From Verrucomicrobiia bacterium (GTDB taxonomy: Bacteria > Verrucomicrobiota > Verrucomicrobiia > Verrucomicrobiales > Akkermansiaceae), in NCBI GenBank assembly GCA_030432565.1, contig JAUIGV010000037.1, positions 1 through 51,407 of the forward strand: a stretch of DNA of 51,407 nt. Reading direction: 5' to 3'. The notes below the pieces were generated by a model. The model had not been told where the DNA came from and ran no database searches. It saw nothing but the letters and a program-made list of their open reading frames with translations. Made by a program: the position numbers and the translations under genes. Shown here one piece after another: positions 1 to 51,407 of this stretch (its first letter is position 1; each line of letters starts with the position of its first letter).

Positions 1-108
1 CTATCTTGACGGGTCAGGTGCTTGTATTGATTCACTTTGAGTTTGGTTTGGCGATCGAACCAGAGCGTCTCTCAGGCCCTGGCCTATTGCCAACCTCAAA
101 CGTTGCAC
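1..108 (-). other. short open frame at window edge, possible gene fragment
   Basis: A frame of 35 residues begins with a possible GTG and ends with TAG at the window's first bases. It reads QRLRLAIGQGLRDALVRS and then a polar tail rich in Gln, Ser and Pro. Its composition looks coding-like, but there is no clear start or ribosome binding site. It lies 3' of the hypothetical membrane protein, on the same strand. It could be a gene fragment, part of a dispersed repeat, or chance. I do not recognise a family. Confidence 0.2.
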
Positions 109-127
109 TTCAGTTTTGATTCCAATC

Positions 128-1249
128 TCATTTTATTTTTGTGATGTCCATCTTTTCAAACCCAGAAGTATCGGACGGCAAAGATTCGGGTTTAACCCCC
201 TTGAGATCAAACCACCAGATGCATTCCAGGGAGCTGATCTCGGGACAATCTAATTCATGATTCCAAACTAGCGTGAGTTGAATTGGAAGGCGCGCTCGTT
301 GTTCACGCAATATCTTGACCAAGTTAGAAATATATGGGTCTACGGGAGAATACCGGACAGTGAAAACTTCCTTCGCATTTAGGTCACTCAGTTGCAAAAA
401 TTGATCATTCAGTTCTAAACCAATCGATTCGCTTGATTCAAAATAAAAAACCTCCGCCATATCAAACTTCACCAATTGAATACTTGACATTTTACCTGTT
501 AATTCATGAAAAGGTTCTACATAAAAACGCATTTTCTTGGGCGAATCGGGCTTCTGCGCAAAGAAATCTTCTTTGGAAAGCTCTCCGTAGGCAACTGAGC
601 ACGCCCAATCGACTAACATCTTTTCCCCCACAGGAACCACGATGAATTGATGGATAATATCGTCTTGGTCGGTGACAAAAATCTCGAAGTAGAACACTTC
701 AGCAAGTGCGTTCGGAATCTTCTGGATGACCTTCTTAAAACCATTCGGGAAAAAATTTCCAGGGCGCCTGTAAAAATCCTCAAGAAGACTTGCCCGCTCG
801 CCTCCACCTACAATGAATTTGGTTGCTGCATCAAGGGTATCCGCTTCCATGAAACCACGGATGGATTCTACCGCAGATTCTTCGAGGTCTTCCGTGGTGG
901 AGTTCTCGACAAAATCGCTCAGCCTAGTTTCGACCTCAAAATTGGCTGGCGCATGAGCGGAAGGCGAAGCTGATCCTGAGGCTGTTCCGAAGCGTAAGAA
1001 TATTAATCCCACCGTAGAAACTAATAGAATAAATCCCACGGACCAAGTGATGAGATTTCTCTCGCTTTTATCATCCTCCTTTCCCGCTGCATTCTCATCG
1101 CCCCATGTATCCTCCATATCACGAAACGACCCGGAAAACGCCTCCTCCAGAGAAGTTTTCAAGAAATCGCAATTCCCGCTCCTCTTGAAACGTTCAACTC
1201 TCTGATTGGGATGATCGGCTTGCCGTCTCGGAGGTGGAAGAGAGTTCAT
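128..1249 (-). CDS. hypothetical single-pass membrane protein
   Basis: This 373-residue protein matches no family I recognise. Residues 1-65 are polar and charged. Residues about 66-87 (LITWSVGFILLVSTVGLIFL) form one strong membrane segment. The rest, about 285 residues, is probably extracytoplasmic, because no cleavable signal precedes it. The distal part has alternating hydrophobic and acidic stretches and two similar phrases, AEVFYFEIF near residue 187 and AEVFYFESS near 267, which may mark an internal duplication. The ATG at 1249 follows an AT-rich, promoter-like stretch (1250-1380). No functional partner is adjacent. A real gene is likely from its length, composition and membrane topology; its role is unknown. 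Confidence 0.7.
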   Translation of the reverse strand: MNSLPPPRRQADHPNQRVERFKRSGNCDFLKTSLEEAFSGSFRDMEDTWGDENAAGKEDDKSERNLITWSVGFILLVSTVGLIFLRFGTASGSASPSAHAPANFEVETRLSDFVENSTTEDLEESAVESIRGFMEADTLDAATKFIVGGGERASLLEDFYRRPGNFFPNGFKKVIQKIPNALAEVFYFEIFVTDQDDIIHQFIVVPVGEKMLVDWACSVAYGELSKEDFFAQKPDSPKKMRFYVEPFHELTGKMSSIQLVKFDMAEVFYFESSESIGLELNDQFLQLSDLNAKEVFTVRYSPVDPYISNLVKILREQRARLPIQLTLVWNHELDCPEISSLECIWWFDLKGVKPESLPSDTSGFEKMDITKIK

Positions 1250-1380
1250 CTTATTGATATTTTGAGTTCAAGTTTCTATTTTTCCCAACGCGAAGTAAAA
1301 AATTGCAAATAAGTCTCTTATCCATCTTTCCCAACCCTTTTTAGGCATAAAAATATTCTGTGAAGCCCCTATAAAAGATA

Positions 1381-1722
1381 TTATTTTAACTGCTCCACAT
1401 CCAGCGCAACGAAGCCCAGTTTGCGTAGATCCAAGTCCCAGCACGGAACTCCCCTGACCTTCACTCCAATTCCAAATAATTCAGTAATTCGTGCTCGGTC
1501 GTCTTGCTGTGAATTGGATTTGGGCTCACTTCTGATCCCATCGACACTCTTGCCCTTGTCAGACACGACCCAGCCAGAGTTGAAATGAGAAACATTCTTA
1601 TCTTTATTGACGGGATATCCCCCCCCTTCTCCTCGGGAAAAGTTTCCCGCTCCAGGCACGACAAGACGGCAAGGCAAAAACGCTCGTCTACTGCCATGCC
1701 TTGGTTCTCTAAAGTTTTTCAT
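1381..1722 (-). pseudogene. possible degraded or frameshifted ORF, unknown family
   Basis: A frame of about 113 codons starts at ATG 1722 and ends in TAA at 1381. Its last 70 residues (for example WVVSDKGKSVDGIRSEPKS and DLRKLGFVALDVEQL) have protein-like composition. Just upstream is a run of seven C on the plus strand (about 1619-1625). In the neighbouring frame, the sequence before the run also reads coherently (MAVDERFCLAVLSCLERE). A frameshift at this homopolymer would join the two pieces, so this may be the 3' end of a decayed gene. No family was recognised. Confidence 0.3.
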
Positions 1723-2206
1723 CAAGTAAGGGAGGTGAATCGACCGACAAACTGCATCTCACCTAACTTTCATTTGTTACTTGGATTACGACGACAATAC
1801 GGAGAGTCCAGCCAAGCCTATTGCTTGCCGCACAAATGGAATTTTGGGTGAAAAGAAGACTCAATTGGAAGATTGGTTCACCAAGCAACGACTCCGGGTC
1901 ATAGATTCAGACAGTCTTTTTTGAAGAGCCTATTCAAGTGGCTAGCGCAACGGAGGGTGGTCACGTGGGCCAAGTCAGCGAATTGCCCTGCCACTAGCGA
2001 ACTCACCAAGCAAAAATGGGATGAACTTCAAACGCCCGAGATAGCTCACCGGAGGCTGCGCATGATGGTAATCGGATACAAACTCCTGCGCCTTTTAATG
2101 CAAACAGCCGCCCATAAAGCAGGAAAAAATTCAATGCAATAAGCGTATAACGTATCCAATGCGTGGCCACCACCTCGCACGCAATCTTGGACATTTGCCA
2201 GTTCCG

Positions 2207-2677
2207 TCAAGAACCGCGTGCGAAGACCGAAGAACTACCGGCTCTTGACACCCCATCGTCACGTCTTCCAGGAGAATTATCATCGCGAATACGTCTACCG
2301 TAAAAAACGTAACCCCACTGTTTCACTTCGCGCCATTCATGCATGACAGGCAGATCCGAAGTTGCACCGTGGGCCCTTCCGCGGCTATCCCCCGCCCAGT
2401 CAGAAATAAACATCGCTGATCCAGACAACGACAATTTCTTCTCCTTAACTGTCTGGATTTCAAAGTTAAAAGAGTAATAGACCGAGAGGCTCATCTTTTC
2501 AGAGTCCGAACAAGTGAGCCCCTCTGTGCTGCAACGAAAAGCGGCATTGAAATTACCGACCACTGAGACGTGGGTGACATCGCTGGACCCATGAGTCAGA
2601 GACTTGAGATCCAAGACCTCCACAACCAAGCAAGTTTGACATCCAAAGCGAGCAGGATCGCCATCCTCCCCTTCCGT
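2207..2677 (-). pseudogene. possible gene remnant without clear start, unknown family
   Basis: The minus frame is open from about 2677 to TAG/TGA near 2207 and has no ATG at its beginning; the first usable start is TTG at 2629. The middle reads like a real domain (LSVYYSFNFEIQTVKEKKL, then AMFISDWAGDSRGRAH). The last 25 residues are arginine- and serine-rich and look out of frame. A further short fragment follows at 2003-2194. I read the stretch 1380-2680 as decayed coding DNA rather than intact genes. No family was recognised. Confidence 0.3.
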
Positions 2678-2726
2678 TCATTTCTTCTATGACAGAACTC
2701 ACAACTCGTTTCACCGCTTTCCCAAA

Positions 2727-5700
2727 ATGAGATCACTCTCCATCCTTATTTACTTCGTAGTCTTTATCCAACTGAGCAGTTCCGTGTCGGCTCAGGTATC
2801 ATCGCTGGTCTCGATCGGAGAATCAGGAAAACTGGAATATTCCGGTTATGCAAATGAAGGACAAAACAATGCCGACAACACGGTCATTGATTTTTCCAGG
2901 GCCGGCTACATGGGCGGGGGGGTAGCCATACCCTATGTTCCTGCCGTCACAGAACTGCAACCGACTGCGGGAACACAGGATGACTACCCCCGAATCCAAG
3001 CTGCAATTGACGCGGTCTCAAATCGACCTCTCTCGCCAGCTGGCTTTCGGGGAGCCATTTTACTCCGGGCCGGAACCTACAACGTTTCACAGACTCTTAG
3101 AATTACCGCGAGCGGGATTGTCATTCGCGGCGAAGGACAGCAAACTTCAGGCACGGTTGTTAGATTTACGGCAACAACGAAAGACAATCTTTTCGAATTC
3201 AGCGGGACAACCGGGTGGAACGAGATCGGAAACACCCCGAGCACCATCGCGGCCTCACCTGTCCCTTGCGGAGCATCGTCACTTGAGGTCGACTCGGCGA
3301 GCCAATTCGGGGTTGGGGACCGGGTCATCGTGAACCGGACACCAAATCAGAACTGGATTGACCTCCTTGAAATGGCCCAGTGGGGCTGGGATTGGGAAAC
3401 CTACGCATCGCCAACTCCCAGAACAATTATCGCCATTGACGGAAACCGAATCAGCTTTGATGCCCCGGTCGTTCACGCCATTGAGAGCCGATATGGGGGT
3501 GGCGAGGTTTTTCGATACCAGTTCGATGGTGCCATCCGTCAGGTCGGAATCGAGCGGCTTCGCCTGGTATCCTCCTTCACCAGCGACACTGATGAAGATC
3601 ATGGGTGGGATGCGGTAAAATTTGAACGCACCGAAAACGCCTGGGCCCGTCAAATCACCTCACGCTTCTTTGGGTATTCGTGCGTTTACGTCGATAATCG
3701 CTGCCAGTTTGTCACGGTGGAAGACTGCGCACAGATCGACCCCAAATCTATCCTCACGGGAGGACGACGATACTCCTTTGTCGTGGACGACTCCACCTAC
3801 ATCCTTTTCCAGCGCTGTTATGCGGACAACGGGAGACACGATTTCGTCACTCATTCGAGGACAGCGGGTCCCGTGGTCTTCCTTGATTGTCTCGCAGAAA
3901 ATGCCCAAACCGATATCGGGCCACACCATCGCTATGCCGAGGGAATTCTTTTTGACAATGTGAAGGGCAAGGAAATCAATGTGCAAAACAGGGCTCACTC
4001 GGGAACCGGACACGGGTGGTCCGGAGCGCAAATTGTATTTTGGAACTGTGATGCCGACAGCATCATTTGTGACGCACCAAAAGCGGCGATGAATTTTGCC
4101 ATAGGCTGCGTGGGGACCCGGGGCCAAGGGAAATGGGTGGCCGAAGAGCCCTTCGGGATTTGGGAATCCAGGGGAATTCCTGTCACTCCACGAAGCCTCT
4201 ACTACAAGCAGCTCCAAGACAGGCTTGGACTCAATGCCCTGCTGACGGTAACCAATCAAGCTCAGGTGGAATCGCGAATCTGGAACAGACTTTCCTCCTG
4301 GCGCGGCGGGGCTGAAGCTCCAGATCTTCCAACCTTTGCCCCTCTCCAGGTGGATGCAGGGATTGATAAAACTGCAACCCTGGGAGATCCGGTTCTACTC
4401 AACGCGATCATCCGATACCCTCTTCCTGAAAACTATCCGGTGACCAGAAAGGGCTGGCGAGTTATCAGCGGGCCCGGCTCTGTCTCATTTTCGGATCCCT
4501 CCAGCAAAGTGACCTCTGCAACATTTTCAACAAGCGGGAACTATGAGCTGGAATTTGCCGTGACTCAAATCGATCCCACGTCTCCGAATGCTCCGGTGTC
4601 TCACAGTGGAACAGACCAGATTGTCATTGAGGTAGGTGGACCCGCCTCCCAGGTTCTGAATCCTTCGAATTTCGTCCCGCTTGGCTCCATTAGTGACAAC
4701 ACCGCGCCCCTCACCTTCAACACAGATACCCTCCAGATGAGCGGAGGAATCCAAGGTCAAGGGACACTCGTCAACAATGAAGGCTCCTTCGTCGCCGTTT
4801 TCCCTTTTCAGGAGATCCAGCTGACAAACCAGCCGACTATCCTAGGCAGCCGTCCCCTGGCCCTCGTGTCACAGGGTGACTTGCTGATTGCTTCTACAAT
4901 AAACGTCCGGGGGGGGGATGGTCGGCACACAGTCCACGGCGAAGGCCTTGCGGGAGGGGGAGATGGCGGTGACGCCAATCGTACTGAAACGTCAGGCAAT
5001 CCTTTGGCTGGGTCAGGCACCGGGGGGAGTGCTGGCAACGCCACCGGGAATGATGACAGCACCTCGGGAGGCGGTGGATTTGGGGGAGGAGGTGGAAATG
5101 GAACGACCACCGGTGGAGAGGTTTACGGAAACCGTTTTCTCACTCAATTGGTCGGAGGGAGTGGAGCAGGAGGGACAAGAAACAAAGGGGGCGGAGCAGG
5201 AGGAGGCGCAGTGGCATTGTTTGCCCTGGGAACCCTCGAAATAACTCAGTCGGGGCTGATTGATGCGAACGGTGGAAGTGGTGGAGGAAGCACATCGCAA
5301 TATACTGCCGGGGGAGGCAGCGGTGGTGCGATCCGCCTTGAAGGAAAACATGTCATCATCAACGGCTCACTCAGTGTCAAAGGAGGCGATGGTGGAGATG
5401 GCAAGGGCGGACAACCAAACGGTGGTGGAGGCGGAGGGGGGCGAATCGCAATCTTTTATCAGAGTTCACTCGACACCTCGAACTCAACGATCACGGCCTT
5501 GGGCGGGATTCCCCGAGGCACGAACACCACAGGTAGGCCGGGTGAGCTCGGCACAGTTCACATTGATCTTAACAAGCAGGGAATGGCCGATTTCTGGCTC
5601 ACCAATGAGACCGGCATTGCTGAGCCGGGCCCCGAGGATTGGCTGAAGGACTACGACCATGACGGACTCAGCGCCCAACTTGAATATGCTTTAGGAGGAT

Positions 5701-5975
5701 CCACTTCGAGTCTGGACCACCATCTCCTTCCTAGAGTTATCCCCGGAGAAGACGGGGACCATAGCTTCGCTTTTAGCAGGCGACGGGAGGGAGGAATCAC
5801 TCCGGCAGACTATACCGTTCAGGTGACAAGCGATCTCTCCAACTCCTCATGGCAATCAATGATCATCGACGAGTCACGGACCGTCGCCCATCCAACCTTG
5901 GAAGGATTTGATCACGTTTTTGTTACCGTTCCCGGAGATCTTCCCAGACATTTCGTTCGGCTTAAGATTCGCTAA
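2727..5975 (+). CDS. large secreted pectate-lyase-like beta-helix protein with glycine-rich region
   Basis: This 1082-residue protein begins with a Sec signal peptide (MRSLSILIYFVVFIQLSSSVSA, cut before Q). Residues about 50-160 match the start of pectate-lyase-3/GH28-type right-handed beta-helices: FSRAGYMGGG, then DDYPRIQAAID, then FRGAILLRAGTY and GIVIRGEG. The helix runs to about residue 450 with short repeated strands. Residues about 540-640 resemble a PKD/Ig-like domain. Residues about 720-930 are extremely glycine-rich. The C-terminal 110 residues carry the DYDHDGLSAQLEYALGG motif common at the ends of secreted verrucomicrobial proteins, followed by a beta-rich tail. The likely role is binding or cleavage of an acidic polysaccharide outside the cell or at the envelope. 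Substrate and catalytic residues cannot be read by eye. Its end overlaps a transposase remnant on the other strand. Confidence 0.8.
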   Translation: MRSLSILIYFVVFIQLSSSVSAQVSSLVSIGESGKLEYSGYANEGQNNADNTVIDFSRAGYMGGGVAIPYVPAVTELQPTAGTQDDYPRIQAAIDAVSNRPLSPAGFRGAILLRAGTYNVSQTLRITASGIVIRGEGQQTSGTVVRFTATTKDNLFEFSGTTGWNEIGNTPSTIAASPVPCGASSLEVDSASQFGVGDRVIVNRTPNQNWIDLLEMAQWGWDWETYASPTPRTIIAIDGNRISFDAPVVHAIESRYGGGEVFRYQFDGAIRQVGIERLRLVSSFTSDTDEDHGWDAVKFERTENAWARQITSRFFGYSCVYVDNRCQFVTVEDCAQIDPKSILTGGRRYSFVVDDSTYILFQRCYADNGRHDFVTHSRTAGPVVFLDCLAENAQTDIGPHHRYAEGILFDNVKGKEINVQNRAHSGTGHGWSGAQIVFWNCDADSIICDAPKAAMNFAIGCVGTRGQGKWVAEEPFGIWESRGIPVTPRSLYYKQLQDRLGLNALLTVTNQAQVESRIWNRLSSWRGGAEAPDLPTFAPLQVDAGIDKTATLGDPVLLNAIIRYPLPENYPVTRKGWRVISGPGSVSFSDPSSKVTSATFSTSGNYELEFAVTQIDPTSPNAPVSHSGTDQIVIEVGGPASQVLNPSNFVPLGSISDNTAPLTFNTDTLQMSGGIQGQGTLVNNEGSFVAVFPFQEIQLTNQPTILGSRPLALVSQGDLLIASTINVRGGDGRHTVHGEGLAGGGDGGDANRTETSGNPLAGSGTGGSAGNATGNDDSTSGGGGFGGGGGNGTTTGGEVYGNRFLTQLVGGSGAGGTRNKGGGAGGGAVALFALGTLEITQSGLIDANGGSGGGSTSQYTAGGGSGGAIRLEGKHVIINGSLSVKGGDGGDGKGGQPNGGGGGGGRIAIFYQSSLDTSNSTITALGGIPRGTNTTGRPGELGTVHIDLNKQGMADFWLTNETGIAEPGPEDWLKDYDHDGLSAQLEYALGGSTSSLDHHLLPRVIPGEDGDHSFAFSRRREGGITPADYTVQVTSDLSNSSWQSMIIDESRTVAHPTLEGFDHVFVTVPGDLPRHFVRLKIR

Positions 5976-6093
5976 AGGACGGCGAACCCAACCGTGTAGC
6001 ACACCGATGACAGCAGAAAGAAAGATAGGGTTTGGAAGTCGAGACGCTTTTCGGGGCGGCGGTTGAGCTTGTCTTGGAATCGCTCAGGCGGTT
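5972..6093 (-). pseudogene. IS30-family transposase C-terminal remnant
   Basis: On the minus strand a coherent frame of about 40 codons ends at TAG 5972-5974, tail-to-tail with the beta-helix gene. It contains RFQDKLNRRPEKRLDFQT. The LNxRPRKxLxFxTP phrase is the hallmark near the C-terminus of IS30-type DDE transposases. After the T the usual PxEVFF is not conserved (LSFFLLSSVCYTV). No catalytic core or terminal inverted repeat is visible. I infer a leftover insertion sequence end. A short, chance-like match remains possible. Confidence 0.45.
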
Positions 6094-6160
6094 GTAGCCG
6101 GGTATCTTGGGCCCGGTTTTGGTGATTGTATCAGAAGCAGCTACAGCTCCCGGCTTTTCA
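6087..6160. repeat. dispersed inverted repeat with AGCCGGGAGCT core
   Basis: GTAGCCGGG at about 6094-6102 and AGCTCCCGGCT (about 6146-6157) form arms of an imperfect inverted repeat, with GGGCCCGG between them. The AGCCGGGAGCT core also occurs in the inverted repeat at 50784-50844, so this is probably one copy of a dispersed family. The rest of 6160-6347 has no gene. It does hold a strong AAGGAGG at 6218-6224 with no well-spaced start codon. Confidence 0.45.
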
Positions 6161-6347
6161 CCAACATGATTGGCGCTGGTATATTGAATTCAGGTAGAAA
6201 AAACCATCTCCAACGCTAAGGAGGAATTTTTTCATTTTTTGTGTCTGAATGTAAGAACCGATGAAGTTGGGTGATGAGGGGACATCGGATTCGGTTTTTC
6301 GTTTCAGAATTATCGGCATCTCTCCTTGTTCACCAAGAAAACCAATA

Positions 6348-7208
6348 ATGAAAAAATCAGTAAAAGAGGTGCTAACGCCAATTCTTCAACCGAATGCATC
6401 CCGCTTTCCAATCGCACTTGGACTCCTTGTTGCCAGCTCTCAGTTGGGATATGGCCAACTTAGCTACGCTAGGGTTACAGGATCAACCGCGAATCAACAC
6501 CTCTCGGGGACCGGATCACTTTCAAATTATGACGTCAGCGACAGGATCCTGTTTACCAGTACAGATTTCTCTGATGCCTATGGAACTGCATTCGATATCG
6601 TCGGTGTCGTGAATGCCAAGAACGACCCGAGCACCGTGGCCTACAACCTCGCACGCGTGGTAGGCACCGATAATTGGGTCGATATGACCTTGAATTTTGT
6701 CGTGCCGGGGAGCGCCACGACGGCCACCCCAAATGGCATCCCTTTGCCGGTGAGCTTCCACTCACTTCTTGTTGTTGATATCGACTCCAACCCCGGGGGG
6801 AATTTCACCGATGTCATGGGGATTGAAACATCTGCTTCCCGGATTCTAAGCGCTGACACCTTTTTGGAGGGGGGTGGCTTCGGAGCCGCAGCAGGAGCAC
6901 CCTCTGGGCTAAAATACACCCGCTTGCGGCGTGACGCGGCAGGAGATCCAACTGATTGGACCGACGAGGGTAATGATCAGTCGGATTGGCCAAACAAGGA
7001 CCCTCGAAACTCAGTTGCATTCGACTTTGGATTGAATCCTATCACCGAAACGCGCTTTGTCTGGGGTTCCAGGGGAGACGACAGCTTGACGGACCTTGAG
7101 CGAGGAGCAAGCTTAGCCTTTGAGAACACAATGGTGGTTCCCGAGCCATCCACCGCCCTCCTCGGCCTCTTCAGTCTCGGCTTGCTCGCCCGACGCAAAC
7201 GAGGATAA
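6348..7208 (+). CDS. PEP-CTERM sorting domain protein
   Basis: The 286-residue product starts at ATG 6348, giving MKKSVKEVL and then a hydrophobic signal (FPIALGLLVASSQLGYGQ). A longer in-frame start at 6261 would put 29 polar residues before the signal and is less likely. The C-terminus is a textbook PEP-CTERM tripartite signal: VPEPSTALLG, a hydrophobic stretch, then LLARRKRG. Such proteins are exported and processed by an exosortase, often in bacteria that make exopolysaccharide. The body is beta-rich with many Gly, Asp and Ser residues and no recognisable enzymatic motif. It is monocistronic and followed directly by a strong terminator. Exact function is unknown. Confidence 0.85.
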   Translation: MKKSVKEVLTPILQPNASRFPIALGLLVASSQLGYGQLSYARVTGSTANQHLSGTGSLSNYDVSDRILFTSTDFSDAYGTAFDIVGVVNAKNDPSTVAYNLARVVGTDNWVDMTLNFVVPGSATTATPNGIPLPVSFHSLLVVDIDSNPGGNFTDVMGIETSASRILSADTFLEGGGFGAAAGAPSGLKYTRLRRDAAGDPTDWTDEGNDQSDWPNKDPRNSVAFDFGLNPITETRFVWGSRGDDSLTDLERGASLAFENTMVVPEPSTALLGLFSLGLLARRKRG

Positions 7209-7234
7209 AGGACGCCCAACCACGATAACTCACA

Positions 7235-7267
7235 AAAAAGCCCTTCTGCAACGCAGAAGGGCTTTTT
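7235..7267 (+). terminator. rho-independent terminator after the PEP-CTERM gene
   Basis: A perfect 15-bp stem is formed by AAAAAGCCCTTCTGC and GCAGAAGGGCTTTTT with a 3-base loop (AAC), 26 bases after the PEP-CTERM stop. The A and T flanks would let it work in both directions. Confidence 0.9.
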
Positions 7268-7652
7268 GCTTTCCCCATTCTGCGCAACTTCCCAAATTCA
7301 ATTTTGAAAAAGAAAAAACCGAAATGAATATCTGGTCTCGAAATTCTTAGCAAACAAAGCCTAGTCACTATACCCGCCACGACCCTTCCCTTTGGAAGGC
7401 CTTTTTTGAAAACTTTCAGCGGTCAAAAGATGACGACCACGAGACATCACACCAAAGCAAATCTGACTCACGAAAAAATCCGGGAAACTTGCAAATGAAT
7501 CACCCAACACTTCCCTCAATTCCAAAATCAGATACCGCGGCATCAAACTTCCGTGTTTCCGTGAATTGGCGTGCTAACCAAACCGAAAATCTGGTAGCCA
7601 TTCCAGCTCCGGGAATCATAACAAGACGATCTGACAAGCCACCATCGCCGCC
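7268..7652. other. intergenic, no supported gene
   Basis: This stretch lies between convergent transcription units. A 60-codon minus frame (7361-7543) is open but shows no family match and has no neighbour link, so I do not call it. I saw no repeat or RNA fold. Confidence 0.5.
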
Positions 7653-9008
7653 CTACTCTTCCTGCGGGGTAATCTGGGATTGCATGGTTGTTTCGAGTTC
7701 CTTGCGAAGGGCCGAATTCTCAATGAGATTACCCCACTCCAAGGCAATCTCCCGATTGATTTTCGCAACATTTTCCGCAAAAACAAAAATGGCCTCATCC
7801 CTTTGACTTCCGGAAGGGAGCGATTCCAACCAAGCGGAAATCCCAATGACATCCCTCTCCAGCCAAGTGTGAACAAGAAATCGTAAGTTCCGGGCTTGGA
7901 ACTCTCTCGGCGATACCTCGAGTAACCACGAAGCTTTCTCGGGGGCGCTCGTTTCGATACTTGAACAGGCAATTGACAAAAGGAGAGCGTTGAGCTTCCC
8001 GGGCCACTTTTGTCTCTCGTAAAGCTCTTGGGCGGAGGCGAATCCATCGCGAAAAAGAATTGATTTCCCCAAGGCATTAAGAATCCCATCTCTTCGCTTC
8101 GCCGGGAGCTTGAGAGCGTAGTCGATGATTACCTGTTGGTTCTCGGCAGAAATCCGACAACCTGCCAGCACCAAGACTGGATCAAGTCTCTGATCTGGCG
8201 GCACTCCGCCTTTGACCCACCTTCCTTGTCGATGCTCCTTCGAATTCAAATCCTCCACATCAATTGCCCGGGCGGACTCTGCAAACCGAAGAGCTTTTTT
8301 AAAATCAGTCGCGGCCAAAACTCTGACCACCTGGACCAGTCCATTTCGGTAGGCCTCTTTTCGAGTCCCTTTAATCGACTCCAACCAAGCCAAGGCCTTG
8401 TCAAAATCCTGCCGGAGCCAACTTCGGACCGCCCAAAGATCCAGCCCATACAAAACCGATTTTTTGACACGACGCTCCGGGTCGACTACGAGGGTTCGCA
8501 TGAAGATCAGGCTATAAAGCTCCCAGCGATCAGTGCCTGAAATCTCTCTCTCGGCCAAGACCGCCAGAGCTTCTTGGAGATCATCGGCAGACAAGCTCTT
8601 GAGTCCGTGAGCAAAGGTTTCCAACTTGGCCAGCTTTTCATCCGCCCTCTCAGTTCGCCGGATTTCAGATTCTGCATCTATCATCCGGGTCCCTTCCCGA
8701 CCCTTTAGAAAGGGAGCGAAAATCCGGTCCAGATGCTCTTCGAGGCTTTCTTGATTCGAATGCGCCCCGGGCTCAGTTCTCGCCGCCTCGTCCCGCTCTG
8801 AATCATTCGGCCCCGTGCTCCCCAGCCCATCGAAACCGCCAGAACGGACAGAACCAAAATCATTCCCCGCACGGGCGGTCTGATGTTCAGATCGCGAACG
8901 CAGGGATGCCTCCATTTGAAAAACACGCTTCCAAACGACAGCTGTCCACAGGGATACCCCTAGCAAAAGAAGTGATAGAACCAGCGAATTTAGAAACCGC
9001 GACCTCAT
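7653..9008 (-). CDS. membrane-anchored helical-repeat protein of a sigma-factor operon
   Basis: This 451-residue protein has one N-terminal membrane anchor (SLVLSLLLLGVSLWTAVVW). A polar linker of about 70 residues follows, then a long helical region. The helical region contains repeated phrases of the type KALAWLESIKG.RKEAYRN, KALRFAESARA and ISAWLESLPSGSQRDEAI. These WLESLP-x-G-x-x-RDxA repeats are TPR-like modules that I associate with verrucomicrobial envelope proteins. Its ATG overlaps the upstream stop as ATGA, so it is translationally coupled to the sigma-factor genes. By analogy with sigma/anti-sigma pairs it may be the membrane partner that senses a signal or binds the sigma factor's tail. 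No anti-sigma zinc motif is seen. The function is inferred from context only. Confidence 0.7.
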   Translation of the reverse strand: MRSRFLNSLVLSLLLLGVSLWTAVVWKRVFQMEASLRSRSEHQTARAGNDFGSVRSGGFDGLGSTGPNDSERDEAARTEPGAHSNQESLEEHLDRIFAPFLKGREGTRMIDAESEIRRTERADEKLAKLETFAHGLKSLSADDLQEALAVLAEREISGTDRWELYSLIFMRTLVVDPERRVKKSVLYGLDLWAVRSWLRQDFDKALAWLESIKGTRKEAYRNGLVQVVRVLAATDFKKALRFAESARAIDVEDLNSKEHRQGRWVKGGVPPDQRLDPVLVLAGCRISAENQQVIIDYALKLPAKRRDGILNALGKSILFRDGFASAQELYERQKWPGKLNALLLSIACSSIETSAPEKASWLLEVSPREFQARNLRFLVHTWLERDVIGISAWLESLPSGSQRDEAIFVFAENVAKINREIALEWGNLIENSALRKELETTMQSQITPQEE

Positions 9009-9670
9009 TCTTCAGCAAGCTTTTGTTTTTGCTCCAATACCTTTTGCCCTCTGGCACGTAACTCGTCATCAGTGATTGCATTCAGGAGAGTGTCAGCTCG
9101 CATCAGAGCCGATCGCCCTTCCAAATCAAGGATCGAAGCAAGAGCATCAAACGCCGCAAGTTCATGAAGTGGTGAGTTCAATTCAAGAATCCAATCCCTC
9201 AACTTTTCGGGATCCTTACGGGACCACTCAGTAAACAACTGGCCCAGTCGCCCCCGTTGCAGCTCCATTGGGACATTTTCCAGGATCCACCGATTGGCCG
9301 AATCAAAGTAGCCGGCGCGGGTGAAACCGAGGAATTGAACCATCAACCGGACCACCGCTTCCCGGGCGAGCGAAGTCTCTGAGAACAGTTTTTCCAGAGC
9401 GGCCAAATCCTCCTCAAAACGACGATAGCCAAAACTCTCGAAACATCGGACATAGTTCAAGAGGAGTTCTTCCAGATCGAGGTCATCACGGTAAAAGGCA
9501 ATGATCTCCCCGAATTCCTCGTGCCGCTTGGCACGGGAGGCATACTGCCCGATCCCCGTCACTGCCCCCATCAAGTCGGATTCTTGGACCTGCTCCAGGC
9601 TCGAAACTGCCAGATCAAAATCTGGCTGTCGCGATTCCCTCAAAAAGACTGGCCAACAGGACAAAATCAA
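9005..9670 (-). CDS. helical-repeat segment, probable frameshifted continuation of the sigma factor
   Basis: The frame of 221 codons begins only at a TTG inside the end of the sigma-factor gene. It has no ATG, signal peptide or clear ribosome binding site. From FDLAVSSLEQVQESD onward it continues, in sense and repeat pattern, the sentence broken by TGA in the upstream frame (LLASLFEGIATARF then stop). Its repeats (FDSANRWILENVP, PEKLRDWILELNSPLHELAAFDALASI) match those in both neighbours. The simplest reading is that this is the C-terminal third of the sigma-factor protein, reached by a +1 frameshift, giving a product of about 670 residues. Alternatively it is a separate, weakly started gene. 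It ends in an ATGA overlap with the next gene. Confidence 0.6.
   Translation of the reverse strand: MILSCWPVFLRESRQPDFDLAVSSLEQVQESDLMGAVTGIGQYASRAKRHEEFGEIIAFYRDDLDLEELLLNYVRCFESFGYRRFEEDLAALEKLFSETSLAREAVVRLMVQFLGFTRAGYFDSANRWILENVPMELQRGRLGQLFTEWSRKDPEKLRDWILELNSPLHELAAFDALASILDLEGRSALMRADTLLNAITDDELRARGQKVLEQKQKLAEE
9615..9620 (-). other. TTT-TGA frameshift site inside the sigma-factor tail
   Basis: The last codons are GCC AGA TTT TGA. Reading one base forward gives TTT GAT CTG and a coherent continuation (ARF-DLAVSSLEQ). Phe-tRNA can re-pair perfectly on the second UUU, and a stop codon in the A site is the arrangement used in prfB (CUU UGA). No well-spaced Shine-Dalgarno stimulator is present. 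A recent T insertion or a sequencing error in the T4 run gives the same picture. Confidence 0.55.
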
Positions 9671-11021
9671 ATCGGCTCAATTCACGGGGCTGCTCATCTA
9701 CTGTTTCCGAAAACTGAAGCCCTGCCGGAGGGAGATTTGCCATCCTCACCTCAAGTCGCAACCAGTTATTCCGGTCCCGAAGCCAAAGCCTCCGATCCAT
9801 TGTTTCATGGAAACTCCCCCTCTCCAGATACCATTCCAGAGCTTCCGTCGGGTTTTCGGAGGCCCACTTGAAACACGGTTCAATAGCTTCCTCCAATCTC
9901 TGGGCCTCAATTGCTTGCCGGGTCAGGAATTTCCCGGACTCTTCGGGAAACCTGGCCAATAAAACCTTTCGAACGCTCTTTCGCAAAAGCTCGGCTGGAG
10001 TCCCCTGTTCGGGGCGATTCAAAATATCGACATACAACTTTTCCAGCTCCTCAGACCTCATCAACTCAATCACCCCACTGTTGGTTGCAGCTTGCTGGAA
10101 ATCACCTGCCAGATAAGCTTGAAGCACGTCCTCAAAAGGCGTCGTGGTGAACCATTCATGATGCAATCCCGGGCGACTCCGGGAGGATAAGCGCCGCTCG
10201 CTTTCATTCGCAGTGGAAACTGTCACCCTTTCCTCAGCCTGCAGGAGACGCTTCACTTCACGCGTCTTGAGCAACCCCATCAGCAAGGCCACCAGCGCGG
10301 TCACAAAACTGAGCGTCCATGCCAAGGTTGATTTCGCAACGCCAGAACTCGTGCCCGCTGTCACGCCACCGCAACCCTTCCCTGACAGGGTGGCTGTGCC
10401 CCCTTGGGCCGATTTTCCGCTCGAAAAGTAAACCAACAGAGCAGGCCCCAAAGAGCCACCTACCACAAGCTCCATGGTCCCCTTGGAAACAAGGCCACGT
10501 AGTTTTGCGACAGCACGCGAAACCAATCGCTGGGAAGCTCCCGGACTCTTCTTCAACCGCTTTCCAATTTCCTCAAACGAAAAACCCTGATCATAGCGCA
10601 ATTCAATGGCCCGACGATACCGCTCGGGCAATTGCGGCATCACCCGCTTCAGCTCCGAAATAATCGAATCTGGAAAGCGCGGCGACAGCTGATCCATTCT
10701 TTCAACAAATTCAATCTGACGTTTTGATCGATTCGCCTCCTGCCGAACGGCTCTCTTCGACTCCAGGATCGTCGCCCTGACCAACCAGGCCTCCAACGAC
10801 GGATGATCCACCAGATCTTCGGATTTTCTGCTGAGCTGGATAAAGACTTCCTGGATCACATCCTTCGCTAAATCGCTGGTCGCAACCCGGCTCTTCGCAA
10901 GACGCAAGAGTGCTTCCTGATGCCTCCGAATCAATTGCTCAAAGGCAACCTCATCCCTTCTTTCGGCAAAGAGATTCAGTAGTTCCCGGTCCGAATAATT
11001 GTGAAATTCCGATAATTCCAT
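9615..11021 (-). CDS. ECF-type RNA polymerase sigma factor with membrane-spanning C-terminal extension
   Basis: I chose ATG 11021, which has GGAGG upstream, over an in-frame GTG at 11039, giving 468 residues. Region 2 spans about residues 14-90 (YSDRELLNLFAERRDEVAFEQLIRRH and DLAKDVIQEVFIQL). Region 4 spans about 125-180 (LPERYRRAIELRYDQGFSFEEIGKRL). This is a complete sigma-70/ECF core that should bind core polymerase and a -35 element. Beyond it lie a hydrophobic segment near 185-205, a Gly/Ser linker, a strong membrane helix near 240-262 (LSFVTALVALLMGLLKT) and a helical repeat domain. The sigma factor would thus be tethered to the membrane with its tail outside, so release by proteolysis or signal transfer across the membrane is likely. 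The frame stops at TGA 9615, where a +1 shift would continue it. Confidence 0.88.
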   Translation of the reverse strand: MELSEFHNYSDRELLNLFAERRDEVAFEQLIRRHQEALLRLAKSRVATSDLAKDVIQEVFIQLSRKSEDLVDHPSLEAWLVRATILESKRAVRQEANRSKRQIEFVERMDQLSPRFPDSIISELKRVMPQLPERYRRAIELRYDQGFSFEEIGKRLKKSPGASQRLVSRAVAKLRGLVSKGTMELVVGGSLGPALLVYFSSGKSAQGGTATLSGKGCGGVTAGTSSGVAKSTLAWTLSFVTALVALLMGLLKTREVKRLLQAEERVTVSTANESERRLSSRSRPGLHHEWFTTTPFEDVLQAYLAGDFQQAATNSGVIELMRSEELEKLYVDILNRPEQGTPAELLRKSVRKVLLARFPEESGKFLTRQAIEAQRLEEAIEPCFKWASENPTEALEWYLERGSFHETMDRRLWLRDRNNWLRLEVRMANLPPAGLQFSETVDEQPRELSRFDFVLLASLFEGIATARF

Positions 11022-11242
11022 CGTAGTAACTGCCTCCACTTCGTTAACCAGACAGATAAAATCGAAATTTTACAAAAAGACAACTCACATCAACAAAGGC
11101 TCTTCCGTGACCCCCATAACAAGCTTGAGCCACCTCAAGTTCTATTTGAAGTACCAGCTCAAGGGTAGCTGAGCGCCCCATTCACATCTGAGCATTACTA
11201 GATTTCTATGCCAGCAACTCATGAATGGCATATTTCTTTTGC

Positions 11243-11431
11243 CTACTGCTCGTAAAAGCCATGCCTCAAAGAAGTCTTGAGTCCACTTCCTCCAACACCA
11301 TTCGGCACCGGACTTCGAGAATGCACTTTCCACTCGCTCTCAAATCGCCGCGTCCCTGAGACCTCGGGTGGCGGATCTTGTGAAGAGCAGGAGATCAGCG
11401 CCAGCAGCGCAAAACATGGGATGAGTCTCAT
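11243..11431 (-). CDS. small lipoprotein coupled to the gluconate dehydrogenase-like genes
   Basis: The 62-residue product starts at an ATG that overlaps the upstream stop as ATGA. It has a short type II signal (MRLIPCFALLALIS) followed by Cys-Ser-Ser, a good lipobox. The mature part is about 47 residues, polar and rich in Arg, Ser and Gly, and matches no family I know. Tight coupling to the subunit 3-like and GMC genes suggests a structural or assembly role in that envelope complex. Its short length makes the call less certain. Confidence 0.55.
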   Translation of the reverse strand: MRLIPCFALLALISCSSQDPPPEVSGTRRFESEWKVHSRSPVPNGVGGSGLKTSLRHGFYEQ

Positions 11432-12057
11432 TCGACAGTCTGCTCTACTCCGGCCGCTTTCAGCACCTCTTCAGGCGGTCCCTTAAACGGTCCACCATAA
11501 GGCATATTCCCGACATACCCGAGCGCCTTCCAGCATCGCGGATCACTGTAGTATGCCCCGGATGCCAACCCGACGAAAACGTTGAAGAAATGGTATCCCT
11601 TCGCCATGACGTCACAAACTTCTTTCTTCTCTGAATCCTTAAGATCGGCAAAGTCTTTCCCGAAAATTTTCCGGCATTCCTCGTTCATCCCCTTGAGTCC
11701 GGGAATGATCACTCGCCGATCACCCTTTTGTCTGGGATAAGGTGCACTCACCCATTCATCAATAAAATCAGCCACGCGCACCTCGCTGGCTGCGGGCCCC
11801 AAATCATCGGCCGGAAAGATGATATCGGCCAAGGCAACGGTAGCCTTCTTTTCCGCCTCGGTCATCGTCAGAGGCCAAACCTCACCCCGTTCGTAGCTCT
11901 TCGCCATGACGGGATCCTGGCCATAACCGCTAGCGGCAGGTTTCGCGTTTTGCGCCAAAGCCGAAGGTAAGGGCACGCCCTCGGCCGCCGCAACCGCTGC
12001 GAACCACTGCAGGACCCGTCGCCGGGGAAGTCTGGTTTCTTGATCTTGAGAATTCAT
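11428..12057 (-). CDS. gluconate 2-dehydrogenase subunit 3 family protein
   Basis: The 209-residue protein starts at ATG 12057, one base after the stop of the GMC gene. The N-terminus has a twin-arginine-type signal (LPRRRVLQWFAAVAAAEGVPLPSALAQ). The mature part has the family features: LTMTEAEKKATVALADIIFPADDLGPAASE, then VADFIDEWVSAPYP, and a helical C-terminus. In known enzymes this small subunit partners a GMC flavoprotein, is co-exported by the Tat system, and passes electrons onward through a cytochrome subunit. Here the GMC partner is directly upstream, but no cytochrome c subunit is adjacent. The substrate is unknown and need not be gluconate. Confidence 0.88.
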   Translation of the reverse strand: MNSQDQETRLPRRRVLQWFAAVAAAEGVPLPSALAQNAKPAASGYGQDPVMAKSYERGEVWPLTMTEAEKKATVALADIIFPADDLGPAASEVRVADFIDEWVSAPYPRQKGDRRVIIPGLKGMNEECRKIFGKDFADLKDSEKKEVCDVMAKGYHFFNVFVGLASGAYYSDPRCWKALGYVGNMPYGGPFKGPPEEVLKAAGVEQTVE

Positions 12058-12058
12058 C

Positions 12059-13849
12059 TTAAAGGTTTCCTTTCCGTGCTTGTTCAATGAGGCGATCCGC
12101 AGCCCGCCACGCCAGGGCCATGATCGTTTCGGTGGGGTTTTTATCGGCGTTGGAAGCAAAAGGCGCACCGTCACAAAGGAGAAGATTTTTAATATCCCAG
12201 GTCTGGTTCCACTGGTTGCATACCGACTTCTTCGAGTCAGCCCCCATAATCGCACCGCCAACTTCGTGAATGACCTGGCCACCTTTGAGCAGAGTCTTCT
12301 TCGGATCGCGCTTGGGATCAAAGAGCCCCTTCCCGCCCGCTGATTCAAAGATCTCCGCAAAAGTATTCTGCGCATGAACCGCCATGTTCCACTCGTGATC
12401 GCTCCACTTCCAATGCCACTTCATGACCGGAATCCCCCACTTGTCCTTCACCTCGGGATCAAGTTCGGCAAAGGAACCCTCATTGGGAATCATCTCTCCC
12501 CGACAAGCCACATGGATAAAGGAACCATAGTAACGCCGCGCTGCCTCCTTGAGCTTCGTTCCATAGAGCCCCTGCAAAACATGCCCCGGAACCGGACTAT
12601 TCCCTTTTGGCATGCCCCGCGTCCCGCTAATCTCGATATGGTAACCGCGAGCGAAGTCCAGCTTACCGGCCTTCTGTTCCTTGTAGAGCCACCAAGGCGA
12701 ATAGAAGTGACACCCGCCCGCTCCATCGTCGTTATGAGGCGGAAGGTTTTCGAGCGCCGGGATTTGCCCGACCATATCGGAACCAACGGTGTCCATGATA
12801 TACTTCCCAACGAGACCGCTGGAATTCGCAATCCCCTTCCCGCTCGCCGAATTGAGAAGAATGCGGACGGTCTCGCCGCTACTCGCCGCCAAAACCACGG
12901 CCTTCCCTTTCACCCGCTCTTCTTTGCCCGTCGTCTTGTCAATAAAGAGCACCCCCTTGGCCTTTCCGTCCTTTCCAACAATCACCTCCCGCACGTGGGC
13001 ATTGGGTATAATGTCCAAATTCCCCGTCGCCAATGCCGGAGGTAAGTGAACCGTCGTACTTTGGTAGTTCGCACGAATGCTGCAACCCCGGCCACAGTCG
13101 GTCGCCCAGAAACAAGCGGCCCGTGATGACATCGATTCCTCCACAATCTTCTGTGCCTTCGGACTATCCGGATGAAGCTTGGGGGCGAGATCTTTCCCAT
13201 CCTGCGGCTTTGTCAAAACCGCCCGATGAATCGGCACGACCGGCACACCAAGTTTTTTGGCGTGCTTCTGAATCATCAGGTCTCCCACCCGTCCCTTTGG
13301 CGGTGGTTGCAGGACACCCTTCGGGGAGTCGGGCGTATTCTCCAATCCCTCGTTCGTTCCATAAACTCCGATGAGCTGCTCGACCTTGGTGTAGTAAGGT
13401 TCCAGATCCTCGTAGGAAATCGGCCAATCAAATCCCAACCCATCCCGCGAATACGGCTTGAAATCGTAGGGTCCGTTCCGCAGCGAAATCCGCCCCCAGT
13501 GATTGGTCCTTCCACCCATCATCCGGGCCCGCCACCACATGAACTGTTCTTCGGGCTTATCACTCGCCTGGGTATAGGGTTCGTCAGGCACCTGCCACCC
13601 CCCATCAATGGTGGCGTCGAAGAACCCGAAATTCTTATCCGGTGTCGAAACCCCGCCGAGCGGAGCGTCTTTTCCGGTTTGAAACATCGGGGTCTCTTTC
13701 TCCACGTCATAAGATCGTCCCGCCTCCAGCATGAGACATTTGATTCCAGCAAGGGTGAGCGTATAGGCCATCTGGCCGCCTCCGGCACCGGAACCGACGA
13801 TAATGACATCGTATTCCGATTGGGCTTTGGAAATGGGAATAGTGGGCAT
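12059..13849 (-). CDS. GMC family oxidoreductase (flavoprotein dehydrogenase subunit)
   Basis: The 596-residue protein starts at ATG 13849 (MPTIPISKAQ). A longer frame upstream lacks the family pattern. Residues about 13-25 (YDVIIVGSGAGGG) form the FAD-binding GxGxxG fold. Other family landmarks are WWRARMMGGRTNHWGR near 130, a GRGCSIRANYQS cysteine segment near 255, and the C-terminal NADKNPTETIMALAWRAAD. This is the gluconate-2-dehydrogenase-like branch, which oxidises an alcohol or sugar with FAD in the periplasm. It has no signal of its own and would be exported with the Tat-signal small subunit encoded one base downstream. The substrate cannot be told from sequence. Confidence 0.92.
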   Translation of the reverse strand: MPTIPISKAQSEYDVIIVGSGAGGGQMAYTLTLAGIKCLMLEAGRSYDVEKETPMFQTGKDAPLGGVSTPDKNFGFFDATIDGGWQVPDEPYTQASDKPEEQFMWWRARMMGGRTNHWGRISLRNGPYDFKPYSRDGLGFDWPISYEDLEPYYTKVEQLIGVYGTNEGLENTPDSPKGVLQPPPKGRVGDLMIQKHAKKLGVPVVPIHRAVLTKPQDGKDLAPKLHPDSPKAQKIVEESMSSRAACFWATDCGRGCSIRANYQSTTVHLPPALATGNLDIIPNAHVREVIVGKDGKAKGVLFIDKTTGKEERVKGKAVVLAASSGETVRILLNSASGKGIANSSGLVGKYIMDTVGSDMVGQIPALENLPPHNDDGAGGCHFYSPWWLYKEQKAGKLDFARGYHIEISGTRGMPKGNSPVPGHVLQGLYGTKLKEAARRYYGSFIHVACRGEMIPNEGSFAELDPEVKDKWGIPVMKWHWKWSDHEWNMAVHAQNTFAEIFESAGGKGLFDPKRDPKKTLLKGGQVIHEVGGAIMGADSKKSVCNQWNQTWDIKNLLLCDGAPFASNADKNPTETIMALAWRAADRLIEQARKGNL

Positions 13850-14221
13850 GGTTAAAATCTGGATACGTTTCGAGGCAGGCTGTTCTTGCCTGATACTGGA
13901 ACCTCCATCGGAAATCCTCAAGCCGATGTTTCCAGCCAAAATGCGCCGCCGATTGTTTCCTCGCAAACGGGAATGGCAACGCCACACCCATCAACGAACA
14001 CCGGAAAAAACATCGAATCATAAAATCAAAATACCGGGCTGCAAGGATGCTCCCAACAGTCTGCCTCGCTCCACGCGATCACCTGCCGGCGGACTTGGTC
14101 AGGCATCGATGAGCCCCGAAAAAACATGATCCGTCAATCATCCAGACCATGCCAAAACGCATGACCTCTCAAATTCGATCGCAAGCCTCGGAAGGGAAAA
14201 CGGATGGAATTTGGAAAATTT
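13850..14221. other. intergenic upstream of the GMC operon, no gene seen
   Basis: The 372 bases separate the AbgT gene's end from the GMC start, both on the minus strand. A short hairpin AGGCA...TGCCT lies near 13873-13894. No coherent reading frame or terminator run is visible. It presumably contains the GMC operon promoter. Confidence 0.45.
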
Positions 14222-15823
14222 CTAGGGTTGTGAGCCCGGCAACTCGATCCCCATGGGTGCGCCGGGCCCCAGGCTGATTCCCAGCGTCATCCAGAGAATC
14301 ATCAAAACCGTTCCGGTGACCAACATCCAGATCGAGTACGGGATCATCATCGCGGTGAGTGAACCGATCCCAAAATCCTTCTGCCAACGTTGGGCAAAAA
14401 TCAGGACCAAGGGGAAATAAACCATCAGGGGCGAAATGATATTGGTGGCGCCATCGCCCACCCGGTAGGCCGCGGTAGCGCCCTCGGGGCTCACTCCCAG
14501 CAACATCAACATGGGAACGAGAACCGGCGCGAGCAGGGCCCACTTCGCACTGGCCGAGCCCACAAACAGGTTGAGGACCGCTGAAAAAAGGACGATCAAG
14601 CCAATCACGACGGGCAGGGGCAGGCCGCTGGATTCGATCGCGCCGGCCCCATGCACGGCCGAGATGAGCCCGAGGTTCGACCAACCGAACATGGCGACGA
14701 AATGGGCGGCGACGAACGAGAGCACGAGATAGTACCCCATGTCCTTCATCGAATCAGTCATCATCGAGACGAGGTCGTCACTCGTTTTGATCGTGCCGGC
14801 CGCCTTGCCATAAAACCAACCGGCGGCAAGAAAGACGATCATGAACGCCCCAACCAGGGATTTGAAGAACGGGGTTGCGGTGACATACCAGGCCTGGTTT
14901 TCAGTTCCGGGGCTGTCGTCCAGCAGCGGGGTTCCCGGGCCGAAGGTCATCGCCAACCAGAACAGACCAACGCCCAGGATGGCGAGTCCGGCGTGGCGCA
15001 GGCCCTTGAGTTGACCGTCCGTAAGCGGTTTGTCGTTCTCGCCGAAAGAATCCTGATGCGATTCGCCCGGGGTCCAGGTTCCGAGCCGTGGTTCGATGAT
15101 CTTATCAGTGACATACCAAATCACGGGGAGGTAGACCAACAAGAGGGCGACAATGAAAAACCAGTTGCCGGCGATGTTCATGGTCCAACCGGCCTCAAGC
15201 TGCGCGCTTTCGACGGCAGCTTCGGTAACCCCGAACAACAAGGCGTCCAGTTGCCCGGGCGTGAAGTTGGCCGAGAACCCGCCGGAAACTCCGGCAAAAC
15301 CGGCCGCAATTCCGGCCAGGGGGTGGCGTCCGGCGGCGGCGAAGACAATGGCGGCCAGGGGAATGGCCACCACGTAGCCCGCATCGGCGGCATGGTTTGA
15401 GAGCATCGCGACCAAGGCCACGGTCGGGGTCAGCAGACTTTTGGGTGTGTATCGAATGACCGACTTGATTCCGCTTGCGAAAAGCCCCGAGCGCTCGGCG
15501 ACTCCGGCACCCAGCATCACCACCAGGACATACCCAAGCGGATGAAAGTGGGTGAAGGTCTTGGGCATCTCAACCCAGACGTTTTGGATGTTCTCAGCCG
15601 AGAGGAGACTCTTCGCATTCAGCACCAAAGGCCCGGATCCGTCCTCGACCATTTGTGTGGGATGTTCGGCGGACACGCCCACCCATGAACAAACAACCGA
15701 GATCAGAATGACTATCCCAATCAGATAAACGAAGAGGAACACCGGGTCCGGAAGTCTATTCCCAAGGCGTTCGACATGTCCGAGGAAGCCGCTCTGCGTG
15801 GAAACTTTATTTGGGTCTTTCAT
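14222..15823 (-). CDS. AbgT family transporter
   Basis: The 533-residue integral membrane protein has about a dozen hydrophobic helices. It opens with the typical AbgT N-terminus (RLGNRLPDPVFLFVYLIGIVI) and has AGYVVAIPLAAIVF, GFSANFTPGQLDALL and a C-terminal YRVGDGATNIISPLM. AbgT proteins are inner-membrane transporters. The E. coli member takes up p-aminobenzoyl-glutamate, and others export sulfonamides and folate precursors, probably driven by the proton gradient. The length is normal and there is no sign of truncation. It is divergent from the tricorn protease gene with a shared upstream region of about 190 bases. The specific substrate is unknown. Confidence 0.92.
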   Translation of the reverse strand: MKDPNKVSTQSGFLGHVERLGNRLPDPVFLFVYLIGIVILISVVCSWVGVSAEHPTQMVEDGSGPLVLNAKSLLSAENIQNVWVEMPKTFTHFHPLGYVLVVMLGAGVAERSGLFASGIKSVIRYTPKSLLTPTVALVAMLSNHAADAGYVVAIPLAAIVFAAAGRHPLAGIAAGFAGVSGGFSANFTPGQLDALLFGVTEAAVESAQLEAGWTMNIAGNWFFIVALLLVYLPVIWYVTDKIIEPRLGTWTPGESHQDSFGENDKPLTDGQLKGLRHAGLAILGVGLFWLAMTFGPGTPLLDDSPGTENQAWYVTATPFFKSLVGAFMIVFLAAGWFYGKAAGTIKTSDDLVSMMTDSMKDMGYYLVLSFVAAHFVAMFGWSNLGLISAVHGAGAIESSGLPLPVVIGLIVLFSAVLNLFVGSASAKWALLAPVLVPMLMLLGVSPEGATAAYRVGDGATNIISPLMVYFPLVLIFAQRWQKDFGIGSLTAMMIPYSIWMLVTGTVLMILWMTLGISLGPGAPMGIELPGSQP

Positions 15824-16009
15824 GGGCGATCAGAGAATCCGGAGCCATCTCTGGTTTCGTTAAACTTGGAGGACCCGGCGGTTTTGAAAGGTATCCTGAT
15901 GATCCCCCCGTTGGACGGCAATTTACGAAAAGGACCGGGTTCGGCCAGCATCATCTGGCTGAAACTCGTGATTTGCCAAACGGCTTCGCGCTTGCCAGCC
16001 TCGTCGGCG

Positions 16010-19000
16010 ATGAACTGGAAGATCTATTTAGCAAGTTGGGCGGTCGCCGTAATGACCGCCGTCGGGGCCAAGGCCGAAACCAAGCTCCTGCGATTTCCTG
16101 ACATCTCCGGAGATCTGGTGGTCTTTTGTCATGGGGGCGATCTCTGGAAGGCATCAACGAAGGGAGGGCAGGCCGTGCGTTTGACCGCTCATCCCGGACA
16201 GGAACTTTTTCCCAAATTTTCGCCTGACGGAAAATGGATCGCGTTCACCGGCCAGTATGATGGTGATGAACAGGTCTACCTCATCCCGACCGCCGGCGGG
16301 GTCCCGAAACAACTGACTTACTACCCGGCGGCCGGCCCCTTGCCTCCCCGTTGGGGCTATGACCATCAGGTCTACGGCTGGACGCCCGACGGCAAACGCG
16401 TCCTCTTCCGTTCCTTGCGCGATGCCGATGGACTCAAAACACTCACCGGACTCTATACGGTGGGTGTCGACGGTGGCTTGCCGAAGATGTTGCCCATGCC
16501 GACGGCCGGAGCGGGCGACTTTTCGCCGGATGGCCGACAACTCCTCTACTCACCGCTGTTCCGCGACTTCCGGACCTGGAAACGATATGAAGGTGGATGG
16601 GCCCAGGACCTCTACATCTTCGACCTCGAAAGCAATCAGGCCACCGCCATCGATAACAGCGTGCGAACCGAGCGCGACCCCATGTGGATTGGAGACCATC
16701 TTTACTACGCCTCCGATCGCGGTGGGCGCCTCAACCTGTATCGTTACGATCGCAGAAGCAAAACCTCAGAGGCCCTCACGGACCACAAGGAATGGGATGT
16801 GCGCTGGCCTTCGTCGGACCAGAAATCGCGTATCGTCTTTGAAATCGACGGGAGCCTCGCGATCTACGACATCCAAAACAACCGGGAAACCCGTCTCTCA
16901 ATTTCGGTTCCCAACGACGGGTTGGCAATGCGCCCCTCGCGCTATCCGGCCGACAAAAACATCGAGAGCTACGGACTGTCGCCCAAGGGAGAACGAGCCC
17001 TCTTTGTAGCCCGCGGCGATATTTTCACCGCGCCGGTGGAAAAGGGAAAAACGCGGAACCTCACCAATTCGTCCAACGCGCACGACAAGCACGCGCGATG
17101 GTCTCCGGATGGCGCAAAGATCGCTTTTGTGTCGGACCTCTCGGGCGAGGAGCAGCTTTATCTCATCGATCAAAACGGTCGCAGCGAACCGGAGGCCCTC
17201 ACGACCGAACACAAGGTGATGTTGGGTGCGCCGGTATGGTCACCCGATGGCGAACGCCTGGCCTATTCCGACAAGGACGGCAAACTCTTCGTGCTCAAAG
17301 TCGATTCCAAGGAGGTGGCGGAGATCGTGGACTCACCGCGCGGAGGTATCAACGACTACACGTGGTCCACCTGCAGTGGTCACCTAGCTTTCACGATGAA
17401 GGAATCGAACGACTTCGACCGACTCTACCTTTGGTCGGTGGCCGACCGGCAGCTGCGACCGGTGACGGACCCGAATTTTGATGTCGATTCACCCACCTGG
17501 GATCCCGAGGGGAATTATCTCTATTACCTTTCCCGCCGCGAATTTGCACCGCAGATTTCATCCATTGAGTGGAACTACGCCGGGAGTCACGACCGGCAGA
17601 TCTACGCCTTGGCCCTGCGCAAGGACGTGGAGAACCCCTTTGCCCCAGAATCGGACGAGGTTTCCCTGAAGAGCGGGGAAGAAGGCGGAGAGGAGGACGA
17701 TGACGAGGCAGAAAAAGAGGGCGCGAAAAAGGACCCGATCGTCATCGACTTTGATGGCCTGGCCCAACGCAGCGTCCGCGTTCCGGTGAAACCCGGGAAC
17801 ATTAGAAACCTGGCCGCGACCAGGGGGGAGCTTTTCTACTCGACCTCTGGCTCGGGTTTTTACGGCCGGAAGAGTAACGAAAAACCCGCCCTGCACCTCT
17901 TTGATCTCGAACAACGCGAAGCCAAGCCATTTGTCGAGGGCACCGGAGGGTGGACTCTCTCGGCCGATGGCAAGAAGGTTCTCGTACGAAGCGAGGGTGA
18001 ATTTACCCGCTACGACGTCAAGCCGGAGGCCCCGGACAAGAAAACCGTTTCCACATCGGGTCTGATGGTCGATCGCGATCCCAGGGAGGAATGGATGACG
18101 ATCTTCAATGAAGTCTGGCGGCGCTACCGCGACTTTTTCTATGTGGAGAACATGCACGGCTTCGATTGGGAGGCCATTGGCAACCAATACCGCCCCCTGG
18201 TGCAACACGTCGCCCACCGTTCCGATCTCAACTACGTGATTGGCGAGATGATTTCCGAGTTGAACGTGGGGCACGCTTATATCGAAGGAGGCGATTTCGA
18301 AATTCCCAAGCGGCCCAAGGTGGCTCTGCCTGGTGCGAGGTTTGAGCTCGATGCCGAAGCCAACAGATTCCGTATCGCTCGAATCATGCGCGGCCACAAT
18401 GAAGAAGCGCAATACCGTTCCCCTCTAACCGAAGTGGGGGTCGATGTGAACGAAGGAGACTATGTCCTGGCGATCGACGGAGAGCCGCTCACGGGGAACG
18501 ACAATCCTTATCGCCTCTTACAGCACAAGACGGGGCCTGTGGTTCTCTTGGTGAACGACAAACCGGAAGAGGCCGGGGCCCGCGAGGAGACCTACCGCCC
18601 CATTGCCACCGAAGAACATTTGCTCTATCTCAACCAAGTGTTGATGAACATGGCCAAGGTCGATGAGATGACCGATGGCCGCGTCGGGTATCTCCATATT
18701 CCTGACATGGGCGCACCCGGAATCTACGAGTTCATCAAGTGGTTCTACCCGCAAATTCGAAAAGAAGGCTTGATCGTCGACGTGCGCAGCAACGGCGGCG
18801 GCAACGTGTCACAGTGGATCATCGAGCGCCTCGACACCAAATTGTTGGGAACCCGCTTTGGCTACGCGAGCGATGAACCACGAACCTATCCCTACACCGT
18901 TTTTCATGGCCACAAGGTCTGCCTCATGAACGAGACCTCGGCATCCGACGGCGACATCTTCCCCCATCGATTCCGCAAGGCCGGACTCGGACCCCTGATT

Positions 19001-19285
19001 GGCAAGCGCTCCTGGGGGGGAGTCGTGGGGATCTCGAGTCGCGGCCCCTTGCTCGACGGAGGCACCGTCCAGGTTCCTTTGCAGGCCACCAATGACACGG
19101 ATGGCAGCTACATCATCGAGGGTCGTGGGGTTGAGCCGGACATCGTGGTGGAGAACGGCCCCCAAGCGGTGATCGAGGGCCGTGACCCGCAGCTGGAACG
19201 CGGCCTCAAGGAGGTTCTTCGAAAAATGAAGAAGAACCCCATGAAGCTGCCCGAGCGTCCTGCCGACCCCGTGAAGACCGAATAG
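16010..19285 (+). CDS. tricorn-like S41 serine protease with N-terminal beta-propellers
   Basis: I chose ATG 16010 because it begins a Sec signal (MNWKIYLASWAVAVMTAVGAKA); upstream codons in frame are not signal-like. The product is 1091 residues. Residues about 25-650 carry WD/PD40-type propeller repeats (FSPDGKWIAFTG, WSPDGAKIAFVSD, WSPDGERLAYSD). An acidic insert (EEGGEEDDDEAEKEG) lies near 560. The tricorn core begins near 700. A PDZ domain follows around 770-860 (VNEGDYVLAIDGEPL). The S41 catalytic part has RSNGGGNVSQW and NETSASDGD, with the nucleophile Ser in SASDGD. This is a large periplasmic oligomeric protease for peptides. Length matches the family and no key motif is missing. Confidence 0.93.
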   Translation: MNWKIYLASWAVAVMTAVGAKAETKLLRFPDISGDLVVFCHGGDLWKASTKGGQAVRLTAHPGQELFPKFSPDGKWIAFTGQYDGDEQVYLIPTAGGVPKQLTYYPAAGPLPPRWGYDHQVYGWTPDGKRVLFRSLRDADGLKTLTGLYTVGVDGGLPKMLPMPTAGAGDFSPDGRQLLYSPLFRDFRTWKRYEGGWAQDLYIFDLESNQATAIDNSVRTERDPMWIGDHLYYASDRGGRLNLYRYDRRSKTSEALTDHKEWDVRWPSSDQKSRIVFEIDGSLAIYDIQNNRETRLSISVPNDGLAMRPSRYPADKNIESYGLSPKGERALFVARGDIFTAPVEKGKTRNLTNSSNAHDKHARWSPDGAKIAFVSDLSGEEQLYLIDQNGRSEPEALTTEHKVMLGAPVWSPDGERLAYSDKDGKLFVLKVDSKEVAEIVDSPRGGINDYTWSTCSGHLAFTMKESNDFDRLYLWSVADRQLRPVTDPNFDVDSPTWDPEGNYLYYLSRREFAPQISSIEWNYAGSHDRQIYALALRKDVENPFAPESDEVSLKSGEEGGEEDDDEAEKEGAKKDPIVIDFDGLAQRSVRVPVKPGNIRNLAATRGELFYSTSGSGFYGRKSNEKPALHLFDLEQREAKPFVEGTGGWTLSADGKKVLVRSEGEFTRYDVKPEAPDKKTVSTSGLMVDRDPREEWMTIFNEVWRRYRDFFYVENMHGFDWEAIGNQYRPLVQHVAHRSDLNYVIGEMISELNVGHAYIEGGDFEIPKRPKVALPGARFELDAEANRFRIARIMRGHNEEAQYRSPLTEVGVDVNEGDYVLAIDGEPLTGNDNPYRLLQHKTGPVVLLVNDKPEEAGAREETYRPIATEEHLLYLNQVLMNMAKVDEMTDGRVGYLHIPDMGAPGIYEFIKWFYPQIRKEGLIVDVRSNGGGNVSQWIIERLDTKLLGTRFGYASDEPRTYPYTVFHGHKVCLMNETSASDGDIFPHRFRKAGLGPLIGKRSWGGVVGISSRGPLLDGGTVQVPLQATNDTDGSYIIEGRGVEPDIVVENGPQAVIEGRDPQLERGLKEVLRKMKKNPMKLPERPADPVKTE

Positions 19286-19336
19286 GAGGAGAGCGAAAAA
19301 TCATCTTTGGGAATAGGCACGGGGTAATTCGTAGAT

Positions 19337-19543
19337 TCACTCTCCTGTCCGTGCATTCAGGTCACGAAACGACCAAGGATCCCCTTTCCATTCTCCCGGG
19401 TCGTGCGCGAGCAAGGTCCAGACATATAGAGGGGACTGCGCCCCCCCGGTCCAATGTTGAGAGACAGGAAGTTTGACCGGGATGCTGTCATTTCGATCGC
19501 CGATTGGCGCACCGCTTTGGTAGAGACGGACCCGGTCTTTCCT
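19337..19543 (-). pseudogene. coherent reading frame continuing past the sulfatase stop
   Basis: Directly after the TAG that ends the double sulfatase, the same frame stays open for about 68 codons to TGA 19337. It reads as protein: RVRLYQSGAPIGDRNDS, then VKLPVSQHWTGG, then SPLYVWTLLAHDPGEW. No start codon or ribosome binding site precedes it. It may be the lost C-terminal extension of the sulfatase, a separate gene's fossil tail, or readthrough sequence. I could not name a family. Confidence 0.4.
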
Positions 19544-22465
19544 CTATCGGGACTTTAGGATTTCCCGAAACTCAATCAGCCTTTCCTCCACCTGCTCACG
19601 ATCCGCAAGGTTGTTTTTTTCCTCCGGATCATTCGTCAAATTGTAAAGCTCCTCGCCATCAGGCCACTTGCCGTAGCGCCACTTTTGATTCCGCAGGGCA
19701 TAGCCGAGATCTTTCCCCCGCTTCACAATACTGTAGGCATACTTCTTTTTCCCCAGACGCCCGGGATGATCGAGAAGCGGACGAAGTGACATTCCCTCGA
19801 GGTGATCCGGAGGATTCAGCCCTGTCAACTGTGCGAGGGTCGGATAAATATCGATTAACTCGACCATGGCCTCGGAACGTGTTCCCGGTTTGGTGAGTCC
19901 GGGAGCATGGATGATGAAGGGAACCCTGGCTCCGATATCGAATAGGGTGACCTTTCCCCAGAGGAAATGATCGCCAAGATGATACCCGTGATCGGAGGTG
20001 AAAATGACAATGGTGTTTTCCCACTCTCCGGACTTCTTGAGGGCATCGAAAACGATCTTGGTCTGGGCGTCGATAAAAGAAACACAGGCATGATAGGCCT
20101 GCATGTATTTCCGGCGCAGAACATCGTTTTCCTTGAATGCCTCAAAACCAAATTCCTTGAACCGGGTATTGATGGCCTTGCGGGGAATCCTGTCCCAAAG
20201 ATCTGCCTTCTCGGGCGTGTAAACGATCGATTCAAAAGGATAGAGATCGAAGTATTTTTGTGGAGCCAGAAAAGGGACGTGGGGTTTTTGAATTCCACAG
20301 GAGATGAAAAATGGCTTCTTCCCGTTGGGTTTCTCCGTCAACCAACGCGCCACCGTCCGGGCATTCTTGCCATCCTTGTGCTGCTCATCGGTTAGTCCGC
20401 TCGGACCGTATCCCGGCGGAGTCTGGGCATCGAGCTTTGATCCGGCCTGCTTCTCGAGGACCCGCCAGGCCTGGCGATTCCCGGCCAACTCCACCGAACC
20501 ATTCGTCGCTTCGAATTTCTTCCGGGCCTCCGCCACCACCGGGAGTTCGTCGTTGTCAAAGCGAAGGAATTCGTTCCAGGCGACTTCACCCTGCTCGTGG
20601 CGGGGAGAATGAAACACTTTCCCCACGCTCCCGGTCCAATAACCATTATCTTTAAAAAACTGCGGCATTGAAATCGTTCCGGGGCGGGTTTGGCGAATGT
20701 CCGACTTGTTATCCAAGACGCCGGTCGAAGCCGGATAAAGCCCGCTCAGAATCGAGGCCCTCGACGGACCACACACCGGATACTGGCAAAAAGCGCGGTT
20801 GAAGGTCATCGCTTCCGAAGCAAACTTCGCGAGTGCCGGGGTCTTGATATGATCGTATCCCGACGGCGAAACGTGGGTATTCAAATCATCGCAGACAATA
20901 AGCAGCACGTTCTTTTTATTCCCCTTTTTCTTTCCACCTTGCGCCTTCTTGCTTCGATCAACCTTCTCGCCCGCTCTGCGCCAACGGAAAGTTTCACCCT
21001 CGATGATCAGATCCTTTCCAATCGTCCTCTTGGGTGCCGCCGGAGCAAACACCTTCGGTGCTGACTTTCGGAGCAACTTTTTTGTTTCCTCGTACTTGGG
21101 CTCGCCTGCCAGGTTGTTCCACTCGTTGGGATCGGTCTTCAGATCGTAAAGCTCCTCCCCGTCTTCCCCATAGGTGATGTAACGCCAGTCACGGTTGATG
21201 ATGGCATACTCACCCGGATCCATGTAGGGCAGATAAACATCCCGATCTCTGGCGGATTCCGGATTCGCCAGGGTCTCCTTCAAGGAAACCCCTTCCAGTT
21301 TTTGAGGCGGAGCAGGCAGTCCACACACCTCGACCAAAGTCGGATACATGTCGATCAAGCTCGCCGTCACATCGGTGACCGCTCCCTTCTTCACACCGTG
21401 ACCCGCCCAGATGAAGGGGACATTTGAAGTCCGCTCCCAGAGGGTGTGCTTTCCCCAGTCATACTTTTCACCATGGTGATATCCGTGGTCACTCCAAAAT
21501 ACCACAATGGTGTTATCGGCGTATGGGCTCTTCTCCAGAGCATTGAGCACCCGGCCCATCATGGCATCCGCATAGCTCATGCAAGCGAGATACCCGTGAA
21601 TGGCATCCTTGACCGCCCCCTTGGCCTTGAGCTCCTTGTGAATTCGCGAACGAGCCATTTTTTGCTTCCTGATCCGCTCGGGAAGATCGGTAAGGTCATC
21701 CGCTTTGATTGGCGGCAAATCGATCTTGTCCCGGTCATACAAATCAAAATATTTCTGCGGGCAGTAATTCGGAAAATGCGGGGCATAAATGCCACACGCC
21801 AAAAAGAAGGGCTTCTCATGCTTTTTGCCCAACTGCTCCACCGCCCAATTCACCCGAATGGTGTCCGCCATTTCTTCCTCCTTCTCATTGGGCAATCCGG
21901 CCCACTCCAGAAACAACCCGCCCTTCACCTCTTTCCCTTTATTGAAAATGCTCGCCGGAAAAGGATCCGGGAACGGCGTCTCTTCGGTCCAGTTGTCCAA
22001 GGCCCAGCCCGCTTTGCGCTGCGATGGTTTCCGCAGAAAAAATTCATCCCATCCCCGCACATCGATACTGCCAGGCATGTGGTGGTAAAGCTTTCCGACC
22101 CCCAGGGTGGTGTATCCCGCTTTTGAAAAACTTAGCGGAAGTCCCTCGATCTCCGGATGGTCGGTGAAGTAATCGGTCGACCGGTAACACCCCGTCGTCG
22201 AAGCAAACTGGCCTGAAAAAATGGCCGCCCGTGCAGGAGCACAATAGACCCCCGGGGTGTGTGCGTTCGAGAAGTTCACTCCTCGCGCCGCCAGCTTATC
22301 GAGATTTGGTGTAACCGCCCGCGGAGTCGCGCCCAAAGAACCGATCCAATCGTTCATGTCATCGACCGCGAGGAAAAGGACATTGGGCCGTTTCGCGTAT
22401 GCGACATCCGCCGTCAGGCACCACAAGCAAAAGCCTGCTTTCAGAAGATTTAGAATCCGAATCAT
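19544..22465 (-). CDS. tandem double sulfatase (two formylglycine sulfatase domains in one protein)
   Basis: ATG 22465 gives a signal peptide ([24 protein letters not shown]) and 973 residues. Domain 1 covers about residues 25-490: LAVDDMND metal site, then CAPAR as the Cys-x-Pro-x-Arg formylglycine motif, [15 protein letters not shown], and the closing [16 protein letters not shown] lysine-rich linker ([13 protein letters not shown]) follows near 520. Domain 2 repeats the layout with [27 protein letters not shown] and [15 protein letters not shown]. Both look like iduronate-2-sulfatase-type S1 enzymes with intact catalytic motifs. The fusion should remove sulfate from a sulfated polysaccharide in the periplasm, perhaps at two positions or in sequence. 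Activity requires a formylglycine-generating enzyme encoded elsewhere. Confidence 0.93.
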
Positions 22466-22658
22466 CAAGGGGTTACTGTAGTGAACACTTTCGTCACCGG
22501 AATAACCAGCCTCCAATCCTGGGACGTCTTGCAGGGCGGTCAGGCTACGGCAACGACCAGCCACCGGTCTTGATCATTCCAGCCCCGCGCAAGGATCATC
22601 TCGATTCCGTCGCTCGGGGATGATTGACCACATGTTCCCGGAGCTCTAGCATGAAACA

Positions 22659-23732
22659 ATGAAAGCTCTCCTGGCGACCTGCACCTTTCACTTTTTACTG
22701 GGAATCAAAGGAACAGCGAACGAACGGTATTGCTTTCTCGTGGTAGGTGATCCGCAATACCTGGCGGAGAAATCGGACTCACCGAAGCAGCTCGATCCAT
22801 ACTCGGAACAAGCCAACGCCGGCGCGCTAAAGCTATTGAAATCATTCCCGGGAAAGATGATCCCGCAAAAGCATGGCGGAGGAACGGTGAGCGGAAACAT
22901 CCTCGGGCTCATCAACACTGGTGATCTAATCGACAGCGCGGACAAGCATGGCGGTCACTATCCGGCGATGCAAAAATTCGAATGGGAACGCTACCAAGCA
23001 GACTACGGACTGACCGGAAAAGATGGGAGGATTCCTTTCCCGGTCTATGAAGTCCATGGAAATCACGATGGTCCGCAGGGCGACAGCTTTATCGTTGAAG
23101 ACATCATCACTCGGAATTTAAAGCGTCCCGGAGTCGTCAATCGTTCTCCCAATGGACTGCATTATTCGTGGGACTGGGGACCTTTGCATTGCATTAATCT
23201 GGGGATATTCGCTGGCGAGGGTGAGGAACGCCGGAAAGATCATCATTACGCTCCCCGGGCCAGCCTGGAATTTTTACGTTCTGACTTAAAAGAGCAGGTT
23301 GGTGGAGGCAGGAGGCCGATCATAATCTCGTTTCACTTGCATCCCAACTGCCCGGAATACGATTGGCCGCAGGAGGACCTGGCCGCGTTTTGGGAGGTGA
23401 TCAAGCGATACAATGTCATCGCACTATTCCACGGTCACACCCACGGTTCCCCGCCAAGCCGTATCATGTGGGACGGTGAAAAATTTGGTGACCCGCTTCC
23501 CGAAGGGATCGATGTGTTCAATCCCGACGATATCGGAGCCTCAAAAACCGATCAGAAGGATCCGGCGAAAGGGGTCGGACTCCTGCATGGTTTTCTTTAC
23601 GTCGAACTCATCAACAACAAAGGCACCCAGAACGATCAGCTCGTAGTCCGTAGCTACGCCTCACGTGACAATTGGGTGAGTCATGATTGGCACACGACCT
23701 GGAGCAGGTCGGTTGAAGTTCCCGACCAATGA
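22659..23732 (+). CDS. secreted calcineurin-like metallophosphoesterase
   Basis: The 357-residue protein begins with a short, probable signal (MKALLATCTFHFLLGIKGTANE). The metallophosphoesterase blocks appear in order: VVGDPQ (GDxH variant), NTGDLID (GDxxD), VHGNHDG (GNHD/E), SFHLHPNC and FHGHTHG (GHxH). Together these bind two metal ions and cleave phosphoesters. The first block has Gln where His is usual, a substitution also found in secreted family members. It is divergent from the double sulfatase with about 190 bases between starts. Its substrate is unknown; a role in polysaccharide or phosphate scavenging would fit the neighbourhood but is inference. Confidence 0.85.
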   Translation: MKALLATCTFHFLLGIKGTANERYCFLVVGDPQYLAEKSDSPKQLDPYSEQANAGALKLLKSFPGKMIPQKHGGGTVSGNILGLINTGDLIDSADKHGGHYPAMQKFEWERYQADYGLTGKDGRIPFPVYEVHGNHDGPQGDSFIVEDIITRNLKRPGVVNRSPNGLHYSWDWGPLHCINLGIFAGEGEERRKDHHYAPRASLEFLRSDLKEQVGGGRRPIIISFHLHPNCPEYDWPQEDLAAFWEVIKRYNVIALFHGHTHGSPPSRIMWDGEKFGDPLPEGIDVFNPDDIGASKTDQKDPAKGVGLLHGFLYVELINNKGTQNDQLVVRSYASRDNWVSHDWHTTWSRSVEVPDQ

Positions 23733-23750
23733 CCCGTCGGGTGGATCCAT

Positions 23751-24545
23751 TCATTGATCATCTGCGCAATCTTCCCGGGTCACGGGTGCCGCATGAAAGC
23801 GGGTGGAGATTCCCTTGCCTGCGATAATGTCCGCCAGCCTCTCGGGATGACGGCCATGGGCAATGTGGGTTTCGATACCGGCATCGACGGCATATTTAAC
23901 CGCCGAAAGTTTAGAGGCCATCCCCCCCATCGAAAAACGCCCCTTGTCATCGCGGACGTGGCGGAAGGCCTCATCGATATCAGCGACCTCGGGAATCAAC
24001 TCCTTGCTAACAGGGTCCAACAGACCGTCCACACTGGTCAGCAAGACAATCTTTGAAGCCCCCACCATCTTGGCAACCATGACCGACAACATGTCGTTGT
24101 CGCCAAAGGTCAACTCCTTGATCGCCACGGAATCGTTCTCGTTGATAATGGGCAACACCCTCGGCTCCTCCAGGATACGCTCCAATTTGCTGGACACATA
24201 ACCTGCCTTCTCCGGGGTGGCCAAATCCGTTGCGGTCAAAAGAACCTGCGCCACCGTAATGTCGAAATTACTGAAAAGTGCGCCGTAGGTTTCCATCAAA
24301 CGGGCCTGTCCCACTCCCGCACAGGCCTGGCGCGTGACAATGTCCTCCGGGTACTTTGTCAGCCCGAAAGCCGAAACACCGGAACCCACTGAACCCGACG
24401 AGACAAACAAACAACGCTTTCCGGAATTTATCAAACCGGCAATTGCAGCCACCAAGTGCACAAGAGACGCACGATCCAACGAACCGTCAGCTGTATTGGT
24501 CAGAACGCCAGTGCCCGCTTTGACTACGGTGAGGTCCGAATCCAT
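23751..24545 (-). CDS. proB: glutamate 5-kinase without PUA domain
   Basis: The chosen ATG at 24545 gives 264 residues; an in-frame TTG 39 bases upstream is less likely. This amino-acid kinase phosphorylates L-glutamate to start proline synthesis. It shows VVKAGTGVLT at the N-terminus, FVSSGSVGSGV, RQACAGVGQARLM, LPIINENDSVA, TFGDNDMLSVMVA and GRFSMGGMASKLSA, all hallmark motifs for ATP and glutamate binding. It stops after the kinase domain and lacks the C-terminal PUA domain of the E. coli enzyme, as in many bacteria and plants. No proA lies nearby. It converges with the metallophosphoesterase gene. Confidence 0.95.
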   Translation of the reverse strand: MDSDLTVVKAGTGVLTNTADGSLDRASLVHLVAAIAGLINSGKRCLFVSSGSVGSGVSAFGLTKYPEDIVTRQACAGVGQARLMETYGALFSNFDITVAQVLLTATDLATPEKAGYVSSKLERILEEPRVLPIINENDSVAIKELTFGDNDMLSVMVAKMVGASKIVLLTSVDGLLDPVSKELIPEVADIDEAFRHVRDDKGRFSMGGMASKLSAVKYAVDAGIETHIAHGRHPERLADIIAGKGISTRFHAAPVTREDCADDQ

Positions 24546-24834
24546 GGTCTTGGGCTGCTCGATGTGGGATGGGTCAGGAATCAAAAAATTTGAGTGTTTT
24601 GGTTGATAATTGGAAACAGGGATATTGCGCGGAGGCGTCCGCCATAACGTGATTCACAGAACCATGCCAGCCTAATACCAAGGAATGGTGGCTTCCCGCC
24701 TCCGGCCTTTCAAAAGCAAGCTCCCAACGGCCCTCGAACACATCGACAAGAAGGGCACCCAAAGCGATCATCTCCCCGTTCCGAACTCCGCCCCAAGTGA
24801 CACTTGGGCGTCATCCGGGATTTGGGAAAGTCTC
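24546..24834. other. intergenic with palindrome and possible gene fragment
   Basis: The 289 bases hold no intact gene. The minus strand has a 65-codon frame (24574-24771) with LGWHGSVNHVMADASAQ. This faintly resembles the HxxxADG end of pseudopilin-like DUF1559 proteins, but has no start signal or partner. GGAGGCGTCCGCC and GGCTTCCCGCCTCCGG are GC-rich, repeat-like stretches. A 17-bp palindrome lies at 24792-24808. Confidence 0.35.
24792..24808. repeat. perfect 17-bp palindrome
   Basis: CCCAAGTG-A-CACTTGGG is a perfect 8-bp inverted repeat with one central base. It lies 27 bases past the stop of the PQQ propeller gene on its minus strand. There is no T run, so it is not a standard terminator. 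It may be a REP-like element or a protein site. Confidence 0.4.
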
Positions 24835-26094
24835 TCACTTCCCAATACAATAGACCGTCGAAAACGAGCGCGCGAAGATCTGGCCTTTAATTGGAGCCAA
24901 AGTGGCACGGAACATTTCCGAGACCTCGGCACCCAATGAATTGTTGGCGACGATCTCCAGATTCTTGCCGGGCTTGATCACGAGAACGCCGCCTCCATAG
25001 ACATTCTGGAGAAGGACATGTCCTTTCAAAACCAAGGGGGCCGACGCAAACTCCCCTTTCACACCGAGCTTTTCCTCCCAGTAAATCTTCCCGGTCTTGG
25101 CGTCATAACAAGTGGCCTTGCCCGACATCGAAACGACGAGCAGGTAACCATCAACCACTGCAGGCGAGGGCAAATCGCGGCCACCACGGCGCTTGGTATG
25201 CCAGACCATGTGTGACCCGGTGACGTCGCCTTTACCGCCCGGTTTGACAGCGTAGGTGTCGCCCGGCTTACCGCTCACGACGTGGAGAAGCCCGTTTGCA
25301 AAATCCGGAACGGGCGATCCTCGTCCGTTGAAGGCCTTGCAGAACCATAACTCTTTTCCCGTCCTGGGATCGTATCCGCGCACACCCAGCTCACCATTTA
25401 AAATTAGCTCCTGACTCTCACCATCTCCGATGACAATCGGCGTGCTCCAACCACCGCGCGGCTTTGCTGCGCGCTCGGTTTTCCAGACTTGCTCCCCTGT
25501 TTTAAGATCGAAAGCAACGAGGTAAGAAGCGCCCTCGGCATCACAATTCTGAATGACAAGGTCACCATGAATGATGGGAGAAGCCGCCACGCCCCAAGGA
25601 CCGGGAAAGGCCCCAAGCTCTTGTGACCATTGCTTTTCCCCATCGAGATCAAAGCAATGCAGCCCACCCGGGCCGAAAAAAGCCACCACCCGCTTGCCAT
25701 CGGTGGCGCAAGTGGGAGTGGCATAGCTGTTCATCTTGTGCGGGTTTTCCGGAGCAGCACAGGTGATCGTTTTCTCCCAAAGAATTTTGCCGTTCTTCCG
25801 ATCCAGACAGAAGACGTAGCGTTCCTTGCCGTCTTCCGAAGCACTGGTGAGAAAGAGCCGATCACCCCAGTTCACGGGAGACGATTGCCCCTGCCCTTTG
25901 AGCGTTTTTTTCCAGATTACCGAGTCCATGTTCCACTTGATGGGCACATCCCCGGCGGTCGAATGTCCGCGCCCGGTGGGACCGCGGAACTGCGCCCAGT
26001 TGTCTTCCGCCTGCAGACCGGGAAGCCCCAGTAGCACCGTGAAGGTGGCGAGGATAAAACGAACGAAACAGACGCGATTGGAAATACTCTTCAT
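24835..26094 (-). CDS. secreted PQQ-like beta-propeller protein
   Basis: I chose ATG 26094, which starts a signal peptide (FVRFILATFTVLLGLPGLQA); the longer frame would bury it. The mature protein, about 390 residues, opens with the NWAQFRGPTGRGHS phrase typical of planctomycete and verrucomicrobial PQQ-repeat proteins. It contains repeated blades ending in LDRKNGKILWEKTI, FDLKTGEQVWKTE, YDPRTGKELWFC and YDAKTGKIYWEEKL. The fold is BamB/PQQ-dehydrogenase-like, but I see no dehydrogenase catalytic set, so the protein may act as a scaffold or binder in the periplasm rather than as an enzyme. The GH-like gene upstream on the same strand is 132 bases away. Confidence 0.87.
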   Translation of the reverse strand: MKSISNRVCFVRFILATFTVLLGLPGLQAEDNWAQFRGPTGRGHSTAGDVPIKWNMDSVIWKKTLKGQGQSSPVNWGDRLFLTSASEDGKERYVFCLDRKNGKILWEKTITCAAPENPHKMNSYATPTCATDGKRVVAFFGPGGLHCFDLDGEKQWSQELGAFPGPWGVAASPIIHGDLVIQNCDAEGASYLVAFDLKTGEQVWKTERAAKPRGGWSTPIVIGDGESQELILNGELGVRGYDPRTGKELWFCKAFNGRGSPVPDFANGLLHVVSGKPGDTYAVKPGGKGDVTGSHMVWHTKRRGGRDLPSPAVVDGYLLVVSMSGKATCYDAKTGKIYWEEKLGVKGEFASAPLVLKGHVLLQNVYGGGVLVIKPGKNLEIVANNSLGAEVSEMFRATLAPIKGQIFARSFSTVYCIGK

Positions 26095-26226
26095 GGATTC
26101 GGATTCATCAGGATACGGACAATTCCTTCCTTGTATGTCAGGAATAAAGGCAATTCGTTTCATCAATCACCGAATCCGGAAGGGCGAGGTGCCGGAGAAA
26201 ACGAACGTGAGGAACAGCCCCTTACT

Positions 26227-27522
26227 TCACTTCGCCGGCACTTCTCCACGCAAAAGTTTGCCGCCCTGCCCCGAGAGCTTCAGATAGTGGTCGGGCGGAA
26301 GTCCCTCGTTATCCAGAAACTGGAACCCTTCCCCAACCGGTGGATCATTACTCACCTTAAAAATCGCAGTTGCTTCATCGACCTCGTCAAACATTGCGAG
26401 GTAAGCCGTCTCGATGCCCGCGGCTCTCACGCCCACGAATTGATCCCAGTAAAAACTCCCGCCGCGGCGGGGGATCACATCCAGCTTCTCACCTTTCATA
26501 TTGTGCCAACTGAAACCGGGATAAATCACCGGCAGATAGTCGAGCCCGTTCTTCTCACACCACTTCCGGTCTTCCACCAAATTGGCAACGTGCTTCCCGC
26601 TCTTGAAATCCACCCGGTGATAGCGTCCCACCGACCAGGGACTAACGATATCAGCCAATTTCAAAACCTCATGAAGTTGCTGGTTATCGATCGCATCACG
26701 CTCCAACTCACGAAACCCAAAAGGAACCCCGAGCATCACGCTCATGCCTCCCCATTCCGGATTGTGTTTTAAGAGCCGAATGAATTTCCCGGCGTCTTCG
26801 AGCGAGTAACCACGGTCGTCGTTGAAACCCACTCCCCAAATCGCAACCAGCGGCTTGCCCTTGTATTGCAGGTAAGCCTGGTCATTTGGATCCGTTCCCA
26901 ACTTCATTCGACTTCGGAGATTCTTCCAATCACGATTGAGCCTCTCAAAATCCTCCGACTTCAACCCGGAAAGATCATACATAAGCGCATAGGCCCGTCC
27001 GTTTGCATTGGCGGCTTCACGACAGTTCAACAACTTTTGGTTGTCGGCCTTTAGATGATGATACGAGCGATAATTCTTCGCGCCGACGACCCCAAACCTC
27101 TGCACGAAGGCTCCGTCGATCCCGTAATCCTTCATCCATCGAAAATGTCGGTTAACCGTCTTGGGATTCACTGAGCTGAACACCTCCGCGGTCTTTCCAT
27201 TCTTGTGGCGAAACACCGTTTCAAACTTCTCATCATCGTCGTATTCCGACATATCCGGCCAGAGATCGATCGTCAGATGCTTGGGCCCGAGCTTCTGTCC
27301 TCTGCCATAGTGATGAAACCCCATCCCGGCACCATCCCCTTCCGCCCGAAACCAGCCTTGATAGCCGGTCATGATTCTCCCTTTCAGGCCTGATGGATTC
27401 ACGCGCCTGGAAGACGGCTCCGGCGACGGCTTAAGGATCGAGTATGCTTCGTCCAGTGAAACACCAAAAACCGGGAAGCCCGCCGCGCTGGCGGCTAAAA
27501 CCAAAAACAGGTAACGCGTCAT
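26227..27522 (-). CDS. secreted glycoside hydrolase, GH99/GH71-like
   Basis: The 431-residue protein has a signal peptide (MTRYLFLVLAASAAGFPVFG). The body begins with RIMTGYQGWFRAEGDG, the entry motif of the GH71/GH99-like family, and continues with DGAFVQRFG, VAIWGVGFND and VIYPGFSWHNMKG. The late IETAYLAMFDEVDEATAIFK holds the acidic residues expected at the active site. These enzymes are barrel-fold glycosidases acting on alpha-mannans or related polysaccharides. Annotations in this phylum often read xylosidase/arabinosidase without proof. It sits with sulfatases, a propeller protein and a phosphoesterase, consistent with breakdown of a complex glycan. The substrate is inferred only. Confidence 0.82.
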   Translation of the reverse strand: MTRYLFLVLAASAAGFPVFGVSLDEAYSILKPSPEPSSRRVNPSGLKGRIMTGYQGWFRAEGDGAGMGFHHYGRGQKLGPKHLTIDLWPDMSEYDDDEKFETVFRHKNGKTAEVFSSVNPKTVNRHFRWMKDYGIDGAFVQRFGVVGAKNYRSYHHLKADNQKLLNCREAANANGRAYALMYDLSGLKSEDFERLNRDWKNLRSRMKLGTDPNDQAYLQYKGKPLVAIWGVGFNDDRGYSLEDAGKFIRLLKHNPEWGGMSVMLGVPFGFRELERDAIDNQQLHEVLKLADIVSPWSVGRYHRVDFKSGKHVANLVEDRKWCEKNGLDYLPVIYPGFSWHNMKGEKLDVIPRRGGSFYWDQFVGVRAAGIETAYLAMFDEVDEATAIFKVSNDPPVGEGFQFLDNEGLPPDHYLKLSGQGGKLLRGEVPAK

Positions 27523-27727
27523 GAAAGAAAAACTACGGGAAAAGCAGCCTCAGATCGACCATCAAAAACGTCCCCACAATCAGGACCAAGATGAACATAC
27601 TTCCCCGTTTGATCCTTCGGCCGCACCCCGCTATCGTTTTATACCCAATGTACCTGCCCCCGGTCAGGGCAGCGGAAAACAGAGTTCGCTTGTAAGAATC
27701 ACCTCTTCATTCAAGTTCAAGGCGAAC

Positions 27728-30700
27728 ATGATTCCGAAAGCTTTTCTCAGTGCTCTTTTCTGCGCCCCGCTGCTCGCGTGCCCCGATGACGGAGAGAGTC
27801 CAAAGATAGAAGGCACGGCCAACCCGGAAAAATTTCCCGCCAAGGACCCGGACAAAGCGCTTCTCTCCACCATCCAATACCCCGGGGAAATGACGGCCCG
27901 GGTTTATGCACGCGAGCCGGACGCTCTTAACGTCACCGCAATCGCCTTTGATGAACAGAATCGTCTCTATCTCTCCGAGACCCACCGCTTCGACCGCGGC
28001 ATTGAGGACAACCGCCGCAACCAACACTGGCTGCGCGACGACATCGCCCTCACCTCCACCGCTGGGCGACTTGCAATGTATCGCAAGCACGCCGAAATCA
28101 AACCTCTCTCTTATTACACCGAGCATTCCGACAAAATCCGGGTCCTGATAGACGAGGACGGCGATGGCAAAATGGATAAGTCTCAAATCTATGCCGATGG
28201 ATTCAACGATCCTCTTGATGGCACCGCCGCCGGCATCTTCGCCGCAAATGGGAAGGTTTACTTTGCCTGCATCCCCCATGTCTGGATGCTCGAAGATGTC
28301 GACGGTGACTTAAAGGCCGACAAACGCGAATCGCTTCAAGAAGGCTACGGCATCAGCGTCAGCCTCAGCGGCCACGACCTCAATGGCTTCACCTTCGGGC
28401 CGGATGGACGCATCTATTTCACCATCGGCGATCGTGGCTACAATCTGAAGACTGCCGACGGACGACACCTTTACGATCAATACGCGGGCGCCATCTTCCG
28501 CATGGAGCCCGATGGCAGTGACCTCGAAGTCATTCATTCAGGCCTACGAAACCCCAAGGAAATTGCTTTTGATCAATATGGTTCTGCCTTCTCAGTCGAT
28601 AACAATGCGGACATGGGCGACAAGGCCCGCGTCGTTTACATGGTCGAAGGTGGCGATTCCGGCTGGCATCGCGGCAACCAAAACCTCCGCAACTTTCGCC
28701 ACGCCATCGATGTCAGCAATCGTCACAAGATCCCATGGATGGAAGAAAGCGGCTGGGACCTCAAAGGTGAAAATCGCCCGAATGCATTCCTTCCGCCAAT
28801 CACCCACCTCAGCACCGGCCCCTCCGGGCTCACCTACAACCCTGGAACCGGCCTCGCAAAAAAATGGGCCGAGCACTTCTTCATCTGTGATTACTGCGGC
28901 GGTCGCAGCAGCGTGATCGGATTCAAAGTTGAGCCAGCCGGAGCTTCCTTCTCGGTCACCAACAACGAGACCTTCATCAAAGGATTCCTCAACACTGACA
29001 TGGAGTTTGGTTACGATGGCCGCGTTTACGTCAGTGACTTCACTGGCAGTTGGAAAACCTATGATAGAGGCACCATCTTTGTCTTTGAGAACCCTGATGA
29101 AATTGCCAAGCCCATCATCTCTGAAGTCCGTTCACTCTTCGCAAAAGGCTTCGGAAATCTTGCGCCTGAGAAGCTATCAGAGCTTCTCCGACACCAGGAC
29201 CAACGGGTCCGCCAACGCGCCCAGTTCGCCCTGGCAAAAAGCGTCGGGAATCGCGATCTCCTGATCGATGCCACCCATCCCAAGAACAGTCTTGTCACAC
29301 GCCTTCACGGGCTTTGGGGGCTGGCACAACTGGCACGCCTTCAAAATGACAAGGATTCTCAAACTCTGCTGAACAGTCTCTGCTCCGATCAAAACTGGCG
29401 GATCCGCGGACAGGCCGCACAAGCTCTTGGACAAACCAATCCAAAGCCATTTCGAACGACCCTCTCTGCCCTTCTGAACGACGAAAATCTCAACACACGA
29501 ATGCTCTCCGCCATCGCGCTCGGCAAAGCGGGAAACCCTGATGACATTCCCGCTCTCGTTTCTCTTGTTGAGAAAAACACCGACCCCTACCTTCGCCACG
29601 GTGCCATTTATGGTCTCGAACTCATCGCTCGGTCTTCCGATTCCGCTGACCAAATCGTGGCGCTCAAGGACCATCCTTCTGACGCAGTCCGTCTCGGAGC
29701 CGTGATGGTCCTTCGCAGACTAAAACACGCCGGCGTCGCCGCCTTCCTCGATGACTCAGACTCAAGCGTCGTTATCGAAGCAATCCAGGCCATCAACGAC
29801 AGTTATATCGAAGAAGCCCGCCCTGCTCTCGCCCGTGCCACCCAGTGGCTCGGCAAGTCCACCGCGATGATCGACTACCGTATCATCAATGCCATTTACC
29901 GTGTGGGTGGGTCAGACAACGTTCAGCGGATTTTGGAAATCGCAAGCGATCCGGATCACCCCGAAAACCTTCGCATGGAAGCACTCTTCGTCCTACAACG
30001 CTGGGAGAATCCACCCGCGGCAGATCCCACCACCGGCAAACATCGTCCGATCTCCAATGATCGTTCGCTTGAAGCCCATGAAGACGCCATCGCGACTGCC
30101 CTGAACAAACTCCTCAAAACTTCGAAAGGACAACTCCTCGCTGAAGTGATTCGCACTACAGAAAGCTTTGAGATTGAGATCGAAGCAGACACCTTGCTCG
30201 CTCACTTTGCCAACCCCAAAAACGCTACAAGCATTCGTCTCGCCGCCCTCGAAAATCTGCAAAAAACAGCGAACGCCCAACTCTCGGCGGCACTGACAAA
30301 GACCCTCAACGATAGCGATAAGGAGATTCGCGCAAGAAGCTTGGATGCATTGGCTCAAATCGATCCCCGGGCAGCCGTCGCTCAAGCTCAGAAAATTCTA
30401 TCATCGAAGAGAATCCACGATCTTCAAAACGCCTTTGCCACTCTTGGTGAAATCAAGGACCCCGAAGTGGCCAAATTCATTCTCACTTCCTTAAAAACAA
30501 TATCGGGGCAACCAGCAGCTGTGCATCTCGACATCATCGAGGCTGCCGAAAAACAGGACGATGTTCAAATCGTCGAAGCTCTTGCTGCCTATCAGGCCAA
30601 AGTGGATCAGTCCGATCCCCTCGCCACTCATTCGGTCACTCTCGAAGGAGGCGATATCAACCAGGGGCGCTTTGTCTTTTACAACCACGGCGCAGCCCAA

Positions 30701-31090
30701 TGCACCCGCTGCCACAAGGGTCAACGAGGCCGCAAAGGGGGCATCGCCGGCCCTGATCTTTGGAACGTCGGCAGCCTTCACAAACGAGACTATCTCCTCG
30801 AATCCCTGGTCAAGCCCAACGCCCACGTGGCACCGGGTTATGGCATGGTTTCAGTGACATTGAAGGACGGCACTATTGCCGCCGGCAACCTTCACAAGGA
30901 GAACGCCAAGCAAGTGATCATCGCTGACATCACCAACGGCGAAAAAAACACCTACCTCCGGGAAGAAATCAAGGGGATCACTCGCCCGGCTTCCACCATG
31001 CCTCCAATGATTGGCATTCTTAAAAAATCAGAAATCCGCGACGTCATTGCCTATCTGGCCTCCTTGAAAGATCCCAAAAAGAAACAGTAG
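27728..31090 (+). CDS. PVC-type CxxCH cytochrome with propeller and HEAT repeats
   Basis: ATG 27728 begins a lipoprotein-type signal (MIPKAFLSALFCAPLLAC); the upstream in-frame extension of 69 codons is polar and not conserved-looking. The 1120-residue protein has three parts. Residues about 45-460 form an NHL/sorbosone-dehydrogenase-like propeller (GYGISVSLSGHDLNGFTFGPDGRIYF; GLRNPKEIAFD). Residues about 470-960 are HEAT-like helical repeats. The C-terminus, about 980-1110, is a cytochrome c domain with CTRCHKG as the CxxCH haem site and TMPPM as the likely distal Met. This architecture is characteristic of Planctomycetes and Verrucomicrobia and is thought to pass electrons from sugar oxidation in the envelope. 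It is divergent from the GH-like gene. Confidence 0.92.
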   Translation: MIPKAFLSALFCAPLLACPDDGESPKIEGTANPEKFPAKDPDKALLSTIQYPGEMTARVYAREPDALNVTAIAFDEQNRLYLSETHRFDRGIEDNRRNQHWLRDDIALTSTAGRLAMYRKHAEIKPLSYYTEHSDKIRVLIDEDGDGKMDKSQIYADGFNDPLDGTAAGIFAANGKVYFACIPHVWMLEDVDGDLKADKRESLQEGYGISVSLSGHDLNGFTFGPDGRIYFTIGDRGYNLKTADGRHLYDQYAGAIFRMEPDGSDLEVIHSGLRNPKEIAFDQYGSAFSVDNNADMGDKARVVYMVEGGDSGWHRGNQNLRNFRHAIDVSNRHKIPWMEESGWDLKGENRPNAFLPPITHLSTGPSGLTYNPGTGLAKKWAEHFFICDYCGGRSSVIGFKVEPAGASFSVTNNETFIKGFLNTDMEFGYDGRVYVSDFTGSWKTYDRGTIFVFENPDEIAKPIISEVRSLFAKGFGNLAPEKLSELLRHQDQRVRQRAQFALAKSVGNRDLLIDATHPKNSLVTRLHGLWGLAQLARLQNDKDSQTLLNSLCSDQNWRIRGQAAQALGQTNPKPFRTTLSALLNDENLNTRMLSAIALGKAGNPDDIPALVSLVEKNTDPYLRHGAIYGLELIARSSDSADQIVALKDHPSDAVRLGAVMVLRRLKHAGVAAFLDDSDSSVVIEAIQAINDSYIEEARPALARATQWLGKSTAMIDYRIINAIYRVGGSDNVQRILEIASDPDHPENLRMEALFVLQRWENPPAADPTTGKHRPISNDRSLEAHEDAIATALNKLLKTSKGQLLAEVIRTTESFEIEIEADTLLAHFANPKNATSIRLAALENLQKTANAQLSAALTKTLNDSDKEIRARSLDALAQIDPRAAVAQAQKILSSKRIHDLQNAFATLGEIKDPEVAKFILTSLKTISGQPAAVHLDIIEAAEKQDDVQIVEALAAYQAKVDQSDPLATHSVTLEGGDINQGRFVFYNHGAAQCTRCHKGQRGRKGGIAGPDLWNVGSLHKRDYLLESLVKPNAHVAPGYGMVSVTLKDGTIAAGNLHKENAKQVIIADITNGEKNTYLREEIKGITRPASTMPPMIGILKKSEIRDVIAYLASLKDPKKKQ

Positions 31091-31136
31091 GATCAGGAAG
31101 CCAAAGCCTGGTCTGCCAAAACGATTTTTCCACGCG

Positions 31137-33086
31137 CTATCGATATAGCTGTTTACGATAAAGCCAGGAAGGAAGAAGGGCGAATGCCAAAGCACGGCGC
31201 GCACGCCCGGCATTTTCGACATCGACAAGCCCCATCGACTTGGAGTCACGATGATACACCCCGAAGGCGGGAGGTTTCTCCGGACGCAAAATGACGAGGT
31301 CATCCCCCTCCATCATACAAAAATTTTCAGAAAACTGCATGAACGCACGACCGGGCCCACCTTCGCTCCCGGAGCTCAGGTCACGCCCGATCATGGGATG
31401 TTCCACGGTCATGCCCATGAGCGACAGCGCGGTTGTCGGGAGGTCGATCTGGCTGGCTACCGTTTTGATCGTCTTTCCTTCCAAATCGGCTCCGAGAAAG
31501 AGGCCGGGAATATGAAAATTCTTCACGGGGACCAGTTCGCTGCCATAGGCCCGGGTGTCATGATCCGCCACCACCAGAAACAGAGTATCCTTCCAGTAGT
31601 CGCGCGACTTTGCCGTCTTGAAAAATTGCCCCAACGCATGGTCGGCATACTTCACCGCATTGTTCACGGTCGACGCTTCTTCATCGTAACGCTCGATCCG
31701 CCCCTCGGGATACTCAAAGGGCTCGTGATTTGAGGACGAGAAAACAAGAGAAAAGAATGGCTTCCCGCTTTTATGTAATTCGGTGAAGCGTTGATCCGCC
31801 CGATTCAAAAGATCCTCATCCGAGACGCCCCAGGTGGCCACAAACGCGGGATTCACATAATCCTTTTGTTCAATGATGGACTGGAAACCATTCCCGGTGA
31901 AGAAAAGCCGCATATTATCAAAGTGAGCTTCACCCCCGTAGATAAACTCTGTCGAATAACCCCGGTCACCGAGTAAAGAGGCCAAGGTAAAGAAGCCTGT
32001 TTGGGATAAGGAAAGCTTTACCACACTGCGCGCCGGAGTTGGCAGAAATCCTGCGGTTACGGCCTCAATCCCGCGAACGGAACGGGTGCCGGTGGCATAG
32101 AGGTTTTCAAACCACCATCCCTCGCTTTTGAGCTTCTCCAGCTCCGGCGTCACCGGAATTCCTCCCAGAGATTCCACGAAAGTTGCCCCCAGGCTCTCTT
32201 CCAAAATGATGACAAGGTTAAGCGGCCGTTCTCTCTCCCGTGAAGCCACATGCAGACTCCGCAGAGGTGATTCCGAGGCCGCCTTCTCCTCACTGACCCA
32301 AAGCTTGGTTTCCTTCAGCATTTCCTCTACCGACATCTTGCCATAGACCTCGCTGGACCGGGCTTCGTGTTTCAGATTATAGATCGCATGCAAGACCGAC
32401 CAACTTGAGTTGATAATCAGTCCGTTGACCAAAGGATCTCCGGTCACCGCAAAGAGGGCGGGATTCGCCGCACGATGATCGGCCGTGGATCGAATGCCTG
32501 CAAAGAGCATGAAACCAACAAGCGGGACCCAGCAAAGCTGCTTGAGATAAGACCACCTCCGCTCCGCCTTTAGCCAAAAACGACTCGCCATACCAGCCCC
32601 GTAAAAAAAGAGGGCTGAAACGGCCACCCCCACCAGCAAAGGGACACGAAATCCATTCCAAAGGGTCGCCAAAACTTCACGGGGATAGCGGAGATATTCC
32701 ACAAACAAGCGATTGGGCCTTAGGTCATACTGCATGATAAAGCTTGGCGTGGAGGCCTCCATGAAAACCAAAACGGTGATCGAAAGCAGAAGCCAACAGT
32801 ACGACAGGGATCGATAGATCGGCCAAGTCCAGCGAGTCGCCAAGACTGGAACGAGGATTAGCAAGGGCACCGACAAAATAGAAAGAAGAATGATATCCGA
32901 GCGAACCCCTTGGAGGAAAAACGTTGCCCAGCCGATCTCCGCAGTTTTGATCCTTTCGGCCTGCCAAATCCCCAGTCCCAATCTGGACAACGAAAGCAGT
33001 GGTAGGCCCAAAGTAAAGAACAGGACCATGGGTTGGAATGGACCAAGAACGCGATCGAACTTTTCGGTAATAGCCTTTGAAATCAT
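31137..33086 (-). CDS. LTA-synthase/sulfatase-superfamily membrane enzyme
   Basis: ATG 33086 is preferred to a GTG four codons upstream; the product is 649 residues. The first 200 residues hold about five membrane helices (MVLFFTLGLPLLSLSRLGLGI, LLILVPVLATRW, LLLSITVLVFME and others). The extracytoplasmic catalytic half has the phosphoglycerol-transferase pattern: NLVIILEESLG (metal Glu), ATGTRSVRGIEA with the nucleophile Thr, GFYGGE-like FIYGGEAHFDN, and VVADHDTRAYG. In Gram-positives this enzyme builds lipoteichoic acid. In Gram-negatives relatives modify glucans or lipids with phosphoglycerol or phosphoethanolamine. Here the second is more likely. It is monocistronic and converges with the PVC cytochrome gene. 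Confidence 0.88.
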   Translation of the reverse strand: MISKAITEKFDRVLGPFQPMVLFFTLGLPLLSLSRLGLGIWQAERIKTAEIGWATFFLQGVRSDIILLSILSVPLLILVPVLATRWTWPIYRSLSYCWLLLSITVLVFMEASTPSFIMQYDLRPNRLFVEYLRYPREVLATLWNGFRVPLLVGVAVSALFFYGAGMASRFWLKAERRWSYLKQLCWVPLVGFMLFAGIRSTADHRAANPALFAVTGDPLVNGLIINSSWSVLHAIYNLKHEARSSEVYGKMSVEEMLKETKLWVSEEKAASESPLRSLHVASRERERPLNLVIILEESLGATFVESLGGIPVTPELEKLKSEGWWFENLYATGTRSVRGIEAVTAGFLPTPARSVVKLSLSQTGFFTLASLLGDRGYSTEFIYGGEAHFDNMRLFFTGNGFQSIIEQKDYVNPAFVATWGVSDEDLLNRADQRFTELHKSGKPFFSLVFSSSNHEPFEYPEGRIERYDEEASTVNNAVKYADHALGQFFKTAKSRDYWKDTLFLVVADHDTRAYGSELVPVKNFHIPGLFLGADLEGKTIKTVASQIDLPTTALSLMGMTVEHPMIGRDLSSGSEGGPGRAFMQFSENFCMMEGDDLVILRPEKPPAFGVYHRDSKSMGLVDVENAGRARRALAFALLPSWLYRKQLYR

Positions 33087-33194
33087 GTAAGGCAACACGC
33101 TACCGACCCAATGATGATAAACTCATGAGAAAACTGAGGAAGTTTCTAATCATTCCTTAATGCCTGTCAGTCCAGGCTCATTTTAACAACCGCC

Positions 33195-33497
33195 AAGATT
33201 TGCGTCCTGCTGATCGAAGACCATGCCCCGCTTCCGTAGAACATCACCCAAAGTCTCACTGAAGGAAGCTACACGTTCGATGTCTCGGCAGCAGGCGATG
33301 AAAGGCCATGGGATGACGAGAGTAGCGACTAAAGGGCAATCATTCTGGATCTCATGCGCCCCGAGATCGAGGGGTTGGCCATTCTGCTATCGCTAAAGGC
33401 CTTTCGAATCAAAACGCCCGTTATGATTATCAGCGCAGCCGGTAAAAGCCTGGGAGCGACCGGGAGAGAAACCACTCTCCATTTAGTAATCGATTAG
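33195..33497 (+). pseudogene. OmpR-type response-regulator receiver domain, pseudogene
   Basis: One plus-strand frame reads KICVLLIEDHAPLP, stop (TAG 33237), NITQSLTEGSYTFDVSAAGDE, then stop (TAA 33330), AIILDLMRPEIEGLAIL and RIKTPVMIISAAGKSL, and a final TAG at 33495. The order IEDH, then ILDLM with the phospho-acceptor Asp, then TPVMIISA is exactly that of a receiver domain. The two internal stops fall where Arg and Tyr/Asp are common. No ATG is present at the start. The DNA-binding domain is missing, replaced by the opposite-strand small membrane gene. Its partner kinase is not in the window. This is a decayed, truncated gene. Confidence 0.85.
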
Positions 33498-33695
33498 GTT
33501 ATCAAAGATGAATCCGAAGACCTTCGGAAAACAGGCCCCCAAAACCGCCCCGCCCACTGCCCCCAGTCCTGCGAGAAGAATCACTCCCTTAAACTCTCCG
33601 AAGGGAACCGAGTCAAAGCCAAGATAGTAGCCGACCGGCACCACAATCGCGAACAGGATCGCCCCGAAGATTGAGGAGAAGATTCGTTTGGCCAT
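33483..33695 (-). CDS. small two-helix membrane protein
   Basis: The 70-residue protein has two membrane segments: FGAILFAIVVPVGYYLGF near 9-26 and GVILLAGLGAVGGAVLGACF near 38-57, the second rich in small residues (GxxxG-like). It ends FDNLIDY. It starts 28 bases after the DUF1501 gene on the same strand, so it could be the last gene of that operon, and it overlaps the receiver pseudogene tail-to-tail. I recognise no family. The composition strongly suggests a real membrane protein. Confidence 0.7.
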   Translation of the reverse strand: MAKRIFSSIFGAILFAIVVPVGYYLGFDSVPFGEFKGVILLAGLGAVGGAVLGACFPKVFGFIFDNLIDY

Positions 33696-33723
33696 CTGTG
33701 CAAAGACTAAACACCCGTTTTGC

Positions 33724-35217
33724 CTAACTCAAGATCCCCTTTACCACCTGCCCGTCATCGGTCGGGCCAATCAGTCGCTGGTTGAGACCCTGGTAGGCAA
33801 AGTTAAAACGATGAGGGTCGAGACCCAGCAGATGGAGAATAGTGGCCTGAAGGTCCCGGATTCCGACCGGATTCTCTCCAATATAATATCCAATATCATC
33901 GGTTCGCCCATAGGCCCCGGGCTTAATTCCCGCCCCCGCCATCCACATTGTGAAGGCATGGGGATGGTGGTCGCGACCGTAATAGCCCGGCTTAAGAGTC
34001 GAGTTCACATTGTTCTGCATCATGGGTGTGCGGCCAAACTCCCCTCCCCAAACAATCAGCGTTTCATCAAAAAGCCCCCGCTGTTTGAGATCCTTGATCA
34101 GTCCGGCGATCGCCCTGTCAATCTGCTGGCATTTGATTGGCAGGGTCTCATCAATCGATTCCCCGGGCGAGGACCCGTGGTGATCCCACCCCCAATCATA
34201 AAGCTGCACAAAACGGACACCTTTCTCAACGAGTCGACGCGCCAAAACGCAGTTGTTCGCAAATGTCGGATCATCCCCTTTGTAGAGTCTCCGTGGATCA
34301 GCCGCCGTTTCGACATTGGAAACAAATCCCGGCTTCGCCCCATAAAGATCGAGGACATGCTGCGGCTCTTTTCCGATATCCATCACTTCGGGAACCGACA
34401 TTTGCATCCGATAAGACAACTCATACTGGGCAATACGGGTGAGCGTTTCGGGATCACCAATATGCTCATGTTGATATTCATTAAGATCTTTCAGGGCATC
34501 CAGGGTCTTGCGCCGGGCCTCCCGGTTCATCCCCCTTGGATCGGAAAGATAGAGAATGGGATCGCCACCATCGGTTCGACATTGCACCCCTTGATAAAGG
34601 GTCGGCAAAAAACCGGATCCCCAAAGCGATTTCCCTGCGCTGGGAGTTTTCCCCCCGGAAGCTAGAACCACAAAGCCGGGCAAATTTTTGTTTTCACTTC
34701 CCAGCCCATAGTTCACCCACGATCCCATCGAGGGATAACCCAAAAGCGGGTTTCCGGTTTGCAGCAATAATTGCGCCGGCGAATGGTTGAATTGGTCGGT
34801 GTTCATCGAGCGGATGACACAAACGTCATCGATCACCGAACTCAAACCCGGCAAAAGATCACTCACCCATTGACCACTCTGTCCCCGCCTTTTGTAATCA
34901 AAAACCGGCCCCATCATCTTGGGAGTCCCCTTGATGAAGGCGAAACGTTTGCCCTTGAGATACTCCTCGGGACAGTCCTTGCCGTGAAACTTGGTCAGCG
35001 CGGGCTTGTTTTCAAAGAGATCGATTTGCGAGGGCGACCCCGCCATGTGCAAATAAATGATCGATTTGGCTTTTGCCGGGATTCTGATGCCATTCCCAGA
35101 CCCACCCTTTTCGTCCGCAAGCAGTTGATTTAGAGCGAGGGCTCCAAACCCCAATCCGGCCTGGCCGAAGAAATGGCGGCGGGTTTGCGCGCGGACTTTT
35201 TCGTTATGAAGATTCAT
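33724..35217 (-). CDS. DUF1501 (sulfatase-like, Tat-exported) protein
   Basis: The 497-residue protein has a twin-arginine signal (QTRRHFFGQAGLGFGALALNQLLA). The DUF1501 body shows SIIYLHMAGSPSQIDLFE, GPVFDYKRRGQSGQWVSDLLP, a DDVCVIRSMNTDQFNHSPAQ segment, and DETLIVWGGEFGRTP with PHAFTMWMAGAGIKPG near the end. DUF1501 proteins have an alkaline-phosphatase/sulfatase-like fold and are paired with DUF1549/DUF1553 (PSD1) proteins throughout Planctomycetes and Verrucomicrobia. The pair overlaps by ATGA here. The pair's role is still not settled; periplasmic breakdown of complex carbohydrate is the usual suggestion. Confidence 0.93.
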   Translation of the reverse strand: MNLHNEKVRAQTRRHFFGQAGLGFGALALNQLLADEKGGSGNGIRIPAKAKSIIYLHMAGSPSQIDLFENKPALTKFHGKDCPEEYLKGKRFAFIKGTPKMMGPVFDYKRRGQSGQWVSDLLPGLSSVIDDVCVIRSMNTDQFNHSPAQLLLQTGNPLLGYPSMGSWVNYGLGSENKNLPGFVVLASGGKTPSAGKSLWGSGFLPTLYQGVQCRTDGGDPILYLSDPRGMNREARRKTLDALKDLNEYQHEHIGDPETLTRIAQYELSYRMQMSVPEVMDIGKEPQHVLDLYGAKPGFVSNVETAADPRRLYKGDDPTFANNCVLARRLVEKGVRFVQLYDWGWDHHGSSPGESIDETLPIKCQQIDRAIAGLIKDLKQRGLFDETLIVWGGEFGRTPMMQNNVNSTLKPGYYGRDHHPHAFTMWMAGAGIKPGAYGRTDDIGYYIGENPVGIRDLQATILHLLGLDPHRFNFAYQGLNQRLIGPTDDGQVVKGILS

Positions 35218-38063
35218 GGTTTCGTCAGGGTTTCGTCGAGATTCAGGAGAACGTTTGCCACCGACACCATGGCGGCATCGCCTTCCCTGAGGCCGGCAGA
35301 ATTCAAAAGCTCCGCGGCTGCCTCCACATTGTTTTGATAATGATTTTTCATTGTTTTATACAGATCCTGCAAGCGGGTCAGTTCCCGGGTAGAAGGCGGG
35401 CGAATGAGAACCAATCGAAACCCGTGCTCCAGGTCCTTCATCTTCTTGGAAAGAGCTCCCGCCGCCTCGAGAAAGGAAGTGTCATTCAGTGTAATCAGCG
35501 CCTGCAAAGGCGTATTGGTGCGGATTCTCCGGATCTGGCAAACCTCCCCGGAACCCGCATCGAAAGTCGTGAACGCCGGATAGGGACTGGTTCGTTTCAA
35601 GTATGTGTAAACGCCCCTGCGATAACGATCCGCCCCCGTGGCATTCTTCCAGGTTTCACCGCTGTAGGTTGATTTCCAGACCCCGGACGGTTGCGGCGGC
35701 ATCACCGAAGGTCCGCCAAGTTCCCGGGCCAAAAGGCCGGAAGCGGCAAGCGCCTGATCACGAACCATTTCGGCGGAAAGTCGGAAACGAGCTCCGCGTG
35801 AGAGCAGAGCATTACGAGGGTCCTTCGCCAAGCGATCCTGCGTCACCTTCGCACTCTGTTGGTAGGTCTTCGAGAGAACCATCGTCTTCAGCAACTGCTT
35901 CAAAGACCATCCCTGCTCCTGATAGTCCACCGCCAGCCAATCGAGCAGCTCCGGATGAGTCGGCACGGATCCCTGCATGCCAAAGTCTTCTTCAGTTTCA
36001 ACAATCCCCTTCCCAAAAAGCCGTGCCCAAATTCGATTCACCATCACCCGTGCGGTCAACGGGTTCTCGGAATGAGTCAACCAACGGGCCACCCCAAGTC
36101 GATTGGCCGGCGCCCCCTCGGGCAAGGCTCCAAACATCCCGGGCAGCCGCGCCACAACGACCTCACCTTGATCGAGAAAACTACCCCGCCGATGAACCCG
36201 GGTCACGCGACGACGGTTCGCCGCCAGCTCTCTCATGATCGGAGTTTTCGGGATACCTCGCTTCACTTGTTCCAGCTTTTTTCGTACTTCCGCCACACGG
36301 GCATTCATCTTTCGCGTCGGCTCATAAACCCTGGTCAAAAAAACCGACTCCAGTCCACCCTGCGAATCAACCTCTGCCGCCAACCACTTCGAGGAAACGC
36401 GGCTCACCGAAACTTGAAAAGTCTCGAAGATCAGCCCCTGTCCATACTCCTGCTCCAGCGTCAACCTGAGCTTTCCTCCCGGGATCGGTTTATCAAAATC
36501 AAAGATAGCCACATGGGGCATGTCCGCCCGGGGGGAAAAAGCCCACCCGGCATCCGTGCTTCCATCGATCGCCTTTGCCACGTCCCAACCCTTCTGCGAG
36601 AAATCAGCGCGGGGATTAACCAGCTTGAGCTTCCGGGGCTCTTCACCATCGACCATCAGCTCGGCCGTCAACTCTCGCAGCGCGACATTCTTGTCCTTCC
36701 ACTTCCCGCCAGGCTTCTTGGTCGGAGCATCGATGCGAAGCGCGGTCACCGGCTCGCCTGCCGGAAGATCAAAAGTCAAAATCCAGGTATCCTTTTCCGG
36801 AAGCTCACCTTTCACCGTCAAAACACCATCAGCACTCTGTTGCAACTTGGCCACTCTCGTTTTCTGGCCATGCAGACGCAGCGGAACCCAGAGCGGACCT
36901 TCCCCAATCTTCGTTTTCCACTTGGCAAACGCGGAATGAAACTCTTCAGACCTCGCTTTCAGTTTCTCTTCCAAATCCTTAACTTCAGCTTCGAGGACTT
37001 CAATCTCACCTTGTTGCTTGTTCGTCGGGGTCGCCATCACCGGAGTGCCCCGGTCGGCATCTTCGGTTTGGTTGAAGAATGCGTAAAAGGAATAGTAATC
37101 CTTGATACTAATCGGATCATATTTGTGAGTATGGCATTTGGCGCAGCCCATGGTGAGCCCCATCCAAACCTGCATTGTGGTATCGACACGATCCTTCACC
37201 GCTGCCACCCGGAATTCCTCATCATCGGTTCCGCCCTCGTCATTCTCCATCGTGTTTCGATGAAAGGCCGTGGCCAAAATTTGATCGACACTCGCATTCG
37301 GCAAAAGATCCCCCGCCAATTGTTCGGTGGTAAACTGATCAAAAGGCATGTCGGCATTCAGAGCGTCAATCACCCAGTCACGATACCGCCATATATTCCG
37401 CCCCCGGTCTTTTTCATATCCCTTGGTATCGGCATAGCGCGCCAAATCGAGCCACATCCGGGCCCAATGTTCACCAAATGCCCCGGAGGCCAAGAGCCGG
37501 TCGACCGCCTTGTTCAAGTCCCCTGATTTTTGAAATTCTTCCGCCTCCTCCAGGGTCGGAGGAAGGCCTGTTAAGTCGAGTGACAGTCTTCGGATCAGGG
37601 CATACCGGTCCGCCGGCTCCGACATTTCAAGCCCGGCCTTCTGCAAGCGTTTGGAGACAAAATGATCGATCGCGTGGACACCTTCGGGAACAGCCTGCTT
37701 TCGCGGTTTTTGAAACGACCAGTGCTCGTCATAGGGAGCACCTGCTGCCACCCACTTTCCCAGAAGCTCTTTTTGCAAGCCGGTGAGCCGATGCCCCGAA
37801 TCCGGCGGCGGCATCAAATCATCCTCGTCATCGGTCTCGATCCGGTAGAGCAACTCCGGATCATCCGCCGGCTTGAGCGCTTTTTGTGCCCCCCCGGCGG
37901 TATCCAAACGTAGCTTTCCCTCGCGGGATTCTTCGTCCGGACCATGACAGGCGAAACAATTCGCCGAGAGGATCGGGCGGATATCCCGATTGAAATCCAG
38001 ATTGGCGTGGGCCCCGGCGATAGAGAGGGCGAAGACAGAGACAAAAATGAATCGGGGGAACAT
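35214..38063 (-). CDS. PSD1-type cytochrome protein (DUF1549/DUF1553)
   Basis: The 949-residue protein has a signal peptide ([20 protein letters not shown]). The planctomycete cytochrome C domain follows with [15 protein letters not shown] near 30-45, a CxxCH haem site. The DUF1549 part lies around 120-330 ([36 protein letters not shown]), with a second motif [12 protein letters not shown] near 308. A middle region includes a coiled segment ([16 protein letters not shown]-like) and a carbohydrate-binding-like stretch. The DUF1553 part has [22 protein letters not shown] and [18 protein letters not shown]. It is translated just before and coupled to the DUF1501 gene. Length and motif order are typical. 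Confidence 0.94.
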
Positions 38064-38088
38064 GATTAAGCAGTAGCTTTACTTAATC
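38064..38088. promoter_or_regulatory. inverted repeat touching the PSD1 start codon
   Basis: GATTAAG at 38064-38070 and CTTAATC at 38082-38088 form a 7-bp inverted repeat with an 11-base spacer, directly upstream of the PSD1 ATG. A protein bound here, or a hairpin in the mRNA, would affect translation or transcription of the PSD1-DUF1501 pair. There is no experimental or family support. Confidence 0.3.
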
Positions 38089-38121
38089 GGTCTTCTTCCC
38101 GAACCCAAGAAAAAGGAACGA

Positions 38122-38334
38122 TCAAAAGAGCGCGGCAGCTTCGCCGGGAAGCGGGAAGTGCCCGCTTCTCTCCTTCTTCCAAATCACTTCGCCATCCCGA
38201 CGAATCTCAAAAATCCCCCCGCTTCCTCCAACCAAAATCACTTTTTGACCGGCGGTTTTCTCAATTTCGGCCGACACACGGTCTGCCTCGGGACGATAGT
38301 TTCATTGCTCGCAATATTCAATTTCGATTGCCAT
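38122..38334 (-). CDS. SelW/Rdx-family selenoprotein (Cys-x-x-Sec, in-frame TGA)
   Basis: From ATG 38334 the frame reads MAIEIEYCEQ, TGA (38302-38304), NYRPEADRVSAEI, a stretch to KVILVGGSGGIFEIRRDGEV, then IWKKERSGHFPLPGE and a final TGA. With Sec at residue 11 the product is 70 residues. This is the full length and layout of SelW/Rdx proteins: a beta strand ending in Y-C-x-x-U, a helix, then a GxGGxFEV-DG hairpin and a KxxxGxFP strand. The family has a thioredoxin-like fold and acts in thiol redox reactions. A stem-loop at SECIS distance follows the TGA. It lies 71 bases after the MBOAT gene, probably in the same operon. The alternative is a Cys homologue with a TGC-to-TGA mutation or read error, but the rest of the frame is undamaged. 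Confidence 0.82.
38269..38287 (-). promoter_or_regulatory. candidate bacterial SECIS stem-loop
   Basis: In the mRNA, 15-33 bases after UGA, GGC-A-GAC pairs with GUC-G-GCC around the 5-base loop CGUGU: three pairs, one A-G mismatch, three pairs. The loop starts 22 bases after UGA and has G at its second position. Bacterial SECIS elements are expected to have an apical loop about 16-37 bases downstream with G among the first two loop bases. Folded by hand; the stem is short. Confidence 0.5.
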
Positions 38335-38405
38335 GCGAGGATCATCGCCGCGATTCCCGGTCTAACAAACGAAAATTGCGCGGTCCGAAACTTTCCAATA
38401 TCGAC

Positions 38406-39287
38406 TTAAAGCACGGGGCCGATGAAATCGAAAATCCGGAGGCATCTCGCAATCACCTGGGTTTGAAACTCAGGGGGAAAGAGAACCCCGAGAGGCACGG
38501 CAACCAGAAGGAGGGCTGGAATCTTTCCAAGCGGTCTCCCCCATCTTCCCTCCAGGACCACCAGCAGGCCATGCACCGAAAAAAATGCGGTTGGCAGACC
38601 ATAACCCGCTTCCACCGGCAAGGTAATGGCAAGCTCGTGGAGGAGCCCCGACCCTACAAAGACTGCCATCGTCCCTGCCTCGCGTCCCAACAAACCTTCA
38701 ATCGGCCTTCCCACCAACCGTTGCATCATTTGCGAATATCCAACGTTCCATCTTCGACTCCAAAAATCCGCCACTCCGCGTGCTTTCAGAAGATTCGGAA
38801 ACAAGGTGCGCACTGGAAAGCCGGCCGCCCGGAGGCCCCCCTTGAGAACTCGAAGCGCTCCAAAGTGAAACCCGAGACTGATCGGCAAAAACATCACGAG
38901 AATCTGACGCCACTCCATTTCCCAAACCAACCAAGCCCCCAAAGTGCCTGTCACCATCAAAACGCACCCCCAAGCGACATCTTCCTTCCAAACCAGGTTC
39001 CTCCGGGTTTTTGCAAATGTCGCCGGATCCATTCCGAACCAACCCAAGCAAAAAACAAGGTAACGGCGCCAGCTGAGGTGGCCGCCCCACGCCCGATAGA
39101 CGAGCCCTTTCATCCCGGCGAGAAGCACGCCACAAATTCCCACCATTCGCCAAATCGGATCAGCGGACAAAAGGATATGGTTGGCGAACCACAACAGCAA
39201 AAGAACTAAAATCCAGGCAATCCACATGGAAAACTTCAGCCTCCCGAAAAACAGGCCAAGGAAGATCAGAACGACAATCCAAATCAT
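38406..39287 (-). CDS. wax-synthase-like MBOAT O-acyltransferase
   Basis: ATG 39287 overlaps the upstream stop as ATGA and gives 293 residues; an earlier in-frame start at 39311 adds eight polar residues. The protein has about seven membrane helices. Near residues 185-205 is DFWSRRWNVGYSQMM, the FWxRRWN motif of the wax-synthase domain. Near 225-240 is FVGSGLLHELAITLP, with the conserved catalytic His of membrane-bound O-acyltransferases in the SGLLHE context. The family esterifies alcohols, sterols or diacylglycerol with acyl groups. Chain length and acceptor are not readable. The coupling to two membrane proteins suggests a small envelope-lipid complex. Confidence 0.8.
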   Translation of the reverse strand: MIWIVVLIFLGLFFGRLKFSMWIAWILVLLLLWFANHILLSADPIWRMVGICGVLLAGMKGLVYRAWGGHLSWRRYLVFCLGWFGMDPATFAKTRRNLVWKEDVAWGCVLMVTGTLGAWLVWEMEWRQILVMFLPISLGFHFGALRVLKGGLRAAGFPVRTLFPNLLKARGVADFWSRRWNVGYSQMMQRLVGRPIEGLLGREAGTMAVFVGSGLLHELAITLPVEAGYGLPTAFFSVHGLLVVLEGRWGRPLGKIPALLLVAVPLGVLFPPEFQTQVIARCLRIFDFIGPVL

Positions 39288-39712
39288 CCTCCGCCTCCCA
39301 GGTTCCACCAAACCATGATCGCAAAGAAGATCATGAGATACAAAAAGAGCAGAGTTAGCAAACGCTTCGCAAGCCGGTTGAAACGAGTGTCTTTAACCTC
39401 CGCGAGATCAAAGCCAAAGAACTGGAGATACACCCTGACGGACCACCAGAAACAAATAAATCCCGACATCGCCGCAGCAGCCGGACTCGCACTCAACAAC
39501 CAATCCCGGAAACCCAGCGAAAGAATCGCAAAGAACAAATGGCTGGCAAGAATATAGGCCGCATACGTCCAGAAGAGTTCCCGCATCAGCGGACTCAGAT
39601 CGGCAAGCTTCTCCTTCCAACCCAGAATCCGGGGGATCCAAAAACTTGCAATCGTCAGGACAAGCAATCCAAGCCCTGCAAACAACAAACCGTAATTCAA
39701 AACCTCCCTCAT
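39284..39712 (-). CDS. four-helix membrane protein, paralogue of the upstream gene
   Basis: The 142-residue protein has four hydrophobic segments (LLFAGLGLLVLTIASFWI; ELFWTYAAYILASHLFFAIL; AMSGFICFWWSVRVYLQFFGFD; LLTLLFLYLMIFFAIMVWW). Its middle aligns with the gene just upstream: YAAYILASHLFFAILSLGF against HCGYIVMLISGLAILCLGW, and FICFWWSVRVYLQFFGFD against FFTVFWASRVVVQLTYYD. The two are therefore tandem paralogues and may form a heterodimer. Start and stop overlap both neighbours by ATGA. I recognise no named family. Confidence 0.75.
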   Translation of the reverse strand: MREVLNYGLLFAGLGLLVLTIASFWIPRILGWKEKLADLSPLMRELFWTYAAYILASHLFFAILSLGFRDWLLSASPAAAAMSGFICFWWSVRVYLQFFGFDLAEVKDTRFNRLAKRLLTLLFLYLMIFFAIMVWWNLGGGG

Positions 39713-40116
39713 CTTTCGAACAAAAAGGCGGCGCCAAAAACAAGCGCCAGGGTGAAAAACACCATCAGGAAGAAAATATCCCAGAATCGCTCGCGACGAC
39801 GGTATTCAGAATCGTAGTAAGTCAGTTGAACCACCACCCGGCTTGCCCAAAAGACGGTAAAAAAGCCACTCACTACCTTTGACATCCCGCCTTCCAAAAA
39901 CAAGTGCGGCCAACCGAGGCAGAGAATCGCAAGTCCCGAAATGAGCATGACGATATAACCGCAGTGCACATAGAAAATCTGACGGACCAGTTTCTCGGCA
40001 CGGGCCAGGCTTCCGGCATACCCGAGCCGCGGTGCCGCCACAAAATTGGCCACAACCAGGCCCACACAAATCAACCCGGCCAGACGAAGGAGAATAATTG
40101 TATATTCAGCATTCAT
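39709..40116 (-). CDS. four-helix membrane protein, tandem paralogue
   Basis: The 135-residue protein has four hydrophobic segments (IILLRLAGLICVGLVVANFV; HCGYIVMLISGLAILCLGW; VSGFFTVFWASRVVVQLTYY; FLMVFFTLALVFGAAFLF). It is the first gene of a tightly overlapping trio ending in the acyltransferase. It lies 132 bases after the DCC gene, so it may belong to the same transcript or have its own promoter. A degraded resemblance to the GbsR-type palindrome (10 of 18 positions) sits just before its ATG. The family is unknown. Confidence 0.75.
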   Translation of the reverse strand: MNAEYTIILLRLAGLICVGLVVANFVAAPRLGYAGSLARAEKLVRQIFYVHCGYIVMLISGLAILCLGWPHLFLEGGMSKVVSGFFTVFWASRVVVQLTYYDSEYRRRERFWDIFFLMVFFTLALVFGAAFLFER

Positions 40117-40248
40117 CGTTTCATATTTCCATGAGTCTGGTCAGGCGACGCGGTCTTGACCGGTGGCGGTCGTCCGCCCGGCGTAAGAGTCTTTTTATCC
40201 AAGTGATCATTTTTTGTTTACTGGTCTGGGGTTTGGGTGGGTGAAATT

Positions 40249-40734
40249 TCAATGCATCAACTCCGCGCGCCATTCATCGTGATCACTGGCGCATCCGCCA
40301 TCGTCGCAATCCGGAAGCACCATCGAGTGGAGCGTTTCTCGGACTTCCCGGTCTTTCCGGCGAAAAAAGATCTTGCTGAGACCATGGCGGTTGGAAGCAA
40401 GAAGGCGACACATCCGGACCGCCACCGCCAGCATCACGGGCTTGGCGAGCCGACGGGCCAAAGCACGGTGATCGGCGCAACTGTAGAGACACCACACCCA
40501 GGCCTCGGCTCCCCGGAAAATTGCCCCTTCGTCCGTCCGGACAATCATTTCACGAGCAGGATCGAGGGTCCCGACTCCCGGGAAAACCTCCTCGGCAACC
40601 GGTGACTGATACGGAATAAATTGAATTTTAAAGGCCCGCGTCTGACGATTGATCCACTCATGGAAGGTGCAGCACATTCCACAGCGACCATCGTAATAAA
40701 CTTCGATCGAATTGACATGCATTGGGAGATTCAT
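40249..40734 (-). CDS. DCC-family thiol-disulfide oxidoreductase (DUF393)
   Basis: The 161-residue protein opens with EVYYDGRCGMCCTFHEWINRQ, the DxxCxxC motif that gives the family its name. The two thiols sit as in a thioredoxin-like active site. FIPYQSP, EMIVRTDEGAIFRGAEAW and HGLSKIFFRRK further match DUF393. The C-terminus has an unusual acidic, Cys-containing tail (LPDCDDGGCASDHDE) that might bind metal. It has no signal peptide and is probably cytoplasmic or membrane-associated. An 18-bp palindrome shared with the regulator lies 29 bases before its ATG. With the SelW-like protein it gives the cluster two thiol-redox proteins. Confidence 0.88.
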   Translation of the reverse strand: MNLPMHVNSIEVYYDGRCGMCCTFHEWINRQTRAFKIQFIPYQSPVAEEVFPGVGTLDPAREMIVRTDEGAIFRGAEAWVWCLYSCADHRALARRLAKPVMLAVAVRMCRLLASNRHGLSKIFFRRKDREVRETLHSMVLPDCDDGGCASDHDEWRAELMH

Positions 40735-40762
40735 CTTATTGTTCTTTCTACTTATTTTGTTT

Positions 40763-40780
40763 TTTCAGTATTTTCTGAAA
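40763..40780. promoter_or_regulatory. operator-like palindrome upstream of the DCC gene
   Basis: TTTCAGTATTTTCTGAAA differs at one of 18 positions from the perfect palindrome before the regulator gene. It ends 29 bases upstream of the DCC start, within an AT-rich promoter-like region. It is a candidate binding site for the adjacent GbsR/MarR protein. Confidence 0.65.
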
Positions 40781-40828
40781 CTTTGACTCGCGTCGTGTTG
40801 CATCTCTCGTTTTTCCTCCCTTAAGGCT

Positions 40829-41350
40829 CTAGCTGAAGAACTTCATCGCTAGTTTGATCGCCTTCCCGTGCTGCATCGAAGCGACGCGATCCCCCATTTT
40901 TGAGGCGAAGCTCACAAAATCTTCGAGTTGGCCCATCTGATCATGGAACGCCTTCCCTTCAGCTGACTTCATGTCTTCGGAGGCTGCTTTGCAGTTCCTT
41001 AGAGTCTCAAGCGCCGGATCAATCTCGCGCCGCTTGCGCTCCCGCGCAACCCGCCTGAAGATTTCCCAGACGTCCTTCTCGGCCTCGAAAAATTCCTTTC
41101 GTTCCCCCTTTTTGGTGACGATCCGGATCAACCCCCAGCTTACAAGGTCCTTGAGATTGGTGTGAGCGTTTCCCCGGCTAATCGCGAGAGTTTCCATGAC
41201 CTCATCGGTACTCATGACCTCAGGGGCTGTCATCAAAAGCGCATGAATCTGAGCCATCGTTCGGTTGATTCCCCACTGGGCCCCCATGATCCCCCATTGG
41301 GTCACGAACTCCTCACGGGCCTCTTCAAGTCTGACACTTTCATCGCTCAT
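40829..41350 (-). CDS. GbsR/MarR family transcriptional regulator
   Basis: The 173-residue protein has a winged helix near residues 25-95: MAQIHALLMTAPEVMSTDEVMETLAISRGNAHTNLKDLVSWGLI, then the wing VTKKGERKEFFEAE. This helix-turn-helix with SRGNxHxNLxxLxxWGLI is characteristic of GbsR-type regulators. GbsR proteins control osmoprotectant (choline/betaine) genes in Bacillus, but relatives in other phyla serve various operons. The C-terminal half is helical and probably makes the dimer. A perfect palindrome lies five bases before its ATG, and a near copy precedes the next gene, so it probably represses itself and the downstream cassette. The ligand is unknown. Confidence 0.92.
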   Translation of the reverse strand: MSDESVRLEEAREEFVTQWGIMGAQWGINRTMAQIHALLMTAPEVMSTDEVMETLAISRGNAHTNLKDLVSWGLIRIVTKKGERKEFFEAEKDVWEIFRRVARERKRREIDPALETLRNCKAASEDMKSAEGKAFHDQMGQLEDFVSFASKMGDRVASMQHGKAIKLAMKFFS

Positions 41351-41354
41351 CTGG

Positions 41355-41372
41355 TTTCAGTATTTACTGAAA
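41355..41372. promoter_or_regulatory. operator-like perfect palindrome upstream of the regulator
   Basis: TTTCAGTA-TT-TACTGAAA is a perfect 8-bp inverted repeat with a 2-base spacer, ending five bases before the regulator's start codon. The near copy at 40763-40780 supports a real operator and autoregulation. Confidence 0.7.
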
Positions 41373-41492
41373 GTTCATTTTCGTCAAGGTGAGGATTAGA
41401 GAATTTCAACTTTTACGCCCTTACCGCCGCAGTTGGGTGACTGACCACAGGACATTGGCGAATGGCATTCCAACATGGTCTTTGGTTCGATC

Positions 41493-41527
41493 AAAAAAAA
41501 GCCCGGCCCTCCGCGAGGAGACCGGGC
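41493..41527 (-). terminator. rho-independent terminator of pgk
   Basis: On the minus strand GCCCGG pairs with CCGGGC, and CTCC pairs with GGAG around a four-base loop (GCGA on the plus strand). A run of eight T follows. It lies 21 bases past the pgk stop. Confidence 0.88.
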
Positions 41528-41548
41528 CCGTGAAATCGATTGGTAAAA

Positions 41549-42748
41549 TCAGGCTTCCGTCAGGGCGGCAACTCCAGGGAGAGTCTTGCCTTCAAGCAAT
41601 TCGAGACTTGCTCCACCACCGGTGGAAATGAAGCTCATTTTGTCTGCAACGCCGAACTTCACGGCTGCAGTCACGGAATCACCTCCTCCAACGATGCTTA
41701 GCGCACCGCTTTGGACAACGGCCTCGGCAATTTCCTTGGTCCCCTTCGCAAAGCAGTCCTTTTCAAAGACACCCATGGGCCCGTTCCAAAGCACCGTCTT
41801 GGCAGTCAGCAACACCTCCTTGAACTCGGCAATTGCCACGTCACCAATATCGATGCCTTCCTTGTCCGCCGGGATCGCTCCGCCTTCACCATAAACTTCG
41901 GTGTTCCAGGTCTCGGCACCTTCCTTGAACTCCTTCGTGATCCGCGTGTCGGCGGGAAGCAGGAATTTCACGCCTTTTTCCTCGGCCTTTTTTAAGATCT
42001 CAAGAGCAAGTTCCTGCTTGTCATCTTCGACCAGGCTCATTCCGACTTCATAACCTTGTGCCTTCCGGAAGGTGTAAGCCATGGCTCCGCCAATCAGGAT
42101 GGTGTCGGCCTTCTCAAGAAGCGCGGAAATAACCTCGATTTTGTCGCTCACTTTCGCCCCCCCCATGATGACGACGAAAGGTCTCTCGGCGTTGGCCAGC
42201 TTCCCTTCGAGATATTCAAGCTCACGCTCGATGAGTAATCCCATCGCGCTTTTGGAAACATGATGCGTCACTCCCTCGGTCGAGGCGTGGGCGCGGTGAG
42301 CGGTGCCAAAGGCGTCGTTCACAAAAATTTCCGCATTTCCGGCCAGAGCCTTCGCAAATTCCGCATCGTTCTTTTTTTCCTCGGGATAGTAACGGGTGTT
42401 CTCCAGAAGCAGAACATCACCGTCCTTCAAGCCCGCGCGAAGGGCTGCGGTATCCTCACCGATGCAGTCGTCCGCAAAAGTGACATCCTGCCCCAGCAGC
42501 TCACAAAGTCGCGCCGCAACCGGCTCAAGCGAATACTTTTTCTCGCGAGCTTCGGTCGGCCGCCCCATATGGGAGCAGAGAACGAGGCGGGCCCCACTGG
42601 AGAGCAGCTGTTTGATTGTCGGAAGAGCCGCCTGAATGCGGGTGTCATCCGTGATTTCGAAGGCGTCGTTGGTGGGAACATTAAAGTCGGCACGCATCAG
42701 CACTTCCTGACCGGCGACATCGATATCGCGAATGGTGAGTTTACTCAT
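41549..42748 (-). CDS. pgk: phosphoglycerate kinase
   Basis: ATG 42748 (MSKLTIRDIDVAG) gives 399 residues, the normal length. The enzyme transfers phosphate from 1,3-bisphosphoglycerate to ADP in glycolysis. Key motifs are RADFNVPTND, the LCSHMGRP substrate loop, ENTRYYPEEKKND, FVNDAFGTAHRAHAST, VIMGGAKVSDKI, and the C-terminal nucleotide site LWNGPMGVFE and SIVGGGDSVTA with STGGGASLE. All catalytic residues are in place. It is monocistronic, with its own terminator and a divergent sugar nucleotidyltransferase gene 141 bases away. Confidence 0.98.
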   Translation of the reverse strand: MSKLTIRDIDVAGQEVLMRADFNVPTNDAFEITDDTRIQAALPTIKQLLSSGARLVLCSHMGRPTEAREKKYSLEPVAARLCELLGQDVTFADDCIGEDTAALRAGLKDGDVLLLENTRYYPEEKKNDAEFAKALAGNAEIFVNDAFGTAHRAHASTEGVTHHVSKSAMGLLIERELEYLEGKLANAERPFVVIMGGAKVSDKIEVISALLEKADTILIGGAMAYTFRKAQGYEVGMSLVEDDKQELALEILKKAEEKGVKFLLPADTRITKEFKEGAETWNTEVYGEGGAIPADKEGIDIGDVAIAEFKEVLLTAKTVLWNGPMGVFEKDCFAKGTKEIAEAVVQSGALSIVGGGDSVTAAVKFGVADKMSFISTGGGASLELLEGKTLPGVAALTEA

Positions 42749-42889
42749 AATTGGACGGGTTTTTGGTGCCGCAGACATGGCTTCCTGTCAAGAACTCCCC
42801 GGAAATGCCCATTCATTAACAATGAGCGTTCCCCTCCCTTCTTGCGCCTTGTCAATCAGGGATCGCTTGCTCATGGTCCCCAAAAATCC

Positions 42890-43726
42890 ATGAAGATTAA
42901 GAAAGCGGTCATCACTGCAGCCGGCCCAAAGCAACAGCACCTCCCATTGCAAACTCTGGTCAGTCCCACCGGCGAGACCAAAACCGTCGCCGCATTTCTC
43001 CTTGATGAAATCTTCGCCAGCGGAATTGAATCCGTTGCGATTGTCATCGCGCCGGGAACTGAAACCGATTTCTCATCCGCGGTCGCGGACCATCTGGACA
43101 AGGTCACATTTATCGAACAAGCAACTCCTCTGGGATATGGCCACGCCGTCCTGTGCGCCAGCGATTTCACCGGAAGTGATCCCTTCCTCCTAATGATGGG
43201 AGACCATCTTTACCTTTCGTTCGCGAAGGAATCCTGTGTGCGACAGCTTCTCGATTTCGCCTCACAGGCAAGCGGCCCGGTTTCAGCAGTGCAACCCACC
43301 CACGAGAGCAAATTACCCTTTTACGGAACAGTCGCGGCTTCACCTGTCGGAGGAGTTCAGGGGCTCTATGAGGTCTCTCACATGATTGAAAAGCCCACTC
43401 CCACGATCGCGGAACAAGAGTTGATCGTTCCGGGCTTGAGGTCCGGAAACTATCTTTGCTTCTTTGGCATGCACGTTCTCACCGCTCCCGTTATGGAGCA
43501 TCTTGATCAATCGTTCACCGGAGAAGGTGACCTACCCCTCACGCCAAGCCTTGCGGCGGCCGCCCGCGGTGAAAAATACCTCGCCTGCGAAATAGAAGGC
43601 CTTCGGTTCAATATCGAAGAACCCTATGGCCTCCTGCGGGCCCAACTTGGAATGGCGCTCTCCGGAGAAGGTCGCGACGAAGTGATGGGGGCCATGATTG
43701 AACTAATCGCTGTTACCAGGCGCTAA
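42890..43726 (+). CDS. GalU-like sugar nucleotidyltransferase with altered signature
   Basis: ATG 42890 (MKIKKAVITAAG) begins the family fold, giving 278 residues; the long upstream open frame is antisense to pgk and is ignored. The protein aligns with UTP-glucose-1-phosphate uridylyltransferases: AAFLLDEIFASGIESVAIVIAP, FIEQATPLGYGHAVLCA, FLLMMGDHLY with the metal Asp, and the late FNIEEPYGLLRAQLGMAL. The N-terminal signature is unusual. Where GalU has AAGxGTRxLPxTK this has AAGPKQQHLPLQTL, lacking GTR and the catalytic Lys. It may have lost transfer activity or use another substrate. It is followed after 17 bases by a kinase/UGPase fusion, so it could act with it. Confidence 0.82.
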   Translation: MKIKKAVITAAGPKQQHLPLQTLVSPTGETKTVAAFLLDEIFASGIESVAIVIAPGTETDFSSAVADHLDKVTFIEQATPLGYGHAVLCASDFTGSDPFLLMMGDHLYLSFAKESCVRQLLDFASQASGPVSAVQPTHESKLPFYGTVAASPVGGVQGLYEVSHMIEKPTPTIAEQELIVPGLRSGNYLCFFGMHVLTAPVMEHLDQSFTGEGDLPLTPSLAAAARGEKYLACEIEGLRFNIEEPYGLLRAQLGMALSGEGRDEVMGAMIELIAVTRR

Positions 43727-43743
43727 TCCTCTTCCTACTTCCG

Positions 43744-46700
43744 ATGTTAGTCTCACTCATCACCGCAGAGGACCCCGTCATTCGTGATCGTTCATTGGCG
43801 GATTCCTGCGCCCCCCTCGATACCGACTCCCTCCTTCGGGAATGCTCGGAATTGGATGCCTTCCGCCGCACCTCGGAGAACCTGTATCATCGGGTCCGCG
43901 CCATCTTCTTCCTTCAAGCGATTTATCGCTTCCACCTCCCCGGGAAGCTCCCGGTTTCAGCGACCGGATCCATTCCATTCGAAGGTTACGAATACCTCCT
44001 TGGGCGGCATTTTGAGGAGGCCATCGACGTCTTTCTCGAGATCCAAGACCAGGACGGCCCCTCCGATGGCATTTGCTCCGCTCTGGCATCCGCCTACCAT
44101 CAACTCGCCTTCCAGACCCTTGCCGACCAAGTCCGCAAATCGGTCCGCACCGTCCGCGGCAACCAGTGGATGTTCCGCATGGGACACCCCGCCGACCACC
44201 CGCTCCGCATTCGTCGTGAACTCCTCGAACAAGACGAACACCGCTTCCCAATCCTTTGCGAACGCACTCCCGTTCGCATGGACCTGACCCACTCGGCCTG
44301 GTCTGACATTTTCTTCCTTGGCATGGACTTCCCGCAAGGAGCCCGCGTCGTCAACGTCTCCGTCGATCTCGCCGTTCATGGTCGCGATTCAAAACCAAAA
44401 CCTCCGGTCGAAGCTTACTTTCGCATCATCGACGAGCCTGTCCTTAAACTCACCTCCATTGATCTCAAGGCCACCGCTGTCATCTCCTCGCTTGGCGACG
44501 TTTTCGACTTCGCCAAAGACTACCTTGGACTCCTCAAAGCGGCTGTCATTGCCTCCGGAATTATCCCTCCAGGCATCGAGGGCTCCGGCAAATCACTCGC
44601 CGACCTCCTCAACCGGCTCGCAGGCCCCAATCGCGGTATCGAAATCATCTCCTCCGTCAACGACATCCCCAAGGGGTCCCGCCTGGCCGTTTCCACCAAT
44701 CTCCTTGCCGCCCTCATCAGCGCCTGCATGCGCGCCACGGGACAAACCAATTCACTCACCGGCGAACTTACCGAAAGTGAGAGACGCCTCGTCCTTGCCC
44801 GCGCCATTCTCGGAGAATGGATTGGCGGATCCGGGGGAGGTTGGCAGGACTCCGGTGGCGTCTGGCCCGGGATCAAGCTCATTGAAGGCGAAGTTGCGGG
44901 TGAAACCGATCCGGAACACGGCATTTCCCGTGGGCGCCTCATGCCCAAGCACAAGGTCTTCAATCAGGAGGAAATCCCGGACTCCGCCCGACAGGCTCTC
45001 ACTGATTCGCTCATCCTGGTCCACGGCGGCATGGCCCAAAACGTCGGCCCCATCCTCGAGATGGTCACCGAAAAATACCTTCTGCGATCCTCCGCCGAAT
45101 GGAAGGCCCGCCAGGAAGCCCTCGACCTCCTCGATCAAATCGTGAAGGCCCTCGCAGGCGGAGACATCCGCGAACTCGGACGGCTCACCACCGCAAACTT
45201 TCGCGGCCCGCTCCAAACCATCATTCCCTGGGCCACCAACCACTTTACCGAAACTCTCATCACGCGCGTATCGGAGAAATTCGGCGACGACTTTTGGGGC
45301 TTCTGGATGCTCGGCGGCATGTCCGGCGGCGGCATGGGCTTCATCGTCGACCCCTCACGCAAGCAAGAGGCCCTGAACATCATTCACGACATCATGATCC
45401 AAACCAAGCGGGAGCTCGAAAACGCCCTCCCCTTCGCCATGGACCCGGTCGTTTATGACTTCGGAATCAACCCACACGGGACCTTTGGCCAAATTCATCA
45501 CGGAGAAGAAGCCCTTCTCCCGCCCTCCTACTACCACCTCGCCCTCGCCGATACCCTGCGGACTCCGCCCGCAGACCTCTCCCCAACTGCAAGGGCCGAG
45601 CTCGATCAGTTCGCCCGGGCCTGCCGGACCAACTCCGCTTTCTCTTCTTCGGTCGAATCCCTCTTCGAAACCCTCATCCCGCGGATCGGCGATCAATCGG
45701 CCGGGGATAACTCGCTTTCAAAGCTCCTCACCGAAAACGGATTCGATCGTCGTCAGCACGAGCAAATCCGCAAGGATCTCGTCGAAGGAAGAATCGGTCT
45801 CGCTCAGAACCGTCTCCCTGCCACCACCGTGATCAAAGATGTCGCACCTGAAGACGTCACTGATTTCACCAAATCAGATGCCACAGAAAATCTCGCACTC
45901 GGGGAACAAGCCCTCGCAGACGGAGAGGTCGGAGTCATCACCCTGGCCGCCGGAGCCGGATCCCGCTGGACCCAGGGAGCCGGCGTCTGCAAGGCCCTTC
46001 ATCCCTTCGTTCGCCTTGCCGGACGCCATCGCACCTTTGTCGAAACGCACCTCGCGAAATCCCGCAAACGCGGACAGGAGGCGGGAACAACCATCCCGCA
46101 CATCTTCACCACTTCTTATCTCACCCACCAACCGACCCGTCAGTTCTTAGACACCGTCGACGGCTACAACTATCCCGGCTCGCTTCACTTGTCCCAAGGC
46201 CGCTCGGTCGGTCTCCGCATGATCCCGACCGTCCGCGATCTCCGCTTTGCCTGGGAAGAGATGCCCCAGCAGGTCCTCGACGAGCAGCAGCAAAAGATGC
46301 GGGACTCGGTCAGAGCAGCCCTGCTCAACTGGGCCCGGTCAACCGGAGAAGCCAGCGATTACACCGACAACCTCCCGCTACAATGCCTCCACCCGGTTGG
46401 CCACTTTTACGAAGTCCCCAACCTTCTGCTCAACGGAACCCTCGCCAACCTTCTCGAAGAGCGCCCCCAACTCAAGACCCTCATGCTCCACAATATCGAC
46501 ACCCTCGGCGCCGATGTGGACCCCGCCCTATTGGGACACCACCTCGCCAGCGACACCGGCCTCACCTTCGAAGTCATCACCCGTCGACTCGAGGACCGCG
46601 GCGGCGGCCTGGCCTCCATCGGAGGACGCCCGCGACTTCTTGAAGGCCTTGCGATGCCACGCGAGGAGGACGAATTTGCTCTTTCCTACTACAACTCGAT

Positions 46701-47055
46701 GACGACCTGGATCGACGTCGACCGTCTCCTCGAACTCTTCGATCTCACCCGCCCCGATATCCTCGCGCGCGATGAAGGGAAAATCCTTGCCGGCATCCGT
46801 AAAGTCGCCTCAGGCCTTCCGACCTATATTACCCTCAAAGAAGTTAAAAAACGCTGGGGCAATGGACAGGAGGACGTCTTCCCCGTTACGCAATTCGAAA
46901 AACTGTGGGGAGATCTCACCACTCTCTCCGGGATTGATTCAAAGTTCATTGTCGTCCCAAGGTCACGCGGCCAGCAGCTCAAAGACCCCGCCCAACTCGA
47001 CGCTTGGCTCCGCGATGGCTCGGCAGATCACATCGAGTCTCTCTGCGAGTGGTAA
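43744..47055 (+). CDS. GHMP sugar kinase - UTP-sugar pyrophosphorylase fusion
   Basis: The 1103-residue protein has two enzymatic halves. Residues about 175-590 resemble the L-fucokinase type of GHMP kinase: RMDLTHSAWSDIFFL, PKGSRLAVSTNLLAALI near 308, GGSGGGWQDSGGVWPGIKLI near 362 and GGMSGGGMGFIV near 522. Residues about 730-1100 resemble eukaryote-type UDP-sugar pyrophosphorylase: ITLAAGAGSRWTQGAGVCKAL near 732 and LHPVGHFYEVPN, MLHNIDTLGADVD. Together they would phosphorylate a free sugar and then activate it as a nucleotide sugar. In Bacteroides FKP the order is reversed. The ATP loop reads GSRLAVST instead of GSGLGTSS, so kinase activity needs testing. It is likely cotranscribed with the preceding nucleotidyltransferase. 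Confidence 0.82.
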   Translation: MLVSLITAEDPVIRDRSLADSCAPLDTDSLLRECSELDAFRRTSENLYHRVRAIFFLQAIYRFHLPGKLPVSATGSIPFEGYEYLLGRHFEEAIDVFLEIQDQDGPSDGICSALASAYHQLAFQTLADQVRKSVRTVRGNQWMFRMGHPADHPLRIRRELLEQDEHRFPILCERTPVRMDLTHSAWSDIFFLGMDFPQGARVVNVSVDLAVHGRDSKPKPPVEAYFRIIDEPVLKLTSIDLKATAVISSLGDVFDFAKDYLGLLKAAVIASGIIPPGIEGSGKSLADLLNRLAGPNRGIEIISSVNDIPKGSRLAVSTNLLAALISACMRATGQTNSLTGELTESERRLVLARAILGEWIGGSGGGWQDSGGVWPGIKLIEGEVAGETDPEHGISRGRLMPKHKVFNQEEIPDSARQALTDSLILVHGGMAQNVGPILEMVTEKYLLRSSAEWKARQEALDLLDQIVKALAGGDIRELGRLTTANFRGPLQTIIPWATNHFTETLITRVSEKFGDDFWGFWMLGGMSGGGMGFIVDPSRKQEALNIIHDIMIQTKRELENALPFAMDPVVYDFGINPHGTFGQIHHGEEALLPPSYYHLALADTLRTPPADLSPTARAELDQFARACRTNSAFSSSVESLFETLIPRIGDQSAGDNSLSKLLTENGFDRRQHEQIRKDLVEGRIGLAQNRLPATTVIKDVAPEDVTDFTKSDATENLALGEQALADGEVGVITLAAGAGSRWTQGAGVCKALHPFVRLAGRHRTFVETHLAKSRKRGQEAGTTIPHIFTTSYLTHQPTRQFLDTVDGYNYPGSLHLSQGRSVGLRMIPTVRDLRFAWEEMPQQVLDEQQQKMRDSVRAALLNWARSTGEASDYTDNLPLQCLHPVGHFYEVPNLLLNGTLANLLEERPQLKTLMLHNIDTLGADVDPALLGHHLASDTGLTFEVITRRLEDRGGGLASIGGRPRLLEGLAMPREEDEFALSYYNSMTTWIDVDRLLELFDLTRPDILARDEGKILAGIRKVASGLPTYITLKEVKKRWGNGQEDVFPVTQFEKLWGDLTTLSGIDSKFIVVPRSRGQQLKDPAQLDAWLRDGSADHIESLCEW

Positions 47056-47098
47056 ACTTGAGCATTGTATTCCCTCAGCTCTGGTCGATTCTATCAAT

Positions 47099-47740
47099 AT
47101 GAGATTATTTTTACTCATATCGGCAATACTATCGTCATCGGCACTTGCCCGATATTACGAGTTCAATCTTACGGAAGCAAATGACGACCGCGATTCGTAT
47201 GGGATTCCGGAGGGCCACGAAGTTTATCTTTTGGACGTAGACGTTCCCTGGGGACTCATCGCGGTTTACTTTTCATATGATCCTGCTGATTCCGGCATGG
47301 TAACTATTTCCACCCAATATCTGGGCATTGCACAGGCCTATCAATTTTACGCGGTTGACTCCCCGACTTCGGATGACCGGTTGCAAATCTCTTCCAACGC
47401 CGGCGATGACGAACTGAGTTCACCTTTCACGATTTCGTCCGGAGATTCACAATTCATCACCTTCGAAAGTGAAATCCTCGGAGAAGCTGGCTGGGTCCAA
47501 ATCGCATACGACAAGGACGAAGGGCTCAACATCATTTCACAAAATGAAAATCCCACTCCGCGAGAACCAGAGATTTCGTTCGGGAATGGCCGTGTTTTCG
47601 TCACCGCATCGCATCTGGGAATTATCCAACAATCATCCGATCTCAGGAATTGGACGAATGTCAGCAGTCAGGGCGGTTCAGTAACACTCATCATGTCCCA
47701 ATTAAGCGGCCCCGTTTTCTTCCGCGAACTCTGTCCTTAG
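47099..47740 (+). CDS. secreted protein of unknown function with verrucomicrobial C-terminal motif
   Basis: ATG 47099 starts a signal peptide (MRLFLLISAILSSSALA) and gives 213 residues; the longer frame overlaps the kinase fusion and is not used. The mature protein is beta-rich, acidic and has no catalytic motif I recognise. The C-terminus, QQSSDLRNWTNVSSQGG then FFRELCP, matches the short terminal module (SSDLxNWTxV...FFRL) found on many secreted verrucomicrobial proteins. The stop codon falls inside the left inverted repeat of a MITE-like element. The gene may therefore have been ended by the insertion, although the terminal module looks complete. Confidence 0.7.
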   Translation: MRLFLLISAILSSSALARYYEFNLTEANDDRDSYGIPEGHEVYLLDVDVPWGLIAVYFSYDPADSGMVTISTQYLGIAQAYQFYAVDSPTSDDRLQISSNAGDDELSSPFTISSGDSQFITFESEILGEAGWVQIAYDKDEGLNIISQNENPTPREPEISFGNGRVFVTASHLGIIQQSSDLRNWTNVSSQGGSVTLIMSQLSGPVFFRELCP

Positions 47741-47952
47741 ACCATTTGCCAGAAGTGATTGCGGGAAAAGGCCGAGACTGTGGGAATTGAGGGCAAGGCG
47801 CGAGGAAGGGGCGTATGAACATACGCAACTGACGAGCAACGCCGCAATCGGCTCCCACGGGCCGGAAGTCTGTCAGCCCTCCCGCGCAGCGGCTGATCCT
47901 CTCGGCACAATAATCCCCGTTTTCACGTAAGGACTTTTGGCAGATGGTCTAA
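47737..47952. mobile_element. MITE-like element with 20-bp terminal inverted repeats
   Basis: TTAGACCATTTGCCAGAAGT at the left end and the reverse complement of TTAGACCATCTGCCAAAAGT at the right match at 18 of 20 bases. The 216-base interior has no gene. It can fold extensively: GCGTATG-AA-CATACGC is a perfect hairpin, GATTGCGG pairs with CCGCAATC, and GTGGGA pairs with TCCCAC. This is the structure of a non-autonomous transposon or palindromic repeat. Target-site duplications are not obvious. Confidence 0.7.
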
Positions 47953-47962
47953 TCGAAAGGCT

Positions 47963-48553
47963 TCAAATCTCCACGGCCTCCGCAAGCATCCGGCGATACT
48001 CGGCCGCAGGCACCTCATATCCCCCAAAGGTTCGGAGATGATCCGTCATCCACTGGGTATCCAATAAGATGGCCCGCTCTTCGCGAAGCCACTCCACCAG
48101 ATTCACCAACGCAATCTTGCTCGCATCGGTCTTACGGCTAAACATGCTCTCACCAAAAAACGCCCGTCCCAGTCGAACCCCGTAAAGCCCGCCTTGCAGC
48201 CCATCTTCATCCCAACATTCCACCGAATGGGCAAAGCCCTGGTCGAAAAGGGCGCAATAACTCTCCATGATCACCGGGTCGATCCACGTCTCATCCCGAT
48301 CACTGCATCCTTCCATCACCTTCCGGAATGAAGTATCGAACCGGATCTCAAAAGGCCGCTTCTTCATCGCCCGCTTCAAACCATGCGGAATGTGAAAACG
48401 ATCATCCAATGGGATGATCCCCCGTTCCTTCGGCTGAAACCAATAGATTTCCCCATCTTCCGACATCGGAAAGACGCCCTCCACATAGGCGCCCAAAAGA
48501 ACTTCGGTCGGAATTTTCTCCACAACGGTATTTTCGCGATACAAAGCCTCCAT
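47963..48553 (-). CDS. aat: leucyl/phenylalanyl-tRNA-protein transferase
   Basis: The 196-residue enzyme moves Leu or Phe from aminoacyl-tRNA to proteins with N-terminal Arg or Lys, marking them for ClpS/ClpAP. Family motifs are GAYVEGVFPM, IYWFQPKERGIIPLD, FEIRFDTSFRKVMEGCSDR, TWIDPVIMESYCALFDQGFAHSVECW, GGLYGVRLGRAFFGESMFSRKTDASKIAL and LLDTQWMTDHLRTFGG. It is shorter than the E. coli protein at the N-terminus, as in many phyla. It is divergent from yceD, with start codons only 20 bases apart. Confidence 0.96.
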   Translation of the reverse strand: MEALYRENTVVEKIPTEVLLGAYVEGVFPMSEDGEIYWFQPKERGIIPLDDRFHIPHGLKRAMKKRPFEIRFDTSFRKVMEGCSDRDETWIDPVIMESYCALFDQGFAHSVECWDEDGLQGGLYGVRLGRAFFGESMFSRKTDASKIALVNLVEWLREERAILLDTQWMTDHLRTFGGYEVPAAEYRRMLAEAVEI

Positions 48554-48573
48554 TTCAATCTACAATTCCCCCC

Positions 48574-49056
48574 ATGAAGATCGACCTTGCCAATTTACCC
48601 TCAGAAGGCCAGCACTTCGAAGGGGAGCTTCCTCCCGAAGTCTTTGACCTCCAGGAAAGTGACATTATCAGCGTCAGCCCGCTGAAATACTCCCTTTTCG
48701 CCCAGCGCTTCGACACTGAACTCCTTCTCACCGGCAGCCTTGAGGCCACCTTTGAGCTCACCTGCATGCGCAGCCTCCATCCCTTCAAACAAACCATCTC
48801 AATGCCCTCCGCCGCCGTCAGCATTGAACTCGGCAACGACGGCTTCATCGATCCCGCTCCCCAAATACGGGAGGAAATCCTGATCGAGCTCCCCACCAAC
48901 CCGCGCTGCGAGGAGGGAGACACGCCCGGAAATTGCGAAATAGATCCGAAGTATTTAGCAGTAGACAAACCGACCGATGATGGAGTAGAACCCGCCCCCG
49001 CGCCGGAAAAACCCAACCCATGGGGTGCTCTCGACGCGTTGGACTCTCAAGATTAA
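48574..49056 (+). CDS. yceD: YceD/DUF177 family protein
   Basis: The 160-residue protein resembles DUF177 in its beta-strand pattern and in the central [20 protein letters not shown] segment; the usual CxRCL is reduced to a single Cys. A C-terminal [14 protein letters not shown] and an acidic, Pro-rich tail ([17 protein letters not shown]) follow. It stands directly before rpmF, the standard arrangement yceD-rpmF-plsX. YceD is linked to 23S rRNA and ribosome biogenesis in bacteria and plastids. A 20-base gap separates it from rpmF, so they are probably cotranscribed. Confidence 0.88.
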
Positions 49057-49076
49057 CCTTCTTACCCACCAGATTC

Positions 49077-49259
49077 ATGGCCTCACCAAAACGTCGCACC
49101 TCCAAGCACAAACAGAAGCTCCGCCGTGGAGCCAACCGTTGGCGCAAGCCCCTGCTCAAGACTTGTCCTGAGTGCGGCTCCAATGTCCCCGGACACATCG
49201 CCTGCCCATCTTGCGGAACATACCGCGATCGCCAGGTGGTCGACGTCGATCTCGTCTAG
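49077..49259 (+). CDS. rpmF: 50S ribosomal protein L32
   Basis: The 60-residue protein begins [20 protein letters not shown], the basic N-terminus of L32. Two zinc-type pairs follow, TCPECGSNV and ACPSCGTYR, so this is the C+ form that binds zinc. The start at 49077 is set by this pattern; an earlier in-frame ATG overlaps yceD. It forms part of the large ribosomal subunit near the peptide exit region. It is followed by a terminator just before plsX. Confidence 0.97.
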
Positions 49260-49296
49260 ATCGCGTCAACCGACACATTTTCCAACACTTCACTGA

Positions 49297-49323
49297 GCGC
49301 GGGGGCACCCTCCGCGCTTTTTT
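49297..49323 (+). terminator. rho-independent terminator between rpmF and plsX
   Basis: AGCGCGG and CCGCGCT form a 7-bp GC-rich stem with a 9-base loop, ending in a run of five T. It ends 6 bases before the plsX ATG, so plsX translation initiation would overlap it; partial readthrough or attenuation is likely. Confidence 0.75.
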
Positions 49324-49329
49324 ACCGTG

Positions 49330-50361
49330 ATGAAGATTGCACTCGATGCCATGGGCGGCGACCACGCCCCCGGAGTCAACCTCGAAGGAGCGCGCGACAT
49401 TCTCGCCGAAAACTCCGAGATCGAATCCATCCTCCTCACCGGTCCCGCCGACCAGTTGAGGAAAGCGGCCGCCGAATGCGGACTCACCGACCCGCGTGCC
49501 GTCTTCATCGAGGCACCCGAAGTCGTCGGCATGGAGGAATCCGGAGCCAAAGCCCTCCGGCGCAAAAAGAACTCCTCCATCTCCATCGCGGCCGACCTCG
49601 TCAAAAACGGCGAAGCCCAGGCCCTCGTCTCCGCCGGTAACACCGGAGCAGCCGTGGCAGCTGCGACCGTGAAACTCCGCCTCCTAAAAGGGGTGCAACG
49701 AGCCGGCATCGCCTCCCCCATGCCGAACGAATTCGGCGTCTGCAACCTCCTCGACGCCGGAGCCAATCCCGAAGCAAAGCCCAGTCACCTTCTCGACTAC
49801 GCCATCATGGGCAGCGTTTACGCCCGCGAAGTCCTCAAAGTCGCCGACCCCAAAGTGGGCATCATGTCCAATGGTGAGGAAGAAGAAAAAGGCACCGCTT
49901 TCACCAAGGAGACCCTCATTCTCCTCAAGCACCTCGTCGACCAAGGCAACGCCCCTTTCACCCTTCGCGGAAATGTCGAAGGCCACGACCTTTTCCAAAC
50001 CCAACTCGATGTCTGTCTCTGCGACGGATTCACCGGAAACATCGTTCTCAAAAGCTGCGAAGCGACAGCAAAAGCGATGTCCAAGTGGATGAAGGAAGAG
50101 TTCAAAAAGAACCCCGTCCGTATCGCCGGAGCGCTCTTGGGCAAAGGTGCCTTCAAGGCTGTCAAGGACCGCACCAACTACGAATCTTACGGCGGCTCCC
50201 CGCTTCTCGGAGTCAACGGCGTCGTCATCATCGCCCACGGTGGATCATCCGCCCTCGCGATTAAAAACGCCCTCAAAATGTCCGCCGAAGCCCTCAAACA
50301 CGAGGTCAACCCGAAGATCGAAGAAGCGATCGCCAGAATTACCCTTCCAGACCCCACTTAG
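49330..50361 (+). CDS. plsX: phosphate acyltransferase PlsX
   Basis: ATG 49330 gives 343 residues (MKIALDAMGGDHAP); a GTG one codon earlier is also in frame. PlsX converts acyl-ACP to acyl-phosphate, the first step of phospholipid synthesis by the PlsX/PlsY route. Motifs: AMGGDHAPGVNLEGA, RRKKNSSISIAADLVKNGEAQALVSAGNTGAA, MSNGEEEEKGTAFTKE, GNVEGHDLFQTQLDVCLCDGFTGNIVLKS and NGVVIIAHGGSSALAI. It is a peripheral membrane enzyme. Position after yceD-rpmF is the standard bacterial order; fabH does not follow here. Confidence 0.97.
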   Translation: MKIALDAMGGDHAPGVNLEGARDILAENSEIESILLTGPADQLRKAAAECGLTDPRAVFIEAPEVVGMEESGAKALRRKKNSSISIAADLVKNGEAQALVSAGNTGAAVAAATVKLRLLKGVQRAGIASPMPNEFGVCNLLDAGANPEAKPSHLLDYAIMGSVYAREVLKVADPKVGIMSNGEEEEKGTAFTKETLILLKHLVDQGNAPFTLRGNVEGHDLFQTQLDVCLCDGFTGNIVLKSCEATAKAMSKWMKEEFKKNPVRIAGALLGKGAFKAVKDRTNYESYGGSPLLGVNGVVIIAHGGSSALAIKNALKMSAEALKHEVNPKIEEAIARITLPDPT

Positions 50362-50395
50362 CAGAGCCCGTGCCCATGTCCCAAGAGGCCAGGCA

Positions 50396-50755
50396 TCAAA
50401 ATTTTTCAACCCAAAACACACCCCAATAACCGAGGCTCAAGGTTGTGAGTATCGTCAACACGATTGCCGCGACTGGCATTTTCACACCCACCCTCCAAGC
50501 GGTCACAGCCAGCCCCCAGGCACAGGCAACACTCGCGGTGCACGACAGATCGCCCAGAATCCTCGCGGCACCCCTCCCACCATAAGGCTGAAGAAACACC
50601 CACATCAAATACGTCAATGACGCACACACGGCCAGCCGGTAGCGCTCAACCACGTCAATCGCCGCATTCTCTTTCCGGCAGGCAAAATACAAGGCCACAA
50701 AAAGCGCGAGGGGTAATAGCAAAACCCAAATAGGCTTTAAGGAAACGTTGTCCAT
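50396..50755 (-). CDS. small multi-pass membrane protein
   Basis: ATG 50755 gives 119 residues; a longer frame upstream crosses the inverted repeat and is not used. There are four hydrophobic segments: PIWVLLLPLALFVALYFA, YRLAVCASLTYLMWVFL, LSCTASVACAWGLAVTAW and PVAAIVLTILTTLSLGYWGVFW. It converges with plsX, with 34 bases between stops. No family was recognised. Confidence 0.6.
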   Translation of the reverse strand: MDNVSLKPIWVLLLPLALFVALYFACRKENAAIDVVERYRLAVCASLTYLMWVFLQPYGGRGAARILGDLSCTASVACAWGLAVTAWRVGVKMPVAAIVLTILTTLSLGYWGVFWVEKF

Positions 50756-50783
50756 CCGGCAAAGCCTACCATCAAGGTCAAAT

Positions 50784-50844
50784 GTAGCTGAAAGCTCCAG
50801 CTTTCGGATTCTCGATGAAACCGAGAGCTGGAGCTCCCGGCTAC
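50784..50844. repeat. 24-bp imperfect inverted repeat with AGCTCCAGCT core
   Basis: The arms 50784-50807 (starting GTAGCTGAAAGCTCCAGCT) and 50821-50844 (reverse complement starts GTAGCCGGGAGCTCCAGCT) match at 20 of 24 bases around a 13-base loop. The right arm contains the TAG stop of the partial sulfatase. The AGCCGGGAGCT sequence also occurs near 6087-6160. This is probably a dispersed REP-like element. Confidence 0.6.
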
Positions 50845-51407
50845 CGGTCCTTCCCCACGATTTTCTCAAACTCCGCTTCCATCTCCTTCGCGATCTCACC
50901 CTTCTGCTCGATTAAATTGTGGGCCTCGCTGGGATCATCTCCGAGATGATAAAGGTGGTATGGTTTTCCAAAGGCTTTGCCCTTCGGCTTCTGCCGTCCG
51001 CCCGACCCATCCCCCAAAACCAACTTCCACGGACCTTTCCGAATCGCAAATGTCCCCGAAGCCGAGTGATTGATCACACCCGGGCGCTCTACCCCTTTTT
51101 CGCCTTTCAACTGGGGTGCAAAGCTATAGCTGTCCTCGCCAGCCCCCTTTGGCAATTCCGAGCCAACAATATCAGCCACCGTCGCCAAAACATCAGTGAG
51201 ACAAACGGCATCCTCCACCCTTGCCCCGGCCTTGATCTGCTTGGGCCACCTCACAAAAAAGGGAACACGATGCCCTCCTTCCCAAACATCGGCCTTCGTC
51301 CCCCGCCAATGATAGTTGGCTGAGTGATCCTCCGGCCGATATCCCTGATCCTTGATATTTTTGAGGTGATGATCCTCTTTCTCCCATCGGCGAAACATGA
51401 ATGATCC
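50841..51407 (-). CDS. sulfatase, C-terminal part (cut by window end)
   Basis: The frame is open through the window edge; the visible 188 or so codons are the C-terminal end of a formylglycine sulfatase. Recognisable parts are NYHWRGTKADVWEGGHRVPFFVRWPKQI, LTDVLATVADIVGSELP, a SYSFAPQLKG segment, AIRKGPWKLVLGD and the closing HLYHLGDDPSEAHNLIEQK. The last phrase is the standard sulfatase end. The catalytic Cys motif lies outside. This is the window's third sulfatase domain, and no close relationship with the tandem pair is evident from the part seen. Confidence 0.93.
   Translation of the reverse strand, partial: GSFMFRRWEKEDHHLKNIKDQGYRPEDHSANYHWRGTKADVWEGGHRVPFFVRWPKQIKAGARVEDAVCLTDVLATVADIVGSELPKGAGEDSYSFAPQLKGEKGVERPGVINHSASGTFAIRKGPWKLVLGDGSGGRQKPKGKAFGKPYHLYHLGDDPSEAHNLIEQKGEIAKEMEAEFEKIVGKDR

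Follow-up and report, generated by a model that had tools for sequence, protein, structure and literature searches.

The window, the whole 51,407-nucleotide stretch analyzed here, carries on its minus strand a short reading frame that is interrupted by a TGA codon. Translation from 38334 to 38122 gives MAIEIEYCEQ-TGA-NYRPEADRVSAEIEKTAGQKVILVGGSGGIFEIRRDGEVIWKKERSGHFPLPGEAAALF, followed by a TGA stop at 38124-38122. As the first-pass annotation of this DNA had claimed, the TGA at codon 11 (38304-38302) lies in an otherwise intact frame that continues past it; it is the only interior stop of this copy. With this codon taken as selenocysteine (Sec), residues 8-11 of the protein read CEQU, codon 8 being TGC. 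Near relatives (e.g., L052-L056) have TAG or TAA as their terminal stop at the identical position. The features of the locus are as follows.

38122..38334, minus strand: predicted Rdx/SelW-like selenoprotein gene, 70 residues, CxxU at residues 8-11 (frame, profiles, relatives, structure model)
38302..38304, minus strand: in-frame TGA, codon 11, probably read as Sec (codon 11 in relatives and Sec machinery genes)
38269..38287, minus strand: putative SECIS-like hairpin, consensus register GGC-A-GAC [CGUGU] GUC-G-GCC, with one A.G mismatch in the window copy (covariation among 57 distinct sequences)
38122..38124, minus strand: terminal stop codon, also TGA (translation)

The translated protein matches a single Pfam family, Rdx (PF10262; E=3.3e-17, 62.9 bits against a cut-off of 22.6), from residue 3 onward, and the NCBIfam SelT/W/H model TIGR02174 (52.1 bits against 34.2); the cut-off of the narrower NF041051, a Campylobacter equivalog, was missed (74.3 against 88). 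Because the Pfam and TIGR02174 scores exceed their cut-offs, the frame is no chance event. In the gene's frame, a listing of open reading frames of at least 50 residues shows only the 51-residue, GTG-started tail past the TGA (38122-38277), and gene calling with the standard code would lose such a gene. The first-pass annotation had called it unannotatable, which is too strong, because with the TGA translated the protein exceeds the cut-off of the NCBIfam model. In an AlphaFold model (32 input sequences, mean pLDDT 87.9), residues 3-8 form a strand and the CxxU motif comes after this first strand. A PDB comparison of the model gave 22 matching chains (E<=0.001) that belong to seven entries (2fa8, 3dex, 2p0g, 2obk, 2ojl, 2oka and 2npb), with query TM scores of 0.81-0.89 to 2fa8, 3dex and 2p0g and of 0.63 to mouse SelW (2npb). 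SelW is named in the titles of 2fa8, 2p0g and 2npb, the other entries being titled as uncharacterized or Se-binding proteins. The predicted fold is that of SelW.

Upstream of the gene lies an MBOAT_2 protein (38406-39311), and downstream are a PSCyt1/PSCyt2/PSD1 protein and a DUF1501 protein. The first-pass annotation had placed the gene in an acyltransferase cassette. An MBOAT_2 neighbor is indeed present, but it looks incidental: when the window's neighbors were searched by tblastn (E<=1e-6) against 88 Rdx loci, hits to it were confined to the window's own locus and to L036/L051, which are one same-genus place. No match to it was seen in L052-L056, with 5 kb flanks, where the selenoprotein gene is retained, and we therefore take no function from the neighbors; many of the other loci had flanks of only 1.5 kb. 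The cassette was accordingly rejected as a guide to function, MBOAT_2 not being kept beside the gene among these 88 partly short loci, and no operon partner that would indicate a substrate was seen among the window's neighbors. The block at 38406-40734, which comprises MBOAT_2, two membrane-type proteins without a Pfam match and a DCC1-like thiol-disulfide oxidoreductase, is whole in L051, is reduced to the DCC1-like protein in L053 and has no match in L052 or L054-L056. A scan of the window with Rfam (gathering scores) and ARAGORN gave no match.

Codon 11 in relatives and the selenocysteine machinery

Codons 8 and 11 were read in 88 loci (L021-L108), consisting of the window's own (L021), 29 from among the matches listed in a search of the order, and 58 from named genome records that match the window protein. 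Five places occur in both of the latter sets; the 58 records were retrieved with peptide patterns of the window protein, which favors similar sequences, and the one-TGA copies of G151 and G177 and a second match listed in G144 are left out. Of the 88 loci, 69 have TGA at codon 11 and the other 19 have a Cys codon there (TGC in 17, TGT in 2), with no other codon found, and the TGA-bearing loci include records named Gammaproteobacteria, Myxococcales and others. The sequence past the TGA was compared with that of the window in 14 loci. Eleven of these (L052-L062) each differ by 20-28 synonymous and 6-13 non-synonymous codon changes, L076 by 27 and 15, and L036 and L051, the same place in two collections, by 1 and 0. 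Since synonymous changes outnumber non-synonymous ones, codon comparison indicates that the post-TGA frame is evolving as protein. The first strand, the motif and the adjoining start (M..IEYC) are also kept across relatives, and the sequence upstream of the ATG is not. In a phylum-wide draw of 387 genomes, Rdx was matched in 48, 40 of the matches being without stops and eight having one TGA; five of these eight were read and all are CxxU, the remaining three being the window and two family members, L045 and L039.

The 19 Cys loci form one separate branch (19/19 rows, support 100/99), for which the program warns of a junction with another long branch. These Cys-type proteins come mostly from proteobacterial records, are 36-49% identical to the window protein in the aligned rows and have the same fold, the solved Agrobacterium structure 2fa8 being 40% identical over the model; unlike the window protein they carry CxxC and end in a longer tail, and their sequence past the motif is different. 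An older comparison, in the portion available, states that in organisms with Sec the Cys homologues of SelW-like proteins are very few or absent (PMC1794560). Two genomes of the window's family, G151 and G177, have a Cys-type Rdx of this mostly proteobacterial branch (L022 and L023) beside a one-TGA copy; its possible origin is horizontal acquisition.

All four genes for Sec synthesis and insertion were found in the window's genome (82 contigs, 97% complete). Profile matches lie above the cut-offs for selA (489.1 bits against 267.9), selB (315.6 against 242.25) and selD (386.7 against 125), and there is one tRNA-Sec, the selC product (54.4 bits against the Rfam cut-off of 47), which ARAGORN reports as tRNA-SeC with anticodon TCA. 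The selD gene (L010, G000:C73:16415-17344) has one in-frame TGA, in the stretch LASCGGUASKLGQ, at what is presumably the usual Sec site of SelD; because of this TGA in CGGUASK, the selD product is probably itself a selenoprotein. The order was represented by 189 genomes, of which 31 have Rdx and 61 have selA; all 31 Rdx genomes fall inside the selA set, an overlap whose chance would be 7e-19 for genomes treated as independent, although they are not. One of these Rdx genomes, G012, keeps selA and has only a decayed Rdx copy (L152 316-507; G012:C26:19315-19506) with TAA, TAG and TGA stops.

A covarying hairpin downstream of the TGA

The 42 bases that start with the TGA take 57 distinct forms in the 69 TGA loci, and these were aligned without gaps. 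In this alignment a six-pair helix can be drawn from column 19, closing a five-base loop that reads CGUGU in 34 rows, AGUUU in 13 and one of six other forms in 10; AGUUU is the loop of all 11 loci that carry two TGA codons (see below). The loop G at column 26 is invariant (57/57 rows), and bacterial SECIS elements are described, in the section of the source available to us, as having a small apical loop with a guanosine shortly past the UGA (PMC1088965). Against shuffles which, like all those applied here to pairing, leave the relatedness of the rows uncorrected, 94.2% of cells are paired where the shuffle mean is 78.6% (0/500 as high), and cells with a double change number 49 where the mean is 12.6 (0/500 as high). 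Registers slid by 1-3 are at most 53.2% paired. Four of the six helix pairs have changed on both sides, but that many is seen in 92 of 500 shuffles as well, and it is the number of double-change cells that is exceptional; breaks occur at the outermost pair in 12 of 57 rows and at the next in 2.

The 34 rows that encode the identical peptide ADRVS allow pairing to be followed at wobble positions. Among them the Ala and Ser wobble bases, on which the protein sets no constraint, pair in 31, as against 20.3 by shuffle (0/20000 as high, with 64/20000 equaling the result when Watson-Crick pairs alone are counted), and the Asp and Val wobble bases pair in all 34, as against 32.3 (357/20000). This wobble-wobble covariation supports the idea that the hairpin is maintained apart from the protein. 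The Ala-Ser wobble pair also ranks first by mutual information (0.658), but the unpaired positions 11-32 (0.647) and 11-35 (0.635) follow closely, so relatedness confounds this measure when it is used alone; counting pairs gives the stronger test, its shuffles likewise ignoring relatedness.

The window copy is one of the three Ala-Ser pairing exceptions and has an A.G mismatch there. Its consensus register has a predicted energy of -7.3 kcal/mol, and its lowest-energy fold (-11.6) is in a different register. Folding energy alone was set aside as SECIS evidence in favor of covariation, the z scores of the window being unremarkable (0.13 over 61 nt, -1.65 over 42 nt) and a synonymous-shuffle folding test being weak for single sequences (p<=0.05 in 20/57, median 0.095, window 0.195). 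From these comparisons, support for the putative hairpin is good at the family level and only moderate for the window copy.

Reading of the UGA

What was observed directly, namely the frame, its family, the conservation of the TGA, the machinery genes and the covarying hairpin, is as a whole best explained by a 70-residue Rdx/SelW selenoprotein with a redox role, in which the UGA at codon 11 is read as Sec via SelB and the hairpin; we put the probability of this reading at about 0.95. The ribosome would meet the UGA at codon 11, and SelB carrying Sec-tRNA(UCA) would bind the hairpin that starts ~14 nt downstream, so that Sec is inserted in place of termination, as the machinery genes and the hairpin suggest. 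The product would be a thioredoxin-like protein with Cys8-x-x-Sec11 at the end of its first strand and, judging from its family, may act as a small thiol/selenol oxidoreductase through a Cys-Sec selenenylsulfide. The SelW/Rdx selenoprotein interpretation of the first-pass annotation is thereby supported by the profile match, the sel genes and the TGA in relatives.

Other readings of the codon fit these data poorly. It is very improbable that the gene is a decaying pseudogene or a sequencing error, in which a Cys codon (TGC or TGT) was turned into TGA by mutation or miscall. TGA is one base from TGC and a decayed copy does exist in G012, but the TGA is common to 69 of 88 loci, Gammaproteobacteria and Myxococcales records included, the downstream frame changes mainly at synonymous sites, and the window copy has no other internal stop, whereas the decayed L152, with TAA and TAG besides TGA, is a picture of what real loss looks like. 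About equally improbable is a reading of the TGA as Trp or Cys, by a general change of code or by leaky decoding. Nothing beyond the in-frame TGA itself speaks for it, and against it stand the gene's own terminal TGA, the tRNA-Sec, SelA, SelB and SelD genes of the genome, the confinement of Rdx to selA-bearing genomes in the order (31/31) and the identity of the homologous residue, Cys, which is the usual stand-in for Sec. Least probable of all is that the true gene begins past the TGA and encodes a 51-residue protein without the motif; the GTG-started frame at 38122-38277 exists, but conservation covers the first strand, the motif and the M..IEYC start and ceases before the ATG, and the Pfam match runs from residue 3.

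Taken as a selenoprotein, the window gene is by sequence comparison a genuine and ordinary SelW-like one, the Sec in its protein being what we infer. It shares profile match, motif, size and fold with the bacterial SelW-like CxxU proteins (PF10262/TIGR02174) and differs from them only in its host, an uncultured Verrucomicrobiales/Akkermansiaceae lineage, to which it adds a well-supported selenoprotein. In the excerpts available, SelW-like CxxU proteins head the selenoprotein families by abundance in both the Sargasso Sea set (48 genes; PMC1088965) and the GOS set (427 sequences; PMC2398784), and a later marine survey gives them a share of 11.3%, the largest among those stated (PMC9402790). No paper on Verrucomicrobiota SelW in particular was found among the literature matches listed, the sources having been available in part. 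What rises above the routine here is the wobble-wobble covariation and the existence of relatives with two TGA codons.

Relatives with TGA at codons 8 and 11

Both codon 8 and codon 11 are TGA (Y-U-x-x-U-N-Y) in 11 of the 88 loci, each from a different genome. The window itself is not among them, its codon 8 being TGC and its protein CxxU.

L025-L030, L032, L033, L040, L042, L044 (same order as the window): two-TGA (UxxU) loci, from codon reading

Ten of these genomes are in a family designated f2 and one (G160, with L040) is in the window's family, f1; all are in the order. No two-TGA Rdx was seen among the 48 matches of the phylum-wide draw (387 genomes), nor among the 58 named-record loci, whose search patterns favor sequences like the window protein. 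All 11 genomes have a selA match, above the cut-off in 10, that of G124 being partial and near a contig start. A tRNA-Sec above the Rfam cut-off is found in 9 of 11; no such match was found in G144 and G178, whose assemblies are 79-81% complete, and selB is above the cut-off in G144 and represented in G178 only by a shorter, sub-cut-off match that may be another elongation factor. Four of the genes (L026, L029, L033 and L040) terminate at TGA, making a general change of code less likely. Each has the one hairpin past the second TGA, with the first TGA nine bases farther off. The idea that the first UGA has a hairpin of its own was considered and dropped, the folds differing among the 11 and some pairing UGAGG with CCUCA or more weakly; we infer that one hairpin may serve both UGAs. 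In the tree the UxxU forms are placed among CxxU forms, implying two changes, and one change appears in 2% of 200 bootstrap trees; with few columns, long branches and an unsettled bootstrap, a single UxxU clade is not rejected (p-AU 0.527).

These data make it quite likely that SelW-like proteins of this order have moved from CxxU to UxxU, with UGAs nine nt apart and apparently one hairpin, giving a bacterial diselenide SelW. In the portions of the sources available, the table of a 2026 review gives prokaryotic SELENOW-like proteins as CxxU with one Sec and does not list UxxU (PMC13188914), and UxxU SELENOW is reported in amphioxus and Ostreococcus (PMC7539508). No bacterial SelW with UxxU was found in the accessible parts of the literature on UxxU selenoproteins, subscription papers lying mostly outside that search. 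The amphioxus and Ostreococcus proteins have two Sec in the same motif and family as the 11 relatives but are eukaryotic, and the window protein differs from them in being CxxU; the relatives would extend two-Sec SelW from these two reported eukaryotes to bacteria. Two Sec two residues apart also occur in SelL, where they are inserted with a single SECIS (PMC3316567, in part), and in prokaryotic Prx-like UxxU selenoproteins (PMC2398784, in part); both belong to other families and, again, the window protein is CxxU. If the proposed shift is real, the UxxU relatives would allow a test of whether a single bacterial SECIS can act on two UGAs close together, and the window's family, having both CxxU (window) and UxxU (G160), would contain a natural pair with which to probe the benefit of the second Sec and the way in which a lone SECIS can serve both codons.
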